Source: a virus. Taken from it: a stretch of DNA of 42,044 nt. The notes beneath the pieces were generated by a model that searched no databases, was not told the origin of the DNA, and saw only the letters and a program-made list of their open reading frames with translations. The stretch is from positions 1-42,044 of IMG/VR virus record IMGVR_UViG_3300033233_000077. One strand, 5' to 3'. Both the position numbers and the translations under genes were made by a program. Of the stretch, positions 1 to 42,044 are shown piece by piece (positions within the stretch are counted from its first letter, which is position 1; each line of letters opens with the position of its first letter).

Positions 1-182
1 CTTTGACTACAGAAGCGGCGCAGTATCCTACACGACGATCACGGCATGGTATCCCGCTCTCGGTTACGATCCAGCAGACAAGCCGGCAACGATTGGCAGC
101 TACGACGTTATGTGGGATGTTCCGATTTATCACCGGAAGTGTGGCGGCGTTGGCAAATGGCAGTTTGGCGTTCCGCTGGTTT
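1..182. repeat. Terminal overlap, left copy
   Basis: This stretch matches 41863-42044 at 178 of 182 positions. It shows that the window is one full turn of a circularly permuted or terminally redundant phage genome. The mismatches are at 1, 22, 34 and 55 (partners 41863, 41884, 41896 and 41917). All four fall in third codon positions of the portal frame and are synonymous. Confidence 0.93.
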
Positions 183-1111
183 ACGCGGCTCTCGATTGGG
201 CAAAGGCTCAGCGGCGGATGCTGGAATCGTTTGCCACGATCCGGATGAGCTTGGCTCAGATCTCCATGACGCTGACGACGAAAGGCGGCCAGCAGGCACT
301 TGCCGGCATGAAAGATCAATTATCTACCACGGCTGGGCCGAACAGTTCATGGCTCGACCGCAACCCAACGGCGGTAGATGGCAGCGTGTTTGCATCGGGA
401 CCGGGTACCAAGCTAGAAGCGTTTAACACGACCGGCGCCGGGGGAGATCCGTCTCAGGTTCGTGAGTTCAAACTGATGGTGGCAATGGTGTTCGGAATTC
501 CTGAATCGTTTTTCAGCGATATGAACACCAGCAACTTGGCCACGGCTACAAGCTTGGACCGTCCGACAGAACTAGGATTCATGGCAAAACAGGAGGAATG
601 GCGCGAGGATCTGGCCATAATGATTACCTACGCGCTACACATGAGCGTTACAGGACCGTCTGGCAAGCTGCGCGAGGCTCTTAAGGCTCGGAGCATCCCG
701 GTGACTATTCCGATTACTGAGGCGACGAGAAAGCGTGCACCGAACGGAACTATGGTCTACGAGGCTGCATCTGACGCGGCCATCGAAGTTGTGGTTAACT
801 TCCCGACCATCATGGAATCCGATGTACCCGCCCAGGTGAACGCTATTGTGGCGGCCTACATGGGCGGGCAGGGCATCGACCAGAAAGAAGCCATCCGGCT
901 GCTTGGTCAGCAGGTGGATATCGCAAACAACGAAGACATCCTGGAGGAGATGTATCCGTCGGACGGTCCAGACGCCTACAACCCGCTGCGCGACAATGAC
1001 GCAATGGATACCGCGGAACAGGTTAACCCAGCGGTGCAGACGGAAGAAGCTCGGGCGGCGGTAACGCGATTGTCCCGTGCGCTGAAGTTGTTTCGGGAGG
1101 CTATTCGATGA
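2..1111 (+). CDS. Portal protein, C-terminal part
   Basis: This is the C-terminal 369 residues of the portal, the ring at the capsid vertex through which DNA passes and on which the head-tail connector docks. The frame is open from base 2 and continues exactly the frame that starts at 41105, giving about 622 aa in all. Portal-like signs are the segment with GIPESFF and the DMNTSNLATA stretch near 510-560, a pattern typical of siphovirus portals. An acidic tail follows, and the next genes are a MuF-like protein and a capsid protease, the usual order. The stop overlaps the next start as ATGA. The assignment as portal rests on context plus these motifs; the function is well supported, the subfamily is not. 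Confidence 0.85.
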   Translation, partial: FDYRSGAVSYTTITAWYPALGYDPADKPATIGSYDVMWDVPIYHRKCGGVGKWQFGVPLVYAALDWAKAQRRMLESFATIRMSLAQISMTLTTKGGQQALAGMKDQLSTTAGPNSSWLDRNPTAVDGSVFASGPGTKLEAFNTTGAGGDPSQVREFKLMVAMVFGIPESFFSDMNTSNLATATSLDRPTELGFMAKQEEWREDLAIMITYALHMSVTGPSGKLREALKARSIPVTIPITEATRKRAPNGTMVYEAASDAAIEVVVNFPTIMESDVPAQVNAIVAAYMGGQGIDQKEAIRLLGQQVDIANNEDILEEMYPSDGPDAYNPLRDNDAMDTAEQVNPAVQTEEARAAVTRLSRALKLFREAIR

Positions 1112-1299
1112 TTGAGTTTATGGCACACGACGACTGCTGCTCTAAGCATTTCTCGCGGGCGTGCAAGGCCGATCTGATAAACACTGATGCGTGGACGTGT
1201 CCAAAATGCGGCTGCGAATGGCGGGCGGCTGAAGTTGCCGATGCGGCAAGAACGTGGACCCCAATTATTACGGCAGAGATTATCCGGGTGCGCGGGTGA
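1108..1299 (+). CDS. Small zinc-ribbon-like protein
   Basis: A 63-aa protein with two cysteine clusters: a CC pair plus a Cys further on near residues 10-19, then CPKCGC near residues 31-36. This suggests a single structural zinc site. The start overlaps the portal stop (ATGA) and has a good Shine-Dalgarno sequence, GGGAGG, about 7 nt upstream, so translational coupling to the portal is likely. It overlaps the next gene by 46 nt if that gene starts at 1254, or by 4 nt (GTGA) if it starts at 1296. The role is unknown. A head-assembly accessory part is possible from its position only. Confidence 0.6.
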   Translation: MIEFMAHDDCCSKHFSRACKADLINTDAWTCPKCGCEWRAAEVADAARTWTPIITAEIIRVRG

Positions 1300-2057
1300 T
1301 AGCTGCAATCTACGCGCTGGCGGAACTGATTGAAGCCGAAATCAAAGGCCTGCGGGCACCGGAACACGCTCGGGCACTTGAGCCGATTGTCCGCAAGGTC
1401 ACGCGTCTGATGGCTCGTTACTTCCGACGGCAAGGGCGTCTGATGGTGTCAGCGGTAACCATGAAAGAAGCCGAAGCTGACGTCGTAGACGGGTGGATTA
1501 GTTCCGTGTCACCGCTGGCGTTGTCGATTGCGGCAAATGATGCAATCCGATACGAAGCGCTGATTGAACTGGCAATCATAAAGGCTGAGACTCAGCTATC
1601 CGCGCAACTTGATAGTATGGCGCTCATACCCGAGACAAAGATGCTCCAGTACCTCAAAACCAATTCACTCTCAAAGCTGACCGGCACGCTGGCGGAGACG
1701 ACAAAGCAAAAGCTGCGGGATGCCATCACCTTGGCAGTCCGAAGTGGCGGCACGGCTGACGACATCGTTGGTGCCATAAAGGCAACAGTAAAGGAATTTA
1801 GCAGCGTCCGAGCCGAACTCATCGCACAGACCGAAGTGAACAACGCGTACAACTTTGGTCGAACCGAACTGGCGCGGTCTGCCGGGTTTACGGAAAAACG
1901 GTGGGTTACGGAATCCGGCAATCCGTGCGCGATCTGCATCTTAAACGAGGCCGAAGGGTACATCGGAATTGATGAGACTTTTTTGTCTGGCAACCAAAGG
2001 CCGACGGCTCACCCGCGCTGTTACTGTTCGCTGGACTTCCGGCAGGTCACACTTTGA
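1254..2057 (+). CDS. MuF-like minor head protein
   Basis: A 267-aa head morphogenesis protein of the phage Mu gpF family, a minor capsid component found next to the portal. The N-terminal two thirds are helical. The MuF domain covers roughly residues 185-262: an AELIAQTEVNNAYNFGR segment, then KRWVTESGNPCAIC, then HPRCYCSLDF, with the Cys and His residues typical of the family. The start is uncertain. GTG 1254 gives the longest form but has no clear Shine-Dalgarno sequence. GTG 1296 overlaps the stop of the zinc protein as GTGA, as at other coupled pairs in this genome. The gene ends convergently with, and overlaps by 11 nt, the inverted gene at 2047-2490. Confidence 0.85.
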   Translation: MDPNYYGRDYPGARVIAAIYALAELIEAEIKGLRAPEHARALEPIVRKVTRLMARYFRRQGRLMVSAVTMKEAEADVVDGWISSVSPLALSIAANDAIRYEALIELAIIKAETQLSAQLDSMALIPETKMLQYLKTNSLSKLTGTLAETTKQKLRDAITLAVRSGGTADDIVGAIKATVKEFSSVRAELIAQTEVNNAYNFGRTELARSAGFTEKRWVTESGNPCAICILNEAEGYIGIDETFLSGNQRPTAHPRCYCSLDFRQVTL

Positions 2058-2490
2058 ATCCCTGACGGCGAAACGCTGCCAGTATAAAGTTCTTCGAAGC
2101 GTCATAGGCAGGGCGCAGGAACGGGCGGGCAGCCATACCGATCCAACCTTGGCCTTTGTAGTCGTAAATCCAACTGCCGGTAATCGGTACGCCTTCAGTG
2201 GGTAGCGGCGGGTGTGGCGCGGCAGCACCAATCAGGCCAGTCCCATACTCGACAAACGCGGCATGGTTTGCGCCTGCGTAGATCGTGCCAACGACAATTT
2301 TACCTTTCAGTTCGAGCTGCATGGCAATCGAACTCCGCAATTCTCCGGTGTCAACCGGCACGAGGATCTTGGCAGCGTCCATGACGGCAACGCTCGATTC
2401 CTGCACAGCGTCAGCGACGCGGGCCGTGATCATTTCCTCAATCGCAGAGAGGTTGCCGGGCTTAAATCCGGAGATGGCTCGAATGTTCAT
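2047..2490 (-). CDS. HK97 gp10-like tail completion protein (inverted)
   Basis: A 147-aa protein resembling the HK97 gp10 family of head-tail joining or tail completion proteins. Diagnostic parts are PVDTGELRSSI near the middle, HAAFVEYGTG, and the C-terminal AARPFLRPAYDASK. Such genes normally sit in the connector cluster in the same direction as the other structural genes. Here it lies on the minus strand between the MuF and protease genes, 17 nt downstream of a secreted-protein gene with which it probably shares a transcript. An AGGG lies a few bases before the start. Whether it serves this virion or is a moron is open. The adaptors at 9684-10956 occupy the normal position. Confidence 0.75.
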   Translation of the reverse strand: MNIRAISGFKPGNLSAIEEMITARVADAVQESSVAVMDAAKILVPVDTGELRSSIAMQLELKGKIVVGTIYAGANHAAFVEYGTGLIGAAAPHPPLPTEGVPITGSWIYDYKGQGWIGMAARPFLRPAYDASKNFILAAFRRQGFKV

Positions 2491-2507
2491 TGAAACCCTG
2501 CGTCACA

Positions 2508-2945
2508 TTAGTTGATGACGAAATAGCTAAAGCAAGCGGGATTTGTTACAGGGGACACGTTGGCGTGAATTGTAAAACTGGTCCCGGCTACTCTGGCTCC
2601 AATGTGAGGGTTCGCTGTAGTAGAGTTGCACGTAACGCCAAGCTTAGTGCCTAGACTCTGGTCAAATATAGCAAAAATCTGGCTATTAGCCGTCACTGCT
2701 GTTGTGTTCACAGTTACGTCTGTTCCAGCAGCAGGAATAATCACAGACCCAGCCGCAGCAGCCACACACAAAGCAGGTGCCGCTGAACTGGAACAATTTG
2801 TTACTGTTCCGTAAGCCGATGCATTAACGACACCGCCAAATGTAGGCGGGGTGAATTGGGCTGACATGCTGGCGACAAAAACAAGCGCAACGCAGAAGGC
2901 AGCAGCAAACCCGGCGCGGAGCATCAAAGAGCGTGTAAGTTTCAT
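2508..2945 (-). CDS. Secreted protein, first gene of inverted pair
   Basis: A 145-aa protein with a clear signal peptide: basic MKLTRSLMLR, a hydrophobic core, and likely cleavage after ASMSA near residue 30. The mature part is a Thr/Ser/Ala-rich beta protein with four cysteines and a segment around GTKLGVTCN. It resembles, from memory, jelly-roll domains seen at the C-termini of environmental phage fibre proteins; that is weak. I chose the ATG at 2945 over longer options because the signal peptide begins there and a -10-like CATAAT lies 6 nt upstream on the minus strand. It is transcribed away from the secreted protein at 2974. The exported product could coat the host surface or decorate virions; function is not known. 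Confidence 0.65.
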   Translation of the reverse strand: MKLTRSLMLRAGFAAAFCVALVFVASMSAQFTPPTFGGVVNASAYGTVTNCSSSAAPALCVAAAAGSVIIPAAGTDVTVNTTAVTANSQIFAIFDQSLGTKLGVTCNSTTANPHIGARVAGTSFTIHANVSPVTNPACFSYFVIN

Positions 2946-2976
2946 GTGGCCATTATGGCGTATAATTTCGGTTATG
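2943..2976. promoter_or_regulatory. Compact bidirectional leaderless promoter A
   Basis: Only 28 nt separate the two divergent starts. Left to right: CAT (minus start), GTGGCC, ATTATG (minus -10, CATAAT), GCG, TATAAT at 2961-2966 (plus -10), TTCGGTT, ATG 2974. Each -10 would place its transcription start at or next to the start codon, so both mRNAs would be leaderless. No good -35 hexamer is seen. The same layout recurs at 41073-41107. Confidence 0.55.
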
Positions 2977-3333
2977 CAAAGACTACTGATTTTGATGCTG
3001 ATTGCGTTGGCCGTTGCGGCACAGACGCGGGTAAACACGATTGCGGAGATCACGGGCACCGGCGTCGCCGTCCAAATCAATACAACAGGCTCGGCGGTCT
3101 GGGTTGCGATCATGGCCAACGCGACCAACGCAACTACAAATTGCTCAACGACCAGCATGTCTGCATGTCCTCGTGTGGGGGATAGCTCGGTCAGTGCGAC
3201 ACGTGGCATTCCGCTGCTGCCGGGCACGTCCGGGTTTTATCCGGTACCGTTGCCGAACCCAGGATACTCGCTGGCTCAGCTATACGTTTACATTCCCACC
3301 GGCGATAAGATCAACGTGCTTTGGGCGAACTAG
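2974..3333 (+). CDS. Secreted small protein
   Basis: A 119-aa protein beginning with a short signal peptide: basic MQR, then a Leu/Ile/Ala core, with likely cleavage after VAA near residue 16. The mature part has an Asn/Thr-rich section with two cysteines, then a VGDSSVSATRGIPL segment and a Pro/Gly-rich stretch ending in YIPTGDKINVLWA. The end resembles small beta-sandwich domains seen in environmental phages, where they are thought to decorate particles; that is from memory. The start is fixed by the signal peptide and by TATAAT 7 nt upstream; longer upstream starts lack either. It overlaps the convergent gene at 3280-3594 by 54 nt. It is probably a moron-type insertion in the head module. 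Confidence 0.65.
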   Translation: MQRLLILMLIALAVAAQTRVNTIAEITGTGVAVQINTTGSAVWVAIMANATNATTNCSTTSMSACPRVGDSSVSATRGIPLLPGTSGFYPVPLPNPGYSLAQLYVYIPTGDKINVLWAN

Positions 3334-3594
3334 TGTAGGGCGCATAGCCTGCCGAACGACGCCAACTGCTTCACCGGCTGAGATCTGGGCGCGTCCCATA
3401 GCATCAAACGTGGTCATCAAAGCTTCGCGCATGGCTTCGCATCCGTCGCCAAACCCGGCTCCACGAGCCTGCACCAGCTTTGTTTCGGTGTACTCGCGCT
3501 GGTAGGCTGCTCGACACTCCAGACACCATGCGTCCTTACCTCGGGCGGCGGGCCGGTCACAACCTTCCTTGGAGCACGTCTTGTCGTTTGCCAT
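3280..3594 (-). CDS. Small zinc-finger protein
   Basis: A 104-aa protein that starts MANDKTCSKEGCDRPA, followed by CLEC, giving a C-x4-C...C-x2-C site near residues 7-31. This is the kind of small treble-clef or zinc-ribbon module common in phage accessory proteins. The rest is predicted helical, without further motifs. ATG 3594 was chosen over upstream ATGs because the cysteine module begins there. TAACAT lies 8 nt upstream on the minus strand, fitting the leaderless pattern. Its 3' end overlaps the convergent secreted-protein gene by 54 nt. The role is unknown. Confidence 0.6.
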   Translation of the reverse strand: MANDKTCSKEGCDRPAARGKDAWCLECRAAYQREYTETKLVQARGAGFGDGCEAMREALMTTFDAMGRAQISAGEAVGVVRQAMRPTLVRPKHVDLIAGGNVNV

Positions 3595-3602
3595 CGCTTT
3601 TA

Positions 3603-3608
3603 ATGTTA
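3603..3608 (-). promoter_or_regulatory. -10 element for the minus-strand zinc protein
   Basis: On the minus strand this reads TAACAT, 8 nt before the ATG at 3594, consistent with a leaderless transcript. No -35 was identified. Confidence 0.35.
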
Positions 3609-3629
3609 CTAAAACATTCTGACCGTTTC

Positions 3630-3659
3630 TTGTGGTGAATGCGGGATGAACTGTACTAT
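3630..3659 (+). promoter_or_regulatory. Candidate promoter of the protease-capsid operon
   Basis: TTGTGG (3630-3635), an 18-nt spacer, then TACTAT (3654-3659). The ATG of the protease gene at 3668 is only 8 nt beyond the -10, so the mRNA would start at or just before the start codon. This would give the protease, decoration and major capsid genes a promoter separate from the portal. Confidence 0.45.
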
Positions 3660-3667
3660 CGCACCAG

Positions 3668-5089
3668 ATGGCACTCCGGACAGGATTCACGGTCGTAGCT
3701 CAGAAGTTGCAGGAAGCGGCAGCGGGTATGTCCACTGCCGATCTTGAAATGCGGCTCCGTAAGGCTTTAGACGAAGCACACGAGAATTCCGGCATGTATG
3801 GAAACATTGTGGCCGTTTTTGGCGACGGGAATGCCGGTCACGTTGTTTACTCGCATAACGACGACCTGATGAAGGCGCCGTATACCTCCAACGCATCCGG
3901 GGCGACCATTGCGATGGATAGCGCTGTCGAAGTCATGCCCATGACGACCTACGAAATGCACATGGGTGAGATCGAAGCGACCGAAGCCGGTGCGCGCAAC
4001 TCGCGGCGGGATATGTCTCAGCTCCAAGCGATACACGATGCGTCAATGAAGCTCGGTGCGTCCTGCGGCATGAAGGAAGCGGCAATCACAGCGGCGGCAG
4101 ACCTGAAGCTGGTGGAGTCAACCGGCGCAGAGTTCCTGACCAGCATCCAGCTGACTGAGGCAATGCGGACTTCCTATCCGATCAAGCTGATCTCACCGGG
4201 CACTGGCAGCACGGCGCACTACCCGGCTGCAGTTTTGGAAGCGGCTGCCGGCAAGTTTGGTCTTGGCACGCTGATGTTTTGGAATCACCCGACCCAAGCT
4301 GAAGAAGCGGCGCGGCCTGAAGGCAATCTCGATCAACTGGCGGCAATCATCACCAGCCCTGCGCGATACGAAGCAAACGGCGTAAAAGGTCCGGGGCTGT
4401 ACGCAGAGGCCAAGGTAATGGCGGATTACGCGCAGAAGGTCGAAGAGCGTGCGCCACACATCGGGCTCAGTATCAGGGCCGGTGGCAAAGGTACGGGCCG
4501 TCTGGTAGACGGGAAACCGGAACTGGCCAGCATCGATTATGTGGAATCTGTGGACTACGTGACGAAGGCAGGGCGCGGCGGTTTGGCGCTTGCTGAAGCG
4601 GCACGGGACGCAGGAATTTTAGAAGGAGGCGAGTCCGACATGATGGATACAGCCGAAGTGCAAAAGATCGTAGAAGCGGCGGTCAAAACGGCGGTAGCTC
4701 AGGCGACCGCACCGCTTCAGGAACGAGCCCGGCGCGGTGATGCAATCGTCATTGCCAATCAGGCTCTGGCAACCATTGGATTCACTGAAGCTCAAAAGGC
4801 TTTCGTGATCGACACCGTTCTTCGGGAATCGATTCCGATGAAAGACGGCTCTGTTGACGCGGACGGCTTTATTGCCATCGTGACGGCAGAGGCTCGGCGA
4901 TTCGGGCAGGCTATCGGCAACGGTGGACGCGTGCTCAACATCGGCACCGAAGTCGTTCGAGATCCTGTCAAGCTCGCCGAAGCAAAACAGACGGCGCAGG
5001 ATGACCACGAACGTGAAGTTGCAATCTTCACGCGGCTTGGTTTGTCTGAAGCTGGTTCGGAGGCCGCTGTGGCCGGGAGGGTTCAGTAA
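3668..5089 (+). CDS. Capsid maturation protease with scaffold region
   Basis: A 473-aa protein that probably combines a prohead protease with a scaffold. An N-terminal helical part is followed by a protease-like domain at about residues 170-310. It has FWNHP with candidate catalytic His207 and IGLSIRAGG with candidate Ser268, the His...Ser spacing seen in herpes-type/S78 capsid proteases. After the ESDMMDTAEV segment the C-terminal ~160 residues are charged and helical, fitting a scaffold that is cut away during maturation. It lies directly before the decoration and capsid genes and its stop overlaps the next start (TAATG). Length is larger than a simple S78 protease, which supports the fusion view. 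The exact peptidase family needs a profile search. Confidence 0.75.
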   Translation: MALRTGFTVVAQKLQEAAAGMSTADLEMRLRKALDEAHENSGMYGNIVAVFGDGNAGHVVYSHNDDLMKAPYTSNASGATIAMDSAVEVMPMTTYEMHMGEIEATEAGARNSRRDMSQLQAIHDASMKLGASCGMKEAAITAAADLKLVESTGAEFLTSIQLTEAMRTSYPIKLISPGTGSTAHYPAAVLEAAAGKFGLGTLMFWNHPTQAEEAARPEGNLDQLAAIITSPARYEANGVKGPGLYAEAKVMADYAQKVEERAPHIGLSIRAGGKGTGRLVDGKPELASIDYVESVDYVTKAGRGGLALAEAARDAGILEGGESDMMDTAEVQKIVEAAVKTAVAQATAPLQERARRGDAIVIANQALATIGFTEAQKAFVIDTVLRESIPMKDGSVDADGFIAIVTAEARRFGQAIGNGGRVLNIGTEVVRDPVKLAEAKQTAQDDHEREVAIFTRLGLSEAGSEAAVAGRVQ

Positions 5090-5514
5090 TGGCAACAAAT
5101 CAGGCAATTAACGGACGCTGGAACATTAACGTGCCGGTACCGTCTGCGGTGACGGTTGGACAGGCAATTATGCTGGGTCAGATTGGAACGCCGGGATGTA
5201 TACCCGGCATCATTCTGGCACTGCAGCCGCTGCCGACTCCGACAAGCCCGACAACGGCGACCATCGACACTGGCGAAGACTGCTATTTCCTGACCGTGAT
5301 TGCGCGGTCTGCAAACTCTCCGCTGGTCAATTCGGCCATCAAACCCGGCGACCAGCTGTATGCTGACGCGGGCACCTACGATTCGACCACGAACATTCGG
5401 TACGCATTCAACCTCGACAAAAATTCAAGCGGCACAGCGTTTGGCAACGCACTGACTGCGGTTTCGTCTGGCACCACAAGCACCACATGCACGGTCCGTT
5501 TGGAGGGCAATTAA
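5089..5514 (+). CDS. Head decoration protein (DUF2190-like)
   Basis: A 141-aa beta-rich protein resembling DUF2190 or gpD-type capsid cement proteins, which bind the outside of the shell and stabilise it. It has no charged helices, many Thr/Ser/Gly residues, a KPGDQLYADAG stretch, and a C-terminal GNALTAVSSGTTSTTCTVRL strand pattern common in the family. It is translationally coupled to the protease gene (TAATG) and its stop abuts the major capsid start, the usual place for a decoration protein. Identification is from fold-like pattern and position. Confidence 0.7.
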   Translation: MATNQAINGRWNINVPVPSAVTVGQAIMLGQIGTPGCIPGIILALQPLPTPTSPTTATIDTGEDCYFLTVIARSANSPLVNSAIKPGDQLYADAGTYDSTTNIRYAFNLDKNSSGTAFGNALTAVSSGTTSTTCTVRLEGN

Positions 5515-6798
5515 ATGAGCGAACTCGATCTGTACACAGGGTCTGCGCTGACCGGCGGGGCCGTAGACGTTCCCGGATTTTCTGCTGTTACAATGGCGGA
5601 AAACGCTGCAAGGCGTCGTCGTGTTATCGGCGCGGCTGAGATCTGGGCCGACTTCAAAGAAGGCCGTCTGGACCCGTTCTACATGCGGCAGGCGTTTAAC
5701 CTGACTGAAGCCGGGGCGTTCCGCACTCTCTGCGCACGCTACCCGCTGGTGTTTCGCGAAACAATGACCAGCAGCGATTTCTCGGCATTGACGGTTGACG
5801 TTCTCGACCGAGAATTGTTGGGCGATTACAGCGAAGTGCCGATTCCGGTTCTTCCTCTCGTCAAAAAAACTACGCTGGGAGACTTCCGCAACAAGAAGAT
5901 TTTTATCATGGACGGACTCGAAACACCGTTCAATGCCGTTGCCGAAATGCAGGACCTTCCGTTGGGCGACATGACGCAGCGGACCCCGATCACCTATGCA
6001 CCCCTTAAGTACGAAAAGGGAGCAAAGGTCAGCTGGGAAGCTGTCATTAACGATGATCTCGGAATCTTTCGTGATCTGTCCCAGCGGCTGGCACGTGGCG
6101 CACGGCGCACGAAGAGCAAGTTCATCACGAACCTGTATTCTGGCACGACCGGGCCGAACTCTACGCTGTTCTCTACCACGTTCGCCAATCAAATCATCAC
6201 GGCAAACGGGGCGGCTTCGAACAATCCGGCGCTTAGCGTGCAGGGGCTTTCGGACGGCATGACGGTGTTTATGAATCAAGTAGACACCGGCGGCGATCCT
6301 ATCGAAATCCCCGGGCGCATGTTTCTGGTAGTTGGTCCGTCTCTCTATGTGACGGCCCAAAACATCATGCACCAGCTCAGCGTTGACGTCAACGTCAATG
6401 GCGGTGTGAACGTTAGCTCTGGCTCGGGCGCAACAACTACTCTGGCAAGTGCACAGCGCGTGAGGGTAGACAACTGGATTATTGGCAACCTCACCGTGAT
6501 CATGGACCCGTATCTGCCCATCGTAACGACCAGCGCAGGCGTGAAATATACGCAATGGTACGTTTTTGCTGACCCCGCTTCACAAGGCCGACCGGCTCTC
6601 GAAATTGGCGACCTGCGCGGCTACGAGACACCTCAGCTGTACCGCAAGGTTCCGAACACAATGTCGCTCTCGGGCGTTGTCGACCAGACCCTCGGCGATT
6701 TCCGCACAATGGCAAGCGAGTTCAAGGCGGTGATGGCGTTTGGCGGCGTTCAGTTAGACGGACGTTCGGCTGTGTCTTCCACCGGGCAGGGCGTTTAA
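5515..6798 (+). CDS. Major capsid protein
   Basis: A 427-aa protein, the expected size for an HK97-fold major capsid protein, lying directly after the decoration gene and followed by a strong terminator. Recognisable parts are an N-terminal helical arm, an E-loop region around PLVKKTTLGDFRNKK, a central PLKYEKGAKVSWEAVINDD stretch typical of Mu gpT-like capsid proteins, and a C-terminal core ending VMAFGGVQLDG. The short N-arm agrees with the scaffold being carried by the upstream protease gene. It starts at the first base after the preceding stop. No frameshift or insertion is visible. Confidence 0.9.
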   Translation: MSELDLYTGSALTGGAVDVPGFSAVTMAENAARRRRVIGAAEIWADFKEGRLDPFYMRQAFNLTEAGAFRTLCARYPLVFRETMTSSDFSALTVDVLDRELLGDYSEVPIPVLPLVKKTTLGDFRNKKIFIMDGLETPFNAVAEMQDLPLGDMTQRTPITYAPLKYEKGAKVSWEAVINDDLGIFRDLSQRLARGARRTKSKFITNLYSGTTGPNSTLFSTTFANQIITANGAASNNPALSVQGLSDGMTVFMNQVDTGGDPIEIPGRMFLVVGPSLYVTAQNIMHQLSVDVNVNGGVNVSSGSGATTTLASAQRVRVDNWIIGNLTVIMDPYLPIVTTSAGVKYTQWYVFADPASQGRPALEIGDLRGYETPQLYRKVPNTMSLSGVVDQTLGDFRTMASEFKAVMAFGGVQLDGRSAVSSTGQGV

Positions 6799-6822
6799 GG
6801 CTCAGCAATCGGCTATAAGGTG

Positions 6823-6871
6823 ACGCCGCGCTGACAACTCGGGTGAGGGGTCAACGCGGCGTTTCTGTTTT
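6823..6871 (+). terminator. Rho-independent terminator after major capsid gene
   Basis: ACGCCGCGCTGAC (6823-6835) pairs with GTCAACGCGGCGT (6850-6862): 13 pairs with one C-A mismatch and a 14-nt loop. TTCTGTTTT follows. It separates the head genes from the fibre gene at 6886. Confidence 0.85.
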
Positions 6872-6885
6872 GAGCAAAGGGTAAA

Positions 6886-9402
6886 ATGAGCATAGTCTGC
6901 GATACCGGCTTTATCAACATTGTCGATCCGTTCTTGAACCCGGATAGCACCGTGTGGACCGGCTCGATTACCTACACGCTGCAGTACGCCACGACGGTTG
7001 CTGGTGCAACGCTGGTTGAGGCGCGGCAGGTTATCAACGTCTCAGACGGGATTGATATCTGTCTGGCTCCTGGGCTGTACACGGTTGTCTACAACCAGAG
7101 CGGCCAGCGGTTGCCGGTTACTTCGCAGTGGACGGTTCCACCGACCGGCGGGCCGTACACTATCGCGGATCTTGAAGGCGTTGGACCTGTGACTGGTTCG
7201 TTGACGGTGACCGGACCGTTTATTGCAATGTCCACGGTAACGATGACGTCGCTGATAAATGCAGCGGCGCGGCCTTACGTTGCCACGGACTCAGTAGGAT
7301 TGTTGAGCACCGGAAACCTTGCGTTGGTAGCGATATCTGGCTCAGCGTCAGACCTTGCCTCTGGTACGGTAGCAGCAGCACGGGGCGGCGCAGGAACGAT
7401 TAGTGGCATTTTAAAGGCAAACGGTGCAGGCGTCGTTTCGGCGGCGGTAGCGGGCACGGATTACGCAGTAGCGACGAACGGCACAAACGCACAATTCCTG
7501 ACAAGCAATGGCGCTGGAGGTTTTGGCACGGCTGTCAGCTCAACCGGTACGGGTTCAGTTGTGTTGGCAACGTCACCGACGCTAACAACTCCTGATCTTG
7601 GAACGCCGTCTGTATTGGTTTTAACTAACGCTACCGGACTACCGGCTGCAGCGATGCCAGGCCTGACAGGTGACGTGACAAGCTCGGCCGGTAGCGTAGC
7701 AACAACGGTGGTGAAGATTAACGGCACGACGCTTGCCACGCTTGCCACCGGTATCCTGAAAAACACGACGACGACCGGCGTTCCTTCCATCGCGGTAGCA
7801 GGTACAGATTACGCAGTAGCGACGAACGGGACAATCGGGCAGGCTCTCACCAGCAATGGCGCTGGCGGTTTTGGAACAGCGGTGACGCTTGCCACCGTGG
7901 CAACATCGGGTAGCGCGTCTGACCTCACAGCGGGAACATTGGCAGCGGCACGGGGCGGCGCTGGAACGCTGACTGGCATTCTGAAAGCAAACGGTGCTGG
8001 CGTTGTTTCAGCGGCAACAGCCGGTACTGATTACGCGGTAGCCACCAACGGGACAATTGGCCAAGCCTTAACTAGCAACGGAACTGGCGGATTTAGTACT
8101 GCGCTTACTCTTGCAACGGTGGCAACATCGGGTTCAGCTTCGGACTTGGGATCTGGAACGCTGCCAGCAGCTCGGCTGCCAGCTTTGACTGGTGATGCAA
8201 CAAGCTCCGTGGGATCGGCGGCAACTACAGTGGTGAAGATCAACGGCACCGCGTTGTCTGGGCTTGCAACGGGCTTGCTCAAAAACACAACGGCGACTGG
8301 CGTGCCATCAATTGCCGTGGCCGGAACAGACTATGCGGTAGCTACAAACGGAACGCTTGGCCAGGCTCTGACGAGCAACGGTACCGGCGGATTCTCGACG
8401 GCTCTTACCTTGGCCACGGTAGCAACATCTGGTAGCGCGTCTGATCTCACAGCCGGAACATTGGCAGCGGCACAAATGCCAGCATTGACCGGAGACGTTA
8501 CCACCACGGTTGGCACCGTAGCAACGACCGTCAGCAAAATCAACGGCACCACGCTTTCTGGGTTGGCGACGGGACTGCTGAAAAACACGACGGCAACCGG
8601 CGTCCCGTCCATTGCCGTAGCTGGTACCGACCTGATCGGCGGCGTGGGCAACCTGACCACGGTTGGCTCGGTGCCGTATGTCTCGGCCTCTGGGATTCTG
8701 AATCAAGATCCTGCGGATTTTTTCTGGGATGCCACAAACAACAGGCTGGGCATCGGTAGTAACGCGCCTATCACTACGTTGCACGGACAAGGGTTAGCAA
8801 ACACAGCATTTACAAATAACCCGGGAACCTTATATCTGCATGCAACAGACGCATTTGCAACAGGTATGGGAGCAGGCATATGGTTTTCTGGAAGATATAC
8901 TACCAGTACTGCGGTTAACGTGTATGGCTATATCGGAGGCCTAAAAGAAAACGCGACCGATGGAAACCAGGCTGGCAAGCTAGTGTTTGGCACGAGGCAA
9001 AACGGAACGGGCGGAGCCGACATGACGCGCATGACGATTCTGTCTAGCGGCAACGTGGGTATCGGGACGACAACGCCGGGCCAAGCGTTAGACGTGTTAG
9101 GCAGTGCCCGAATTTACAGCTCTACTGCAGATGCTGCCATTTTGATAGGCAGCGATCAGGTAGACGCCAACAGTGGTAAGATTTCATACAATCGAGGTAC
9201 TGCCAATCTGGACATTACACCACGGTCTACGTATGCCACGAATCTGGCGGGTAAGTTAAAGTTCAGTATCACGAACTCAACCGGAGCGGGTTCAGCCCTT
9301 CTTGGTGCTAATTGTCCAGCGGTAACAGTCATAAATCCATACACATGGATTACAGTTACTACGTCAGACGGCTCAATCGGTTATATGCCCATCTGGAAAT
9401 AA
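6886..9402 (+). CDS. Repeat-rich tail fibre protein
   Basis: An 838-aa Ala/Gly/Thr/Ser-rich protein with few charges, typical of a trimeric fibre. Residues 1-100 form a distinct head domain. Residues about 146-590 carry repeated beta modules with recurring phrases SGSASDL-GT-AAAR, GTDYAVATNGT, QALTSNG-GGF and LTGDVTS-VG-ATTV-KINGT. The C-terminal part has two copies of a N-RLGIG/NVGIGTTTP-LDV motif (near residues 619 and 723) that is common before fibre tips, and it ends GYMPIWK. No peptidase S74 chaperone is evident. It probably binds the host surface. AAAGGG lies 5 nt before the start. It sits, unusually, between the capsid and connector genes and not after the tail hub, so a head fibre is an alternative. 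Confidence 0.75.
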   Translation: MSIVCDTGFINIVDPFLNPDSTVWTGSITYTLQYATTVAGATLVEARQVINVSDGIDICLAPGLYTVVYNQSGQRLPVTSQWTVPPTGGPYTIADLEGVGPVTGSLTVTGPFIAMSTVTMTSLINAAARPYVATDSVGLLSTGNLALVAISGSASDLASGTVAAARGGAGTISGILKANGAGVVSAAVAGTDYAVATNGTNAQFLTSNGAGGFGTAVSSTGTGSVVLATSPTLTTPDLGTPSVLVLTNATGLPAAAMPGLTGDVTSSAGSVATTVVKINGTTLATLATGILKNTTTTGVPSIAVAGTDYAVATNGTIGQALTSNGAGGFGTAVTLATVATSGSASDLTAGTLAAARGGAGTLTGILKANGAGVVSAATAGTDYAVATNGTIGQALTSNGTGGFSTALTLATVATSGSASDLGSGTLPAARLPALTGDATSSVGSAATTVVKINGTALSGLATGLLKNTTATGVPSIAVAGTDYAVATNGTLGQALTSNGTGGFSTALTLATVATSGSASDLTAGTLAAAQMPALTGDVTTTVGTVATTVSKINGTTLSGLATGLLKNTTATGVPSIAVAGTDLIGGVGNLTTVGSVPYVSASGILNQDPADFFWDATNNRLGIGSNAPITTLHGQGLANTAFTNNPGTLYLHATDAFATGMGAGIWFSGRYTTSTAVNVYGYIGGLKENATDGNQAGKLVFGTRQNGTGGADMTRMTILSSGNVGIGTTTPGQALDVLGSARIYSSTADAAILIGSDQVDANSGKISYNRGTANLDITPRSTYATNLAGKLKFSITNSTGAGSALLGANCPAVTVINPYTWITVTTSDGSIGYMPIWK
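7320..8660 (+). repeat. Imperfect repeats in the fibre gene
   Basis: Units beginning near 7321, 7888, 8107 and 8404 encode variants of the same beta module, with internal sub-repeats. The copies differ mostly at silent positions. Such an array can change copy number by recombination and thereby alter fibre length. Confidence 0.7.
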
Positions 9403-9414
9403 GACACAAACGCT

Positions 9415-9681
9415 ATGAAAATTATTATCGAAGTTGACAATACAATTATAGAAGCCACCGTATCTGATGACGCCGTTGCTGCAATGGAAAGTTTTATTGC
9501 GGAAGAGCAAAACAATGACGGCACGCCAAAATATGGTGCAATCCATGAACTGCTGATCAGTCATTTCCGCGATTCATTGGCAATTCCGTTGGTGAAACGT
9601 TACTCGGCTGATGTCGCGTTGGCGCAGGCAGCGGCGGAAGCAGCAGCAGCCGGTAGCGTTGTGATTAAAGTGACAAAATAG
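9415..9681 (+). CDS. Small protein between fibre and connector genes
   Basis: An 88-aa protein I do not recognise. It starts with a beta strand (MKIIIEVDNTIIEATV), then has an acidic helical section and an Ala-rich helix near residues 68-80. It lies 12 nt after the fibre gene and 2 nt before the connector gene, so it belongs to this transcript. No Shine-Dalgarno sequence is obvious. A structural or assembly role is possible from position only. Confidence 0.55.
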   Translation: MKIIIEVDNTIIEATVSDDAVAAMESFIAEEQNNDGTPKYGAIHELLISHFRDSLAIPLVKRYSADVALAQAAAEAAAAGSVVIKVTK

Positions 9682-9683
9682 CT

Positions 9684-10130
9684 ATGGCTTTCACCTACGA
9701 CTTCGACACCGAACCCGCTATCAGTTACGTGAGACTGTTGATCTCCGACACCGACAGCCAGAACTTTGTGTTTGCGGATGCTGAAGTCAGTGCGGCGTTT
9801 ACGATTCAGGGCGGAACGTTCCAAAGCGCTCAGTTTTACTCGCCACCCTCGGGCGCAAACGTGCCAGCATTCGCAGTGTCATACCTCCGCGTCGCGGCTT
9901 TGCTGCTCGATGCGATGGCAGCGAACTCGTCGAAGCTGGCCATGTTTACCCGTATTCTTGACGTCGAAATGAAACCCGCGGAAGGCGCAAAGATGCTGCG
10001 CGAACAGGCGGCTCAGTACCGAACCACCGACGACGAATCCGGGGCGTTCATGATCATCGAGCAATGCTCGACCTCGTTTGCGTATCGGCAGCGCTGGTGG
10101 AACCAAGCGCAGAGGCAGGCTTACCTGTAA
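9684..10130 (+). CDS. Head-tail connector (gp6-like adaptor)
   Basis: A 148-aa protein resembling the gp6/gp15-type adaptor that binds under the portal and lengthens the DNA channel. The N-terminal pattern AISYVRLLISDTD...FVFADAEV is characteristic: helix, Asp-rich turn, then a 'D-EV' helix. A hydrophobic AVSYLRVAALLLDAMAAN helix follows, common in this family. The gene is first in a tight series (adaptor, stopper, terminator, tube). Its stop overlaps the next start as TAATG. Confidence 0.8.
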   Translation: MAFTYDFDTEPAISYVRLLISDTDSQNFVFADAEVSAAFTIQGGTFQSAQFYSPPSGANVPAFAVSYLRVAALLLDAMAANSSKLAMFTRILDVEMKPAEGAKMLREQAAQYRTTDDESGAFMIIEQCSTSFAYRQRWWNQAQRQAYL

Positions 10131-10537
10131 TGCAGCAAGGCTTCAGTTACGCGTTATCTGCAATCATGCCTCTGGCGGTTCAGACGGGCTTGTTTATCTC
10201 GCTCGCGACCTTCTACGCGCCAGTCCAGACGCAGGGCGTAACGGGCAACTTTATCGGCACGTTTGCGGCGGTGTCCGGCATGGTTAACATTCCCTGTATG
10301 GATGCTCCTGATGGGTTCAGTGCGACGGAGCGGAAGTCTGTACCGGATGTGCTGGCGGAACGGTTTCGGCATGTGCTGCTGACCGGCTGGTATCCACTGG
10401 CAAGTAACGCGGCGGCCGGGCTGGGCTGGCAGGTAGACGTTGACGGCACGCGCTACGACCTGCTGGGCGCGGAATCTGACAGCCAACATACAATGACGCG
10501 CCTGAAGCTACAGCGGGTGACGGTGGCCACTCCATGA
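10130..10537 (+). CDS. Head closure (stopper) protein
   Basis: A 135-aa protein in the place of the head-closure or stopper protein that follows the adaptor. The ATG at 10130 overlaps the adaptor stop (TAATG), which is preferred to the upstream start at 10064. The sequence is beta-rich with FYAPVQTQGVTGNFIGTF, close in pattern to head-tail joining proteins of the SPP1 gp16 type, followed by AERFRHVLLTGWY and a C-terminal strand pattern. Its stop overlaps the next start as ATGA. Assignment is by order and general pattern. Confidence 0.65.
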   Translation: MQQGFSYALSAIMPLAVQTGLFISLATFYAPVQTQGVTGNFIGTFAAVSGMVNIPCMDAPDGFSATERKSVPDVLAERFRHVLLTGWYPLASNAAAGLGWQVDVDGTRYDLLGAESDSQHTMTRLKLQRVTVATP

Positions 10538-10956
10538 GCAGCCTGAAAGCAAGACTGTACAGTGCAGCCAGCGTTGACGCGGGGCTGGTGGCGTTGCTCG
10601 GTTCGTCACCGTTTCGCTGGTTTGATCAGCGGCTACCTCAGGGCCGGGACTTTCCAGCCGTGGTGGTGGAGATGGTGGGAAACCCGGGCGATTACGTAGG
10701 CTCGGGCAAAATGCCGACGGGCTGGACGCGGTGCCAGTTCCGGATTTACGGCAGCGGTAACGACTCGGAAAACGCAGAGCTCGTGGTTTTGGCGCTCACG
10801 GCATTCCTTAACACTTTCGACGGGCCCGGTATTCCAGGCCTTGCAACGTATCCAAATCTGATAGCGAACGATATCGACATGGGAATCGCTCAGACAGACC
10901 CTCTCACGTTTATGCGCCTGGTAGACGTGAGGTTGTACGTAAATCAGGACGCATAG
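10534..10956 (+). CDS. Tail terminator (DUF3168-like)
   Basis: A 140-aa protein resembling the DUF3168/gp17 tail terminator, a ring that caps the tail tube and joins it to the head. Family-like signs are an N-terminal LYSAASVDAGLVALLG helix, then RLPQGRDFPAVVVEMVG, and a TRCQFRIYG strand followed by a helix with ALTAFL. It is coupled to the stopper gene (ATGA) and followed by the tail tube gene, which is the canonical order. Confidence 0.8.
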   Translation: MSSLKARLYSAASVDAGLVALLGSSPFRWFDQRLPQGRDFPAVVVEMVGNPGDYVGSGKMPTGWTRCQFRIYGSGNDSENAELVVLALTAFLNTFDGPGIPGLATYPNLIANDIDMGIAQTDPLTFMRLVDVRLYVNQDA

Positions 10957-10969
10957 GAGATTAAACGAC

Positions 10970-11440
10970 ATGCCTGCACCAGCATCACAGACATCCGGCG
11001 TCGGAGCCGGTCTTTCATTTACAGGATTTCAGCTTCAAGCCGGAAACGGTTCAAGTCCTGAAACCTTCACGACGATCTGCAACGTGTCCGATTTCACGAT
11101 GCCGCTGAAGGCCGAAACCGCTGACGTTACCAACGCGGGCGACCTTTGGCGGAGACGCATCAGCACGCTGCTCGACATGGGAACAATCAAATTTAAGATC
11201 TTCTACATGCCGAAGGAAGCGACACACCAGAACTCAACATCCGGCGTGATTCGCGGTCTGCGGCTGCTGATGATCAATCAAACGCTGGTTAACTTTAAGG
11301 CCATTTATCCCGATCAGGCCGTAGCCAGCACGGATTACTTCGCGGCCTACGTGACCGGGTTCAACGAAACCGGCAAGGTCGGCGACGTGTTCACGGCCGA
11401 TATCGAACTGTCAAATAATGGAGCCCCCACGCTTCAGTAA
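10970..11440 (+). CDS. Major tail tube protein
   Basis: A 156-aa protein with the features of siphovirus tail tube proteins: a Gly/Ser-rich start, the ETFTTICNVSDFTMP segment, AETADVTNAGD, and a beta-rich core ending FNETGKVGDVFTADIELSNN. It polymerises into the tail tube around the tape measure. AGGAG lies 12 nt upstream. It is the last forward gene before an inverted HNH endonuclease that separates it from the tail chaperones. Confidence 0.85.
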   Translation: MPAPASQTSGVGAGLSFTGFQLQAGNGSSPETFTTICNVSDFTMPLKAETADVTNAGDLWRRRISTLLDMGTIKFKIFYMPKEATHQNSTSGVIRGLRLLMINQTLVNFKAIYPDQAVASTDYFAAYVTGFNETGKVGDVFTADIELSNNGAPTLQ

Positions 11441-11444
11441 CGCG

Positions 11445-11930
11445 CTATCGCTTTGAGGTTTTGTACCATTGCCTTCTACGTTCACGGCTGCACTCTCGAC
11501 ACATGCGACTCACGCTCTTCCCGTCCAGTCTGGATATGAGGAGCGTGTTTGTCGTGTCGTACGGATGGCCTTGCGGACAATGGGTTTTACTGGCCTGGAA
11601 ATCACCAGATGCACCTCTGGCGACATTCTCAAGCCTAATGACTGGTTCCAGGTGCATGGGGTTAACGCACAGGCGCACGCGGCATACATGATCGAGTTGA
11701 AGGCCGGGTTGTATCTTGCCTCGAAACATCTCGTACGATGCGCGATGGGCGTAAACGGTTTGCATGATGCCATCCGTCAGTTGGCCGAACTTGCCGTAGT
11801 TATATTCGGGATGCTGGCGGTTGCCGTTCGTGCTTCCCATCCAGATCCAACAGCCGGACCACGGCACCATTTCAACGTGACTCAAAAACCTGTCTGTAAC
11901 CGACTTGAACGTAAACTGATTGTTAGCCAT
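11445..11930 (-). CDS. HNH homing-type endonuclease
   Basis: A 161-aa protein of the phage HNH endonuclease type. It has a GCWIWMGSTN...YGKFG segment, YAHRASYEMFRGKI, and the HNH core LQLDHVCRVRLCVNPMHLEPV around residues 77-97 with the catalytic His in LDHVC. A second zinc cluster, CPQGHPY...CRECSRERRRQW, sits at the C-terminus. It lies opposite to the tail genes, with an excellent Shine-Dalgarno sequence, AAGGAG, 5 nt before its ATG. It is very likely a mobile endonuclease gene inserted between the tube and chaperone genes; it could cut phages lacking the insertion. Confidence 0.9.
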   Translation of the reverse strand: MANNQFTFKSVTDRFLSHVEMVPWSGCWIWMGSTNGNRQHPEYNYGKFGQLTDGIMQTVYAHRASYEMFRGKIQPGLQLDHVCRVRLCVNPMHLEPVIRLENVARGASGDFQASKTHCPQGHPYDTTNTLLISRLDGKSVSRMCRECSRERRRQWYKTSKR

Positions 11931-12020
11931 GTGATCTCCTTCGGATCGCGGTGGTTAGGGGTGTCAGATGCGTCAACATCGAATCACCCCGCTCTCTTAT
12001 TTTAGCAAAAGAAAGGCTTT

Positions 12021-12374
12021 ATGACACTGCAAACCGTACAACCGATCAAATGGCCGTCAGTCACGTTGGCTGGCGGCCAGATGCTTACGTTCCGGCTTTC
12101 CTATGCTGCGCATTTCCAACTGGCGCAATGGGGCAAGAACGTGGCCACAGCGTCAGTGCTGGAACTCGCAGCGGCGGCGGCGGGCAACTTCGACCCGATT
12201 ACCGGCAAGTGGCGCTCCGAAGGGTTCCAGCGTGCTGTGGATTTCGCAGACATTATGGAGCCCGCAGACGAACCGCTCGTGACTGAAGCGCTTATCGAAG
12301 CGGTAAAAAAAGCAGTGCCGGACGCGGAAATCTCAGTGCAAGCGATTCCGGCGGAAGCGACCGCGCTGGCCTAA
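12021..12374 (+). CDS. Tail assembly chaperone G
   Basis: A 117-aa protein in the position of gpG, which binds and solubilises the tape measure during tail assembly. It is read in frame 0 up to the stop at 12374. Near its end lies GTA AAA AAA GCA, an A7 slippery site (12305-12311). A -1 slip there moves ribosomes into the overlapping frame that encodes the T domain. The sequence (PIKWPSVTLAGGQMLTFRLSYAAHF at its start) is predicted helical after a short beta part. AAAGG lies 5 nt before the ATG. Confidence 0.75.
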   Translation: MTLQTVQPIKWPSVTLAGGQMLTFRLSYAAHFQLAQWGKNVATASVLELAAAAAGNFDPITGKWRSEGFQRAVDFADIMEPADEPLVTEALIEAVKKAVPDAEISVQAIPAEATALA

Positions 12375-12739
12375 GCGAAGAAGACTGGCTGGGAGTGTGG
12401 GCGTTTGGGATCTCCCGAGACGGTTTAGGTTTGACAGAGGCAACTTTGTGGAGCCTGACCCCTCGGGAGTTTTCCGCGTTACGGCAGGTATGGCTGGATG
12501 GCATCGAGCGACAGAACTACTTGCACGCTTCGATTCAGGCGACCTTGTACAACGCGCACTTTGACAGCGACGGCACACCCTGGACGCCGGAAGACCTGCT
12601 CGGCAAGGGCGACCGGGCCGAACGCAAGTCAAAGGCTCTGGCGGATAAATGGATGGCTCTCAGGCCAGATAAGCAAATCAGCGGCGAAGTTGACGACCTG
12701 CCCGACTGGGCGACTCGAAAAAATGCGGTGGTGAACTAA
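12021..12739 (+). CDS. Tail assembly chaperone G-T frameshift product
   Basis: The product of 12021-12311 joined after a -1 slip to 12311-12739: 97 plus 142 residues, about 239 aa. In the -1 frame no stop occurs from the slip to 12739. The added part contains SEEDWLGVWAFGISRDGLGL and LTPREFSALRQVWLDG, the W/F-rich pattern of phage tail chaperone T domains. A GTG at 12395 could be read as an independent start, but the conserved domain begins before it, so fusion is the better model. The stop abuts the tape measure start at 12740. T domains recruit tube subunits to the chaperone-bound tape measure. Confidence 0.8.
12305..12311 (+). promoter_or_regulatory. -1 ribosomal slippery site A7
   Basis: Seven A residues, read in frame 0 as (GT)A AAA AAA. 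Both tRNAs can re-pair after a -1 slip. The resulting frame is the one used by the T domain, as in lambda-type G/G-T genes. Confidence 0.82.
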
Positions 12740-15277
12740 ATGGATCTCGGAAGCGTTCGCGTAAAAATTGAAGGCGACCCGACTAAACTTCAGGCGGATC
12801 TGAAAGCAGCGGAAGCGGCGGCGGCAAACGCTGGCGGCAAAATTGCGGAGGCGTTTAATCGATCTGCTGGCAGCATGAACAATACGACTGCAACGATTAA
12901 ACAGGTTGCATCTGGTATTACTCAAACCGGCGAAGCTGCTGAAAAAGCAGGGCAAAAAATGCAAACGTTCGTCGGCGCAATTCCTGGTCTTGGCGTTGCG
13001 GCGGAACGGTTTATTGGGCTTATCCCTGGACTTGGTCAAGTCTTGGTAAACTTGTTTCCGGTTCTCGGAGCCATTGCGTTTGCTACAGCTATTGTCCGGA
13101 TCACCGGTAACATCACTGAATTATTCGAGGGCGCTGGCAAGGGCGGTGCCGTTATACATGCGGCGTTTGCGGATCTCATTCAAGCCGGTCGCCAGACGAA
13201 CGATGAACTGCAGCTCTCCAATGACAAACTGGCGAATGAGATTGCGAAGATTGAACACAAGCCTCAGAACGGGCTAAAAGAAGCTCTGGACGAAGCTCGG
13301 GTGGCGGCTGACAAGCTCCAGCAGTCTCTCGCGAAAGATCTGAAAACAATTCAGGATATCTTTACAGCTAACAAGGTCGGGATTGCACGGCAGATCATCG
13401 GAGAGGCCGGAACCAAAGACATTGAAGAACGCCTTCGGGCGTTTCAGGTTCGCATCGCGGCGCTCACCGAAAAGGGCAACCAGGGCATTCAGGCTGCAAC
13501 GAACGTGCCGGAAGTTGGCGGCGTGTCCCTGTTCGCCGCTGAGACGTCCCAAGCGCTCAAACGTGCGGCTCAGACAAAGCTAAATACCGAACTCACCAAA
13601 GAGTACACGGCAGAGGTTGCAAGACTTCAGAACCTGCTGAAATCGGCGGTTGCGGCTCCCGGCGGGTATGCGGTCGACAAGTCGGCGCGGATCGCTTTGC
13701 TGGAAGGTGAGATTGCGTCTCTACAAGAGCAAGCCAAAGGTATCGGTCTCGGTTCTGTCAACGCAAACCTGAAGGGCGACAAAGAGGCCGCGCAGATAGC
13801 TGACGCAGCTCAAAAAAAAGCGACCGAGGATGCCAAACGCCATACGCAGGAGATGGGCCAGGCTGATCAACTGGCGCTGGCGGAACTGAAGTCTAACCAC
13901 CAGGTAACCATCGGAGAAGAACTTAAGTTTTGGCAGCAACGTCTGGCGGTCGAGTCCGACAATACCGAACGGTACCGCGACATCACAATGAAGCTCGGGA
14001 CGCTCAACCAAGAGCGAAATAGACTCATCGAGTCCATCGCGAAACGTGGAGCGTCAGTGATGGATGCTGAGGCAAAGAAAGCTCAACAGCATCTGGCGAA
14101 GTTTACAGAACTGGCTCTGGAATCTGAGGCGCTGGGAAACCGCATCGCAGCGGACATGATCAAGGCGCGGGAACGTGCGCAAGAAAATCAAACGATGCGC
14201 ACCGCAGCCGGGGCCGAAGGCGCGGCGGAAAGTCGAAAACTTCAGAATGAACGTGCTTACGGTCTAGCAGTAGTTCACACGCTTCAGCAACAGGTTCAGC
14301 ATATGCGGGAACTTGCTCAGTTTGATCGCGAAAAAGGTAACGCGAGGATTGCAGAACTCGAATCGCTTCAGAAGATCGCAGAAGCCGCTGGCGACGAAAC
14401 GAAGGCAGCACAGTACTCGCTTCAGTTAGAGCGCGAACGTGTCGGGGTCACAAACGAACAGTATGCAGCGGAGTCGCGCATTCTGGAGTTAAAGCAAAAA
14501 GAATCTCCGATGGGGATTCTAAAAACTGGATTGGCTGGAGTAGCTGGATCAGACAAAACAATCGGGCAAAAATTAAGCGTTACCGGCGTACAACTGGCGG
14601 ACAACATGGTAAACGGGCTGGCTTCCACTTTGGCAAGAGCTGCGGTCGAAGGTGGAAAGCTCGGCCACATGCTGCGGGACGTTGGCAAGCAACTTGCCAT
14701 GACTGCGGCGACCAGCGTTCTCAAGATCGGACTCCAGGCTGCATTGCAGGGCATCCTGAAACTGATTCCGGCGTTTGCGGGAGTAGCAACGGCTCAGATC
14801 GGAGCGGCAGCAACTTCGCACGCGGCTACATCTGCTCTCAACGTTGCGTCAGTCATGAGCTACGCAGCGGTTGGAGCAGCAGCGGCAGCGGCAGCGACAG
14901 CAGCAATTCCTATTATTGGACCGGCACTGGCACCTGGAGTCGCAGCGGCCATTTATGGTCAGATATCTTCGTTCGCTCCGTTGGCTGCATTTGCGGACGG
15001 CGGCAGACCGGAACCGGGAAAAATGGCGATTGTTGGCGAACGCGGGCCGGAATTGTTTATACCGGATCAGGCCGGGCGCATCGTACCCAATCACATGCTC
15101 AACGGCGGGGCCGGGCTCAGTTTCCCGTCAGCATCTTCCACCAGCGGCGGTATTACCATTGGCAGCATCACGGCGAACGGCGTCAACAACCCGCGTGAGT
15201 TTGTGCGGGAAGTGGCGCGGCAACTCCCGGCGTATCTCAAGAGCACGAATCCAAAGTATTCCCCAGCTTCCCGGTAA
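12740..15277 (+). CDS. Tape measure protein
   Basis: An 845-aa protein that sets tail length and is threaded through the tube into the host envelope. The N-terminus (VRVKIEGDPTKLQADLKAAEA) is the usual tape-measure start. A hydrophobic segment covers residues ~78-120. Long Ala/Glu/Lys/Gln-rich coiled coil spans ~150-620. A second hydrophobic, Ala-rich region covers ~650-755, followed by GRPEPGKMAIVGERGPELFI, a signature seen near the end of many tape measures. At about 0.15 nm per residue the length implies a tail of roughly 125 nm. It starts directly after the G-T stop. No lytic or peptidase domain is visible. Confidence 0.93.
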   Translation: MDLGSVRVKIEGDPTKLQADLKAAEAAAANAGGKIAEAFNRSAGSMNNTTATIKQVASGITQTGEAAEKAGQKMQTFVGAIPGLGVAAERFIGLIPGLGQVLVNLFPVLGAIAFATAIVRITGNITELFEGAGKGGAVIHAAFADLIQAGRQTNDELQLSNDKLANEIAKIEHKPQNGLKEALDEARVAADKLQQSLAKDLKTIQDIFTANKVGIARQIIGEAGTKDIEERLRAFQVRIAALTEKGNQGIQAATNVPEVGGVSLFAAETSQALKRAAQTKLNTELTKEYTAEVARLQNLLKSAVAAPGGYAVDKSARIALLEGEIASLQEQAKGIGLGSVNANLKGDKEAAQIADAAQKKATEDAKRHTQEMGQADQLALAELKSNHQVTIGEELKFWQQRLAVESDNTERYRDITMKLGTLNQERNRLIESIAKRGASVMDAEAKKAQQHLAKFTELALESEALGNRIAADMIKARERAQENQTMRTAAGAEGAAESRKLQNERAYGLAVVHTLQQQVQHMRELAQFDREKGNARIAELESLQKIAEAAGDETKAAQYSLQLERERVGVTNEQYAAESRILELKQKESPMGILKTGLAGVAGSDKTIGQKLSVTGVQLADNMVNGLASTLARAAVEGGKLGHMLRDVGKQLAMTAATSVLKIGLQAALQGILKLIPAFAGVATAQIGAAATSHAATSALNVASVMSYAAVGAAAAAAATAAIPIIGPALAPGVAAAIYGQISSFAPLAAFADGGRPEPGKMAIVGERGPELFIPDQAGRIVPNHMLNGGAGLSFPSASSTSGGITIGSITANGVNNPREFVREVARQLPAYLKSTNPKYSPASR

Positions 15278-15285
15278 AATGTCAA

Positions 15286-15329
15286 GGCGGGGATACGGGG
15301 AAAATATGCGGGGGGATGCGGGGGGGGGG
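15286..15329 (+). repeat. G-tract cluster with G-quadruplex potential
   Basis: In the gap after the tape measure gene there are G runs of 4 (15289-15292), 4 (15297-15300), 6 (15310-15315) and 10 (15320-15329), with loops of 4, 9 and 4 nt. This fits a G-quadruplex on the plus strand. It lies upstream of the candidate leaderless start at 15376 and could block RNA polymerase or ribosomes, or vary in length. Confidence 0.6.
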
Positions 15330-15361
15330 ATGAAAAAATCATTCTGATTTATTCGGTACCG

Positions 15362-15367
15362 TAAAAT
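15362..15367 (+). promoter_or_regulatory. -10 element before the hub gene
   Basis: TAAAAT ends 8 nt before the ATG at 15376, so the transcript would be leaderless. No convincing -35 was found. The upstream G-tracts lie just beyond the -35 zone. Confidence 0.4.
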
Positions 15368-15375
15368 AAGGCGAA

Positions 15376-18300
15376 ATGGCTTACTCAGGATCGTTTACAA
15401 AATCGAGCGCGGTCACCAGCCAGAGCATCACCGGACTGGGATTCCAGGCGTCGTGCATTATCTTCTTCAGCGCGGGCAACACGTCCTCGGCAACGTGGGA
15501 AGCTGGCGTCAAACAGATGGCTGGACTGTGGTCGCCGTTCGGCGGCGGTTACTCAGTCTGCGCGGCGATTCAGGATGCGGCCGGCACCAGCAACACGGCG
15601 CGTTACTTCGCGGACGAAGCGCTCAACTTTGTGACCAATTCCGGGGCCGTCGAATCTCTGGGACACCTAACAATCGACACTGACGGGTTCACCGTGGACT
15701 GGACGACCAACACAGCGGCCACCGGCTACGTGGTCAACTACATCGCGTTTACGGCCACTGAAGCACCGTTGTCGCAGACGATCAACTGGAATATGCCGAC
15801 GTCTGGCGATGCCGTGGTAACGGGCCTGACGTGGCAACCAAACCTTGTGTTTCACCTTCACGCCGGGGCCGTCACAGCGGCGCTACCAGCAGGAGCAACC
15901 GGCGCGGCGTTTGGGTTTGGGTGTATGGGGCCGAACGCGACGGACAGCGTTGGCGCAACCGAAACGGGGCAATGGTTTCAGGCTTTGTTTAGTTCTGACA
16001 ACGTGGGCACGGCTGCGGCGTTTTCGAAGTTCTCTTCACCGTCTGGTGCGTCAGCTTCGAAAGGCTGCGTTCTCGGGCTTTCAGGTATCGGCGCGGACAC
16101 GCTGCGGGGAACGTTTAAAAGCTTCGACGGCGGGGGCTTCACGCTCAACTTTCCCACAAGCCCGTCTGGCGCGTTTCAGGCGGTCAGTTTGTGTCTGCAG
16201 GTATCGGATGCGTGGGTAGGATCGTTTACCAAGACATCGGCGGCGGCTCCGGTTACGCAGACCGTAAAGAGCGGCCTCAGCTTCAATCCCGGGCTGGCGT
16301 TGTATGCAACCACATCAAAGACCAGCGGCGCGGGCACTGGCGGCCTGCGGACGTCGATTGCAGCACGTGATACGGCGACGTCCTCAGTATCAACGGCGGT
16401 GCAGGATGAGAACGGCGCGGGAACATCAAATGCGCATTCGTACAGTTCCGATTACCTGCAGATTGCGAACAACGACACTCAGACAAGAACTGCCGTCGGC
16501 GTGCCATCGTTTCCGGGCTCCGGAGCTCTGACGGTCAATTGGACCACAAACGACGCAAACGGGACCGTTATCGGGTTCGTTACCATGGCGTCTGTCTCGG
16601 TGCCACCGGTTCCCGGTACAGCATGGCTGGTAATCAACGAGCCTATTGGCGGTTTGACCGACCAGACGACGCGGCTTGACTTCAGCGGCACAGGCTCAGA
16701 CTTCCAGCTGATGATGCGGCAGCGGGGCACGGCAACGGTGCCGATCCGCGTGGCGGCGGGCGATGCGTACTCTCCGACAATGGGCTCTCAGTTGTTCATT
16801 TACGACGTCGGGCCGACTGCGACCACGCTGGTATTCGTGGGCACGATTGACCGGATAGAGGAGTCGTGGGACGGCGTGGCAGGGTACCGGAAGTATTTCT
16901 GCTCCGTGGTGTCGCTGGAGCAATGCCTGGACGCGATTCTGGTACCGCCTCAGGCCTTCATCAACGTGACGGCGGGGTCTATCGTCACCAGCCTGTTTAA
17001 CGCGCTCATGACGGGCTCACCGATCACGCTCGGCACGATCTCGGGCGGATCTACTATCCCGTCGCTGGTGATCTCCGATTACACTCCGCTCTCCGACATC
17101 ATCAGCAACCTGGCCACGTCATCGCAGTTCGTCTGGTACGTGGACCCCGCTACGCAGGAACTTGAGTTTCACGTCCCGAGTCTGACCGCAGCACCGTTCT
17201 CGCTGGTTACGGAAGACATCAACTGGGATTCAATGAAGTGGGAGCAAAACCGGCAGGACTTCCGCAATCGGCAGATTATCCAACTATCAGCAAATGCGTT
17301 TGCCAACTCCTCCGAACTGTTCACCGGCAACAGCGTGACGGACACTTTCACGCTGCGAGAATTGCCGACTCAAATTGTAGCGGCGTGGGTTACGCAAAAC
17401 ACGCAGAACACGGCGGTTGGCACGTTCGCCGGACTGCCGGCAGACGGCGACACGATAACCATCTCCTATCCGGCTGGTGGCTCCACGTACAACTGGGCGA
17501 TAACGGCACCGTACACTGTGGGCCAGATCATTATCGACCCGGCTGGGCATGTCCAGAGGGTGACAATTCCTGGAACATCTGGCGGCACCGAACCGGTATG
17601 GAACTACACTGGCGGGGCAACAGGGCCGGATGGAACAGTATTTTGGATTGACCAAGGTATTAGCGGCGGCGGCGACTTTGCAAACACGGTTTACACGTTT
17701 GTGACCACCCTGGATAACCGGGAGTGGGGCCAAGTGTTGATCGGGGCCACGGCGGCAGCATGCGCGACGAATCTGGTGTACGCTCTGAACGCCACGGAAT
17801 CTCAACGCGGCTTGACGTATTCGATGCCGACGTGGGAAAACCCTTTACTGAATGCGGACGCTCCGGCGGCTGGCGTGTTCACCGTCCGCAACAAAAGCGC
17901 GGGACAGGGGTACATCGCGGCGTTGGCGGAAGCGACGACCAACTTTTTATGGTCTGCAGCACTGACTGCGGGCGGCTCGACTACTTTCGGGACCGAAACT
18001 CTTCAGGTAGCAGTGGAAGGAACCAGCAACACCGCAAACTTGTATTACACACCGGGCAGCGCGTCTGTTGAACTTGCCAGCGTGACGGGCTGGCCAAAGA
18101 TATCCGGCATTTCGCTGTTAACGTTACCACTAGACTCTAGTTGGTTTCTGCAGGTTGAGTACAACCGGCTGGGCGGCGATTGCATCGTGGTGGAGGATAC
18201 CGCTCTGGTTCAGGCGCGGGCCGCAATTGAGGACGGCACCGGAAAGTATCAGCAGAAGATTTCCGACACGAACAACACGAGCGCTCCGACCGGTTTACTG

Positions 18301-19260
18301 GCGGCGCAACAGGCGCTGGAAGCCTATTCAACTCTGCCGGTATCGTTTTCGTTTGACACCTACTTTCCGGGTCTGACACCAGGGCAATACCTGTCTATTG
18401 CGCTGGAAGACAAACCAGTCGGCATCGCAGCGTTAGTCGGATCAGTAGCTTCTCCCGTCGATTACGTGATTCAGGAAGTCCAGGGCAAGCTGATCGAGGT
18501 TGACACCTATCTGGACCAAGCAGGAATGCCAGCCGGGGCAAACGCGGGACACTACCTCTACACGGTGACCGTGATAAACGTGGGCGTCATCGGGTCGTAT
18601 CTGGACTTCTGGGCAGGAATGGGCGGCGGATCTGGCGGCAGTTCGTCGGGGGCCGTGGTAGCGGGCGCGGCGCCAGCAGGTGTGGCAACGGCTACAGTGA
18701 CCAGCGTGGCGCTTACGGCTCCGACTCAGTTTGCGGTGACAGGTTCTCCCGTGACGTCTGCCGGCACCTTGGCTATTGCCTGGAACACACAAACGGCAAA
18801 CACCGTGCTGGCGGGACCGACTGCAGGCGTGGCGGCAGTTCCGACATTTCGGGCGTTGGTTGCAGCAGATATTGGTTTCTCGTTTGTCACGAGCGTGGGA
18901 ATTACGCTCAGCGGCCTGTCCGCGTTGTTTACGGTTTCCGGATCTCCGGTTACGTCGGCTGGAAGCATCACGTTAAGCATTGCAACCGCACTGGGTAATG
19001 TGGTTTATGCGGGCCCAACATCCGGTCCGGCTGCGGCTCCCACGTTCCGCAGTTTAGTAACATCAGATATTCCAAACCTCAGCGCAACGTATCTGACGGT
19101 TGCAAACAATCTGAGCGACGTTCCAAATGCGGGAGCGGCTCGCGCTAATCTGGGATTGGACTCGATGGCACAGCAAGCGGTTGGCGGCAGTGACAGTTTT
19201 GATCCGGCAACTAAAACGTTAATCGTATTTACGAATGGAGTGTTTCAATACGCATCATGA
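15376..19260 (+). CDS. Tail hub protein fused to fibre modules
   Basis: A 1294-aa protein with three zones. Residues 1-412 hold repeated beta modules; the phrase GSFTK recurs near residues 4 and 282, with matching 'LSFNPGLALY / LTWQPNLVFH' strands. Residues ~416-1090 look like a gp27-type baseplate hub: a start on the virion axis (FVGTIDRIEESW, LEQCLDAI) and a YVDPATQELEFHVP strand, common in siphovirus tail-tip proteins that follow the tape measure. After a Gly/Ser linker near residue 1080, two fibre-type repeats occur (FAVTGSPVTSAG and PTFRALVAADI, then VSGSPVTSAG and PTFRSLVTSDI), ending LSDVPNAGAARANLGL. The protein probably forms the tail tip and displays host-binding parts. Confidence 0.75.
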   Translation: MAYSGSFTKSSAVTSQSITGLGFQASCIIFFSAGNTSSATWEAGVKQMAGLWSPFGGGYSVCAAIQDAAGTSNTARYFADEALNFVTNSGAVESLGHLTIDTDGFTVDWTTNTAATGYVVNYIAFTATEAPLSQTINWNMPTSGDAVVTGLTWQPNLVFHLHAGAVTAALPAGATGAAFGFGCMGPNATDSVGATETGQWFQALFSSDNVGTAAAFSKFSSPSGASASKGCVLGLSGIGADTLRGTFKSFDGGGFTLNFPTSPSGAFQAVSLCLQVSDAWVGSFTKTSAAAPVTQTVKSGLSFNPGLALYATTSKTSGAGTGGLRTSIAARDTATSSVSTAVQDENGAGTSNAHSYSSDYLQIANNDTQTRTAVGVPSFPGSGALTVNWTTNDANGTVIGFVTMASVSVPPVPGTAWLVINEPIGGLTDQTTRLDFSGTGSDFQLMMRQRGTATVPIRVAAGDAYSPTMGSQLFIYDVGPTATTLVFVGTIDRIEESWDGVAGYRKYFCSVVSLEQCLDAILVPPQAFINVTAGSIVTSLFNALMTGSPITLGTISGGSTIPSLVISDYTPLSDIISNLATSSQFVWYVDPATQELEFHVPSLTAAPFSLVTEDINWDSMKWEQNRQDFRNRQIIQLSANAFANSSELFTGNSVTDTFTLRELPTQIVAAWVTQNTQNTAVGTFAGLPADGDTITISYPAGGSTYNWAITAPYTVGQIIIDPAGHVQRVTIPGTSGGTEPVWNYTGGATGPDGTVFWIDQGISGGGDFANTVYTFVTTLDNREWGQVLIGATAAACATNLVYALNATESQRGLTYSMPTWENPLLNADAPAAGVFTVRNKSAGQGYIAALAEATTNFLWSAALTAGGSTTFGTETLQVAVEGTSNTANLYYTPGSASVELASVTGWPKISGISLLTLPLDSSWFLQVEYNRLGGDCIVVEDTALVQARAAIEDGTGKYQQKISDTNNTSAPTGLLAAQQALEAYSTLPVSFSFDTYFPGLTPGQYLSIALEDKPVGIAALVGSVASPVDYVIQEVQGKLIEVDTYLDQAGMPAGANAGHYLYTVTVINVGVIGSYLDFWAGMGGGSGGSSSGAVVAGAAPAGVATATVTSVALTAPTQFAVTGSPVTSAGTLAIAWNTQTANTVLAGPTAGVAAVPTFRALVAADIGFSFVTSVGITLSGLSALFTVSGSPVTSAGSITLSIATALGNVVYAGPTSGPAAAPTFRSLVTSDIPNLSATYLTVANNLSDVPNAGAARANLGLDSMAQQAVGGSDSFDPATKTLIVFTNGVFQYAS

Positions 19261-19616
19261 CAATCACAGTCAAAGAGATTCTGTTAGCAGTCGATTCCGG
19301 GGCGCTGAAGCGTCTGGCAGGACAGCCTATACCAGCGATGGGCGCGTGGAAGCTGCGACGCATCCTGCGGCTTCTAGAGGCCGAATACGGGGCAGCGGCG
19401 GCGGCACGGGTTGCGTTGATGACGGACGCAAACAGCATTCCTGTCAATGACGGCGCGGCGCGGATGGTGAAGCCGGAGTTTGCGGCAGCGTTCGAAGCAG
19501 ATGCGGTATTTGCGCAGATCGTGACGCTGGACTGCGAACCGCTGCCGGTTGATCTGTTAGCCGGGGCAACGATCTCGGCGTCTGACATGGAACTCGTTTC
19601 AGCATTGCTGACCTAG
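19257..19616 (+). CDS. Small protein after the tail hub
   Basis: A 119-aa protein overlapping the hub stop by 4 nt (ATGA). The N-terminal half is helical (LAVDSGALKRLAGQPIPAM, KLRRILRLLEAE). The C-terminal half, LDCEPLPVDLLAGATISASDMELVSALL, has the pattern 'EPLP...L.....IS..D...L..L' that I recall from small proteins encoded next to phage tail hubs. Its function is unknown; a tail assembly factor is possible. Confidence 0.6.
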   Translation: MTITVKEILLAVDSGALKRLAGQPIPAMGAWKLRRILRLLEAEYGAAAAARVALMTDANSIPVNDGAARMVKPEFAAAFEADAVFAQIVTLDCEPLPVDLLAGATISASDMELVSALLT

Positions 19617-19630
19617 AGGACAAGATTAAA

Positions 19631-20260
19631 ATGAAATACGCCGCGCTGCTTGCCATCCTGATTACGTCTGCGTGTCGCTCACGCGATGTCGCCACCGTGC
19701 CCGTGCAGGTTTGCACAAACGACTATGCGTTGTGTGCCGCGACAAATTGCACGCCGGGAAAGGGTCAAATTACGGTCAATACGATGGGCGCCGTGACAAC
19801 GTGGCAAGCGGCAGATTGCCTGTGTCCAATTATGCGTGGGCCGTCCGTATCGTCTCCCGGCACCGGCAACATGCCAGAGGGCAACAAGTGCGTAGATCCA
19901 GTAGTTGATGGCAAAACGGGCGTTTGGAGCGCGTACTCAATCAGAAAGAACATCCCGCAGGCTCCTGACTGGAAACACAGAACGCCCGCTCAGCCGTATG
20001 TGTGCGACACGCTGCCTGAAGGCATGGCGCAGTGTTATTCGCTTGCCTGTAGTCCCGCTGGCGAGGCAATCGGACCAGACGGCAAGCCAACGGGTGTGAT
20101 GCTGGCGTCGTGCAAATGTCCAATAAACGAAGCGCCTAACGGACAGGCTGTTGACGTGGCGACAACACCGATCATTACCCAGGCTGCGACCTGCAATTTG
20201 CCGGTGGGCGGGCCTGCGCCAGACGTCAACAGCAAGGCAAACGCTCTGTTATTGCAGTAG
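19631..20260 (+). CDS. Cysteine-rich exported (lipo)protein
   Basis: A 209-aa protein with an N-terminal export signal, MKYAALLAILITSAC. Cys15 could be lipidated, but Thr at -3 is not a classic lipobox, so a secreted form is possible. The mature part has 13 cysteines in all, in patterns such as DCLCP and SCKCP, with PNG/PDG turns, suggesting a disulfide-bonded extracellular domain. GAGGA lies about 9 nt before the ATG. It sits between tail and early genes and may be the last late gene. It could act in lysis, superinfection exclusion or surface binding; none is proven. Confidence 0.6.
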   Translation: MKYAALLAILITSACRSRDVATVPVQVCTNDYALCAATNCTPGKGQITVNTMGAVTTWQAADCLCPIMRGPSVSSPGTGNMPEGNKCVDPVVDGKTGVWSAYSIRKNIPQAPDWKHRTPAQPYVCDTLPEGMAQCYSLACSPAGEAIGPDGKPTGVMLASCKCPINEAPNGQAVDVATTPIITQAATCNLPVGGPAPDVNSKANALLLQ

Positions 20261-20280
20261 ATATGCTTTATTGCTATGCT
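20252..20280 (+). promoter_or_regulatory. Candidate promoter of the 20288 gene
   Basis: TTGCAG (20252-20257), a 17-nt spacer, then TATGCT (20275-20280). ATG 20288 follows 7 nt later, giving a leaderless mRNA. A second TATGCT at 20262-20267 would place an alternative start at ATG 20276. Confidence 0.5.
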
Positions 20281-20287
20281 GGTTGGC

Positions 20288-20683
20288 ATGGCAATCAAAA
20301 AACGAGCAACAAAGAAGGGCACGGCACCGGGCGTAACGCTGATGACCGTGTGCGTTCCACGTGAAACACACCGGGCGATGAAGGCGCGGGTGGACGCGGA
20401 TACAAGCGTTTCCAGCCTGTGCCGTGAGGTTTTGGAGGCGTGGTTTGGCGTTGGCAGACCGGCACCTGAGAAGCTGGAAACCATTGCACCGGGCGCGGAA
20501 CACGACTGGGCGCGGTTCACGTTTCACTGCCCGGATATCCTGCGTGAGCGGGGCACTACAGAGATGCAGCGGCGGGCCACCACTGGACCGGTTGGGCGTG
20601 GCAAACCTCGGCAACTTCCGACCGCGCTGGCATGGCTGCTGGTGCAGCGTTTCGGGCCGGTAGAAAATACCAGTTGCATTTAA
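20288..20683 (+). CDS. Possible DNA-binding regulator
   Basis: A 131-aa basic protein. It starts MAIKKRATKKGTAPG, then has VTLMTVCVPRETHRAMKARV, a strand-then-helix pattern like ribbon-helix-helix proteins, followed by SSLCREVLEAWFG. The C-terminal half is basic (RRATTGPVGRGKPRQLP) without a known motif. I chose ATG 20288 because a TTGCAG-17-TATGCT promoter ends 7 nt before it; ATG 20276 would add four residues. Its place at the head of the early region suggests a regulator. The fold call is tentative. Confidence 0.5.
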   Translation: MAIKKRATKKGTAPGVTLMTVCVPRETHRAMKARVDADTSVSSLCREVLEAWFGVGRPAPEKLETIAPGAEHDWARFTFHCPDILRERGTTEMQRRATTGPVGRGKPRQLPTALAWLLVQRFGPVENTSCI

Positions 20684-20702
20684 CTCAGTACGTATGTATT
20701 AT
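20674..20702 (+). promoter_or_regulatory. Early promoter candidate
   Basis: TTGCAT (20674-20679), 17 nt, then TATTAT (20697-20702). Transcription would start near 20709, leaving a short leader with the Shine-Dalgarno sequence GGAGG before ATG 20732. It probably drives the run of overlapping genes to about 23354. Confidence 0.6.
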
Positions 20703-20731
20703 TAGATTGTCGCTTGTAGGAGGGCGGCCAC

Positions 20732-20992
20732 ATGGAAAACCTTCACCCTGTTTTTGCACCAATCGTCGCGGGCTGGATTTCAGCGGTAACTCCGGTTGCG
20801 CGAGTATCGAAAGACGTTGACGCCAGCGAGTTCGGGCCGGAAGAATGGCACGAAGAACGGCTGGACCACCACGCGACGGAAGAACGCTGCGCTCATTGCG
20901 TCCGGGAGTTTTATACGGATCGGCTGGTAGCGACGACAGCCGGGAAACTGTGCTTCACCTGCATTCTGGACTACGAAGAAGGGGGCCAATAA
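20732..20992 (+). CDS. Small zinc-ribbon protein
   Basis: An 86-aa acidic protein with two CxxC pairs, CAHC near residue 53 and CFTC near residue 75, forming a likely zinc ribbon. A strong Shine-Dalgarno sequence, AGGAGG, lies 9 nt before the ATG, downstream of the candidate promoter at 20674-20702. It leads the early operon. Its stop overlaps the next start by one base (TAATG). No further function can be read. Confidence 0.6.
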   Translation: MENLHPVFAPIVAGWISAVTPVARVSKDVDASEFGPEEWHEERLDHHATEERCAHCVREFYTDRLVATTAGKLCFTCILDYEEGGQ

Positions 20993-21198
20993 TGGAAGCA
21001 TTGATTGCACAATTGCAATCCAGGCTGCTGGACGCGCAGGCATCCCGAACCATATGGATGGAGCGCAGCAAGGATAATGCTCGCGAACTTAACGAGGCCT
21101 ATGACGCCATGTGCGACATAGCGCAGATGCTGGATTGTGCTGAGGACTGGCCGTCCATTAAGGCGGCGTTGGCCAGCAGGCTGTCTAAATGCTCGTAG
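20992..21198 (+). CDS. Small helical protein
   Basis: A 68-aa protein, MEALIAQLQSRLLDAQASR at its start, predicted fully helical with heptad-like leucines, so perhaps a coiled-coil dimer. Its ATG overlaps the previous stop (TAATG). Its last 10 nt overlap the next gene. I do not recognise it. Confidence 0.5.
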   Translation: MEALIAQLQSRLLDAQASRTIWMERSKDNARELNEAYDAMCDIAQMLDCAEDWPSIKAALASRLSKCS

Positions 21199-21455
21199 GA
21201 GCAGACGGACGCACGATAACTGGCGCGGTGCCGGACACGCGGCTGGTGGAAGTTGTTCGGTCGGTAGCGTTTAAATTAAACCTTGGCAACTACCAGAGCA
21301 TGGATTTCTTTTGCTCTCAGAAGGCTCAGTGTCCGGCTGATGAGGTGGACGCGGTGAGTGCCGATTTATACGATTGGTGCTACGACCAGGTAATGGATGC
21401 AGTAAAAGACGTTCAACGGAAACAGGCGGCAAAGGCCGCGAGGGAGCAGCGATGA
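21189..21455 (+). CDS. Small early protein
   Basis: An 88-aa protein of unknown function. The N-terminal half may be a small beta-helix unit (RTITGAVPDTRLVEVVRSVAF). The C-terminal part is helical and charged (DQVMDAVKDVQRKQAAKAARE). It overlaps the preceding gene by 10 nt and the next by 4 nt (ATGA), as expected for a coupled operon. Confidence 0.5.
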   Translation: MLVGADGRTITGAVPDTRLVEVVRSVAFKLNLGNYQSMDFFCSQKAQCPADEVDAVSADLYDWCYDQVMDAVKDVQRKQAAKAAREQR

Positions 21456-22093
21456 AAGCGGAGTATACAAGCAGTAACGGGCGGCTTAAATTTGCCGTCG
21501 AGGGCGCGACACCGAAGGATTTGTTTGGCGAACTGGCCGGCATTCAGGAAGTGTTTGACGCGGAGAGCAGATGCGGATGCTGCCAAGCCGACGACCTGCA
21601 TTATCGGGTTCGAACGTCGGTAGCGAAGGCCGGGAAAAATGCTGGCAAGAGTTACGACTATTACGAATTGATCTGCATGGCATGTAACGCTAAGTTCTCA
21701 TTTGGGCAAAGCATGGACCTCAAGAACTTGTTCCCGAAGCGGCGCGAGGACGGGAAAGCGCTACCCAACGGAGGCTGGTCAAAGTACGATTCAAACTCAG
21801 CAGCGGGACAGGAATACGCAGACGAACACCAGAGGGCGCAACCGGCGGCGGCGATGCCTCAGGCTGGCGGTAACGAGCTTGCCGGGTGGCTGGATCGGCT
21901 CGACCGCGATACCAACAAGTTCCCTGCCATTTGCGAGATCTTGCTGGAACGCCTAACTGAATGCGGGTCTACAGCGGTACGGGAGTATGACCGGATTGCG
22001 GAAGCGTTCGGCCAAAAAAAACGCGTGGAACTGGAAGACTATAAGGCGTGCGTTTGCGATCTGCACGCGGCACTGAAGCGGTTTGAGAAGTAG
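21452..22093 (+). CDS. Zinc-binding early protein
   Basis: A 213-aa protein. Residues 1-100 carry CGCCQADDL and later LICMACNAKFSFGQ, four cysteines in CxxC-type pairs that fit one zinc ribbon, with a K-x-YDYYE strand between them. LFPKRREDGKALPNGGWSKY follows, a phrase I recall from conserved phage proteins found next to Gp157 and single-strand-binding or recombination genes. The C-terminal helices are acidic. ATG 21452 overlaps the previous stop. A role in DNA replication or recombination is a guess from the neighbours. Confidence 0.6.
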   Translation: MKAEYTSSNGRLKFAVEGATPKDLFGELAGIQEVFDAESRCGCCQADDLHYRVRTSVAKAGKNAGKSYDYYELICMACNAKFSFGQSMDLKNLFPKRREDGKALPNGGWSKYDSNSAAGQEYADEHQRAQPAAAMPQAGGNELAGWLDRLDRDTNKFPAICEILLERLTECGSTAVREYDRIAEAFGQKKRVELEDYKACVCDLHAALKRFEK

Positions 22094-22103
22094 GAGAATA
22101 ACG

Positions 22104-22295
22104 ATGGCGCGACCACGTAAAAGCACTAAAGACGACTGGCTAGACCAGTTCGCGGACTGGGACACGGAAACACAGGAGCTCCTGATTGATACGTGCGAAC
22201 TTCTGCACCGTCAGGCGAAGCGCAGGGAAGGGCGGAAGGGTGCGGGTGCGGAGCCTGCACAACTTCCGCTGACTACGGAGGAATTAGCAGCATGA
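22104..22295 (+). CDS. Small basic protein
   Basis: A 63-aa protein with an N-terminal basic stretch (MARPRKSTKDDWLDQF), then an amphipathic helix and a basic RQAKRREGRKG segment. TAGGAG stands 8 nt before the ATG; the upstream in-frame ATG at 22083 lies inside the previous gene. Its stop overlaps the Gp157-like start (ATGA). Function unknown. Confidence 0.5.
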   Translation: MARPRKSTKDDWLDQFADWDTETQELLIDTCELLHRQAKRREGRKGAGAEPAQLPLTTEELAA

Positions 22296-22912
22296 GCATG
22301 ACGTTATGGAACATAGAGCAGGGACTAGCAGACCTGTTTCAGCAACGCGAAGAACTGACGGTGCCGGAAGCGTCCGGTATTGAATCATTTGTTGAACTGC
22401 AGGAGGTAGACCTTGCGATAGCGGCGTACATGAAGGCCGAAGTCCAGAAGGTGGACGGCGTGCGCGGCTGGTGGAAGTATCTGGAGATGATGCGGGACGC
22501 GGCAAAGAATGAGGCTCGGACCATGCAGGACCGGGCCCAAGCTTTTGACCGGCAACTGACCGTCCTGAAATCCGCGATTCTGGTGACGCTGGAAGAGATG
22601 GAGTTCCGGGCCGGGAAGCCTCGCAAGCTGGAAGGCAAAACGGGAAGTATCTCTTTGGTAGGGAATGGCGGCCGGCGACCTGTCGTTATCACTGATGAGG
22701 CTCTGATACCGGATGAATACCGAACGGTCACGGTGAAGATGAACGCGGAGTTGTGGCGGAAGGTTTGCGCTGCGTTGCCGGATCTTGCAGGGCTTCAGGA
22801 GTGCAAAAAAGACCCAAACCTGACGACGATTTACAACGCGCTGGAGTCTGGCATGGATGGCGTCCCTGGGGCCGTTCTTGCGCCTTTGGGATCTCACGTA
22901 AGGGTTAAGTAA
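22292..22912 (+). CDS. Siphovirus Gp157-like protein
   Basis: A 206-aa protein resembling the siphovirus Gp157 family. It has a long helical coiled-coil region (residues ~25-110), then a beta part with RKLEGKTGSISLVGNGGRRPVVI and the characteristic DEALIPDEY, after which Gp157 proteins end with a short charged tail. Here the tail is longer (about 60 residues). Gp157 genes sit with recombination and nuclease genes in many siphoviruses; the molecular role is unclear. GGAGG lies 11 nt before the ATG. Confidence 0.8.
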   Translation: MSMTLWNIEQGLADLFQQREELTVPEASGIESFVELQEVDLAIAAYMKAEVQKVDGVRGWWKYLEMMRDAAKNEARTMQDRAQAFDRQLTVLKSAILVTLEEMEFRAGKPRKLEGKTGSISLVGNGGRRPVVITDEALIPDEYRTVTVKMNAELWRKVCAALPDLAGLQECKKDPNLTTIYNALESGMDGVPGAVLAPLGSHVRVK

Positions 22913-22919
22913 CCGCCTG

Positions 22920-23354
22920 ATGACCGAGAAAGCATACCAGGAACTTTGTGCTCGGGCCGGTATCTCACCATTGGCCGGCTCGGGCAAGGCAAAGGCGCAC
23001 AAGTACAACGCGGTGAAAAAGACCGTGGACGGGGTGACGTTCGATTCAGCCGGTGAGGCTCGGGCGTTCGCGTTGCTCAATTTGTGGCATAAGGTCGGGG
23101 CAATCCAGAGCCTGGAGCGGCAACCACGCTACACGCTTATGGATGGCTACGTTGACGCCACGGGGCGCAAGGTGCGAGCTATGGAGTACGTGCCGGACTT
23201 CCGCTTCATCCGCGATAACAAAATCGTTGTGGTGGACTTCAAGGGTATGAAAACGGAAGCGTACAAGCTCAAGGCGAAGCTGTTTCGGCAGCGATACCCG
23301 TATCTGGTGTTTGAAGAGTGGGACGTTACCACGCTGAAGCAAAACGGAGTATAA
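22920..23354 (+). CDS. DUF1064-like nuclease
   Basis: A 144-aa protein matching the DUF1064 pattern, a small PD-(D/E)XK-type phage nuclease thought to act on branched DNA in recombination. Visible parts are TVDGVTFDSAGEARAFALL (the E helix), LERQPRYTL, a strand YVPDFRFI, then KIVVVDFKGMKTEAYKLKAK, which holds the D...D-x-K active-site arrangement. A helix with LFRQRYPYLVF follows. It ends within a candidate promoter (TATAAT 23350-23355) for the structured leader downstream. Confidence 0.8.
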   Translation: MTEKAYQELCARAGISPLAGSGKAKAHKYNAVKKTVDGVTFDSAGEARAFALLNLWHKVGAIQSLERQPRYTLMDGYVDATGRKVRAMEYVPDFRFIRDNKIVVVDFKGMKTEAYKLKAKLFRQRYPYLVFEEWDVTTLKQNGV

Positions 23355-23355
23355 T
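23326..23355 (+). promoter_or_regulatory. Candidate promoter for leader A
   Basis: TTACCA (23326-23331), 18 nt, then TATAAT (23350-23355), overlapping the end of the nuclease gene. Transcription would begin near 23362, exactly at the first hairpin of the leader. Confidence 0.5.
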
Positions 23356-23361
23356 GGGTTT

Positions 23362-23465
23362 GTCGGATTGATCCCCGACGCGGATTGGAATTCACCCGGC
23401 TTGCAGCCTACCTCCTGCGGGCCGGGTCCATTCTCAAAACTTTGAGGTAGAGAGGTAGATCAATG
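23362..23465 (+). promoter_or_regulatory. Structured leader A with SD-complementary loop
   Basis: P1: GTCGG (23362-23366) with CCGAC (23375-23379). P2: GGAAT (23387-23391) with ATTCT (23430-23434), ACCCGGC (23394-23400) with GCCGGGT (23421-23427), and GCAG (23403-23406) with CTGC (23415-23418). The apical loop (23407-23414) holds CTACCTC, the exact complement of GAGGTAG, present twice just before ATG 23463 (23444-23450 and 23452-23458). The second copy is the natural Shine-Dalgarno sequence. A competing hairpin CTCAA/TTGAG (23433-23446) covers the first copy. This suggests translational control by a pseudoknot. Confidence 0.6.
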
Positions 23466-23669
23466 ACAAACGAGACGGCGCAACCTGCGCCAAAAACAGA
23501 ACACGCATCGATACGCGCCGTGCGGGCGTTTGTGCAGAAGCACGCGCCACAACAGAGCCCAAAGGACGTGGAGCTATTCATCAACGACCTGATGCGGCTG
23601 TTGCGCGTCGTGATCCGTGAGGCGGCGCATGAAGTCACCAGCTACATGCTGCAAGGTCTGCGGCGATGA
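23463..23669 (+). CDS. Small protein behind leader A
   Basis: A 68-aa protein, helical and without known motifs. It has an N-terminal Pro/Glu-rich stretch, then a helix with IRAVRAFVQKHAP and a second with IREAAHEVTSYMLQGLRR. It is the first gene after the structured leader and its last 4 nt overlap the DUF1376-like replication gene (ATGA). Leader control of its translation would extend to the replication protein by coupling. The small size suggests a regulator or a leader cistron. Confidence 0.55.
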   Translation: MTNETAQPAPKTEHASIRAVRAFVQKHAPQQSPKDVELFINDLMRLLRVVIREAAHEVTSYMLQGLRR

Positions 23670-24508
23670 AGGCGTACAAGTCTCCAGCGTTTCAATTCTA
23701 CCCGGATTCTTGGCTCTCTTCGATGGACATTACCCTTATGACATCAGCCGAAGAGGGTGCATATATTCGCCTCTTGTGCCATGCTTGGCTTTCTCCAGAT
23801 TGCGGCCTTCCAGCCGACTCCAGAGCGCTTCAGACTTTGTCTAGACTTGGCTCAGCATGGTCAAAAAGCGAAGCCACCATCAGGGCGAAGTTTCGACAGG
23901 AAGACGGGCGCATATACAACGACAGGCTTCTTGCAGAACGTAGCAAACAAGAGGTTTGGCGTGAGAAAAGCAGCGCAGGTGGTAAGCGCTCAGGTGCAAC
24001 CAGACGTGAAGCAAACCACGAACCAAAAACGAAGGGTGGTTCACTTTTGGTTGACGATTTACATGAACCAAATGGCAACTCTTCTTCTCCGTCTCCATTT
24101 CCAGTAAATACAAAAGCAAAAACACACACACCAACAGCGGCAAAAACCGCCGCAGTGTCTGTGATCGATCCGGTGGAAGGTTGGTTCTCTCAGGAGTTCT
24201 GGCCTGTCTATCCCCGGAGAGAGGCGAAGGTCGCAGCCTTGAAAGCAGCTCGGGCTGTGCTGAAAACTCCAGAACTTCGAGCGGCGGCTCTCCGGGCGCT
24301 GACGTTGCAGCTTCCGGACCTGACCAGCAGACCGCCAGACAAACGACCTCACCCGGCGACGTGGATTAGCGGGCGGCGGTGGGAAGATGAACCGGCGTTG
24401 CCGTTTATCTCGATGCCACGATCTAGCGAGAACGGTAACGGGAAAATTGGGTTTGAGGAATCGGTAGAGCGAGAATTACAGAAACGGTTTATGGAAGGGC
24501 GTTTATGA
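23666..24508 (+). CDS. DUF1376-like replication protein
   Basis: A 280-aa protein with an N-terminal DUF1376 pattern (residues 3-70: SPAFQFYPDSWLSS, MTSAEEGAYIRLLCHAW, GLPADSRALQTLSRL), a winged-helix-like domain of phage replication initiators. A low-complexity linker follows (residues ~110-165). A C-terminal part (FWPVYPRREAKVAALKA...PHPATWISGRRWEDE) is seen at the end of many phage replication organisers. It probably recruits the host helicase or primase to the phage origin, as no such enzyme is encoded here. It is coupled to both neighbours by ATGA overlaps. Confidence 0.78.
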   Translation: MKAYKSPAFQFYPDSWLSSMDITLMTSAEEGAYIRLLCHAWLSPDCGLPADSRALQTLSRLGSAWSKSEATIRAKFRQEDGRIYNDRLLAERSKQEVWREKSSAGGKRSGATRREANHEPKTKGGSLLVDDLHEPNGNSSSPSPFPVNTKAKTHTPTAAKTAAVSVIDPVEGWFSQEFWPVYPRREAKVAALKAARAVLKTPELRAAALRALTLQLPDLTSRPPDKRPHPATWISGRRWEDEPALPFISMPRSSENGNGKIGFEESVERELQKRFMEGRL

Positions 24509-25032
24509 TCGACAGCAAACAGGCGACGGCAGACATGGCGCGGCTTTCAGTGTTGAAGTTTTTTCCGGCAGACCAAACGGCGCGGACTGAGATTATGCTA
24601 ATGGCGTGCGAGATGGCGCAGACGAACGAGCAGGTGGCATGGCTGGCCAAACGGTGCATCCAGCTCTGGAACGAATGGGAAGGGCCGCGAGAGATGCGGG
24701 CGGTGTTTTGTTCGAGATATCAACCGGTAGATGGGATTGAAGCGTATTCGCAACTTCAACGGTTCAACGACGGAATCCCAAGTGAGAAGGCATCGGAGCC
24801 GTTGCAACTCGGCGGGGCGACAGTGCGGCAGATTGCAGGGCCACGGGACACGGCGGATGACCTGACAGCGGCGGCCAGTATAAGGCCGGTAATCGAGGCG
24901 ATGGCGCGGGCGAAGGACATGCAACGGAGCAGGACGGTTCGGGTCCCAAGTATCCCGCTAGTGAATTTGACCGATGCGAACCGGATCACAGCAGCGGATA
25001 TTGAACGGGCCATGCGCGAGGCGGGCCGATGA
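24505..25032 (+). CDS. Replication-associated protein of unknown function
   Basis: A 175-aa protein. The N-terminal 80 residues are helical (AWLAKRCIQLWNEWEGPREMRAVFCSRYQPVDG), a layout I associate with helicase-loader-adjacent genes in phages. The rest is less structured. It overlaps the DUF1376-like gene and the next gene by 4 nt each. I see no Walker motif, so it is not an ATPase loader. Confidence 0.5.
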   Translation: MIDSKQATADMARLSVLKFFPADQTARTEIMLMACEMAQTNEQVAWLAKRCIQLWNEWEGPREMRAVFCSRYQPVDGIEAYSQLQRFNDGIPSEKASEPLQLGGATVRQIAGPRDTADDLTAAASIRPVIEAMARAKDMQRSRTVRVPSIPLVNLTDANRITAADIERAMREAGR

Positions 25033-25475
25033 TCGACCTGAAAGCAGCACGGGAAACCATGCAGGGCTTTAGTGGGATGCCGGGGCTTCCGGACTCGAAA
25101 GAAGCCCTGAAGGCTCGAACAGACTCACTGCGGCAGAACGCCAGAAGCATCGGCCACGCGGCGCGGGTGGTAAAGGCCTTGCGGGAGCAGGAGAAGTTTT
25201 ATCCCAGCGTCCAAGCGATTTACGATATGTGCCAGCAGACACCGGATGACGAGATCATTACCAGCGTGGCGATGGAATGCAACTGGTGCGGCGGCTCCGG
25301 GTACATCATCGTGTACGGGGAGTTTGATACCTCAGCAGCGTGGAAGTGCCGGCACGATGGATCCGCACCGTCAAACGTCGGGCCGGTGATCGTACCAGCC
25401 CTAGCGGCGCATTATCGGCTGGAAGCGGTGGAAGCGGAAGCGCGGCGACTGGCGCGGGCATCGGTGTTCGCGTGA
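25029..25475 (+). CDS. Small protein with CxxC site
   Basis: A 148-aa protein. The N-terminal half is helical (LRQNARSIGHAARVVKALREQ). A central CNWCGGSGY (near residue 84) and a later single Cys (KCRHDG) give a partial zinc site of the 'CxxCxGxG' kind. The C-terminus is a helix, LEAVEAEARRLARA. It sits in the replication operon, coupled on both sides. Function unknown. Confidence 0.5.
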   Translation: MIDLKAARETMQGFSGMPGLPDSKEALKARTDSLRQNARSIGHAARVVKALREQEKFYPSVQAIYDMCQQTPDDEIITSVAMECNWCGGSGYIIVYGEFDTSAAWKCRHDGSAPSNVGPVIVPALAAHYRLEAVEAEARRLARASVFA

Positions 25476-25768
25476 CAGCCGATCTCCAGCGATGCCGGGA
25501 CGAACAGATCCGATGCGTCACGCTGCTACTGGCGGGGCATCCGGAGCAACACGGCCTGCAAATGGGACTGGCGGACTGGATGGCAGAAGAAATTTTGCTA
25601 TTGACGGAGCAGCCCGTAACGCTGCATACTGAAACGGAACGGCAGGGGCTTCGAATCCCTGCTTCGAATGATCCGGGTGGCGTCTCTCCTACAGGCACCG
25701 CCCGGGCATTCGACACCTGTGGAGAGGTGATACATGAAGCGCACACCATTAAAACGCAAAAGCAGTAA
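25472..25768 (+). CDS. Small protein whose 3' end contains leader B
   Basis: A 98-aa reading frame that starts at GTG 25472, overlapping the previous stop (GTGA). The first ~50 residues (CVTLLLAGHPEQHGLQMGLADWMAEEILLL) look like a normal helical protein. The last ~45 residues are read through the structured element at 25637-25736 and look unlike protein, so selection on RNA structure may dominate there. The frame overlaps the next gene by 35 nt. The longer start at 25340 is not supported. Confidence 0.5.
   Translation: MTADLQRCRDEQIRCVTLLLAGHPEQHGLQMGLADWMAEEILLLTEQPVTLHTETERQGLRIPASNDPGGVSPTGTARAFDTCGEVIHEAHTIKTQKQ
25601..25630 (+). promoter_or_regulatory. Candidate promoter for leader B
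   Basis: TTGACG (25601-25606), 18 nt, then CATACT (25625-25630). Transcription would start near 25637, giving a leader of about 97 nt, almost the same as leader A. Confidence 0.5.
25637..25736 (+). promoter_or_regulatory. Structured leader B with SD-complementary loop
   Basis: P1: GCAGGG (25642-25647) with CCCTGC (25657-25662). P2: TCGAATG (25664-25670) with CATTCGA (25707-25713), then CCGGGTGG (25673-25680) with CCGCCCGG (25698-25705). The loop holds CTCTCC (25684-25689) and ACAGG (25691-25695), which pair with CCTGTGGAGAG (25716-25726) over 11 bp with one bulged T. That target includes the Shine-Dalgarno sequence of ATG 25734. It has the same architecture as leader A with different bases. 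Confidence 0.6.
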
Positions 25769-26081
25769 ACCGATACGCCGCGCTGGCGGGGCCGTCCAGA
25801 ACCCGGATTACTTAGACTTTATCCGGCAGTGTTGGTGCGTTTTAACGGCTACCGGCGATTGCGTTGGGGCCGTTGAGGCGGCGCACGTCGGGGACCGGGG
25901 ACTCGGGCAGAAATGCCGGGATCAGGAAACCATTCCACTTTGTGGATACCATCACCGAACGGGGCCGGACTCCCAGCACGTCATAGGGAAAGCATTCTGG
26001 GACCACCACGGCATCAACCGGGCAGATCTAGTGACGCTGTACCAAGGCATCTTCGAGGGCGCGGGAGGTGGGAAGTCATGA
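25734..26081 (+). CDS. HNH-type nuclease, DUF968/Ref-like
   Basis: A 115-aa protein with a basic N-terminus and a compact HNH-like core: CWCVLTATGDCVGAVEAAHVG (two Cys of the zinc site, then the AAHVG His), QETIPLCGYHHRTGPDS, ending FWDHHGINRADL. The pattern resembles small recombination nucleases carried by phages and RecA-dependent Ref-type enzymes. Its start lies at the foot of structured leader B and has GGAGAGG about 6 nt upstream. Its stop overlaps the next start by 4 nt (ATGA). Confidence 0.75.
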   Translation: MKRTPLKRKSSKPIRRAGGAVQNPDYLDFIRQCWCVLTATGDCVGAVEAAHVGDRGLGQKCRDQETIPLCGYHHRTGPDSQHVIGKAFWDHHGINRADLVTLYQGIFEGAGGGKS

Positions 26082-26377
26082 TCCTGAACCGATGCGCTTC
26101 ATTACCCGGCGACTGTCGGGCAACCGTCAACCCTCGGCATGTTGTGGCGGAAATAGCCGAACGTCACGGGCTGACACCAGCGCAGGTCCGGGGGGAATGG
26201 CGATACCCGGACCTCATGGCAGCGCGGCGCGAGATTGCTTTGAGACTCCGGGCTGAAGGGTTCTCATATCCGGCAATCGGACGGGCGCTGGCGCGGACGC
26301 ACGCTACGATAATCACGATGCTTGGCAACGTGGGGCACCCGCAATCGCGGCGGCGGGACTGGCAAGCTCAGGTATGA
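26078..26377 (+). CDS. DnaA domain IV-like HTH protein
   Basis: A 99-aa protein with a C-terminal helix-turn-helix of the DnaA domain IV kind. Between residues ~45 and 85 it reads DLMAARREIALRLRAEGFSYPAIGRALARTHATI, with the 'R-x-IA...YP-IG-A-(A/G)R-HATI' pattern of DnaA DNA-binding domains. The N-terminal part has two cysteines and a basic helix. It may bind DnaA-box-like sites at the phage origin or act as a transcription regulator. It overlaps the nuclease gene by 4 nt and the next gene by 4 nt. Confidence 0.7.
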   Translation: MILNRCASLPGDCRATVNPRHVVAEIAERHGLTPAQVRGEWRYPDLMAARREIALRLRAEGFSYPAIGRALARTHATIITMLGNVGHPQSRRRDWQAQV

Positions 26378-26568
26378 ACTGGCATTATGCACCTGGTATG
26401 GCGATGCGGCGGGACTTCGGAACCGGAACGTGTCCGCACTGCCTGAAGCCGTTCACGCTTGCGAATAAGAACCAGATTACGTGCGGGGGCGACGGTTGCC
26501 GACGGGCTCAGGCAAGAATCACAGATCGGGCGTGGAAGCGTGGGAAGCGGAAGGCCGATGCTAATTGA
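26374..26568 (+). CDS. Small zinc-finger protein
   Basis: A 64-aa protein with CPHC near residue 20 and CGGDGC near residue 37, a treble-clef-like zinc site, followed by a basic helix (RAQARITDRAWKRGKRK). It probably binds nucleic acid. It overlaps the preceding gene by 4 nt and the next by 11 nt. Confidence 0.55.
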   Translation: MNWHYAPGMAMRRDFGTGTCPHCLKPFTLANKNQITCGGDGCRRAQARITDRAWKRGKRKADAN

Positions 26569-26830
26569 AACCACGTACTACATCCTGCCGATGCGCGACA
26601 TACGCACCGTTGGCGGCGCAGTGTGTGCAGATCCGTGCGAACTCGATCAGGCTCAGTTCTGGGGGGTGTACAAACTGGAAAGCGACGGATGCTCAGAGTG
26701 GGTATCTGACCATCCGTCGCAAAATGAAGCTGACGCGGCTATAGACCGCATTCAGCCAGCAGCGCGTCCGGAACCTGCCTGCGATACTTCCGGACGAGCG
26801 TCTGAGCCAGAGCAGCCTGTTTTGGCGTGA
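26558..26830 (+). CDS. Small protein convergent with the SNF2 gene
   Basis: A 90-aa protein starting MLIETTYYILPM. The first 60 residues look like a small alpha/beta domain with three cysteines; the tail is Pro/Glu-rich. Its last 92 nt overlap the end of the minus-strand helicase gene, so both strands code here. It is the final gene of the forward early operon. No homolog is recognised. Confidence 0.45.
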   Translation: MLIETTYYILPMRDIRTVGGAVCADPCELDQAQFWGVYKLESDGCSEWVSDHPSQNEADAAIDRIQPAARPEPACDTSGRASEPEQPVLA

Positions 26831-28769
26831 GGCGTCCGCAATCGGCAAGGCTGTGACCGATCATGCCGTCTAACCGGGAGAACCCAACACCGTTAAGCGT
26901 CTTTGCTTTGTCGGGGTCCAGATCCGCAACCAGCTTGAGCGCTTGGTGTATCGCTGCAATCTGCGAAGCCGTCAGCGTCTCTGCGATCTTGGCGTACTTC
27001 GTCCGGGGCGTGTCCTGCGTTGCGGCTTCCGACCGTCCGGGAACTATCGGCGCTTCCATCAGCTCGACTTGCTCTGGTGTCAGCCGTTCCGGGTGCTCAC
27101 GGTCCAGTGCTGAATCAATGACATTCTGCTTTGCCACCAGCCGTTTCGCCATCGTTGCCGCGATTGAACCCTGTATCACCAGATGCTCACAGAGCACGCT
27201 ATTACGCTGGCCGATGCGGTTACAACGATCTTCAGCCTGCGACATGTTGCCGGGCACCCAGTCGAGTTCTACAAACACAACATGCCACGCTGCGGTGAGG
27301 GTAATCCCGACACCGGCAGACTGAATACCGCCGACGAATACCCGGCAGTCCGGATCGTTCTGGAAGCGGTCAGACTCGGCCTGACGCTCCATGATGGGAG
27401 TTTTTTGCGTGATCGAAGCGGTTCCGATACCTTCCTCAGCCAGTGCGGAAAGCATTCCGGCCGCCACGTCGCCGTGGTGACAAAACACAACGACTTTGTG
27501 CGAATCGTCAGCCTTTAGCGCGGTGAGAACGTGCTCAACCGCGTGCGGTAACGTCGCCATCGCTGTTTCATGCCGCAGCCGGGCCATCTCGGTAAACGCA
27601 AACGATGCGCCTTTCTTCAGGGCTGCGACTGCGGCGGTGTACGCTTCCTCTGATTCCGCCTTTGCAAGCTCCACGGCGGCGCGCAGGCGCTCCAGTTCTT
27701 CTTCGTGGGACTCTGCGGCATCCGACTCCTCCGCAATCGCGTCAGACGCCGAATCCGCCTCAAGTTCGATGACCACGCGCCGTTTCGCCGGCAGTTCGGT
27801 CAAAACCTGCGTTTTAGTGCGGCGGATCATGATCGACCCGCGAAGCTCCCGCTGCAGTTCGTCCAGGTTCGTAGCGCCGTTTTGGTCGTATCCTGCGCCT
27901 GGGTAACCGAACGATCCGGTGAACTTCTTCGCGTAGACGTAGAAGCTTTTGAATATCTCGTGATCCGGGGCCAGCCAGTGAAACAAACCGAAACCCTCAC
28001 TCGGGCGGTTTGGTATCGGCGTGCCAGTCATGCCGACCTGCAAACGTCCGCGAACACCGGGCGACGGCTCGACCTTCTGGCGTTTGGCGGTGTAGGGGTC
28101 CATGCCGAAGATTGCCAGCGTCCGCTTTGATTCCCGGTTCTTGAGGTAGTGAGCCTCGTCAATTGCCACCAGGTCCCACAGTTCGGCCTGAATCTTCGCA
28201 GCGTGCTTCGTCGCAATGTCAAAGTTCATGATCACGATATCGGCGTAGTTCCCGGGCCAGCTCTGGCCGGAAGCAATGCCGATGCGGAACTTACGCACCA
28301 GCCATTTGTTGAGTTCGCGCATCCAGTTCTGTTTCAGGGTGGCGGGACAAACGATCAAAACCCGTTTCACGTCGGGGCGGGCGTTGATCATGCCGATGAC
28401 CTGAATAGTTTTCCCGAGTCCCATATCGTCCCCAAACAGGACGTTTCCGCGCTTCAGGGCGCTGGCGATCCCGGCTTTCTGGAAGGGCAGGTAGTCCAGA
28501 CCATCGGGGGCCGGAAGCTCAACGTCGGCGGATGCGGCGCGGGATTCGTCCACCAGGGCGGCGCGTTCTTTGCCGATGCGCTCAAACTCAGCCCGCTTCG
28601 CAAGTTGCGCGGCTGGGTCCATGAGCAGCTTAGCCACGTCCTCCCGGCTGGTCCACCAGTGCCGCTGCTGAGGGTCCCACCGAAACCCGGCAGACTTTGC
28701 GTGCTCCCGCTGCGCGTAGGGGATTGTGACGATCCAGCGGATGCCGTCACGGTTAACGGGAAACGTCAT
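26739..28769 (-). CDS. SNF2-family DNA helicase
   Basis: A 676-aa SF2 helicase of the SNF2 group. Residues 16-45 (YAQREHAKSAGFRWDPQQRHWW) form a small DUF5710/HARP-like module seen in phage SNF2 proteins. Motif I is DDMGLGKT at 114-121, motif II is DEAH at 204-207, motif III is in GMTGTPIPNR. A coiled, Glu/Ala-rich insert lies around residues 340-400. Motifs V and VI are GVGITLTAAWHVVFVE and QAEDRCNRIGQ. It remodels or unwinds DNA with ATP; in phages such enzymes are linked with replication and recombination. It is the last gene of a minus-strand operon and its start overlaps the previous stop by 4 nt. Confidence 0.92.
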   Translation of the reverse strand: MTFPVNRDGIRWIVTIPYAQREHAKSAGFRWDPQQRHWWTSREDVAKLLMDPAAQLAKRAEFERIGKERAALVDESRAASADVELPAPDGLDYLPFQKAGIASALKRGNVLFGDDMGLGKTIQVIGMINARPDVKRVLIVCPATLKQNWMRELNKWLVRKFRIGIASGQSWPGNYADIVIMNFDIATKHAAKIQAELWDLVAIDEAHYLKNRESKRTLAIFGMDPYTAKRQKVEPSPGVRGRLQVGMTGTPIPNRPSEGFGLFHWLAPDHEIFKSFYVYAKKFTGSFGYPGAGYDQNGATNLDELQRELRGSIMIRRTKTQVLTELPAKRRVVIELEADSASDAIAEESDAAESHEEELERLRAAVELAKAESEEAYTAAVAALKKGASFAFTEMARLRHETAMATLPHAVEHVLTALKADDSHKVVVFCHHGDVAAGMLSALAEEGIGTASITQKTPIMERQAESDRFQNDPDCRVFVGGIQSAGVGITLTAAWHVVFVELDWVPGNMSQAEDRCNRIGQRNSVLCEHLVIQGSIAATMAKRLVAKQNVIDSALDREHPERLTPEQVELMEAPIVPGRSEAATQDTPRTKYAKIAETLTASQIAAIHQALKLVADLDPDKAKTLNGVGFSRLDGMIGHSLADCGRLTPKQAALAQTLVRKYRRQVPDALLAECGL

Positions 28770-29056
28770 GCGGACGCTCCCGCAATGAACAGATCAAACT
28801 GTGCAGCCCGTGCCAGCTTGCCATTTTTGCCACGGACCAGAGGCGGGAAATCAAACGAAACATAGCCGGAAACCTCATGGCCAGTGACTATCGGGATAAT
28901 GCGCTGTGTTTGCAGGTCAAATATCGGCAGCCCAACGTGATGAGCTATCCCGCATTGTGAACACAAAATGGGCTTGCCGAAGCTGCCGTCCAACTCGTGA
29001 CCGGTGCTCGATGCCGGATCAAACCACGCGTTCTCGGCAGTGTTCGGGGCGCTCAT
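28766..29056 (-). CDS. Small protein with CxxC site
   Basis: A 96-aa protein. The middle has CSQCGIAHHVGLPIF, with one CxxC and two His that could bind zinc. The second half is beta-rich and ends LARAAQFDLFIAG. It overlaps the helicase start by 4 nt and the preceding gene by 4 nt, so it is coupled to the helicase and may be its partner. No known family is recognised. Confidence 0.55.
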   Translation of the reverse strand: MSAPNTAENAWFDPASSTGHELDGSFGKPILCSQCGIAHHVGLPIFDLQTQRIIPIVTGHEVSGYVSFDFPPLVRGKNGKLARAAQFDLFIAGASA

Positions 29057-29265
29057 GCTACACCCAGTTCGAATTTGAGCTTGGCGGCGATTGTAGTGTA
29101 AATAGAATCCGGGTCACCGGCGGCCTTCGCGATATTTAATTGCAGTTCAAGCAACTTGTAAGCGTGAAGTTTTGCGCCAGTCAGCCGATTTACATCGGCG
29201 CGGCGTGCTGCAATCCTATCCATGTCAGTGGCAATCTGAGCGATTGTTCGGGTTGTATTTGCCAT
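29053..29265 (-). CDS. Small helical protein
   Basis: A 70-aa protein starting MANTTRTIAQIATDMDRIAARR, predicted helical and perhaps a coiled coil. ATG 29265 overlaps the stop of the upstream gene (TAATG) and is preferred over the longer start at 29316. It is the middle gene of the helicase operon. Function unknown. Confidence 0.55.
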   Translation of the reverse strand: MANTTRTIAQIATDMDRIAARRADVNRLTGAKLHAYKLLELQLNIAKAAGDPDSIYTTIAAKLKFELGVA

Positions 29266-29564
29266 TACCGCACCGTCCTGAATGATTTCGTCGCCAGCCG
29301 GGTTTCGTCGGAGCATTCGCGGTGTAAGAACTTCTCGCCAGCCGCTTCGATAAAACCAGCCTTCTTTCCGTTGCGCGTCACATATACGCGCTCAGCGTCG
29401 CCAGACTTCCACCAGTTCGTTTTCAGCCCGATCTTCGCGGCGTTGATTGCGTCTGCGATACCAGCCAGCTTAGATGCTGACTTTGCAGCGCTGCGTTCTT
29501 CGTGCGCTGCAATCATCGTGTCGTTAAATAAATGAGCGGCGCGGGCAAGATCAAAGTTTTTCAT
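29265..29564 (-). CDS. First gene of the minus-strand helicase operon
   Basis: A 99-aa protein with a helical N-terminal half (HEERSAAKSASKLAGIADAINAAKIGL) and a beta C-terminal half with VYVTRNGKKAGFIEAAGEKFL. It has a strong Shine-Dalgarno sequence, AGGAGG, about 11 nt before the ATG, partly in the loop of a short AGGC/GCCT hairpin. It is driven by the candidate promoter at 29632-29660. I do not recognise the family. Confidence 0.6.
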   Translation of the reverse strand: MKNFDLARAAHLFNDTMIAAHEERSAAKSASKLAGIADAINAAKIGLKTNWWKSGDAERVYVTRNGKKAGFIEAAGEKFLHRECSDETRLATKSFRTVR

Positions 29565-29631
29565 TGCGTTTAGGCCTCCTATAGCCTTGCCCGGCTGGCC
29601 CGGTGGTCGCCGGTCCTGCCTGACACTTATT

Positions 29632-29660
29632 AATTTACCATGCGCTATGTATTATTGCAA
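29632..29660 (-). promoter_or_regulatory. Promoter of the minus-strand helicase operon
   Basis: On the minus strand: TTGCAA (29660-29655), 17 nt, TAAATT (29637-29632). The start would be near 29625, giving a leader of about 60 nt that contains CCGGC/GCCGG and AGGC/GCCT hairpins before the start codon. Confidence 0.6.
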
Positions 29661-29676
29661 CAGGAAAGATTGCGGT

Positions 29677-29705
29677 TTGCGAAATCAGGCGGCTTCAAGT
29701 ACCCT
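29677..29705 (+). promoter_or_regulatory. Promoter of the ParB-methyltransferase-terminase operon
   Basis: TTGCGA (29677-29682), 17 nt, TACCCT (29700-29705). ATG 29714 follows 8 nt after the -10, so the transcript is probably leaderless. It diverges from the helicase promoter; the two -35 elements are about 16 nt apart. Confidence 0.55.
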
Positions 29706-29713
29706 TACAGCAG

Positions 29714-30226
29714 ATGGCCAAACGTAAACCCGCACCAGAGCACCCGGCGCTGACGATTGAGTACTGGCCGATAGACCGGCTCCAGCCATACGAACGCAAC
29801 CCGAGGCGCAACGACAAAGCTGTGGGCCAGATGGTCGCGTCGATCAAAGAGTACGGGTTCACGATCCCGGTCTTGGCGAAGTCTGACGGGCTAGTAATCG
29901 ACGGACATCTCAGGCTGAAGGCTGCGGTTCAGATGAAGCTCGCAGAGGTGCCAGTGATCTCCTGCGACACCTGGACCGAGGCTCAGGTGAAGGCGTTCAG
30001 GCTGATGGTGAACCGCTCCGTTGCGTGGGCCGATTGGGACATGGACGCACTGGCTTTGGAGTTCGGAGACCTGAAGGCGCTCGACTTCGACCTGACGCTA
30101 ACCGGGTTCGATGCAATTGAATTTGGCGAGTTCTCTGGGGTGAACCAGCCGGAGTTTGACGAGAACGCAGCAGCGGACGTGAAGTATCAGGAGTGCCCAG
30201 CGTGCGGGCATCACTTCCCGAAATGA
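29714..30226 (+). CDS. ParB-like nuclease-domain protein
   Basis: A 170-aa protein with a ParB/Srx-type domain at residues ~12-110: WPIDRLQPYERNPRRNDKAV, then IKEYGFTIPVLAK, and DGHLRLKAAVQ (the G-H-R motif of the nucleotide-binding pocket). In many phages this domain is fused to an adenine methyltransferase; here it is separate and overlaps a cytosine methyltransferase gene (ATGA). The C-terminus ECPACGHHFPK is a half zinc site. It may bind or nick DNA and direct the methyltransferase, or take part in packaging, as the terminase genes follow. Confidence 0.85.
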   Translation: MAKRKPAPEHPALTIEYWPIDRLQPYERNPRRNDKAVGQMVASIKEYGFTIPVLAKSDGLVIDGHLRLKAAVQMKLAEVPVISCDTWTEAQVKAFRLMVNRSVAWADWDMDALALEFGDLKALDFDLTLTGFDAIEFGEFSGVNQPEFDENAAADVKYQECPACGHHFPK

Positions 30227-31182
30227 CCTATCCTGAGATACTGACGGAGGCATGGCAGCAGCACTTGGCACCGCGTGCGCCGGATGCGCCAACGGTTATC
30301 AGTCTGTTCGCCGGCTGCGGCGGCTCTAGTCTCGGTTATTCGATGGCCGGATTCCGCGAACTGCTGGCAGTTGAATGGGATGACAACGCAGCGGCCACGT
30401 TTCGCCTGAATTTTCCAGACGTGCCGGTCTATCACGGCGACATCACAAAGCTCGCTAGCGTTGACCTGATGCAACTGGCAGGCATCGGGCCCGGTGAACT
30501 GGACGTGCTCGACGGTTCTCCACCGTGTCAGGGATTCAGCACAGCCGGAAAGCGCAACATGGACGATTCACGGAACCAACTATTTCACGAGTTCACGCGA
30601 ATTCTGCGGGATCTTCATCCGCGGGCGTTCGTGATGGAGAACGTGTCCGGCATGGTCAAGGGCAAAATGAAGCTGATCTTCGTTGAGATCCTGAAGGAGT
30701 TGAAGGCGTGCGGGTACCAAGTGTCGGCTCGGCTCATGAACGCCATGTATTTCAATGTTCCGCAGGATCGGGCGCGCATGATTTTCATCGGAACACGAGA
30801 AGGTGAACCAAGTCATCCGGCGGCAGCATCAAAGCCGATTACGATCAGAGATGCCGTGAACTCGCCATTAGGAACAATCGGATATATCACTGCCAGCAAT
30901 GAACGGCATAGCATCGCAAAACGATCGCCACTTCGTTCCTTGAATCGCCCAATGGCCACGATCGTCAAAACAGGCAATAGCCGGATGATGCAGCCGTGGA
31001 AAGTCGAAGCGATTACCGCTCACGAAGTTGCTCGATTCGGAAGTTTCCCAGATGAGTATCAATGGATCGGGAAAGTTAATGAGCGAGTCGGAAACAGCGT
31101 TCCTCCGCTCTTTATGCGGGCTATCGCAGGGCACGTTCGGAGTCACGTTCTGCAAAGTTCTAAGAGTTTTTCCCGTACATAA
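30223..31182 (+). CDS. C5 cytosine DNA methyltransferase
   Basis: A 319-aa Dcm-type enzyme that transfers methyl from SAM to C5 of cytosine in a defined site. Motif I is SLFAGCGGSSLGYSMAG (from residue 27), motif IV is GSPPCQGFS with the catalytic Cys102, motif VI is MENVSGM with Glu139, motif VIII is QDRARMIFIG, and motif X is GNSVPPLFMRAI at the C-terminus. All key parts are present, so it is likely active. No restriction enzyme is seen nearby, so the role is probably protection against host restriction or marking of phage DNA. The recognition site cannot be read from the sequence. Confidence 0.92.
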   Translation: MTYPEILTEAWQQHLAPRAPDAPTVISLFAGCGGSSLGYSMAGFRELLAVEWDDNAAATFRLNFPDVPVYHGDITKLASVDLMQLAGIGPGELDVLDGSPPCQGFSTAGKRNMDDSRNQLFHEFTRILRDLHPRAFVMENVSGMVKGKMKLIFVEILKELKACGYQVSARLMNAMYFNVPQDRARMIFIGTREGEPSHPAAASKPITIRDAVNSPLGTIGYITASNERHSIAKRSPLRSLNRPMATIVKTGNSRMMQPWKVEAITAHEVARFGSFPDEYQWIGKVNERVGNSVPPLFMRAIAGHVRSHVLQSSKSFSRT

Positions 31183-31189
31183 AAACGAA

Positions 31190-31567
31190 ATGGCCAGACC
31201 TTCATATCAACCGACCGACCAAGACACGCGCACCGTGCAGACTATGGCGGCCTGCGGCTTCCCTCATGCGGAGATCTGCACGATCTTGGATATCGACGAG
31301 AAGACGCTGCGAAAACACTTCCGCGACACGCTGGACAAAGCGATGATCCAAGCCGACGCCAAGGTATCCCAAACGATGTTCCATATGGCGACATCGGGCG
31401 AACATCCCGGCATGACGGCATTCTGGATGAAGGTACGCCGGCGCTGGAAGGAACCGGCAAACGATCACCGCTTTGTGGACGAGTCCGGCAAAGACCGTCC
31501 ATTCCTCCTATCTGATGCAGACAGGCTGATTGCGGAAGCTGATGCCGAAATTAACAGCAGAGAATAG
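31190..31567 (+). CDS. Terminase small subunit
   Basis: A 125-aa protein in the place of TerS, which recognises phage DNA and loads the packaging motor. It has an N-terminal HTH-like part (MAACGFPHAEICTILDIDEKTLRKHF), a helical middle (AMIQADAKVSQTMFHMA) and AFWMKVRRRWKE, a pattern of phage small terminases. ATG 31190 is preferred over a longer frame start inside the methyltransferase. It overlaps the TerL gene by 26 nt. Confidence 0.78.
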   Translation: MARPSYQPTDQDTRTVQTMAACGFPHAEICTILDIDEKTLRKHFRDTLDKAMIQADAKVSQTMFHMATSGEHPGMTAFWMKVRRRWKEPANDHRFVDESGKDRPFLLSDADRLIAEADAEINSRE

Positions 31568-32993
31568 AGCTAGATTTCTTCTCGACCCGGTAGAGTTCCA
31601 GCGGACGCAGTTGAGGCGCAGACTCTGGGCCAAGCAGCGCGAGATCCTGCATTCCACGATCACCAGACCGCTCACGACGGTTAAGGGGTGCCACGCATCC
31701 GGTAAGACGTTCGCGGCGTCCGGGCTCCCGCTCTGGTGGCTGGTGCGGTACCGGAGGAACTCAAAAGTCTTTGTCACGGCTCCGACCGAACGGCAGGTGA
31801 AGACGTTCTTCAAAGACGTTCGGGTAGCGTGGGACGCGGGGCCGGTGAAACAGTTGCTGCCGATGCCGTCAACGCTCGGGCTCAACGTGGCACCAGACCG
31901 CTACGCCTACGGGGCCAGCTCATCGGCCGGCGTCAACATCCAAGGGCTGCACGGTGAGCATGTATTAATCATTTGCGACGAGGCTCCCGGTATCGGCTCT
32001 GAGATCTGGGATGCAATCGAAGGCATTCGCTCAGGCGGCAACGTCCACGTGCTGGAGCTGGGTAACCCGGTGGTGCCTTCCGGGCACTTCTACGACTCGC
32101 ATACAAAAGACCGGGCGATATTCAACTGCATCAGCATCAGCGGATTCGACACGCCCAACCTGCAGAACGAACTGACCGGGCTGCCACTGACAGAAGAAGA
32201 ACTGTTGAACCTTGACGAAACCCGGCTGGCGCGTGTAGCAGATCCGGGCCTGATAACGCGGGCGTGGATTCGAGAACGTCATAAGGTGTGGGGGCCGAAG
32301 CATCCGAAGTACTTGAGCCGCGTGCTGGGTGAGTTTCCCGGCAACGACCCGTATAGCGTTTATCCGCTGGCGTGGATTGAACGCGCAAATCGCGTGCCGA
32401 CGGATCTGGAGATACAGCAGAACAGCGGGGAGCAGATTCAGATCGGTATCGACGTTGCGGGCCCGGGGTCCGATGAAACCGTGCTGGTAGCGCGGCGCGG
32501 CGGGCAGATCCTCGAAACACACGCATTTTCAGATAACGACCCACGCGGGCCAGTGGCCAACATCCTGCATCGGTTCCGGAGTGCCGGACGGCTCGGGCTG
32601 GTGGTAATCGACATTGCAGGCATCGGGTATAACTTTGCGCTTCACATGGCCGACCAGCGGTTTCCGGTGTATGGGTTCAATGCCGGGTTTAGCGCCATTG
32701 ACACCCTGCAGTACGTCAATCAGAAGGCTGAAACGTATTGGCAGTTCAGGGAATATCTCAGAGCCGATGCAATATCAGGCTTGGTGGACGAAGAGACATC
32801 GGCGCAACTCTCGACGCTTAGATATCGAGAGAACAGCCAAGGGCGCACTGAGATTGAGACGAAGGACCAACGCAACCAGCGCGGCATACCGGGGAGCCCT
32901 GACCGGGCAGAGGCGACGATCATGGCGTTTATGCGGGTCCGACCTCAGCAGCAGGAGCGGTCACTGCCCGGCTACGAGATCTCACCGATATAA
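31542..32993 (+). CDS. Terminase large subunit
   Basis: A 483-aa packaging ATPase-nuclease. The Walker A-like motif is GCHASGKT (residues 49-56) and Walker B is VLIICDEAPG near residue 146. The nuclease domain starts with IGIDVAGPGSDETVL near residue 302, with the first catalytic Asp, and the Asp in VVIDIAG lies further on. The ATG at 31542 lies inside the TerS gene, so the two are coupled. The 5' TTG at 31530 is less likely. The gene ends 45 nt before the small cysteine-rich gene at 33038. Confidence 0.93.
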   Translation: MPKLTAENRARFLLDPVEFQRTQLRRRLWAKQREILHSTITRPLTTVKGCHASGKTFAASGLPLWWLVRYRRNSKVFVTAPTERQVKTFFKDVRVAWDAGPVKQLLPMPSTLGLNVAPDRYAYGASSSAGVNIQGLHGEHVLIICDEAPGIGSEIWDAIEGIRSGGNVHVLELGNPVVPSGHFYDSHTKDRAIFNCISISGFDTPNLQNELTGLPLTEEELLNLDETRLARVADPGLITRAWIRERHKVWGPKHPKYLSRVLGEFPGNDPYSVYPLAWIERANRVPTDLEIQQNSGEQIQIGIDVAGPGSDETVLVARRGGQILETHAFSDNDPRGPVANILHRFRSAGRLGLVVIDIAGIGYNFALHMADQRFPVYGFNAGFSAIDTLQYVNQKAETYWQFREYLRADAISGLVDEETSAQLSTLRYRENSQGRTEIETKDQRNQRGIPGSPDRAEATIMAFMRVRPQQQERSLPGYEISPI

Positions 32994-33000
32994 TTCCTGC

Positions 33001-33030
33001 TTGCAATTAACTGTAAGCGTAGTGTAAGTT
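33001..33030 (+). promoter_or_regulatory. Promoter of the glycan cassette
   Basis: TTGCAA (33001-33006), 18 nt, TAAGTT (33025-33030). A GTG at 33038 is 7 nt beyond the -10, matching the leaderless pattern. It would drive the long run of overlapping genes up to 38919. Confidence 0.5.
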
Positions 33031-33037
33031 ATTGGTT

Positions 33038-33217
33038 GTGGATGATTACGACAGCGGAGCATATTGCCGTCATTGGCAAGCGCCAGAGCAGTGCCATAAG
33101 AATTGCGGCTGTGGTCACAGTTGCGGACTACACGATTGGGACGGCGAATGTATCGCGGAGTTGTGCCAGTGCAAGAAATGGACGGAGCGAAATGAAACAG
33201 ATAAACGTCCCGGTTGA
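33038..33217 (+). CDS. Cys/His-rich microprotein, paralog 1
   Basis: A 59-aa protein with the pattern CGCGHSC-x-LHDWDGEC-x4-LCQC. This closely resembles the small protein at 38746-38919 (CGH-x4-HD-x2-GCC-x4-CPC). It probably forms one or two zinc sites. GTG 33038 was chosen because a TAAGTT element ends 7 nt upstream; a TTG two codons earlier is possible. It is the first gene of the glycan cassette and overlaps the next gene. Function unknown. Confidence 0.55.
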   Translation: MDDYDSGAYCRHWQAPEQCHKNCGCGHSCGLHDWDGECIAELCQCKKWTERNETDKRPG

Positions 33218-33338
33218 GGATGAAGTCTACGAAGCAGCCAAGCTGCTGGCGGCGAAATGCGGAATGCTGCTAAAGGCGTGGGTAGCGCGGGCAATCCTGA
33301 ACCAGGCGGCAAAGGAGCGAAACGATGGAAACAGTTAA
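33192..33338 (+). CDS. Small ribbon-helix-helix-like protein
   Basis: A 48-aa protein starting MKQINVPVEDEVYEAAKLLAA: a strand of alternating residues followed by a helix and a second helix (GMLLKAWVARAILNQAAKE). This fits an Arc/MetJ-type DNA-binding dimer. GGAG lies 4-5 nt before its ATG. It overlaps the previous gene by 26 nt and the next by 14 nt. It may regulate the cassette; that is inference. Confidence 0.55.
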   Translation: MKQINVPVEDEVYEAAKLLAAKCGMLLKAWVARAILNQAAKERNDGNS

Positions 33339-33504
33339 AGCGGACATCGGCGTTTGGCCGGGTGTCATGTATGTGATAGGGCTGGTGGTTGCGGTGCTGG
33401 CAATGTGGCGCTGGGATATGCGCCAGATGCGAAAGGCGCGGCGCGAAGCCGAACTGATGCGTCAACATGTCAAATTTATCAATGATAAAGGGCAGGGGAA
33501 ATGA
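33325..33504 (+). CDS. Single-pass membrane protein, 59 aa
   Basis: A short protein with one transmembrane segment (residues ~10-27: VWPGVMYVIGLVVAVLAMW) followed by a basic helical tail. AAGGAG lies about 8 nt upstream of the ATG. It overlaps the previous gene by 14 nt and the next by 4 nt (ATGA). It may be a membrane anchor or a small toxin-like or holin-like protein; no family is recognised. Confidence 0.6.
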   Translation: METVKADIGVWPGVMYVIGLVVAVLAMWRWDMRQMRKARREAELMRQHVKFINDKGQGK

Positions 33505-33593
33505 AGGAAGCTGTGCTGGCCATAGGTGCTGTAATAATTGGAGCGGCAGTTGCATTTGTGCCGATTATGCTTTGTTTGGTAGGTGGCGAATGA
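33501..33593 (+). CDS. Membrane microprotein, 30 aa
   Basis: It encodes MKEAVLAIGAVIIGAAVAFV and ten more residues: almost entirely one membrane helix. Its start overlaps the previous stop (ATGA), its stop overlaps the next start (ATGA), and AGGGG precedes it. The perfect chaining of overlaps argues that it is real. Confidence 0.5.
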   Translation: MKEAVLAIGAVIIGAAVAFVPIMLCLVGGE

Positions 33594-34306
33594 AGGTTGG
33601 GTGCGTGATGCTCATGTTGCCGGGGCGCGAGGCTTTCCAGCACCAAGCGGTGGCGTGCTTCAGCAGTCAGACCTATACCGGCGGGCTCAGGCTGCTGACG
33701 TTGCCTGCTGACCCGGCGCGGACTATCGGGGCGATGCGGAACTATGCGAACTCCCTGCTCACCGATTGCGAGATCGTGTGTCACTGGGATGACGACGATT
33801 GGAGCCATCCGAACCGAATCGCGGAGCAGGTTGCATTGCTTCAGGCGACCGGTGCGGATTGCGTCGGGTACAACGAGATGCTGTTCTGGCGAGGGCTGGC
33901 AGCGTTTCCGCAGGCCGAACCGATCAACGGAATCACGGTGTACAACGGTGGCGAGGCGTGGCTTTACAGCAACCAGAACCCGCGTTACGCGCTCGGCACC
34001 AGCCTGTGTTACTCACGCAAGGCGTGGGAGGCCCGACCGTTTCAAGACATCAATCACGGCGAAGATACGGAATGGCTGAAAGGTGTACGGTGCCACTCGG
34101 AAAGCAGCCTGCCAGCGTTGGGCGCAATCGCTGGTCCAGAGTGTGGACCGATGGCCAGGATGATCGCCCGGATTCACAGCGGCAACAGCAGCAGCGCATA
34201 TGACCTGGCTGAGATGGTGCGACACAACGCCTTACCGGCGTCAGAGCGGCAGTGGTCACGTGTGCCGGCGTGGGACAAGGTTTGCAAAGAGGTAATGGAG
34301 CGATGA
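33590..34306 (+). CDS. GT-A glycosyltransferase 1
   Basis: A 238-aa GT2-like enzyme that transfers a sugar from a nucleotide sugar. It starts with a short strand (MKVGCVMLMLPGR). The acidic metal-binding motif is HWDDDDWSHPNRI at about residues 64-77. A C-terminal acceptor-side part has HGEDTEWLKGV, whose E-D-x-E resembles the GT2 catalytic base region. ATG 33590 overlaps the previous stop. It is the first enzyme of the glycan cassette, coupled to the methyltransferase gene (ATGA). It probably sits at the inner face of the membrane or acts on capsid protein. Confidence 0.82.
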   Translation: MKVGCVMLMLPGREAFQHQAVACFSSQTYTGGLRLLTLPADPARTIGAMRNYANSLLTDCEIVCHWDDDDWSHPNRIAEQVALLQATGADCVGYNEMLFWRGLAAFPQAEPINGITVYNGGEAWLYSNQNPRYALGTSLCYSRKAWEARPFQDINHGEDTEWLKGVRCHSESSLPALGAIAGPECGPMARMIARIHSGNSSSAYDLAEMVRHNALPASERQWSRVPAWDKVCKEVMER

Positions 34307-34896
34307 GACTGAATCTGGGATGTGCAGACCGTCGAATAGACGGATTCATCGGCGTGGATATCGCGACGGGGCCGGAAGTGGATGCGGTGGTAGACCTTGA
34401 GGGGCCGTGGCCGTGGCCGGATTTCAGCGTTTTGGAAGTGCGGGCGCATGACGTTGCTGAGCATATCGGAGACTGTTCTCACATGGTGACATTCTGCACG
34501 CAATGCCGCGATCATTGGATGCGGATGTACAGGGCAATCTATGGTGAACAGGCGGAACGCAAGGCTGCATCTGTGATATGCCGTCACCCGCTCGGGCGCA
34601 TCCATTTCATGAACGAACTTCACCGGGTACTGGTACCGGGCGGGCTGGCACTGGTGGAGGTTCCGAGCGCGGCGCACGGCGTAGGTTTTATCACGGACCC
34701 GACACACAAGACGCCGTGGTGTTTCAGCTTGTTCAAGTACTTCGAAGCCGGGACGTTCGCACATCAGCGGCTGGCAAAGTCTTACGGGATTACGGCGGCG
34801 TTTCGTGTGCTGAACCTGCAGGAGATTGAAGTATCCGGCGAAGATCCACGGGAGCGTGTCTGGAAGATCATGGCAACACTGGAGGCGGTAAAGTGA
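34303..34896 (+). CDS. SAM-dependent methyltransferase
   Basis: A 197-aa class I methyltransferase-like protein. It starts MRLNLGCADRRIDGFIGVDI, a glycine-rich SAM-binding loop (LNLGCAD) followed by an acidic residue (VD) that would bind the ribose. HDVAEHIGD follows, then HFMNELHRVLVPGGLALVEVPS, the 'R-L-PGG' motif. It may methylate a sugar or another cassette product. ATG 34303 overlaps the previous stop; the stop overlaps the next start. Confidence 0.8.
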   Translation: MRLNLGCADRRIDGFIGVDIATGPEVDAVVDLEGPWPWPDFSVLEVRAHDVAEHIGDCSHMVTFCTQCRDHWMRMYRAIYGEQAERKAASVICRHPLGRIHFMNELHRVLVPGGLALVEVPSAAHGVGFITDPTHKTPWCFSLFKYFEAGTFAHQRLAKSYGITAAFRVLNLQEIEVSGEDPRERVWKIMATLEAVK

Positions 34897-35615
34897 TGGG
34901 GCTCTCGGTTATCATTCCTTCAAAGAATGCGGTCAATCTTGCGGCCTGCATCACGGCTATCAGGGCGGCGGGTGAGACGTGCCGCATCATCGTAGTTGAC
35001 GACGGGCTGCCGAACTATAATCATGGCATCGGGGCTGATGTGGTGCAGGGTCACAAGCCGTTCGTTTACTCGCGCAACATCAACCTAGGCATCTACGCAG
35101 CCGGTACCGATGACGTGATATTGCTTAACGATGACGCGTTGCTTCAGACGCCCATGGGCTTCTCGAAGATGTGGGAGCAGTCGAAGCGCCGGCCGCAATA
35201 CGGCGTGATCGGTAGCGCTTGCAGCAACGTCGGCAATCCGCTGCAGAACCTGGTTCCAGAGCTGGCGAACGCGGATGCCGTCCGGGACGAACAGAGAACC
35301 TTGTGTTTTACCTGCGTCCTGATTCCACGGCGGGTGATCGACAAGGTCGGGTTGCTTGACGAGCGCTTCGTCGATTACGGCATGGACGACGATGATTACT
35401 GCCTGCGCGTACGATATCACGGACTCAGGCTGGCGATTTACGATGGCTGCTATTGTGACCACGGCAGCCTAATTAGCAGCTATCGGGGCGGACCACAAAC
35501 AGGGGGTAACTTTTATCCAAACCTCAGGCGGTTCATTGCCAAGTGGGGCACCGACAATTGGGGACGAAGCCGCGACAATTCGCCGTTTTGCGACCTGTGG
35601 GAAGGTGAAGCATGA
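34893..35615 (+). CDS. GT2 glycosyltransferase 2
   Basis: A 240-aa enzyme of the GT2 family. MGLSVIIPSKNAVNLAACI begins the nucleotide-binding fold. IIVVDDG (~32-38) and VILLNDDALLQTP (~73-85) hold the acidic residues, and LDERFVDYGMDDDDYCLRV (~156-174) is the typical GT2 '(F/Y)-x-x-Y-x-E/D-D-x-D' region. It probably adds one sugar to a growing glycan. It is coupled to neighbours by 4-nt overlaps on both sides. Confidence 0.85.
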   Translation: MMGLSVIIPSKNAVNLAACITAIRAAGETCRIIVVDDGLPNYNHGIGADVVQGHKPFVYSRNINLGIYAAGTDDVILLNDDALLQTPMGFSKMWEQSKRRPQYGVIGSACSNVGNPLQNLVPELANADAVRDEQRTLCFTCVLIPRRVIDKVGLLDERFVDYGMDDDDYCLRVRYHGLRLAIYDGCYCDHGSLISSYRGGPQTGGNFYPNLRRFIAKWGTDNWGRSRDNSPFCDLWEGEA

Positions 35616-35794
35616 GCGAAGCATTGACGCTGGCGGGAATGATGGCGGTACCGGGTGCGGCGTTGCTGGTGCATCGGGCAGGGCTGGTGTACAGTATCCG
35701 AATGATTGCAAACTGGTGGTATGCTTTAGCGTTTGCGGTTGAGCACTTCCGAGCTGAGTTTCGGCGGCTGAATGACGAAGCGAGGCGGGCGTGA
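35612..35794 (+). CDS. Small membrane protein
   Basis: A 60-aa protein with a hydrophobic N-terminal half (LTLAGMMAVPGAALLVHRAGL) and a second hydrophobic segment (IANWWYALAFAVEHF), then a basic tail. It could tether cassette enzymes to the membrane. It overlaps both neighbours by 4 nt. Confidence 0.55.
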   Translation: MSEALTLAGMMAVPGAALLVHRAGLVYSIRMIANWWYALAFAVEHFRAEFRRLNDEARRA

Positions 35795-37290
35795 AGGTCT
35801 TGATCTTGGGCGCATCAGGGATCGTGGGCCAACATATGCGGCTCTGCGTCCCTGACTGCGTGGAATCGACGTGGATGCGTCAGACCGGAGACTTGATTAC
35901 GTTCGCACCAATCGACGGCAATGATCTTGGGTTTGTTGGCGCTCCGGATGTGATCGTAAACCTCGCGGGTTGCTCAAACGTTGACGAGGTGGAACGTCAT
36001 CCGATGACGCATTACTATGTAAACCGGGTATGGCCGGCGAATCTGGCGCGGTGGTGCGCTATGAACGGGCGCAAATTTATTCAGGTCAGCAGTCAGGCCG
36101 TTTACCAGTCACCCGGCAACAACATGGACCAGGTAAACGTCTACGGCCGGCAGAAGCGTGCTGCGGAGATGGCGACGCTGGAGAATGGCGGCATTGTGGT
36201 CCGTTTGACGTTCGTGCTTGGCATCAGGCCACTGCCGCACGTCGGGCGCAAGAACCCGCTGGAAGCAATGCTGGAAGGTCAAAGCCCGCAGGTCTGTGAC
36301 CGGTTCTTTAGTCCGTTGTTTGCATGGGACGCCGCGGAATTGCTTTGGGATGCGGTGCTGATGGCGAAGCCGGGGGAGATCCGGCAACTTGGGGAGCCGA
36401 TACGCACGACCCGCTGGGACATTGCCAAGCTGGTCAACGCGGACGTCACAGCGTGTTCACATGATGACTTTCCCGGGCTGGCGCCACGCGCCAGAGACAC
36501 GATGTTCCTGCAGGGTTCGCACCTGCGGAGCTTGTACCAGATTCACCAGATAGTAGAGAGGGCACAAATGGAAGACAGAGCAATTGAACTGGCGCTATTC
36601 TTCGGAATTACGCTGGACCAGGCTAAAGGGAAACTCGGGGAGGGATTCGGCGCTCTGCACAATGCCGTGGCCGATGACTTCCGCAAGGCAAATCCGCAGG
36701 GCGACGACGCGCTGCTCAACTGGTACCGGACCACGGAAGCGTATATCTGGGAACTCTCGGCGTACCACGATGATCCAGGCTTCAATTACACCGGCATGTG
36801 CCGAGGTATCGTGGAGCGGCTGAAGGTTGAGCCGGGATGTTCTTCCGTGTTGGCGCTTGGGGATGGTATCGGAGACCTGACGCTAGCGTTGCACGAGGGC
36901 GGCTTCGATGCCGTTTATCACGATCTGGAAAACAGCAGGACGGCGGATTACGCAGCGTTTCGGCATTGGCGCAAGACTGGAACTCAACTGGTGACAGACA
37001 CCAGCAACGGCTGGACAATGCCAATCGGATGCGAATACGACGCCATCTGCTCTCTCGACTTCCTAGAGCACGTGCCCAACGTGGAAGCTTGGGTGCGTGC
37101 CATCTTCGCAGCATTAAAGCCCGGCGGCCTGTTCTGTGCTCAGAATGCCTTTGCGTGCGGCTCAGGTCCGGACGGCAGCATTCCCATGCATCTTGCCGTG
37201 AATGACCGCTTTGAGCACGACTGGGATACACTGCTGACGGCGGTTGGGTTTGGACAGATCTCAAGCAATTGGTATCGGCGGCCAGCGTGA
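35791..37290 (+). CDS. Sugar reductase (RmlD-like)-methyltransferase fusion
   Basis: A 499-aa two-domain protein. Residues 1-240: an SDR of the RmlD/epimerase type, with GASGIVGQH (7-15) for NAD(P), VNLAGCSNVDEVE, SSQAVYQS and the Y-x3-K pair in YGRQK (118-122). A helical linker covers ~250-345. Residues ~346-499: a class I methyltransferase with LALGDGIGDLTLAL for SAM, then CSLDFLEHVPNVEAW and FAALKPGGLFCAQNA. The protein could reduce a nucleotide-bound keto-sugar and methylate it. The two halves are joined in one frame without a frameshift. GTGA overlap with the next microgene. Confidence 0.85.
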   Translation: MKVLILGASGIVGQHMRLCVPDCVESTWMRQTGDLITFAPIDGNDLGFVGAPDVIVNLAGCSNVDEVERHPMTHYYVNRVWPANLARWCAMNGRKFIQVSSQAVYQSPGNNMDQVNVYGRQKRAAEMATLENGGIVVRLTFVLGIRPLPHVGRKNPLEAMLEGQSPQVCDRFFSPLFAWDAAELLWDAVLMAKPGEIRQLGEPIRTTRWDIAKLVNADVTACSHDDFPGLAPRARDTMFLQGSHLRSLYQIHQIVERAQMEDRAIELALFFGITLDQAKGKLGEGFGALHNAVADDFRKANPQGDDALLNWYRTTEAYIWELSAYHDDPGFNYTGMCRGIVERLKVEPGCSSVLALGDGIGDLTLALHEGGFDAVYHDLENSRTADYAAFRHWRKTGTQLVTDTSNGWTMPIGCEYDAICSLDFLEHVPNVEAWVRAIFAALKPGGLFCAQNAFACGSGPDGSIPMHLAVNDRFEHDWDTLLTAVGFGQISSNWYRRPA

Positions 37291-37358
37291 AACTGATAGC
37301 GGCAATGGTGGGAATGGTGATCTTGTATTTGCTGTGGAAAGGGTACATCGAAGAATGA
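37287..37358 (+). CDS. Membrane microprotein, 23 aa
   Basis: A chained GTG start overlaps the previous stop (GTGA) and its TGA overlaps the next ATG. It encodes one membrane helix, AAMVGMVILYLLW, between a Lys and KGYIEE. The fusion gene would thus be linked to the cupin gene through two microgenes. Small size makes this uncertain. Confidence 0.4.
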   Translation: MKLIAAMVGMVILYLLWKGYIEE

Positions 37359-37459
37359 AACCGACGACGCTGGGGGACTTAATGGACCGATGCTGGGACC
37401 GCATCAAGGCAAAGAAAGAAAAAGACGCGGCAGACAGAAAGGCGGCAAAGGATGCCTAA
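37355..37459 (+). CDS. Basic microprotein, 34 aa
   Basis: A short, highly charged helix-forming peptide (LMDRCWDRIKAKKEKDAADR). Its ATG overlaps the previous stop and its end overlaps the cupin gene by 8 nt. GGCAAAGG near its end may act as a ribosome site for the cupin gene. Its own function is unknown; it may be only a coupling cistron. Confidence 0.4.
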   Translation: MKPTTLGDLMDRCWDRIKAKKEKDAADRKAAKDA

Positions 37460-37880
37460 AATTGAGACATTTGACAGCGAAGGCAAGCCGAACGGCTGGG
37501 TGTTGCCGATATGGTCCGAACTGGATCAACCGGTTCTTAAACCTGGCCAGGTCTACGTAACCGCTATAGCGCCAAGGTCACGGAAGGGGCCGCATTTGCA
37601 TATGAAGCGGCGCGGCATGTTCTCAGTAATTGCTGGCGCAGTAAGATTTCAGATGCCGATTAGGGATGGGTCCGCGCACGGAACACACAACGGGTACACT
37701 GTCAGGCCGGGGGATGCTGTTGTCGTTGTTCCAGCAGGGTGTCCGTGCGCTCTCTACAATTACGGAGACACCGAAGCGCTGGTGCTGAACATGCCGAACC
37801 CTTCATGGTCGAAAGATAACCCAGACGAGTGGCCGGTTACGCACTGGCAAGACCCGGCAGATTGGAAAATGCAATCGTGA
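37452..37880 (+). CDS. Cupin-fold sugar isomerase/epimerase-like protein
   Basis: A 142-aa cupin. The metal or substrate-binding motif GPHLHMKRRGMFSVIAGAV lies at ~46-64, with His in HLH, followed by a second cupin strand pair (GYTVRPGDAVVVVPAGCPCALYNYG). The size and single cupin fold resemble dTDP-sugar 3,5-epimerase/isomerase proteins or cupins that sit beside glycosyltransferases. It probably acts on a nucleotide sugar before transfer. Its stop overlaps the next start (GTGA). Confidence 0.7.
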   Translation: MPKIETFDSEGKPNGWVLPIWSELDQPVLKPGQVYVTAIAPRSRKGPHLHMKRRGMFSVIAGAVRFQMPIRDGSAHGTHNGYTVRPGDAVVVVPAGCPCALYNYGDTEALVLNMPNPSWSKDNPDEWPVTHWQDPADWKMQS

Positions 37881-38746
37881 GGCGTCTTGATATTGGAGTA
37901 GCCAGCTACAAGAACCCGACATGTTTGCGGGGCACGTTGGCCAGCATACAGGCGAACAGCTCGACCGACTGGCGGTGCTTTGTCCTGATGAGCCGCAACG
38001 ACTCAGAAGAAAACGTTCAGGCGTGTCAAGTGGCGCGTGAGTTTGCAGCAGTCGATAACCGTTTTGTGCTGGTAGAACGAAGCGTGGCTCAGGATAGCTA
38101 TTCAGGCGCGGTGAACGTCCTGTTTGACCTAGCGGAAACCGAATATGTCGCCTATCTGGACAACGACGTGACGATCAACACGCACGGCTGGGACGAAACG
38201 CTGTGCGGGTACCTGGACCGCTTCCACGAGATCGGCATGGTGCACCCGAACGGCGGGGCGGCTCCTATCGACCGCGGGCCGTACACAGAGATCATGTGGG
38301 CTGCAGGCTTCGCATGGATCATCAACCGGCACTGTATGGTAGAGACCGGGAGATTCGACGACACTATCGGGCACCAAAACGAATGTGATTACGCAATGAG
38401 AGTTCGCATGGCGGGGTGGAAGTGTGCGGCGGTGCCATCGGTATCGATCAGCCATCACGCGACGGCCACAAACGACCCGGCAGCGATTGAGCGTATCGGG
38501 CAGGGCGTCATGCAGTTCGTTAACAAGTGGTGCCGGTACTTCGGCGGCAAGAATTTGACGTATCACAGTCCCAACGTGCTCAGGTGGGATGACTGGCCGC
38601 CGAACGCGCTTTATCTGGAGGAATACTGGAAGCTGCGGTATCCGACGCTAAACGACGCGCCTGAAGTGTGGCACAGCGAAGGCCGAGACTACGACCTGAT
38701 CCGGGTGCCACGATACAAAGACTTCTATCGCAAGAGGATAATCTGA
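37877..38746 (+). CDS. GT2 glycosyltransferase 3
   Basis: A 289-aa GT2-type enzyme. It starts MRRLDIGVASYKNPTCLRGT, typical of the family. YLDNDVTINTHG (~92-103) holds the DxD. IDRGPYTEIMWAAGFAWIINRH and FDDTIGHQNECDYAMRVRMAGW form the acceptor/base region. The GTG start overlaps the cupin stop (GTGA). The stop overlaps the start of a zinc microprotein (TGATG). Confidence 0.85.
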   Translation: MRRLDIGVASYKNPTCLRGTLASIQANSSTDWRCFVLMSRNDSEENVQACQVAREFAAVDNRFVLVERSVAQDSYSGAVNVLFDLAETEYVAYLDNDVTINTHGWDETLCGYLDRFHEIGMVHPNGGAAPIDRGPYTEIMWAAGFAWIINRHCMVETGRFDDTIGHQNECDYAMRVRMAGWKCAAVPSVSISHHATATNDPAAIERIGQGVMQFVNKWCRYFGGKNLTYHSPNVLRWDDWPPNALYLEEYWKLRYPTLNDAPEVWHSEGRDYDLIRVPRYKDFYRKRII

Positions 38747-38919
38747 TGGACCGAATCTGCGTAAACGTGACTCACGATGTAATTTGTGGGCACCCGGTGA
38801 GCCAGCATGACAGCGGCGGATGCTGTGCGGCTATGCGGTGTCCGTGCTCACATCTGGCGTTGTCAAAGCAGGACGAATTTGACCCGGCTGAACCAAAAGG
38901 ACCAAAGTCAATCCCATAA
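38746..38919 (+). CDS. Cys/His-rich microprotein, paralog 2
   Basis: A 57-aa protein with VICGHPVSQHDSGGCCAAM followed by RCPCSHL, the same CGH-x4-HD-x2-G-x-C-x4-C-x-C pattern as the protein at 33038-33217. The pair sits at the two ends of the main glycan gene run. Its start overlaps the GT stop. Zinc binding is likely; the role is unknown. Confidence 0.6.
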   Translation: MDRICVNVTHDVICGHPVSQHDSGGCCAAMRCPCSHLALSKQDEFDPAEPKGPKSIP

Positions 38920-38937
38920 AAAGGCGGTATGGTATGG

Positions 38938-38943
38938 GATAAT
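38938..38943 (+). promoter_or_regulatory. -10 element before the HNH gene
   Basis: GATAAT, preceded by TATGG (a TG-type extended -10), ends 6 nt before ATG 38950. The HNH gene would have its own leaderless transcript within the glycan cassette. Confidence 0.45.
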
Positions 38944-38949
38944 GAATCC

Positions 38950-39462
38950 ATGTTCACTCAATTAGAATGGTCTGAAATCGTCTCAAAAGGTGTTGCGAAG
39001 GTTGAATCCATGAAGGCCGCCAACACGGTGGCATCCCCATCTGGATGCGTATTCTGGACTGCTGCAAATGTTCAAGGTTACGGCGTTGTGACGGTCAAAA
39101 CTTCGGTTGGATGGCGAACGTTTCGCATAACGCGATTGATCGCAGCTGCGGCTGGAATGGTAGATATGTCCGATCCGAAGTCGATGGTATGCCACCGATG
39201 CGACAAACCTGAGTGCATCAACAGAGATCATTTCTTCAGAGGAACTCAAGCTGACAATCTTCACGATGCGAATGAGAAAGGCCGGATGGTGGTTCCTAAC
39301 TTGCAGGGCGTGGAACATCCTCACGCCAAACTTTCAGAGGATCAAGTTCGAGCAATCAGATGCGCGTCTGGTTCACAGCGAGAACTGGGGCGACGATTCG
39401 GAGTGAGTCACTTCGCTATCGGGCAGATAAAACGCGGCAAACAATACAGGAGCGTACTATGA
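38950..39462 (+). CDS. HNH endonuclease inserted in the glycan cassette
   Basis: A 170-aa HNH protein. The core is MVCHRCDKPECINRDHFFRGTQADNLHDANEKGR, from about residue 80, of the phage NUMOD/HNH type with the C-x2-C and N-R-D-H parts. The C-terminal LSEDQVRAIRCASGSQRELGRRFGVSHFAIGQI is an AP2-like/HTH recognition helix pattern common in homing endonucleases. Its stop overlaps the start of glycosyltransferase 4 (ATGA) and its 3' end contains the AGGAG Shine-Dalgarno sequence for that gene, so insertion has kept coupling. It is likely mobile. Confidence 0.88.
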   Translation: MFTQLEWSEIVSKGVAKVESMKAANTVASPSGCVFWTAANVQGYGVVTVKTSVGWRTFRITRLIAAAAGMVDMSDPKSMVCHRCDKPECINRDHFFRGTQADNLHDANEKGRMVVPNLQGVEHPHAKLSEDQVRAIRCASGSQRELGRRFGVSHFAIGQIKRGKQYRSVL

Positions 39463-40247
39463 CAGTTTTCGGGATGTTGAGGATTAAGGACGAGAATCGC
39501 TGGATTCGGCAGGTGATTGAGGCTGCGTTGCCACTATGCGAACGCATCTTCATTCTCGACGATCACTCGACCGACGCCACGCCGGAAATCTGCGCTGAGA
39601 TGGGCGAACGCGTCACCGTCATCAATTCCGCGTTTGAAGGCTTCGACGAATCGCGAGATCGGGAATACCTGCTGTCGAGGCTGCTCAACAGCGTCGGAGA
39701 TAACCACCTGTGCGGTGACGTGCACAGCCCGTTCTGGGCGCTAGCAATCGACGGTGACGAACTGCTGGACGGTGCCGGAGTTCAGGCTATCCGCGAGACG
39801 CTGGCAGCTACACCGTACCACGCGTTCAAGTTGCCGATTCGATATTTGTGGAACTCCGATCTTAGTCTCGTGACCACGCCGGGGCACCGCAAGGTTCGCA
39901 TGGACGGGGTGTACCAAACGTTTGCCAGACCGTCAGTATTCAGGCTGATGAACACAAACTTCCGGTTTCAGCGAACGCCGTTTGGCAACGGGGCGAACTT
40001 TCATTGCTCCAGCATTCCGCAAGAACTGCTTCACGCGGCTCACGTACCGATACCTGGCGCTCCGCTTTGGCATCTTGGGTACAACTACTGTGAAGACCGC
40101 ATCCGGAAATACGAATGGTACAACCGGCTGGACCCTAACAACGAACCGGAAGACCGTTACCGGCACATGGTAGCCGGGGACGTGCCAGAGGTAGACGCTG
40201 ACGCAGTCCTAAAGCACGCGGGGCCGCTGAGGCTTGAAATGCTGTAA
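39459..40247 (+). CDS. GT2-like glycosyltransferase 4
   Basis: A 262-aa enzyme starting MTVFGMLRIKDENRWIRQVI. The nucleotide-binding site is FILDDHSTDATPEIC (~31-45) and the DxD is AIDGDELLDGAG (~96-107). The C-terminal half holds HVPIPGAPLWHLGY and a DRIRKYEWYNRLDPN segment that I recall from glycan biosynthesis glycosyltransferases of phages and bacteria. ATG 39459 overlaps the HNH stop with AGGAG 8 nt upstream. It ends the cassette and is followed by a terminator. Confidence 0.8.
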   Translation: MTVFGMLRIKDENRWIRQVIEAALPLCERIFILDDHSTDATPEICAEMGERVTVINSAFEGFDESRDREYLLSRLLNSVGDNHLCGDVHSPFWALAIDGDELLDGAGVQAIRETLAATPYHAFKLPIRYLWNSDLSLVTTPGHRKVRMDGVYQTFARPSVFRLMNTNFRFQRTPFGNGANFHCSSIPQELLHAAHVPIPGAPLWHLGYNYCEDRIRKYEWYNRLDPNNEPEDRYRHMVAGDVPEVDADAVLKHAGPLRLEML

Positions 40248-40279
40248 GCTGTGATTACTCCATTCGTTGAACTCCCTAT

Positions 40280-40321
40280 CGCCGTCAGTCAGGCCTGCAA
40301 GCCGCTGGCGGCGTTTTCTTT
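40280..40321 (+). terminator. Terminator of the glycan cassette
   Basis: CGCCGTCAG (40280-40288) pairs with CTGGCGGCG (40305-40313) over 9 bp with one G-T pair; the loop is 16 nt. TTTTCTTT follows. It lies 32 nt after the last glycosyltransferase stop. Confidence 0.85.
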
Positions 40322-40378
40322 GGTAGTCTGTAAGGCATATGAGAGAGACGGCAGCGTGAACGCGGTTGAGGTAGTGCG

Positions 40379-40400
40379 TTGCAAGTTTGCAACTTTGCAA
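40379..40400. repeat. Triple TTGCAA array, candidate operator
   Basis: Three copies of the palindrome TTGCAA at 40379-40384, 40387-40392 and 40395-40400, spaced by 2 nt (period 8). TTGCAA is also the -35 type seen at several promoters here. No -10 follows at the right distance from any copy, so a protein-binding site is more likely than a promoter. Confidence 0.5.
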
Positions 40401-40472
40401 GGCTGGCGGCTCGACTGGTCTGAATTCTCGCTGATATCTGGATGGGACACCGTGGCATCATTTGGCCGACGA

Positions 40473-40787
40473 ATGTGCTCAATAGTTGTGATGGGAATCG
40501 GATTGTTCATATCAAATCCGTTATCGATGCCGTCTCAAACACCGATGCAATATGAGATAAAATCTGACCTCAAAGCGGCGGCTGCAAGGCTGGATTCTCT
40601 CGAAGCAAAACTTCTGACCATGCCCCAGGATGTCGCCGTGCTCAAAGAACAGACATCGCGAAATACCGCAGCGCTGGAAAGCATGAACACGCGAAGCTGG
40701 GGCTTAATAGCAATGCTATTGGCTTGGGCGTGCCGCAGCCTGTTTTTAGATCTGGGCGGCAAAGAAAGCCGGGCTCGAAAACTTTAG
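40473..40787 (+). CDS. Two-TM membrane protein, lysis candidate
   Basis: From ATG 40473, 104 aa: a hydrophobic N-terminus (MCSIVVMGIGLFI), a helical coiled middle (EIKSDLKAAAARLDSLEAKLL...VLKEQTSRNTAALESM) and a second hydrophobic segment (WGLIAMLLAWACRSLFL) near the end. The layout suits a holin/spanin-type or membrane-bound lysis protein. The frame is open upstream to 40251, and GTG 40357 would give 143 aa; the terminator at 40280-40321 argues against 40251. There is no clear Shine-Dalgarno sequence for 40473, so the start is uncertain. It lies in the gap between the glycan and head modules. Confidence 0.5.
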   Translation: MCSIVVMGIGLFISNPLSMPSQTPMQYEIKSDLKAAAARLDSLEAKLLTMPQDVAVLKEQTSRNTAALESMNTRSWGLIAMLLAWACRSLFLDLGGKESRARKL

Positions 40788-40807
40788 GACGCGAAAACTT
40801 TAGGACG
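40776..40807. repeat. 16-bp perfect tandem duplication at convergent gene ends
   Basis: CGAAAACTTTAGGACG occurs twice in tandem (40776-40791 and 40792-40807). The plus gene stops (TAG) in the first copy at 40785-40787 and the minus gene stops (TAA) in the second at 40800-40802. A recent slippage duplication is likely. Confidence 0.9.
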
Positions 40808-41075
40808 TTTTGACGATAGGCTTGCGGCGGAACACTCCGAGCAAGTTCGCTATGAGCACAGCCATGTTGACCAAATTGGCAACACCTGCCACGGTTGAGT
40901 TGCTCGACCCGATAAGGGTTTGGGCAACTGCTGCAACGGCGGCAGACGCCTTTTCGGCTCCCGTAGTACCGTCCGGGGCAAGGGCTTCAACCGCCTGAAT
41001 AGCGGCAACAACGGCCGGCATAGCGGCGGCGGTCTGATTGTTGATGTTGGTTACGGTGGAATTGAAATCGCTCAT
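40800..41075 (-). CDS. Small membrane-type protein, holin-like candidate
   Basis: A 91-aa protein on the minus strand. It is Ala/Val/Asn-rich, with an amphipathic middle (AMPAVVAAIQAVEALAPDG, GAEKASAAVAAVAQ) and a C-terminal hydrophobic segment (VAGVANLVNMAVLIANLLGVF) followed by a basic end (RRKPIVK). This would fit a small holin or other membrane-acting protein, though a standard holin has more than one clear TM. It is transcribed divergently from the portal gene from a TAAACT element 7 nt before its ATG. Lysis is an inference; no endolysin was found to pair with it. Confidence 0.5.
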   Translation of the reverse strand: MSDFNSTVTNINNQTAAAMPAVVAAIQAVEALAPDGTTGAEKASAAVAAVAQTLIGSSNSTVAGVANLVNMAVLIANLLGVFRRKPIVKTS

Positions 41076-41107
41076 GGTTGCAAGTTTACTGTAAAATCAA
41101 AACCATG
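41073..41107. promoter_or_regulatory. Compact bidirectional leaderless promoter B
   Basis: Left to right: CAT (minus start), GGTTGCA, AGTTTA (minus -10, TAAACT), CTG, TAAAAT at 41092-41097 (plus -10), CAAAACC, ATG 41105 (portal). The two -10 elements are 3 nt apart and each is 7 nt from its start codon. The same arrangement is seen at 2943-2976. Confidence 0.55.
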
Positions 41108-42044
41108 ACGCTGAACCCAAGCACATGGTTCCGACCGGACCCGCCAGCAACACCATTACCCGACCTGATTCGTGTGGCATCTGCCGGCTACCAGCGGGAA
41201 GCCTCGCAGCAGCAGACAATCCGCACGTTATACGGGGCGCTCGATGAGCTGCAGGCGTTGGAAGCGCTGCGTATCCGGGAGCAGTCAGAAGATGACGGCG
41301 AACTGCGGGAAGCGCTGGCAATGGCTGGGCCGACGTGGCAAATGCCAACGGTAGTAAACGGACCCGGCGGAAAGGTACTGCGCGAAGCAATCGACGCGAC
41401 CGGGGCTTACGGAGATGTAGAACTGGCGCTTCAGAACGCGGAATGGCGGCGCGAGGTTAACGGTTCGTGGACGGAGTTCTCACGATGGGGCATTCAGCAG
41501 ATTATGCTGATCTCCCGGCTGTACTTCATCAAAAATCCGATGATCCAGCGCGGCATCAACGTTTCTGCTCAGTACGTGTTTGGGCGCGGCGTGGAGATCA
41601 CAAGCACGGACGAAAGCGCAAATCAGGTTATCAAAGACTTCCTGAAACGTAACGAACGCGTGCTGGGCCAAGTTGCGTTGCAGGATCTCGACCGACGCAA
41701 ATACTACGACGGGAACCTGTTCTTTGCGCTGCATTCCGACCCGCGTGACACCGGCGAAGTCAACATCCGGACTATCGACGCGCTGGAGATTCAGGAGATT
41801 GTATCGGACCCTGACGACACTGATCTGCCGCAATACTACCGGCGGCAATGGGTCAAAAAAGGTTTTGACTACAGAAGCGGCGCGGTATCCTACACAACGA
41901 TCACGGCATGGTATCCGGCTCTCGGTTACGATCCAGCAGACAAGCCGGCAACGATTGGCAGCTACGACGTTATGTGGGATGTTCCGATTTATCACCGGAA
42001 GTGTGGCGGCGTTGGCAAATGGCAGTTTGGCGTTCCGCTGGTTT
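41105..42044 (+). CDS. Portal protein, N-terminal part
   Basis: The first 313 residues of the portal gene, cut by the window end; the rest is at 2-1111. It starts MTLNPSTWFRPDPPATP with no Shine-Dalgarno sequence; TAAAAT ends 7 nt upstream. Portal-like elements include the helical SAGYQREASQQQTI region, a WGIQQIMLISRLYFIKNP segment and DRRKYYDGNLFFALHSDPRD (the wing/stem part). The last 182 nt repeat the left end with only synonymous differences. The TerL gene lies about 8 kb upstream, and the MuF and protease genes follow across the junction. Confidence 0.9.
   Translation, partial: MTLNPSTWFRPDPPATPLPDLIRVASAGYQREASQQQTIRTLYGALDELQALEALRIREQSEDDGELREALAMAGPTWQMPTVVNGPGGKVLREAIDATGAYGDVELALQNAEWRREVNGSWTEFSRWGIQQIMLISRLYFIKNPMIQRGINVSAQYVFGRGVEITSTDESANQVIKDFLKRNERVLGQVALQDLDRRKYYDGNLFFALHSDPRDTGEVNIRTIDALEIQEIVSDPDDTDLPQYYRRQWVKKGFDYRSGAVSYTTITAWYPALGYDPADKPATIGSYDVMWDVPIYHRKCGGVGKWQFGVPLV
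41863..42044. repeat. Terminal overlap, right copy
   Basis: Right-hand copy of 1-182 (four mismatches). Trimming one copy gives a circle of about 41,862 bp with an intact portal gene. Confidence 0.93.

Follow-up and report, generated by a model that had tools for sequence, protein, structure and literature searches.

A phage leader RNA whose hairpin loop matches tandem Shine-Dalgarno copies points to a lock on replication genes in several specificities

The window, which is the whole stretch of DNA analyzed in this study, comprises the 42,044 nt of the IMG/VR virus record IMGVR_UViG_3300033233_000077 (positions 1-42,044). The record ends (2-182 and 41864-42044) are 98% alike over 181 nt without being identical copies, as is seen in genomes with terminal redundancy or circular assembly, and diverged direct repeats (7318-8630, 70-73% alike, up to 300 nt) are found inside an 838-aa open reading frame (6886-9402). 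A leader of about 100 nt is located between a DUF1064 gene and a small gene (23463-23669), with the following features:

22920-23354: DUF1064 gene, the upstream neighbor of the leader
23326-23331, + strand: weak -35 box TTACCA, separated by an 18-nt spacer from the -10 box
23350-23355, + strand: -10 box TATAAT
23361-23380, + strand: 5' hairpin TGTCGG-ATTGATCC-CCGACG, at the predicted transcript start (about 23362)
23381-23384, + strand: conserved CGGA, between the 5' hairpin and the long hairpin
23382-23384, + strand: GGA, able to pair with 23431-23433 (outer helix)
23386-23389, + strand: TGGA, pairing with TCCA at 23427-23430 (inner basal helix); TGGC/GCCA in most relatives
23395-23426, + strand: specificity (long) hairpin, with a 12-bp stem (arms 23395-23406 and 23415-23426), or a 13-bp stem with A23394-T23427 included (hairpin 23394-23427)
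23407-23414, + strand: apical loop CCTACCTC, 8 nt, with both target copies complementary to its last 7 nt
23444-23451, + strand: target copy R1, GAGGTAGA, 8 nt, with GAGGTAG at 23444-23450
23452-23459, + strand: target copy R2, GAGGTAGA, 8 nt, with GAGGTAG at 23452-23458; contains the Shine-Dalgarno sequence (SD) of ATG 23463
23463-23669, + strand: small gene (sORF), 68 aa, the first gene of the operon
23666-24508, + strand: replication gene (DUF1376; PHROG primosomal / replication initiation)

The 5' hairpin of the window starts 5 nt after the -10 box, the tandem repeats end 3 nt before ATG 23463, and the stop codon of the small gene overlaps ATG 23666 of the replication gene as ATGA. A preliminary description of this DNA had reported the promoter, the hairpins, the loop, the GAGGTAG copies, the ATG, and the ATGA overlap, and all of these were found in place; the replication gene downstream and the overlapping codons also agree with its link to a replication operon. 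No Pfam or PHROG match was found for the product of the small gene, which is 37-99% identical in relatives, where in-frame indels support its coding nature. The heptamer GAGGTAG occurs nine times in the window compared to 1.94 expected. Three of the occurrences are within the element, while the role of the six others (10633, 18552, 22403, 28143, 40188, and 40368) is unexplained.

Relatives were collected from viral contigs, giving 13 records including the window and 15 leaders, of which 11 distinct ones were examined. Searches with the replication, small, and DUF1064 proteins led to seven further contigs with the locus. The leader of L002 is identical to that of the window, and L003, L004, and L005 have the long hairpin and the repeats in common with the window but carry another 5' hairpin. 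In L006 and L007, a different long hairpin with the loop ATCTGCCC is accompanied by repeats altered in concert (GGGCAGAA twice), and the small protein is 97-99% identical to that of the window. L011 has the loop TCGTTCCC, the repeats GGGAACGA twice, and a small protein with 37% identity to that of the window. As types A, B, and C came from these protein searches, they were found independently of the loop-target pairing. The loop-target pairing was kept in all seven further records with the DUF1064 and small genes; relatives that retain the proteins without it had been named beforehand as the observation that would speak against an RNA switch.

A pattern on the 5' hairpin alone matched 24 stretches, eight of them with leaders and four of those new, and together with two further patterns it yielded L038, L043, L047, L052, and L072. 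Pattern matches lacking a properly spaced -10 box and a loop-target match were dropped (16 of 24, 6 of 14, and 8 of 14) and were mostly coding-like sequence. L038 contains two leaders in a row, one of type D (loop ATTCACTCC, targets GGAGTGAC and GGAGTGAA) and one of type B' (loop CTCTGCCC, target GGGCAGAA twice). Type E is represented by L047 and L072 (loop TCTTGTCC, targets GGGCAAGA and GGACAAGA, with one G.U), while L052 combines a B' leader with a second leader, G, that has a single target, and L043 is of the likewise single-target type F. It was the pairing itself that drew attention to types D and G, so they are not independent tests of it. The collection included five tandem-target (class I) specificities and two leaders with one target, which lie directly ahead of the replication gene:

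L043, 9078-9175, minus strand: single-target leader
L052, 9972-10063, minus strand: single-target leader

In types F and G, the target is part of a small hairpin close to the start codon, and the predicted loop-target contact would possibly be one of loop to loop. The repeats of class I are always tandem, with a period of 8, and end 2-3 nt before the ATG, hence R2 begins 10-11 nt before it; the first bases of R2, as read by eye, resemble an SD in every type. The 5' hairpin sequence GTCGGAYTGATCCCCGAC was kept across different cassettes (a cassette being the stretch from CGGA to the start codon), and another 5' stem with a TAGCT loop replaces this hairpin in L003, L072, L038, and L052.

The genes behind the leader varied among the relatives. 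The leader is followed by the small gene and the replication protein in the window, L002-L007, and L011, by a nuclease-like gene and the replication protein in L038 and L047, and by the replication protein directly in L043 and after the second leader of L052. Profiles of the initiator, primosomal, or helicase-loader types were matched in the window, L011, L038, L043, and L047; no profile matched the replication protein of L052, which was called by eye from its likeness to that of L011. The replication proteins of L011 (4524-5345) and the window (23666-24508) share 80% identity over the C-terminal residues 168-280 and have unlike N-termini, with the N-terminus of L011 resembling that of L052 by eye. 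On this partly visual basis, a domain swap in the replication protein is suggested.

The combination of a hairpin loop with complementary tandem copies of period 8, searched as a descriptor, occurred once in the window, in none of 100 dinucleotide shuffles of the window (one strand), and nowhere in 356,656 nt of strand sequence covering 19 loci that lack the leader. Model R1, built from nine leaders with L043 left out, recovered 14 of the 15 leaders in 13 of the 17 records searched, including L043 (E 1.4e-6), and missed leader G. Both the descriptor and the model gave only one leader of this kind in the window, and a second one ("leader B") of the preliminary description was not borne out. The competing hairpin CTCAA/TTGAG that it had also proposed is not conserved and is not used in the minimum free energy structure of the window; that of L003 contains a 4-bp form of it, and that of L006 a different 7-bp hairpin over the repeat junction. 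The overall minimum free energy of the window leader was only modestly better than that of shuffles (z -1.66).

A DNA search of cultured phages and plasmids identified no relative of the leader; one plasmid match (31 nt, E 0.9) was taken as chance. For the replication protein, no tblastn match was found in phages, and model R1 found no leader in either stretch from two cultured phages with a replication protein related to that of L043. Searches of species genomes likewise gave no leader, and two matches there were rejected as lying in coding-like sequence without a hairpin. L008, L009, and L010 start inside the replication gene and are uninformative on the leader, while in L012 (near 5001) a RusA gene precedes a replication protein whose N-terminal part is retained, and no comparable leader is present there.

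The promoter candidate of the window has 10 of 12 consensus matches. Seven promoter-like sites were found in 11 kb compared to 4.3 expected, and the match alone is therefore weak. In all 11 distinct leaders, the distance from the end of the best -10-like hexamer (four to six of six matches to TATAAT) to the 5' hairpin is 4-6 nt, and this constancy indicates that the transcript would begin with that hairpin, consistent with the start near its base in the preliminary description. The -35 boxes are poor in most of the 11 distinct leaders (two to five of six matches), and G-rich letters (GTGG, GGAG, GTAG, and GCGG) occur just upstream of the -10 box in all leaders, a combination perhaps reflecting an activator- or phage-dependent promoter. 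No intrinsic-terminator-like site was found in the window leader, which disfavors simple attenuation.

Covariation was assessed for the helices and for the loop-repeat pairing. In a model-based alignment of 10 leaders, whose fitting to the structure favors its pairing figures, 97.5% of 244 cells paired and 14 of 25 pairs changed on both sides, and neither value was reached by any of 500 shuffles. The long stem carried most of this signal, with all cells paired and changes on both sides at 11 of 12 pairs. The 5' hairpin (helix 1) was 92.9% paired, the misses being rows with the other hairpin form. The outer helix (helix 2) was 100% paired and nearly invariant, hence covariation provides little support for it, and in the inner basal helix (helix 3), pair 31-72 changed from C-G to A-U in three of 10 rows.

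Loop-repeat counts were taken from the ungapped alignment A8 of six distinct hairpins, type D among them; the MAFFT alignment A7 and the repeat part of A6 were left unused for these counts due to gaps or shifts inside the repeats. All 42 cells paired between the loop and R1, as did all 42 between the loop and R2; double changes occurred at six of the seven positions, and none of 500 shuffles reached either the percentage paired or the covariation score. When the loop-target register was slid, the pairing dropped to 39-60%. The count of further pair types was unexceptional, being reached by 87 and 266 of 500 shuffles. Shuffled targets gave at least seven pairs in 4,649 of 200,000 cases with G.U allowed, an estimate that is loose because few letters are involved, so that the slid registers are the better control. 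R1 and R2 are indistinguishable by covariation because they are near copies. One R1 cell of type E is a G.U, and this wobble and those in the stems hold only on the + strand, which identifies the + strand as the RNA. With every loop-repeat cell paired across six distinct hairpins, chance is untenable. The substitution patterns demonstrate that the loop-repeat and in-stem complementarity exists at the RNA level and is kept by selection, the loop-repeat part on the support of six sequences, which are few. The pairing of the loop with the tandem SD copies, first proposed from the window alone, was thereby substantiated by covariation and by the + strand wobbles.

The pairing is also largely specific to each type. 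With Watson-Crick pairs only, matches between loops and the targets of other types reach 3 nt at most. If G.U pairs are counted as well, the B loop matches the A target over 6 nt and the C loop the D target over 7 nt, hence the orthogonality of the types is incomplete. The loop has 8-9 nt, usually including one unpaired 5' nt, the stem lies 17-19 nt from R1, and the net loop-target energy after target opening is -7.1 to -10.7 kcal/mol when calculated without a pseudoknot penalty.

Comparisons among relatives revealed different cassettes in near-identical phages and identical cassettes in diverged phages. For example, the window and L006 are 62.0% identical in the cassette, 98.1% in the small gene, and 90.5% in the upstream part. 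Conversely, the window and L003 share 96.4% identity in the cassette and 87.4% in the small gene, and L047 and L072 have a 100% identical cassette with differing 5' hairpins and flanks. These contrasts between cassette and flanks indicate that the cassette moves as a unit. By analogy, such swaps would fit the pattern of incompatibility or immunity determinants, with ordinary modular recombination as the alternative.

The leader is probably a self-contained translational repressor RNA that acts through loop-SD pairing ahead of the replication operon, and the replication gene following the leader was counted in favor of this reading. As best read from the pairing, repression would occur in cis (as a pseudoknot), in trans (as an antisense RNA), or both. 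Transcription would start at the base of the 5' hairpin, and the long hairpin would display a 7-8 nt key in its loop. This key, whose pairing is known from covariation, would engage R2, which holds the SD of the first gene, and could thus block ribosome binding; through the stop/start overlap, the block would extend by translational coupling to the replication initiator. The cis form would be an H-type pseudoknot, which the 8-9 nt loop, the 17-19 nt linker, and the net energies fit. The same loop might pair with another transcript in trans, an action that the cassette swaps, the unlike adjacent leaders in L038 and L052, and the C4 and CI precedents fit. R1 would form a second, near-identical dock adjoining the SD. 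Since pairing at R1 would leave the SD of R2 free, R1 may be an ON position or a sponge for its own loop. The predicted output is a replication brake dependent on transcript dose. Overall, the comparisons point to an undescribed RNA lock on phage replication with several specificities, comprising at least five matching loop/target pairs.

Other readings of the element were considered. It is quite possible, if somewhat short of probable, that the hairpin, either processed or within the leader, is a trans-acting immunity or incompatibility RNA directed against the replication operon of same-type co-infecting phages, where new loop/target pairs would escape and the types diversify. This reading is compatible with the cis repressor and adds trans action to it. 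The steady linker suits cis pairing, neither a processing site nor a gene for a separate small RNA was identified, and some foreign pairings become long with G.U, as for the B and C loops above; nevertheless, the cassette swaps in all three comparisons (window/L006, window/L003, and L047/L072), the five class I specificities with their short foreign Watson-Crick matches, and the adjoining leaders of different specificity in L038 and in L052 argue for trans action. So do two precedents: C4, where loops occlude ribosome sites (PMC5320573), and CI, with two target sites (PMC4825925). No match to a tyrosine integrase, serine recombinase, or HTH_3 repressor (PF00589, PF00239, and PF01381) was found in any of the 13 records, and lysogenic immunity of the classical prophage kind is therefore unlikely, with the reservation that most of the records are fragments. 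More tentatively, phages without signs of lysogeny could use the loop/target pair as an RNA code for recognizing themselves. Within a co-infected cell, each type would then repress only its own kind, which would amount to copy counting and to exclusion of the same type, and frequency-dependent selection on this recognition would drive the repeated replacement of the short cassette toward mutually orthogonal types.

A conditional switch resembling a riboswitch or thermosensor, in which the 5' hairpin and CGGA would bind a ligand or protein that sets the loop on or off the SD, appears unlikely. The retention of the 5' hairpin sequence across different cassettes hints at a recognized element, but its replacement by the TAGCT-loop form in four records leaves no strictly conserved aptamer core, and no Rfam riboswitch was found at the gathering score. 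Least plausible by far is an element acting as DNA, in which the tandem repeats would serve as iterons and the hairpin would belong to a replication origin: the element does adjoin the replication gene, and the tandem 8-mers are iteron-like, but the wobbles (R1 of type E and several stem pairs) are valid only in + strand RNA, and the distances to the ATG and the -10 box are fixed and the content is SD-like. If the leader is the repressor RNA preferred here, it would represent a family of leader RNAs in phages, undescribed as yet, in which a diversifying 7-8 nt recognition code controls access to replication genes. Counted in Watson-Crick pairs, the loops are close to orthogonal, and their small size would allow them to be rebuilt. 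RNA-based counting or exclusion among phages of the same kind would thereby become directly testable, and the loop/target pairs would be natural candidates for orthogonal translational switches.

In Rfam 15, no C4 (RF01695) match was found at the gathering score in the window, L038, L043, L047, L052, or L011, and three other families, C4 not among them, appeared at E up to 10 in window positions 23320-23520. Within the open-access literature searched, no paper was recognized as describing this layout. The earlier statement that no named motif has this layout thus stands for Rfam 15 at curated scores and gives way where function is concerned, as P1/P7 C4, P4 CI, and I-complex RNAI, which it did not name, are close precedents for the principle that a hairpin loop is complementary to short sites at the ribosome site of an operon's small first gene. 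The comparison with C4, CI, and RNAI draws on five sources (PMC5320573, PMC4825925, PMC8198154, PMC10724649, and PMC2864571).

C4 of P1/P7 is described as an RNA upstream of its own target in one operon, with loops that pair with short sites, one of which occludes a ribosome site; a small gene, icd, lies ahead of the controlled gene, and a variable loop gives specificity (PMC5320573, PMC8198154). The leader here is similar in lying upstream of its target in one operon, in a variable loop that carries the specificity, and in that this loop, judged by sequence and covariation, pairs at the ribosome site of the small gene with which the operon begins. However, C4 has three stem-loops, separate targets for the loops a' and b', excision by RNase P, and an antirepressor operon, whereas the leader has two conserved hairpins, of which the 5' one stands at the predicted start, a single loop that pairs, a tandem pair of near-identical targets, and a replication operon. 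P4 CI, according to PMC4825925, is a small phage RNA complementary to two sites (seqA/seqC) in the leader of a replication operon. The two target sites and the replication operon are common to both systems; the CI sites flank the RNA, one upstream and one downstream, and CI acts by premature transcription termination in a prophage, whereas here the two sites follow the RNA as a tandem located on the SD, and the records gave no integrase match.

In plasmids of the I-complex, replication control involves RNAI, stem-loop I, and the activating repY-repZ pseudoknot. The RNAI of these plasmids controls the translation of the replication initiator by loop pairing, and changes in the top loop affect compatibility, according to PMC10724649. 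RNAI is transcribed as an antisense RNA from the opposite strand, whereas the loop here belongs to the sense strand and would mask the SD. The counter-transcript feature of the RNAI type was not observed, as the wobbles are valid on the + strand only and the partners are short and on one strand. The Gifsy-1 IsrK/orf45-anrP system, as outlined in PMC4825925, involves a phage RNA that targets the ribosome site of a small ORF, and this ORF is coupled to the controlled gene. It resembles the leader in this arrangement and is set apart by its description, as IsrK activates and has another layout. By analogy, the leader would work like P1 C4, P4 CI, and the replication-control RNAs of plasmids, and it is a member of none of them. 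A control RNA for phage replication genes that lies on the sense strand and has a single loop and tandem targets would be new, while the principle behind it is already known from these systems.

Follow-up and report, generated by a model that had tools for sequence, protein, structure and literature searches.

Can the leader of a phage gene carry, in a hairpin loop, an antisense copy of that gene's own ribosome-binding site (RBS), and is such a pairing preserved in relatives? Two sites in the 42,044-base IMG/VR contig IMGVR_UViG_3300033233_000077, from an uncultivated phage, raise this question; the whole of this record is referred to as the window. Control of phage early replication genes has mostly been described via proteins. 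A sequence-only reading of the window had proposed a structured leader, present in two covarying copies (leaders A and B), whose loop pairs with the ribosome site of the gene behind it. This description proved strong for leaders of the A type, whereas the pairing of the leader B loop with the Shine-Dalgarno sequence (SD) was not kept in relatives. Two early genes of the phage appear to begin with folded RNA leaders of this kind, leader A being the better supported. The loop of leader A is an exact complement of its own gene's RBS. Loop and site have been replaced together in leader A relatives, which argues that the pairing matters, and it probably controls the timing of replication-protein synthesis.

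Layout of leaders A and B

Leader A spans positions 23350-23465, between an upstream DUF1064 (Holliday-junction-resolvase-like) gene and a 68-aa ORF (Table 1). The stem of its second hairpin (HP2), formed by 23394-23406 and 23415-23427, closes an 8-nt loop, CCTACCTC, at 23407-23414. This loop matches GAGGTAG twice in the downstream target, and the second target copy contains the SD. The -10 box was found at the same place in A-type relatives, as TATAAT, TATAGT, TACAAT or TAGAAT, and variants of the first hairpin (HP1) occurred in L044 and L066b (L numbers denote related contigs, L066b the second leader of L066). Taken by itself, the fold energy of leader A was unexceptional (z = -1.35), so support for this leader comes from covariation. 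Just inside the coding region that follows, a small hairpin GGCGCA-ACC-UGCGCC was seen at 23477-23491 of the window. L047, L066/L093 and L066b each have a hairpin at this position, where the protein is Ala/Pro-rich, the stems being different ones in L066 and L066b.

The coordinates and parts that the sequence-only reading gave for leader B, a promoter-like site followed by two hairpins, were recovered as described. The near-identical promoter-to-ATG distances that it had pointed out were also borne out, the -10 box and the ATG being 109 nt apart in leader B and 113 nt in leader A. The promoter pattern of leader B has a single match in the window, and 7 of 100 shuffles hold one; relatives have TTGACC...CATGAT/CATACT at this site. 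HP1 pairs GCAGGG (25642-25647) with CCCTGC (25657-25662). HP2 is made of a 7-bp lower stem (25664-25670/25707-25713), a 9-bp middle stem including G-U pairs (25672-25680/25698-25706) and a 4-bp apical stem, with the apical loop CTCCTAC at 25686-25692. The loop stretch CTCTCCTACAGG (CTCTCC-T-ACAGG, 25684-25695) pairs over 11 bp, with one bulged T, with CCTGTGGAGAG (25716-25726) at the HNH ribosome site. Folding gave a minimum free energy of -50.7 kcal/mol for leader B and -37.6 +/- 3.9 for its dinucleotide shuffles (z = -3.4; 1 of 200 shuffles as good), and the loop-target duplex, at -18.0 kcal/mol, was equalled by 0 of 5000 shuffled loops. The shuffle controls thus upheld the 11-bp pairing claimed earlier for this phage, and the fold of the leader with it.

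A tRNA-like reading of leader B HP1 (GGGGCTTCGAATCCC) was rejected, ARAGORN finding no tRNA. The promoter spacer of leader B holds an inverted repeat, GCAGC-N7-GCTGC (25609-25625), which reads GCACC-N7-GGTGC in relatives; it has changed symmetrically, with the symmetry kept, and is a possible operator.

Table 1. Positions of the leader elements and adjoining genes in the window.
Feature	Position	Strand	Sequence or content	Basis or remark
Leader A, -10 box	23350-23355	+	TATAAT	Overlaps stop codon of DUF1064 gene
Leader A, HP1	23362-23379	+	GTCGG-ATTGATCC-CCGAC	Nearly invariant in most A-type leaders
Leader A, HP2	23385-23430	+	TGG/CCA base, 5-nt bulge, 13-bp stem	
Leader A, tandem target	23444-23459	+	GAGGTAGA-GAGGTAGA	Each copy complementary to 7 nt of loop
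Genes behind leader A	23463-24508	+	68-aa ORF, 23463-23669; DUF1376 primosomal-like gene, 23666-24508	
Small ORF reading through leader B	25472-25768	+	3' part a frameshifted extension	Comparison with homologs
Leader B, promoter-like site	25601-25630	+	TTGACG-18-CATACT	Sequence; kept in relatives
Leader B, -35-like element	25601-25606	+	TTGACG	Followed by 18-nt spacer
Leader B, -10-like element	25625-25630	+	CATACT	
Leader B, HP1	25641-25663	+	GGCAGGGG-CTTCGAA-TCCCTGCT	Folding
Leader B, HP2	25664-25713	+		Folding; compensatory changes
Leader B, HP3	25714-25729	+	CACCT-GTGGAG-AGGTG, SD in loop	Folding; absent from the sequence-only reading
HNH-type gene, 115 aa	25734-26081	+		Weak matches to DUF968 and HNH endonuclease families

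Leader B in related contigs

Searches with two proteins (HNH and the 148-aa product encoded upstream) and with a DNA pattern located the B-type contigs, and pairs were counted in six distinct leaders whose stem segments had been delimited and joined by hand. All cells were paired (100%), two-sided changes were found at 8 of 18 stem pairs (6 of the 13 counted in HP2 and 2 of 5 in HP3), and 0 of 500 shuffles were as good. HP1 was nearly identical in relatives, where it is coding too, and had a different sequence in L055. Judged by these comparisons, the hairpins of leader B are real RNA features. HNH homologs at 30-40% identity showed no similar leader by eye.

Whereas HP2 and HP3 covary in homologs, the match between loop and SD, for which the sequence-only reading had likewise expected covariation, was at chance level: shuffled-loop p values were 0.11 in L004, 0.42 in L006, 0.14 in L008, 0.08 in L053 and 0.59 in L055. 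The loop itself, CUCCUAC, was invariant across all B-type leaders. Leader B has an A-like layout, but with its SD held in the HP3 loop, and its own 11-bp loop-SD helix, significant here and not kept in relatives at large, is seemingly confined to this phage and its nearest relatives (L007).

Leader B had also been placed inside the 3' end of another reading frame whose protein looked degraded there. The frame is real. In L004, L006 and L053 it ends ...RQGLRIPASE-stop, with the stop within the 5' arm of HP2, and L055 stops at the same point after a tail of its own. In the window and in L007 this stop has apparently been removed by deletion of 1 nt, which makes the "degraded" tail in the window frameshifted sequence. 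Since HP3 as a whole and the greater part of HP2 lie beyond the coding frame in these relatives, the covariation of the two hairpins is not explained by coding constraint.

The gene behind leader B varies, being the HNH gene in the window and a 779- or 896-aa helicase-methyltransferase-like gene (function read from sequence) in L053 and L055. The earlier assignment of the two leaders to replication and recombination genes holds broadly for leader A, with DUF1064 before it and DUF1376 after it; leader B precedes these other genes.

Covariation and loop codes of A-type leaders

Searching viral contigs for CGGAYTGATCCCCGAC, the HP1 sequence, gave 43 stretches. Beyond the contigs already known, this search contributed four leaders (L066, L088, L093 and L098), the remainder being apparently unrelated by eye. 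When seven of the leaders were made into a covariance model, a search with it added another leader in L066 (L066b), ~340 bases from the first. The two are arranged in tandem at 3172-3280 and 2828-2934 on the minus strand and have different codes, each matched to its own target; the second combines the loop AUUCACUCC with GGAGUGA twice. The L066 leaders precede a 75-aa ORF and a 188-aa endonuclease-like gene, and the N-termini of the two look alike. The L088 leader stands directly before a replication-protein-like gene.

Six distinct A-type leaders kept a 12-bp HP2 and a loop of 8-9 nt, each loop matching two tandem copies that overlap the SD. Five distinct loop codes were found among them, L042 and L066 sharing one, and this code, GGGCAGA, is carried on different stems in L042 and in L066/L098. 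The length of the A-type stem (12-13 bp) and that of the linker are fixed, and the stem sequence turns over. Close relatives that match the window in promoter and HP1, and whose downstream protein is 97-99% identical, carry another HP2 and another target in place of those seen here. L042/L043, which have promoter and HP1 in common with the window and neighbouring proteins 95-99% identical, carry the loop ATCTGCCC and the target GGGCAGA twice, with two-sided changes at 5 of 7 loop-target pairs relative to the window.

Two earlier proposals fared poorly. A single ligand, protein or temperature acting on both leaders found no support: loop codes differ between A and B and between the two L066 leaders. 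The case for A and B as covarying paralogs is weak: they have a common layout with no detectable sequence likeness, and the A-type model scored leader B at only 7.5 bits (301-base search, filters off).

For pair counting, five gap-free segments (stem, loop, stem, copy 1 and copy 2) were aligned across the six A-type leaders, the segments being delimited and joined by hand after the folds had been seen. Standard pairs filled 96.7% of cells with copy 1 and 97.5% with copy 2, and two-sided changes were found at 17 of 20 pairs (11 of 12 for the stem alone). None of 500 shuffles reached any of the five pairing measures, sliding the partners by 1-3 columns lowered pairing to 40-57%, and in a swap matrix the true assignment of loops to targets ranked first of 120 permutations. 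Members had been chosen via HP1 similarity or neighbouring proteins; as neither loop nor target entered into that choice, the loop-target test avoids circularity. A geometry-only scan of six records on both strands (stem of at least 8 bp, loop of 7-9, a 7-nt complement within 45 nt) picked up the leader in all six, with a single further hit; in the window it returned leader A alone, and randomised windows gave 0-1. In the six records, the A-type target word had a plausible SD-to-start spacing at the leader only, other copies looking like chance occurrences inside genes, which favours self-regulation as the simplest reading.

These results bear on whether the element acts as DNA, the repeats being protein-bound operator or origin sites (direct repeats and one inverted copy) and the hairpins incidental. 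Leader A does precede replication genes and has short direct repeats, and a shift in operator specificity could change all copies together. However, an operator needs no 12-bp stem in which 11 of 12 pairs show two-sided changes and which holds one of the copies precisely within an 8-nt loop. The direct copies always lie at the SD just 5' of the ATG, and contig L066 has two leaders before different genes. We therefore regard this explanation as very improbable.

The conservation of HP1 sequence in most A-type leaders, next to an HP2 and a target that are not conserved, would suit a translational operator in which a phage or host protein reads HP1 and stabilises the HP2-target fold, the RNA pairing being the effector arm. 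This conservation is, however, inflated by the fact that most members were found by searching with the HP1 sequence; HP1 differs in L044, in L066b and between A and B, and no candidate binding protein was identified. Control by such a protein seems improbable to us, and it would be compatible with, rather than exclusive of, the cis switch set out below.

Candidate modes of action and known systems

The comparisons show a conserved promoter-like site, HP1, HP2, a loop-target complementarity with compensatory change and, in A-type leaders, a tandem target. Leaders A and B would both be regulatory 5' parts of early phage transcripts. With a probability of roughly 0.55, we propose that leader A is a cis switch, in which a pseudoknot between loop and RBS sets the translation of the replication-module genes. 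Downstream of the promoter, HP1 would lie near the 5' end of the RNA, followed by HP2, the linker, the tandem target with the SD at the copy junction, and the ATG. The HP2 loop, as an antisense copy of its own gene's ribosome site, would pair in cis over ~7 bp with the tandem target at the SD; the H-type pseudoknot so formed would stack on the 12-bp stem, and this pairing would set how often ribosomes start on the replication-module genes. Pairing with the second target copy would cover the SD; pairing with the first would leave it mostly free and disturb a weak hairpin between the linker and that copy, and the duplicate copies may provide a two-state switch. The A-type dimensions (~1 unpaired 5' loop nucleotide, a 7-bp loop-target helix, no 3' gap, a 12-13-bp stem and a 13-19-nt return strand) fit an H-type pseudoknot. 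From these features we infer that the leader acts on translation, that pairing is intramolecular and which of the two states is ON.

The gap between HP2 and the target is 2-7 nt in leader B and L088. In leader B, so short a strand could not run back along a 16-bp stem, which makes a cis pseudoknot implausible unless HP2 opens, and much the same applies to L088. This geometry may leave room for trans kissing or for a partly opening leader. As it does not allow an easy cis helix, it agrees with a trans self-antisense mode, C4-like or plasmid-RNAI-like, in which the loop of a small HP1-HP2 RNA would kiss the tandem target of other leader copies. The result would be a dosage-dependent shut-off, or the exclusion of phages with the same code. 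We consider such a mode, and such an outcome, possible but somewhat doubtful. The diversification of codes as cassettes between the window and L042/L043, the recurrence of GGGCAGA on different stems and the two differently coded leaders of contig L066 would all suit it, and the near-complete code replacement between the window and L042 is also to be expected of a trans-acting specificity system. C4 offers a precedent, its loops covering a ribosome site with a specificity that differs between P1 and P7 (PMC5320573). On the other hand, the stretch from HP2 to the target showed no terminator-like U tract, no tyrosine integrase turned up in 11 records (many of them fragments), which so gave no sign of lysogeny, the C4 model found no match, and mosaic exchange of leaders could swap codes without selection. 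We also think it unlikely that A-type leaders are a coded form of self-recognition, in which each phage lineage would have a loop-target word of its own and its leader RNA would silence the replication genes only of co-infecting phages with the same word, as an RNA-only system of exclusion or dosage unrelated to C4. The A-type family represents a clean test case for a cis pseudoknot as opposed to self-antisense control.

C4 RNA lies upstream of its target on one transcript and is cut by RNase P into a small RNA that acts in trans. In P1 and P7, this folded phage RNA has loops antisense to a ribosome site, and a few loop bases set the specificity (PMC5320573). A loop complementary to the ribosome site of the target gene is likewise found in A-type leaders and, for leader B, in this phage and its nearest relatives. 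The anatomy of C4, with three stems and antisense loops a' and b', differs from the arrangement found here, where two hairpins precede the target and one antisense loop faces two copies of one site. The C4 model (RF01695) had no hit at its gathering score, nor around leader A or B when E was allowed to reach 5, nor in the record with E up to 10.

In repZ-type leaders, a hairpin loop pairs with a site beside the SD of the replication initiator gene. Plasmid rep leaders of this kind (IncI repZ, IncB, IncL/M; works cited in PMC10724649) combine a loop-RBS pseudoknot with a counter-transcribed antisense RNAI. Similarly, loop-RBS complementarity is found upstream of a replication gene at leader A (the 68-aa ORF, then the DUF1376 gene) and in L088. 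Here, however, the target is duplicated and the loop code turns over almost completely between relatives. As for the leader peptide of the repZ type, none was noted in leader A, and leader B relatives have the small ORF ending inside HP2. In logic C4 comes closest to the leaders found here, and repZ-type plasmid leaders come closest as regards a replication gene under a loop-RBS pseudoknot.

The preQ1, SAM-II and SAM/SAH riboswitches and rpsO use H-type pseudoknots that sequester the SD. The A-type leaders resemble them in a loop that pairs with the downstream SD region, a short first loop and an A-containing return strand, and differ in having a longer stem of 12 bp, no aptamer core conserved in either stem or loop, a tandem target and no Rfam match. 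An Rfam scan with 4227 models (gathering score, and E up to 5 around each leader) found nothing near a curated cut-off. DNA searches of isolate phages with a half of the window or either leader gave no match; in GTDB genomes, neither a search with the DUF1064 protein nor one with a 24-base A-type pattern found a relative or a match, respectively. No comparable phage leader was found in the open-licence literature, which is weak evidence given that scope. The leader family is known from IMG/VR contigs alone, reached via one exact pattern and protein neighbours. Within these bounds, A-type leaders appear to form a new phage RNA family, outside Rfam, with a loop-RBS helix like that of known RBS-masking RNAs, in which loop, stem and duplicated ribosome-site target change almost completely and the pairing is kept. 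The natural loop-RBS pairs with their different codes represent a ready set for translation control.

Elsewhere in the window, the gene at 20732 has its RBS within a hairpin, GUCGCUU-GUAGGA-GGGCGGC (20709-20728), the stem of which changes to GUAGC/GCUAC in L042 and GUGGC/GCUAC in L043. Its SD word GUAGGAG is complementary to the invariant B-type loop CUCCUAC, and the site at 20716 is a possible trans target of the leader B loop; GTAGGAG occurs 3 times in the window where base composition predicts 3.9, so this site is only a lead. A gene for an SNF2-type helicase (PF00176) lies at 26739-28769 on the minus strand, inside an early region that is otherwise on the plus strand.
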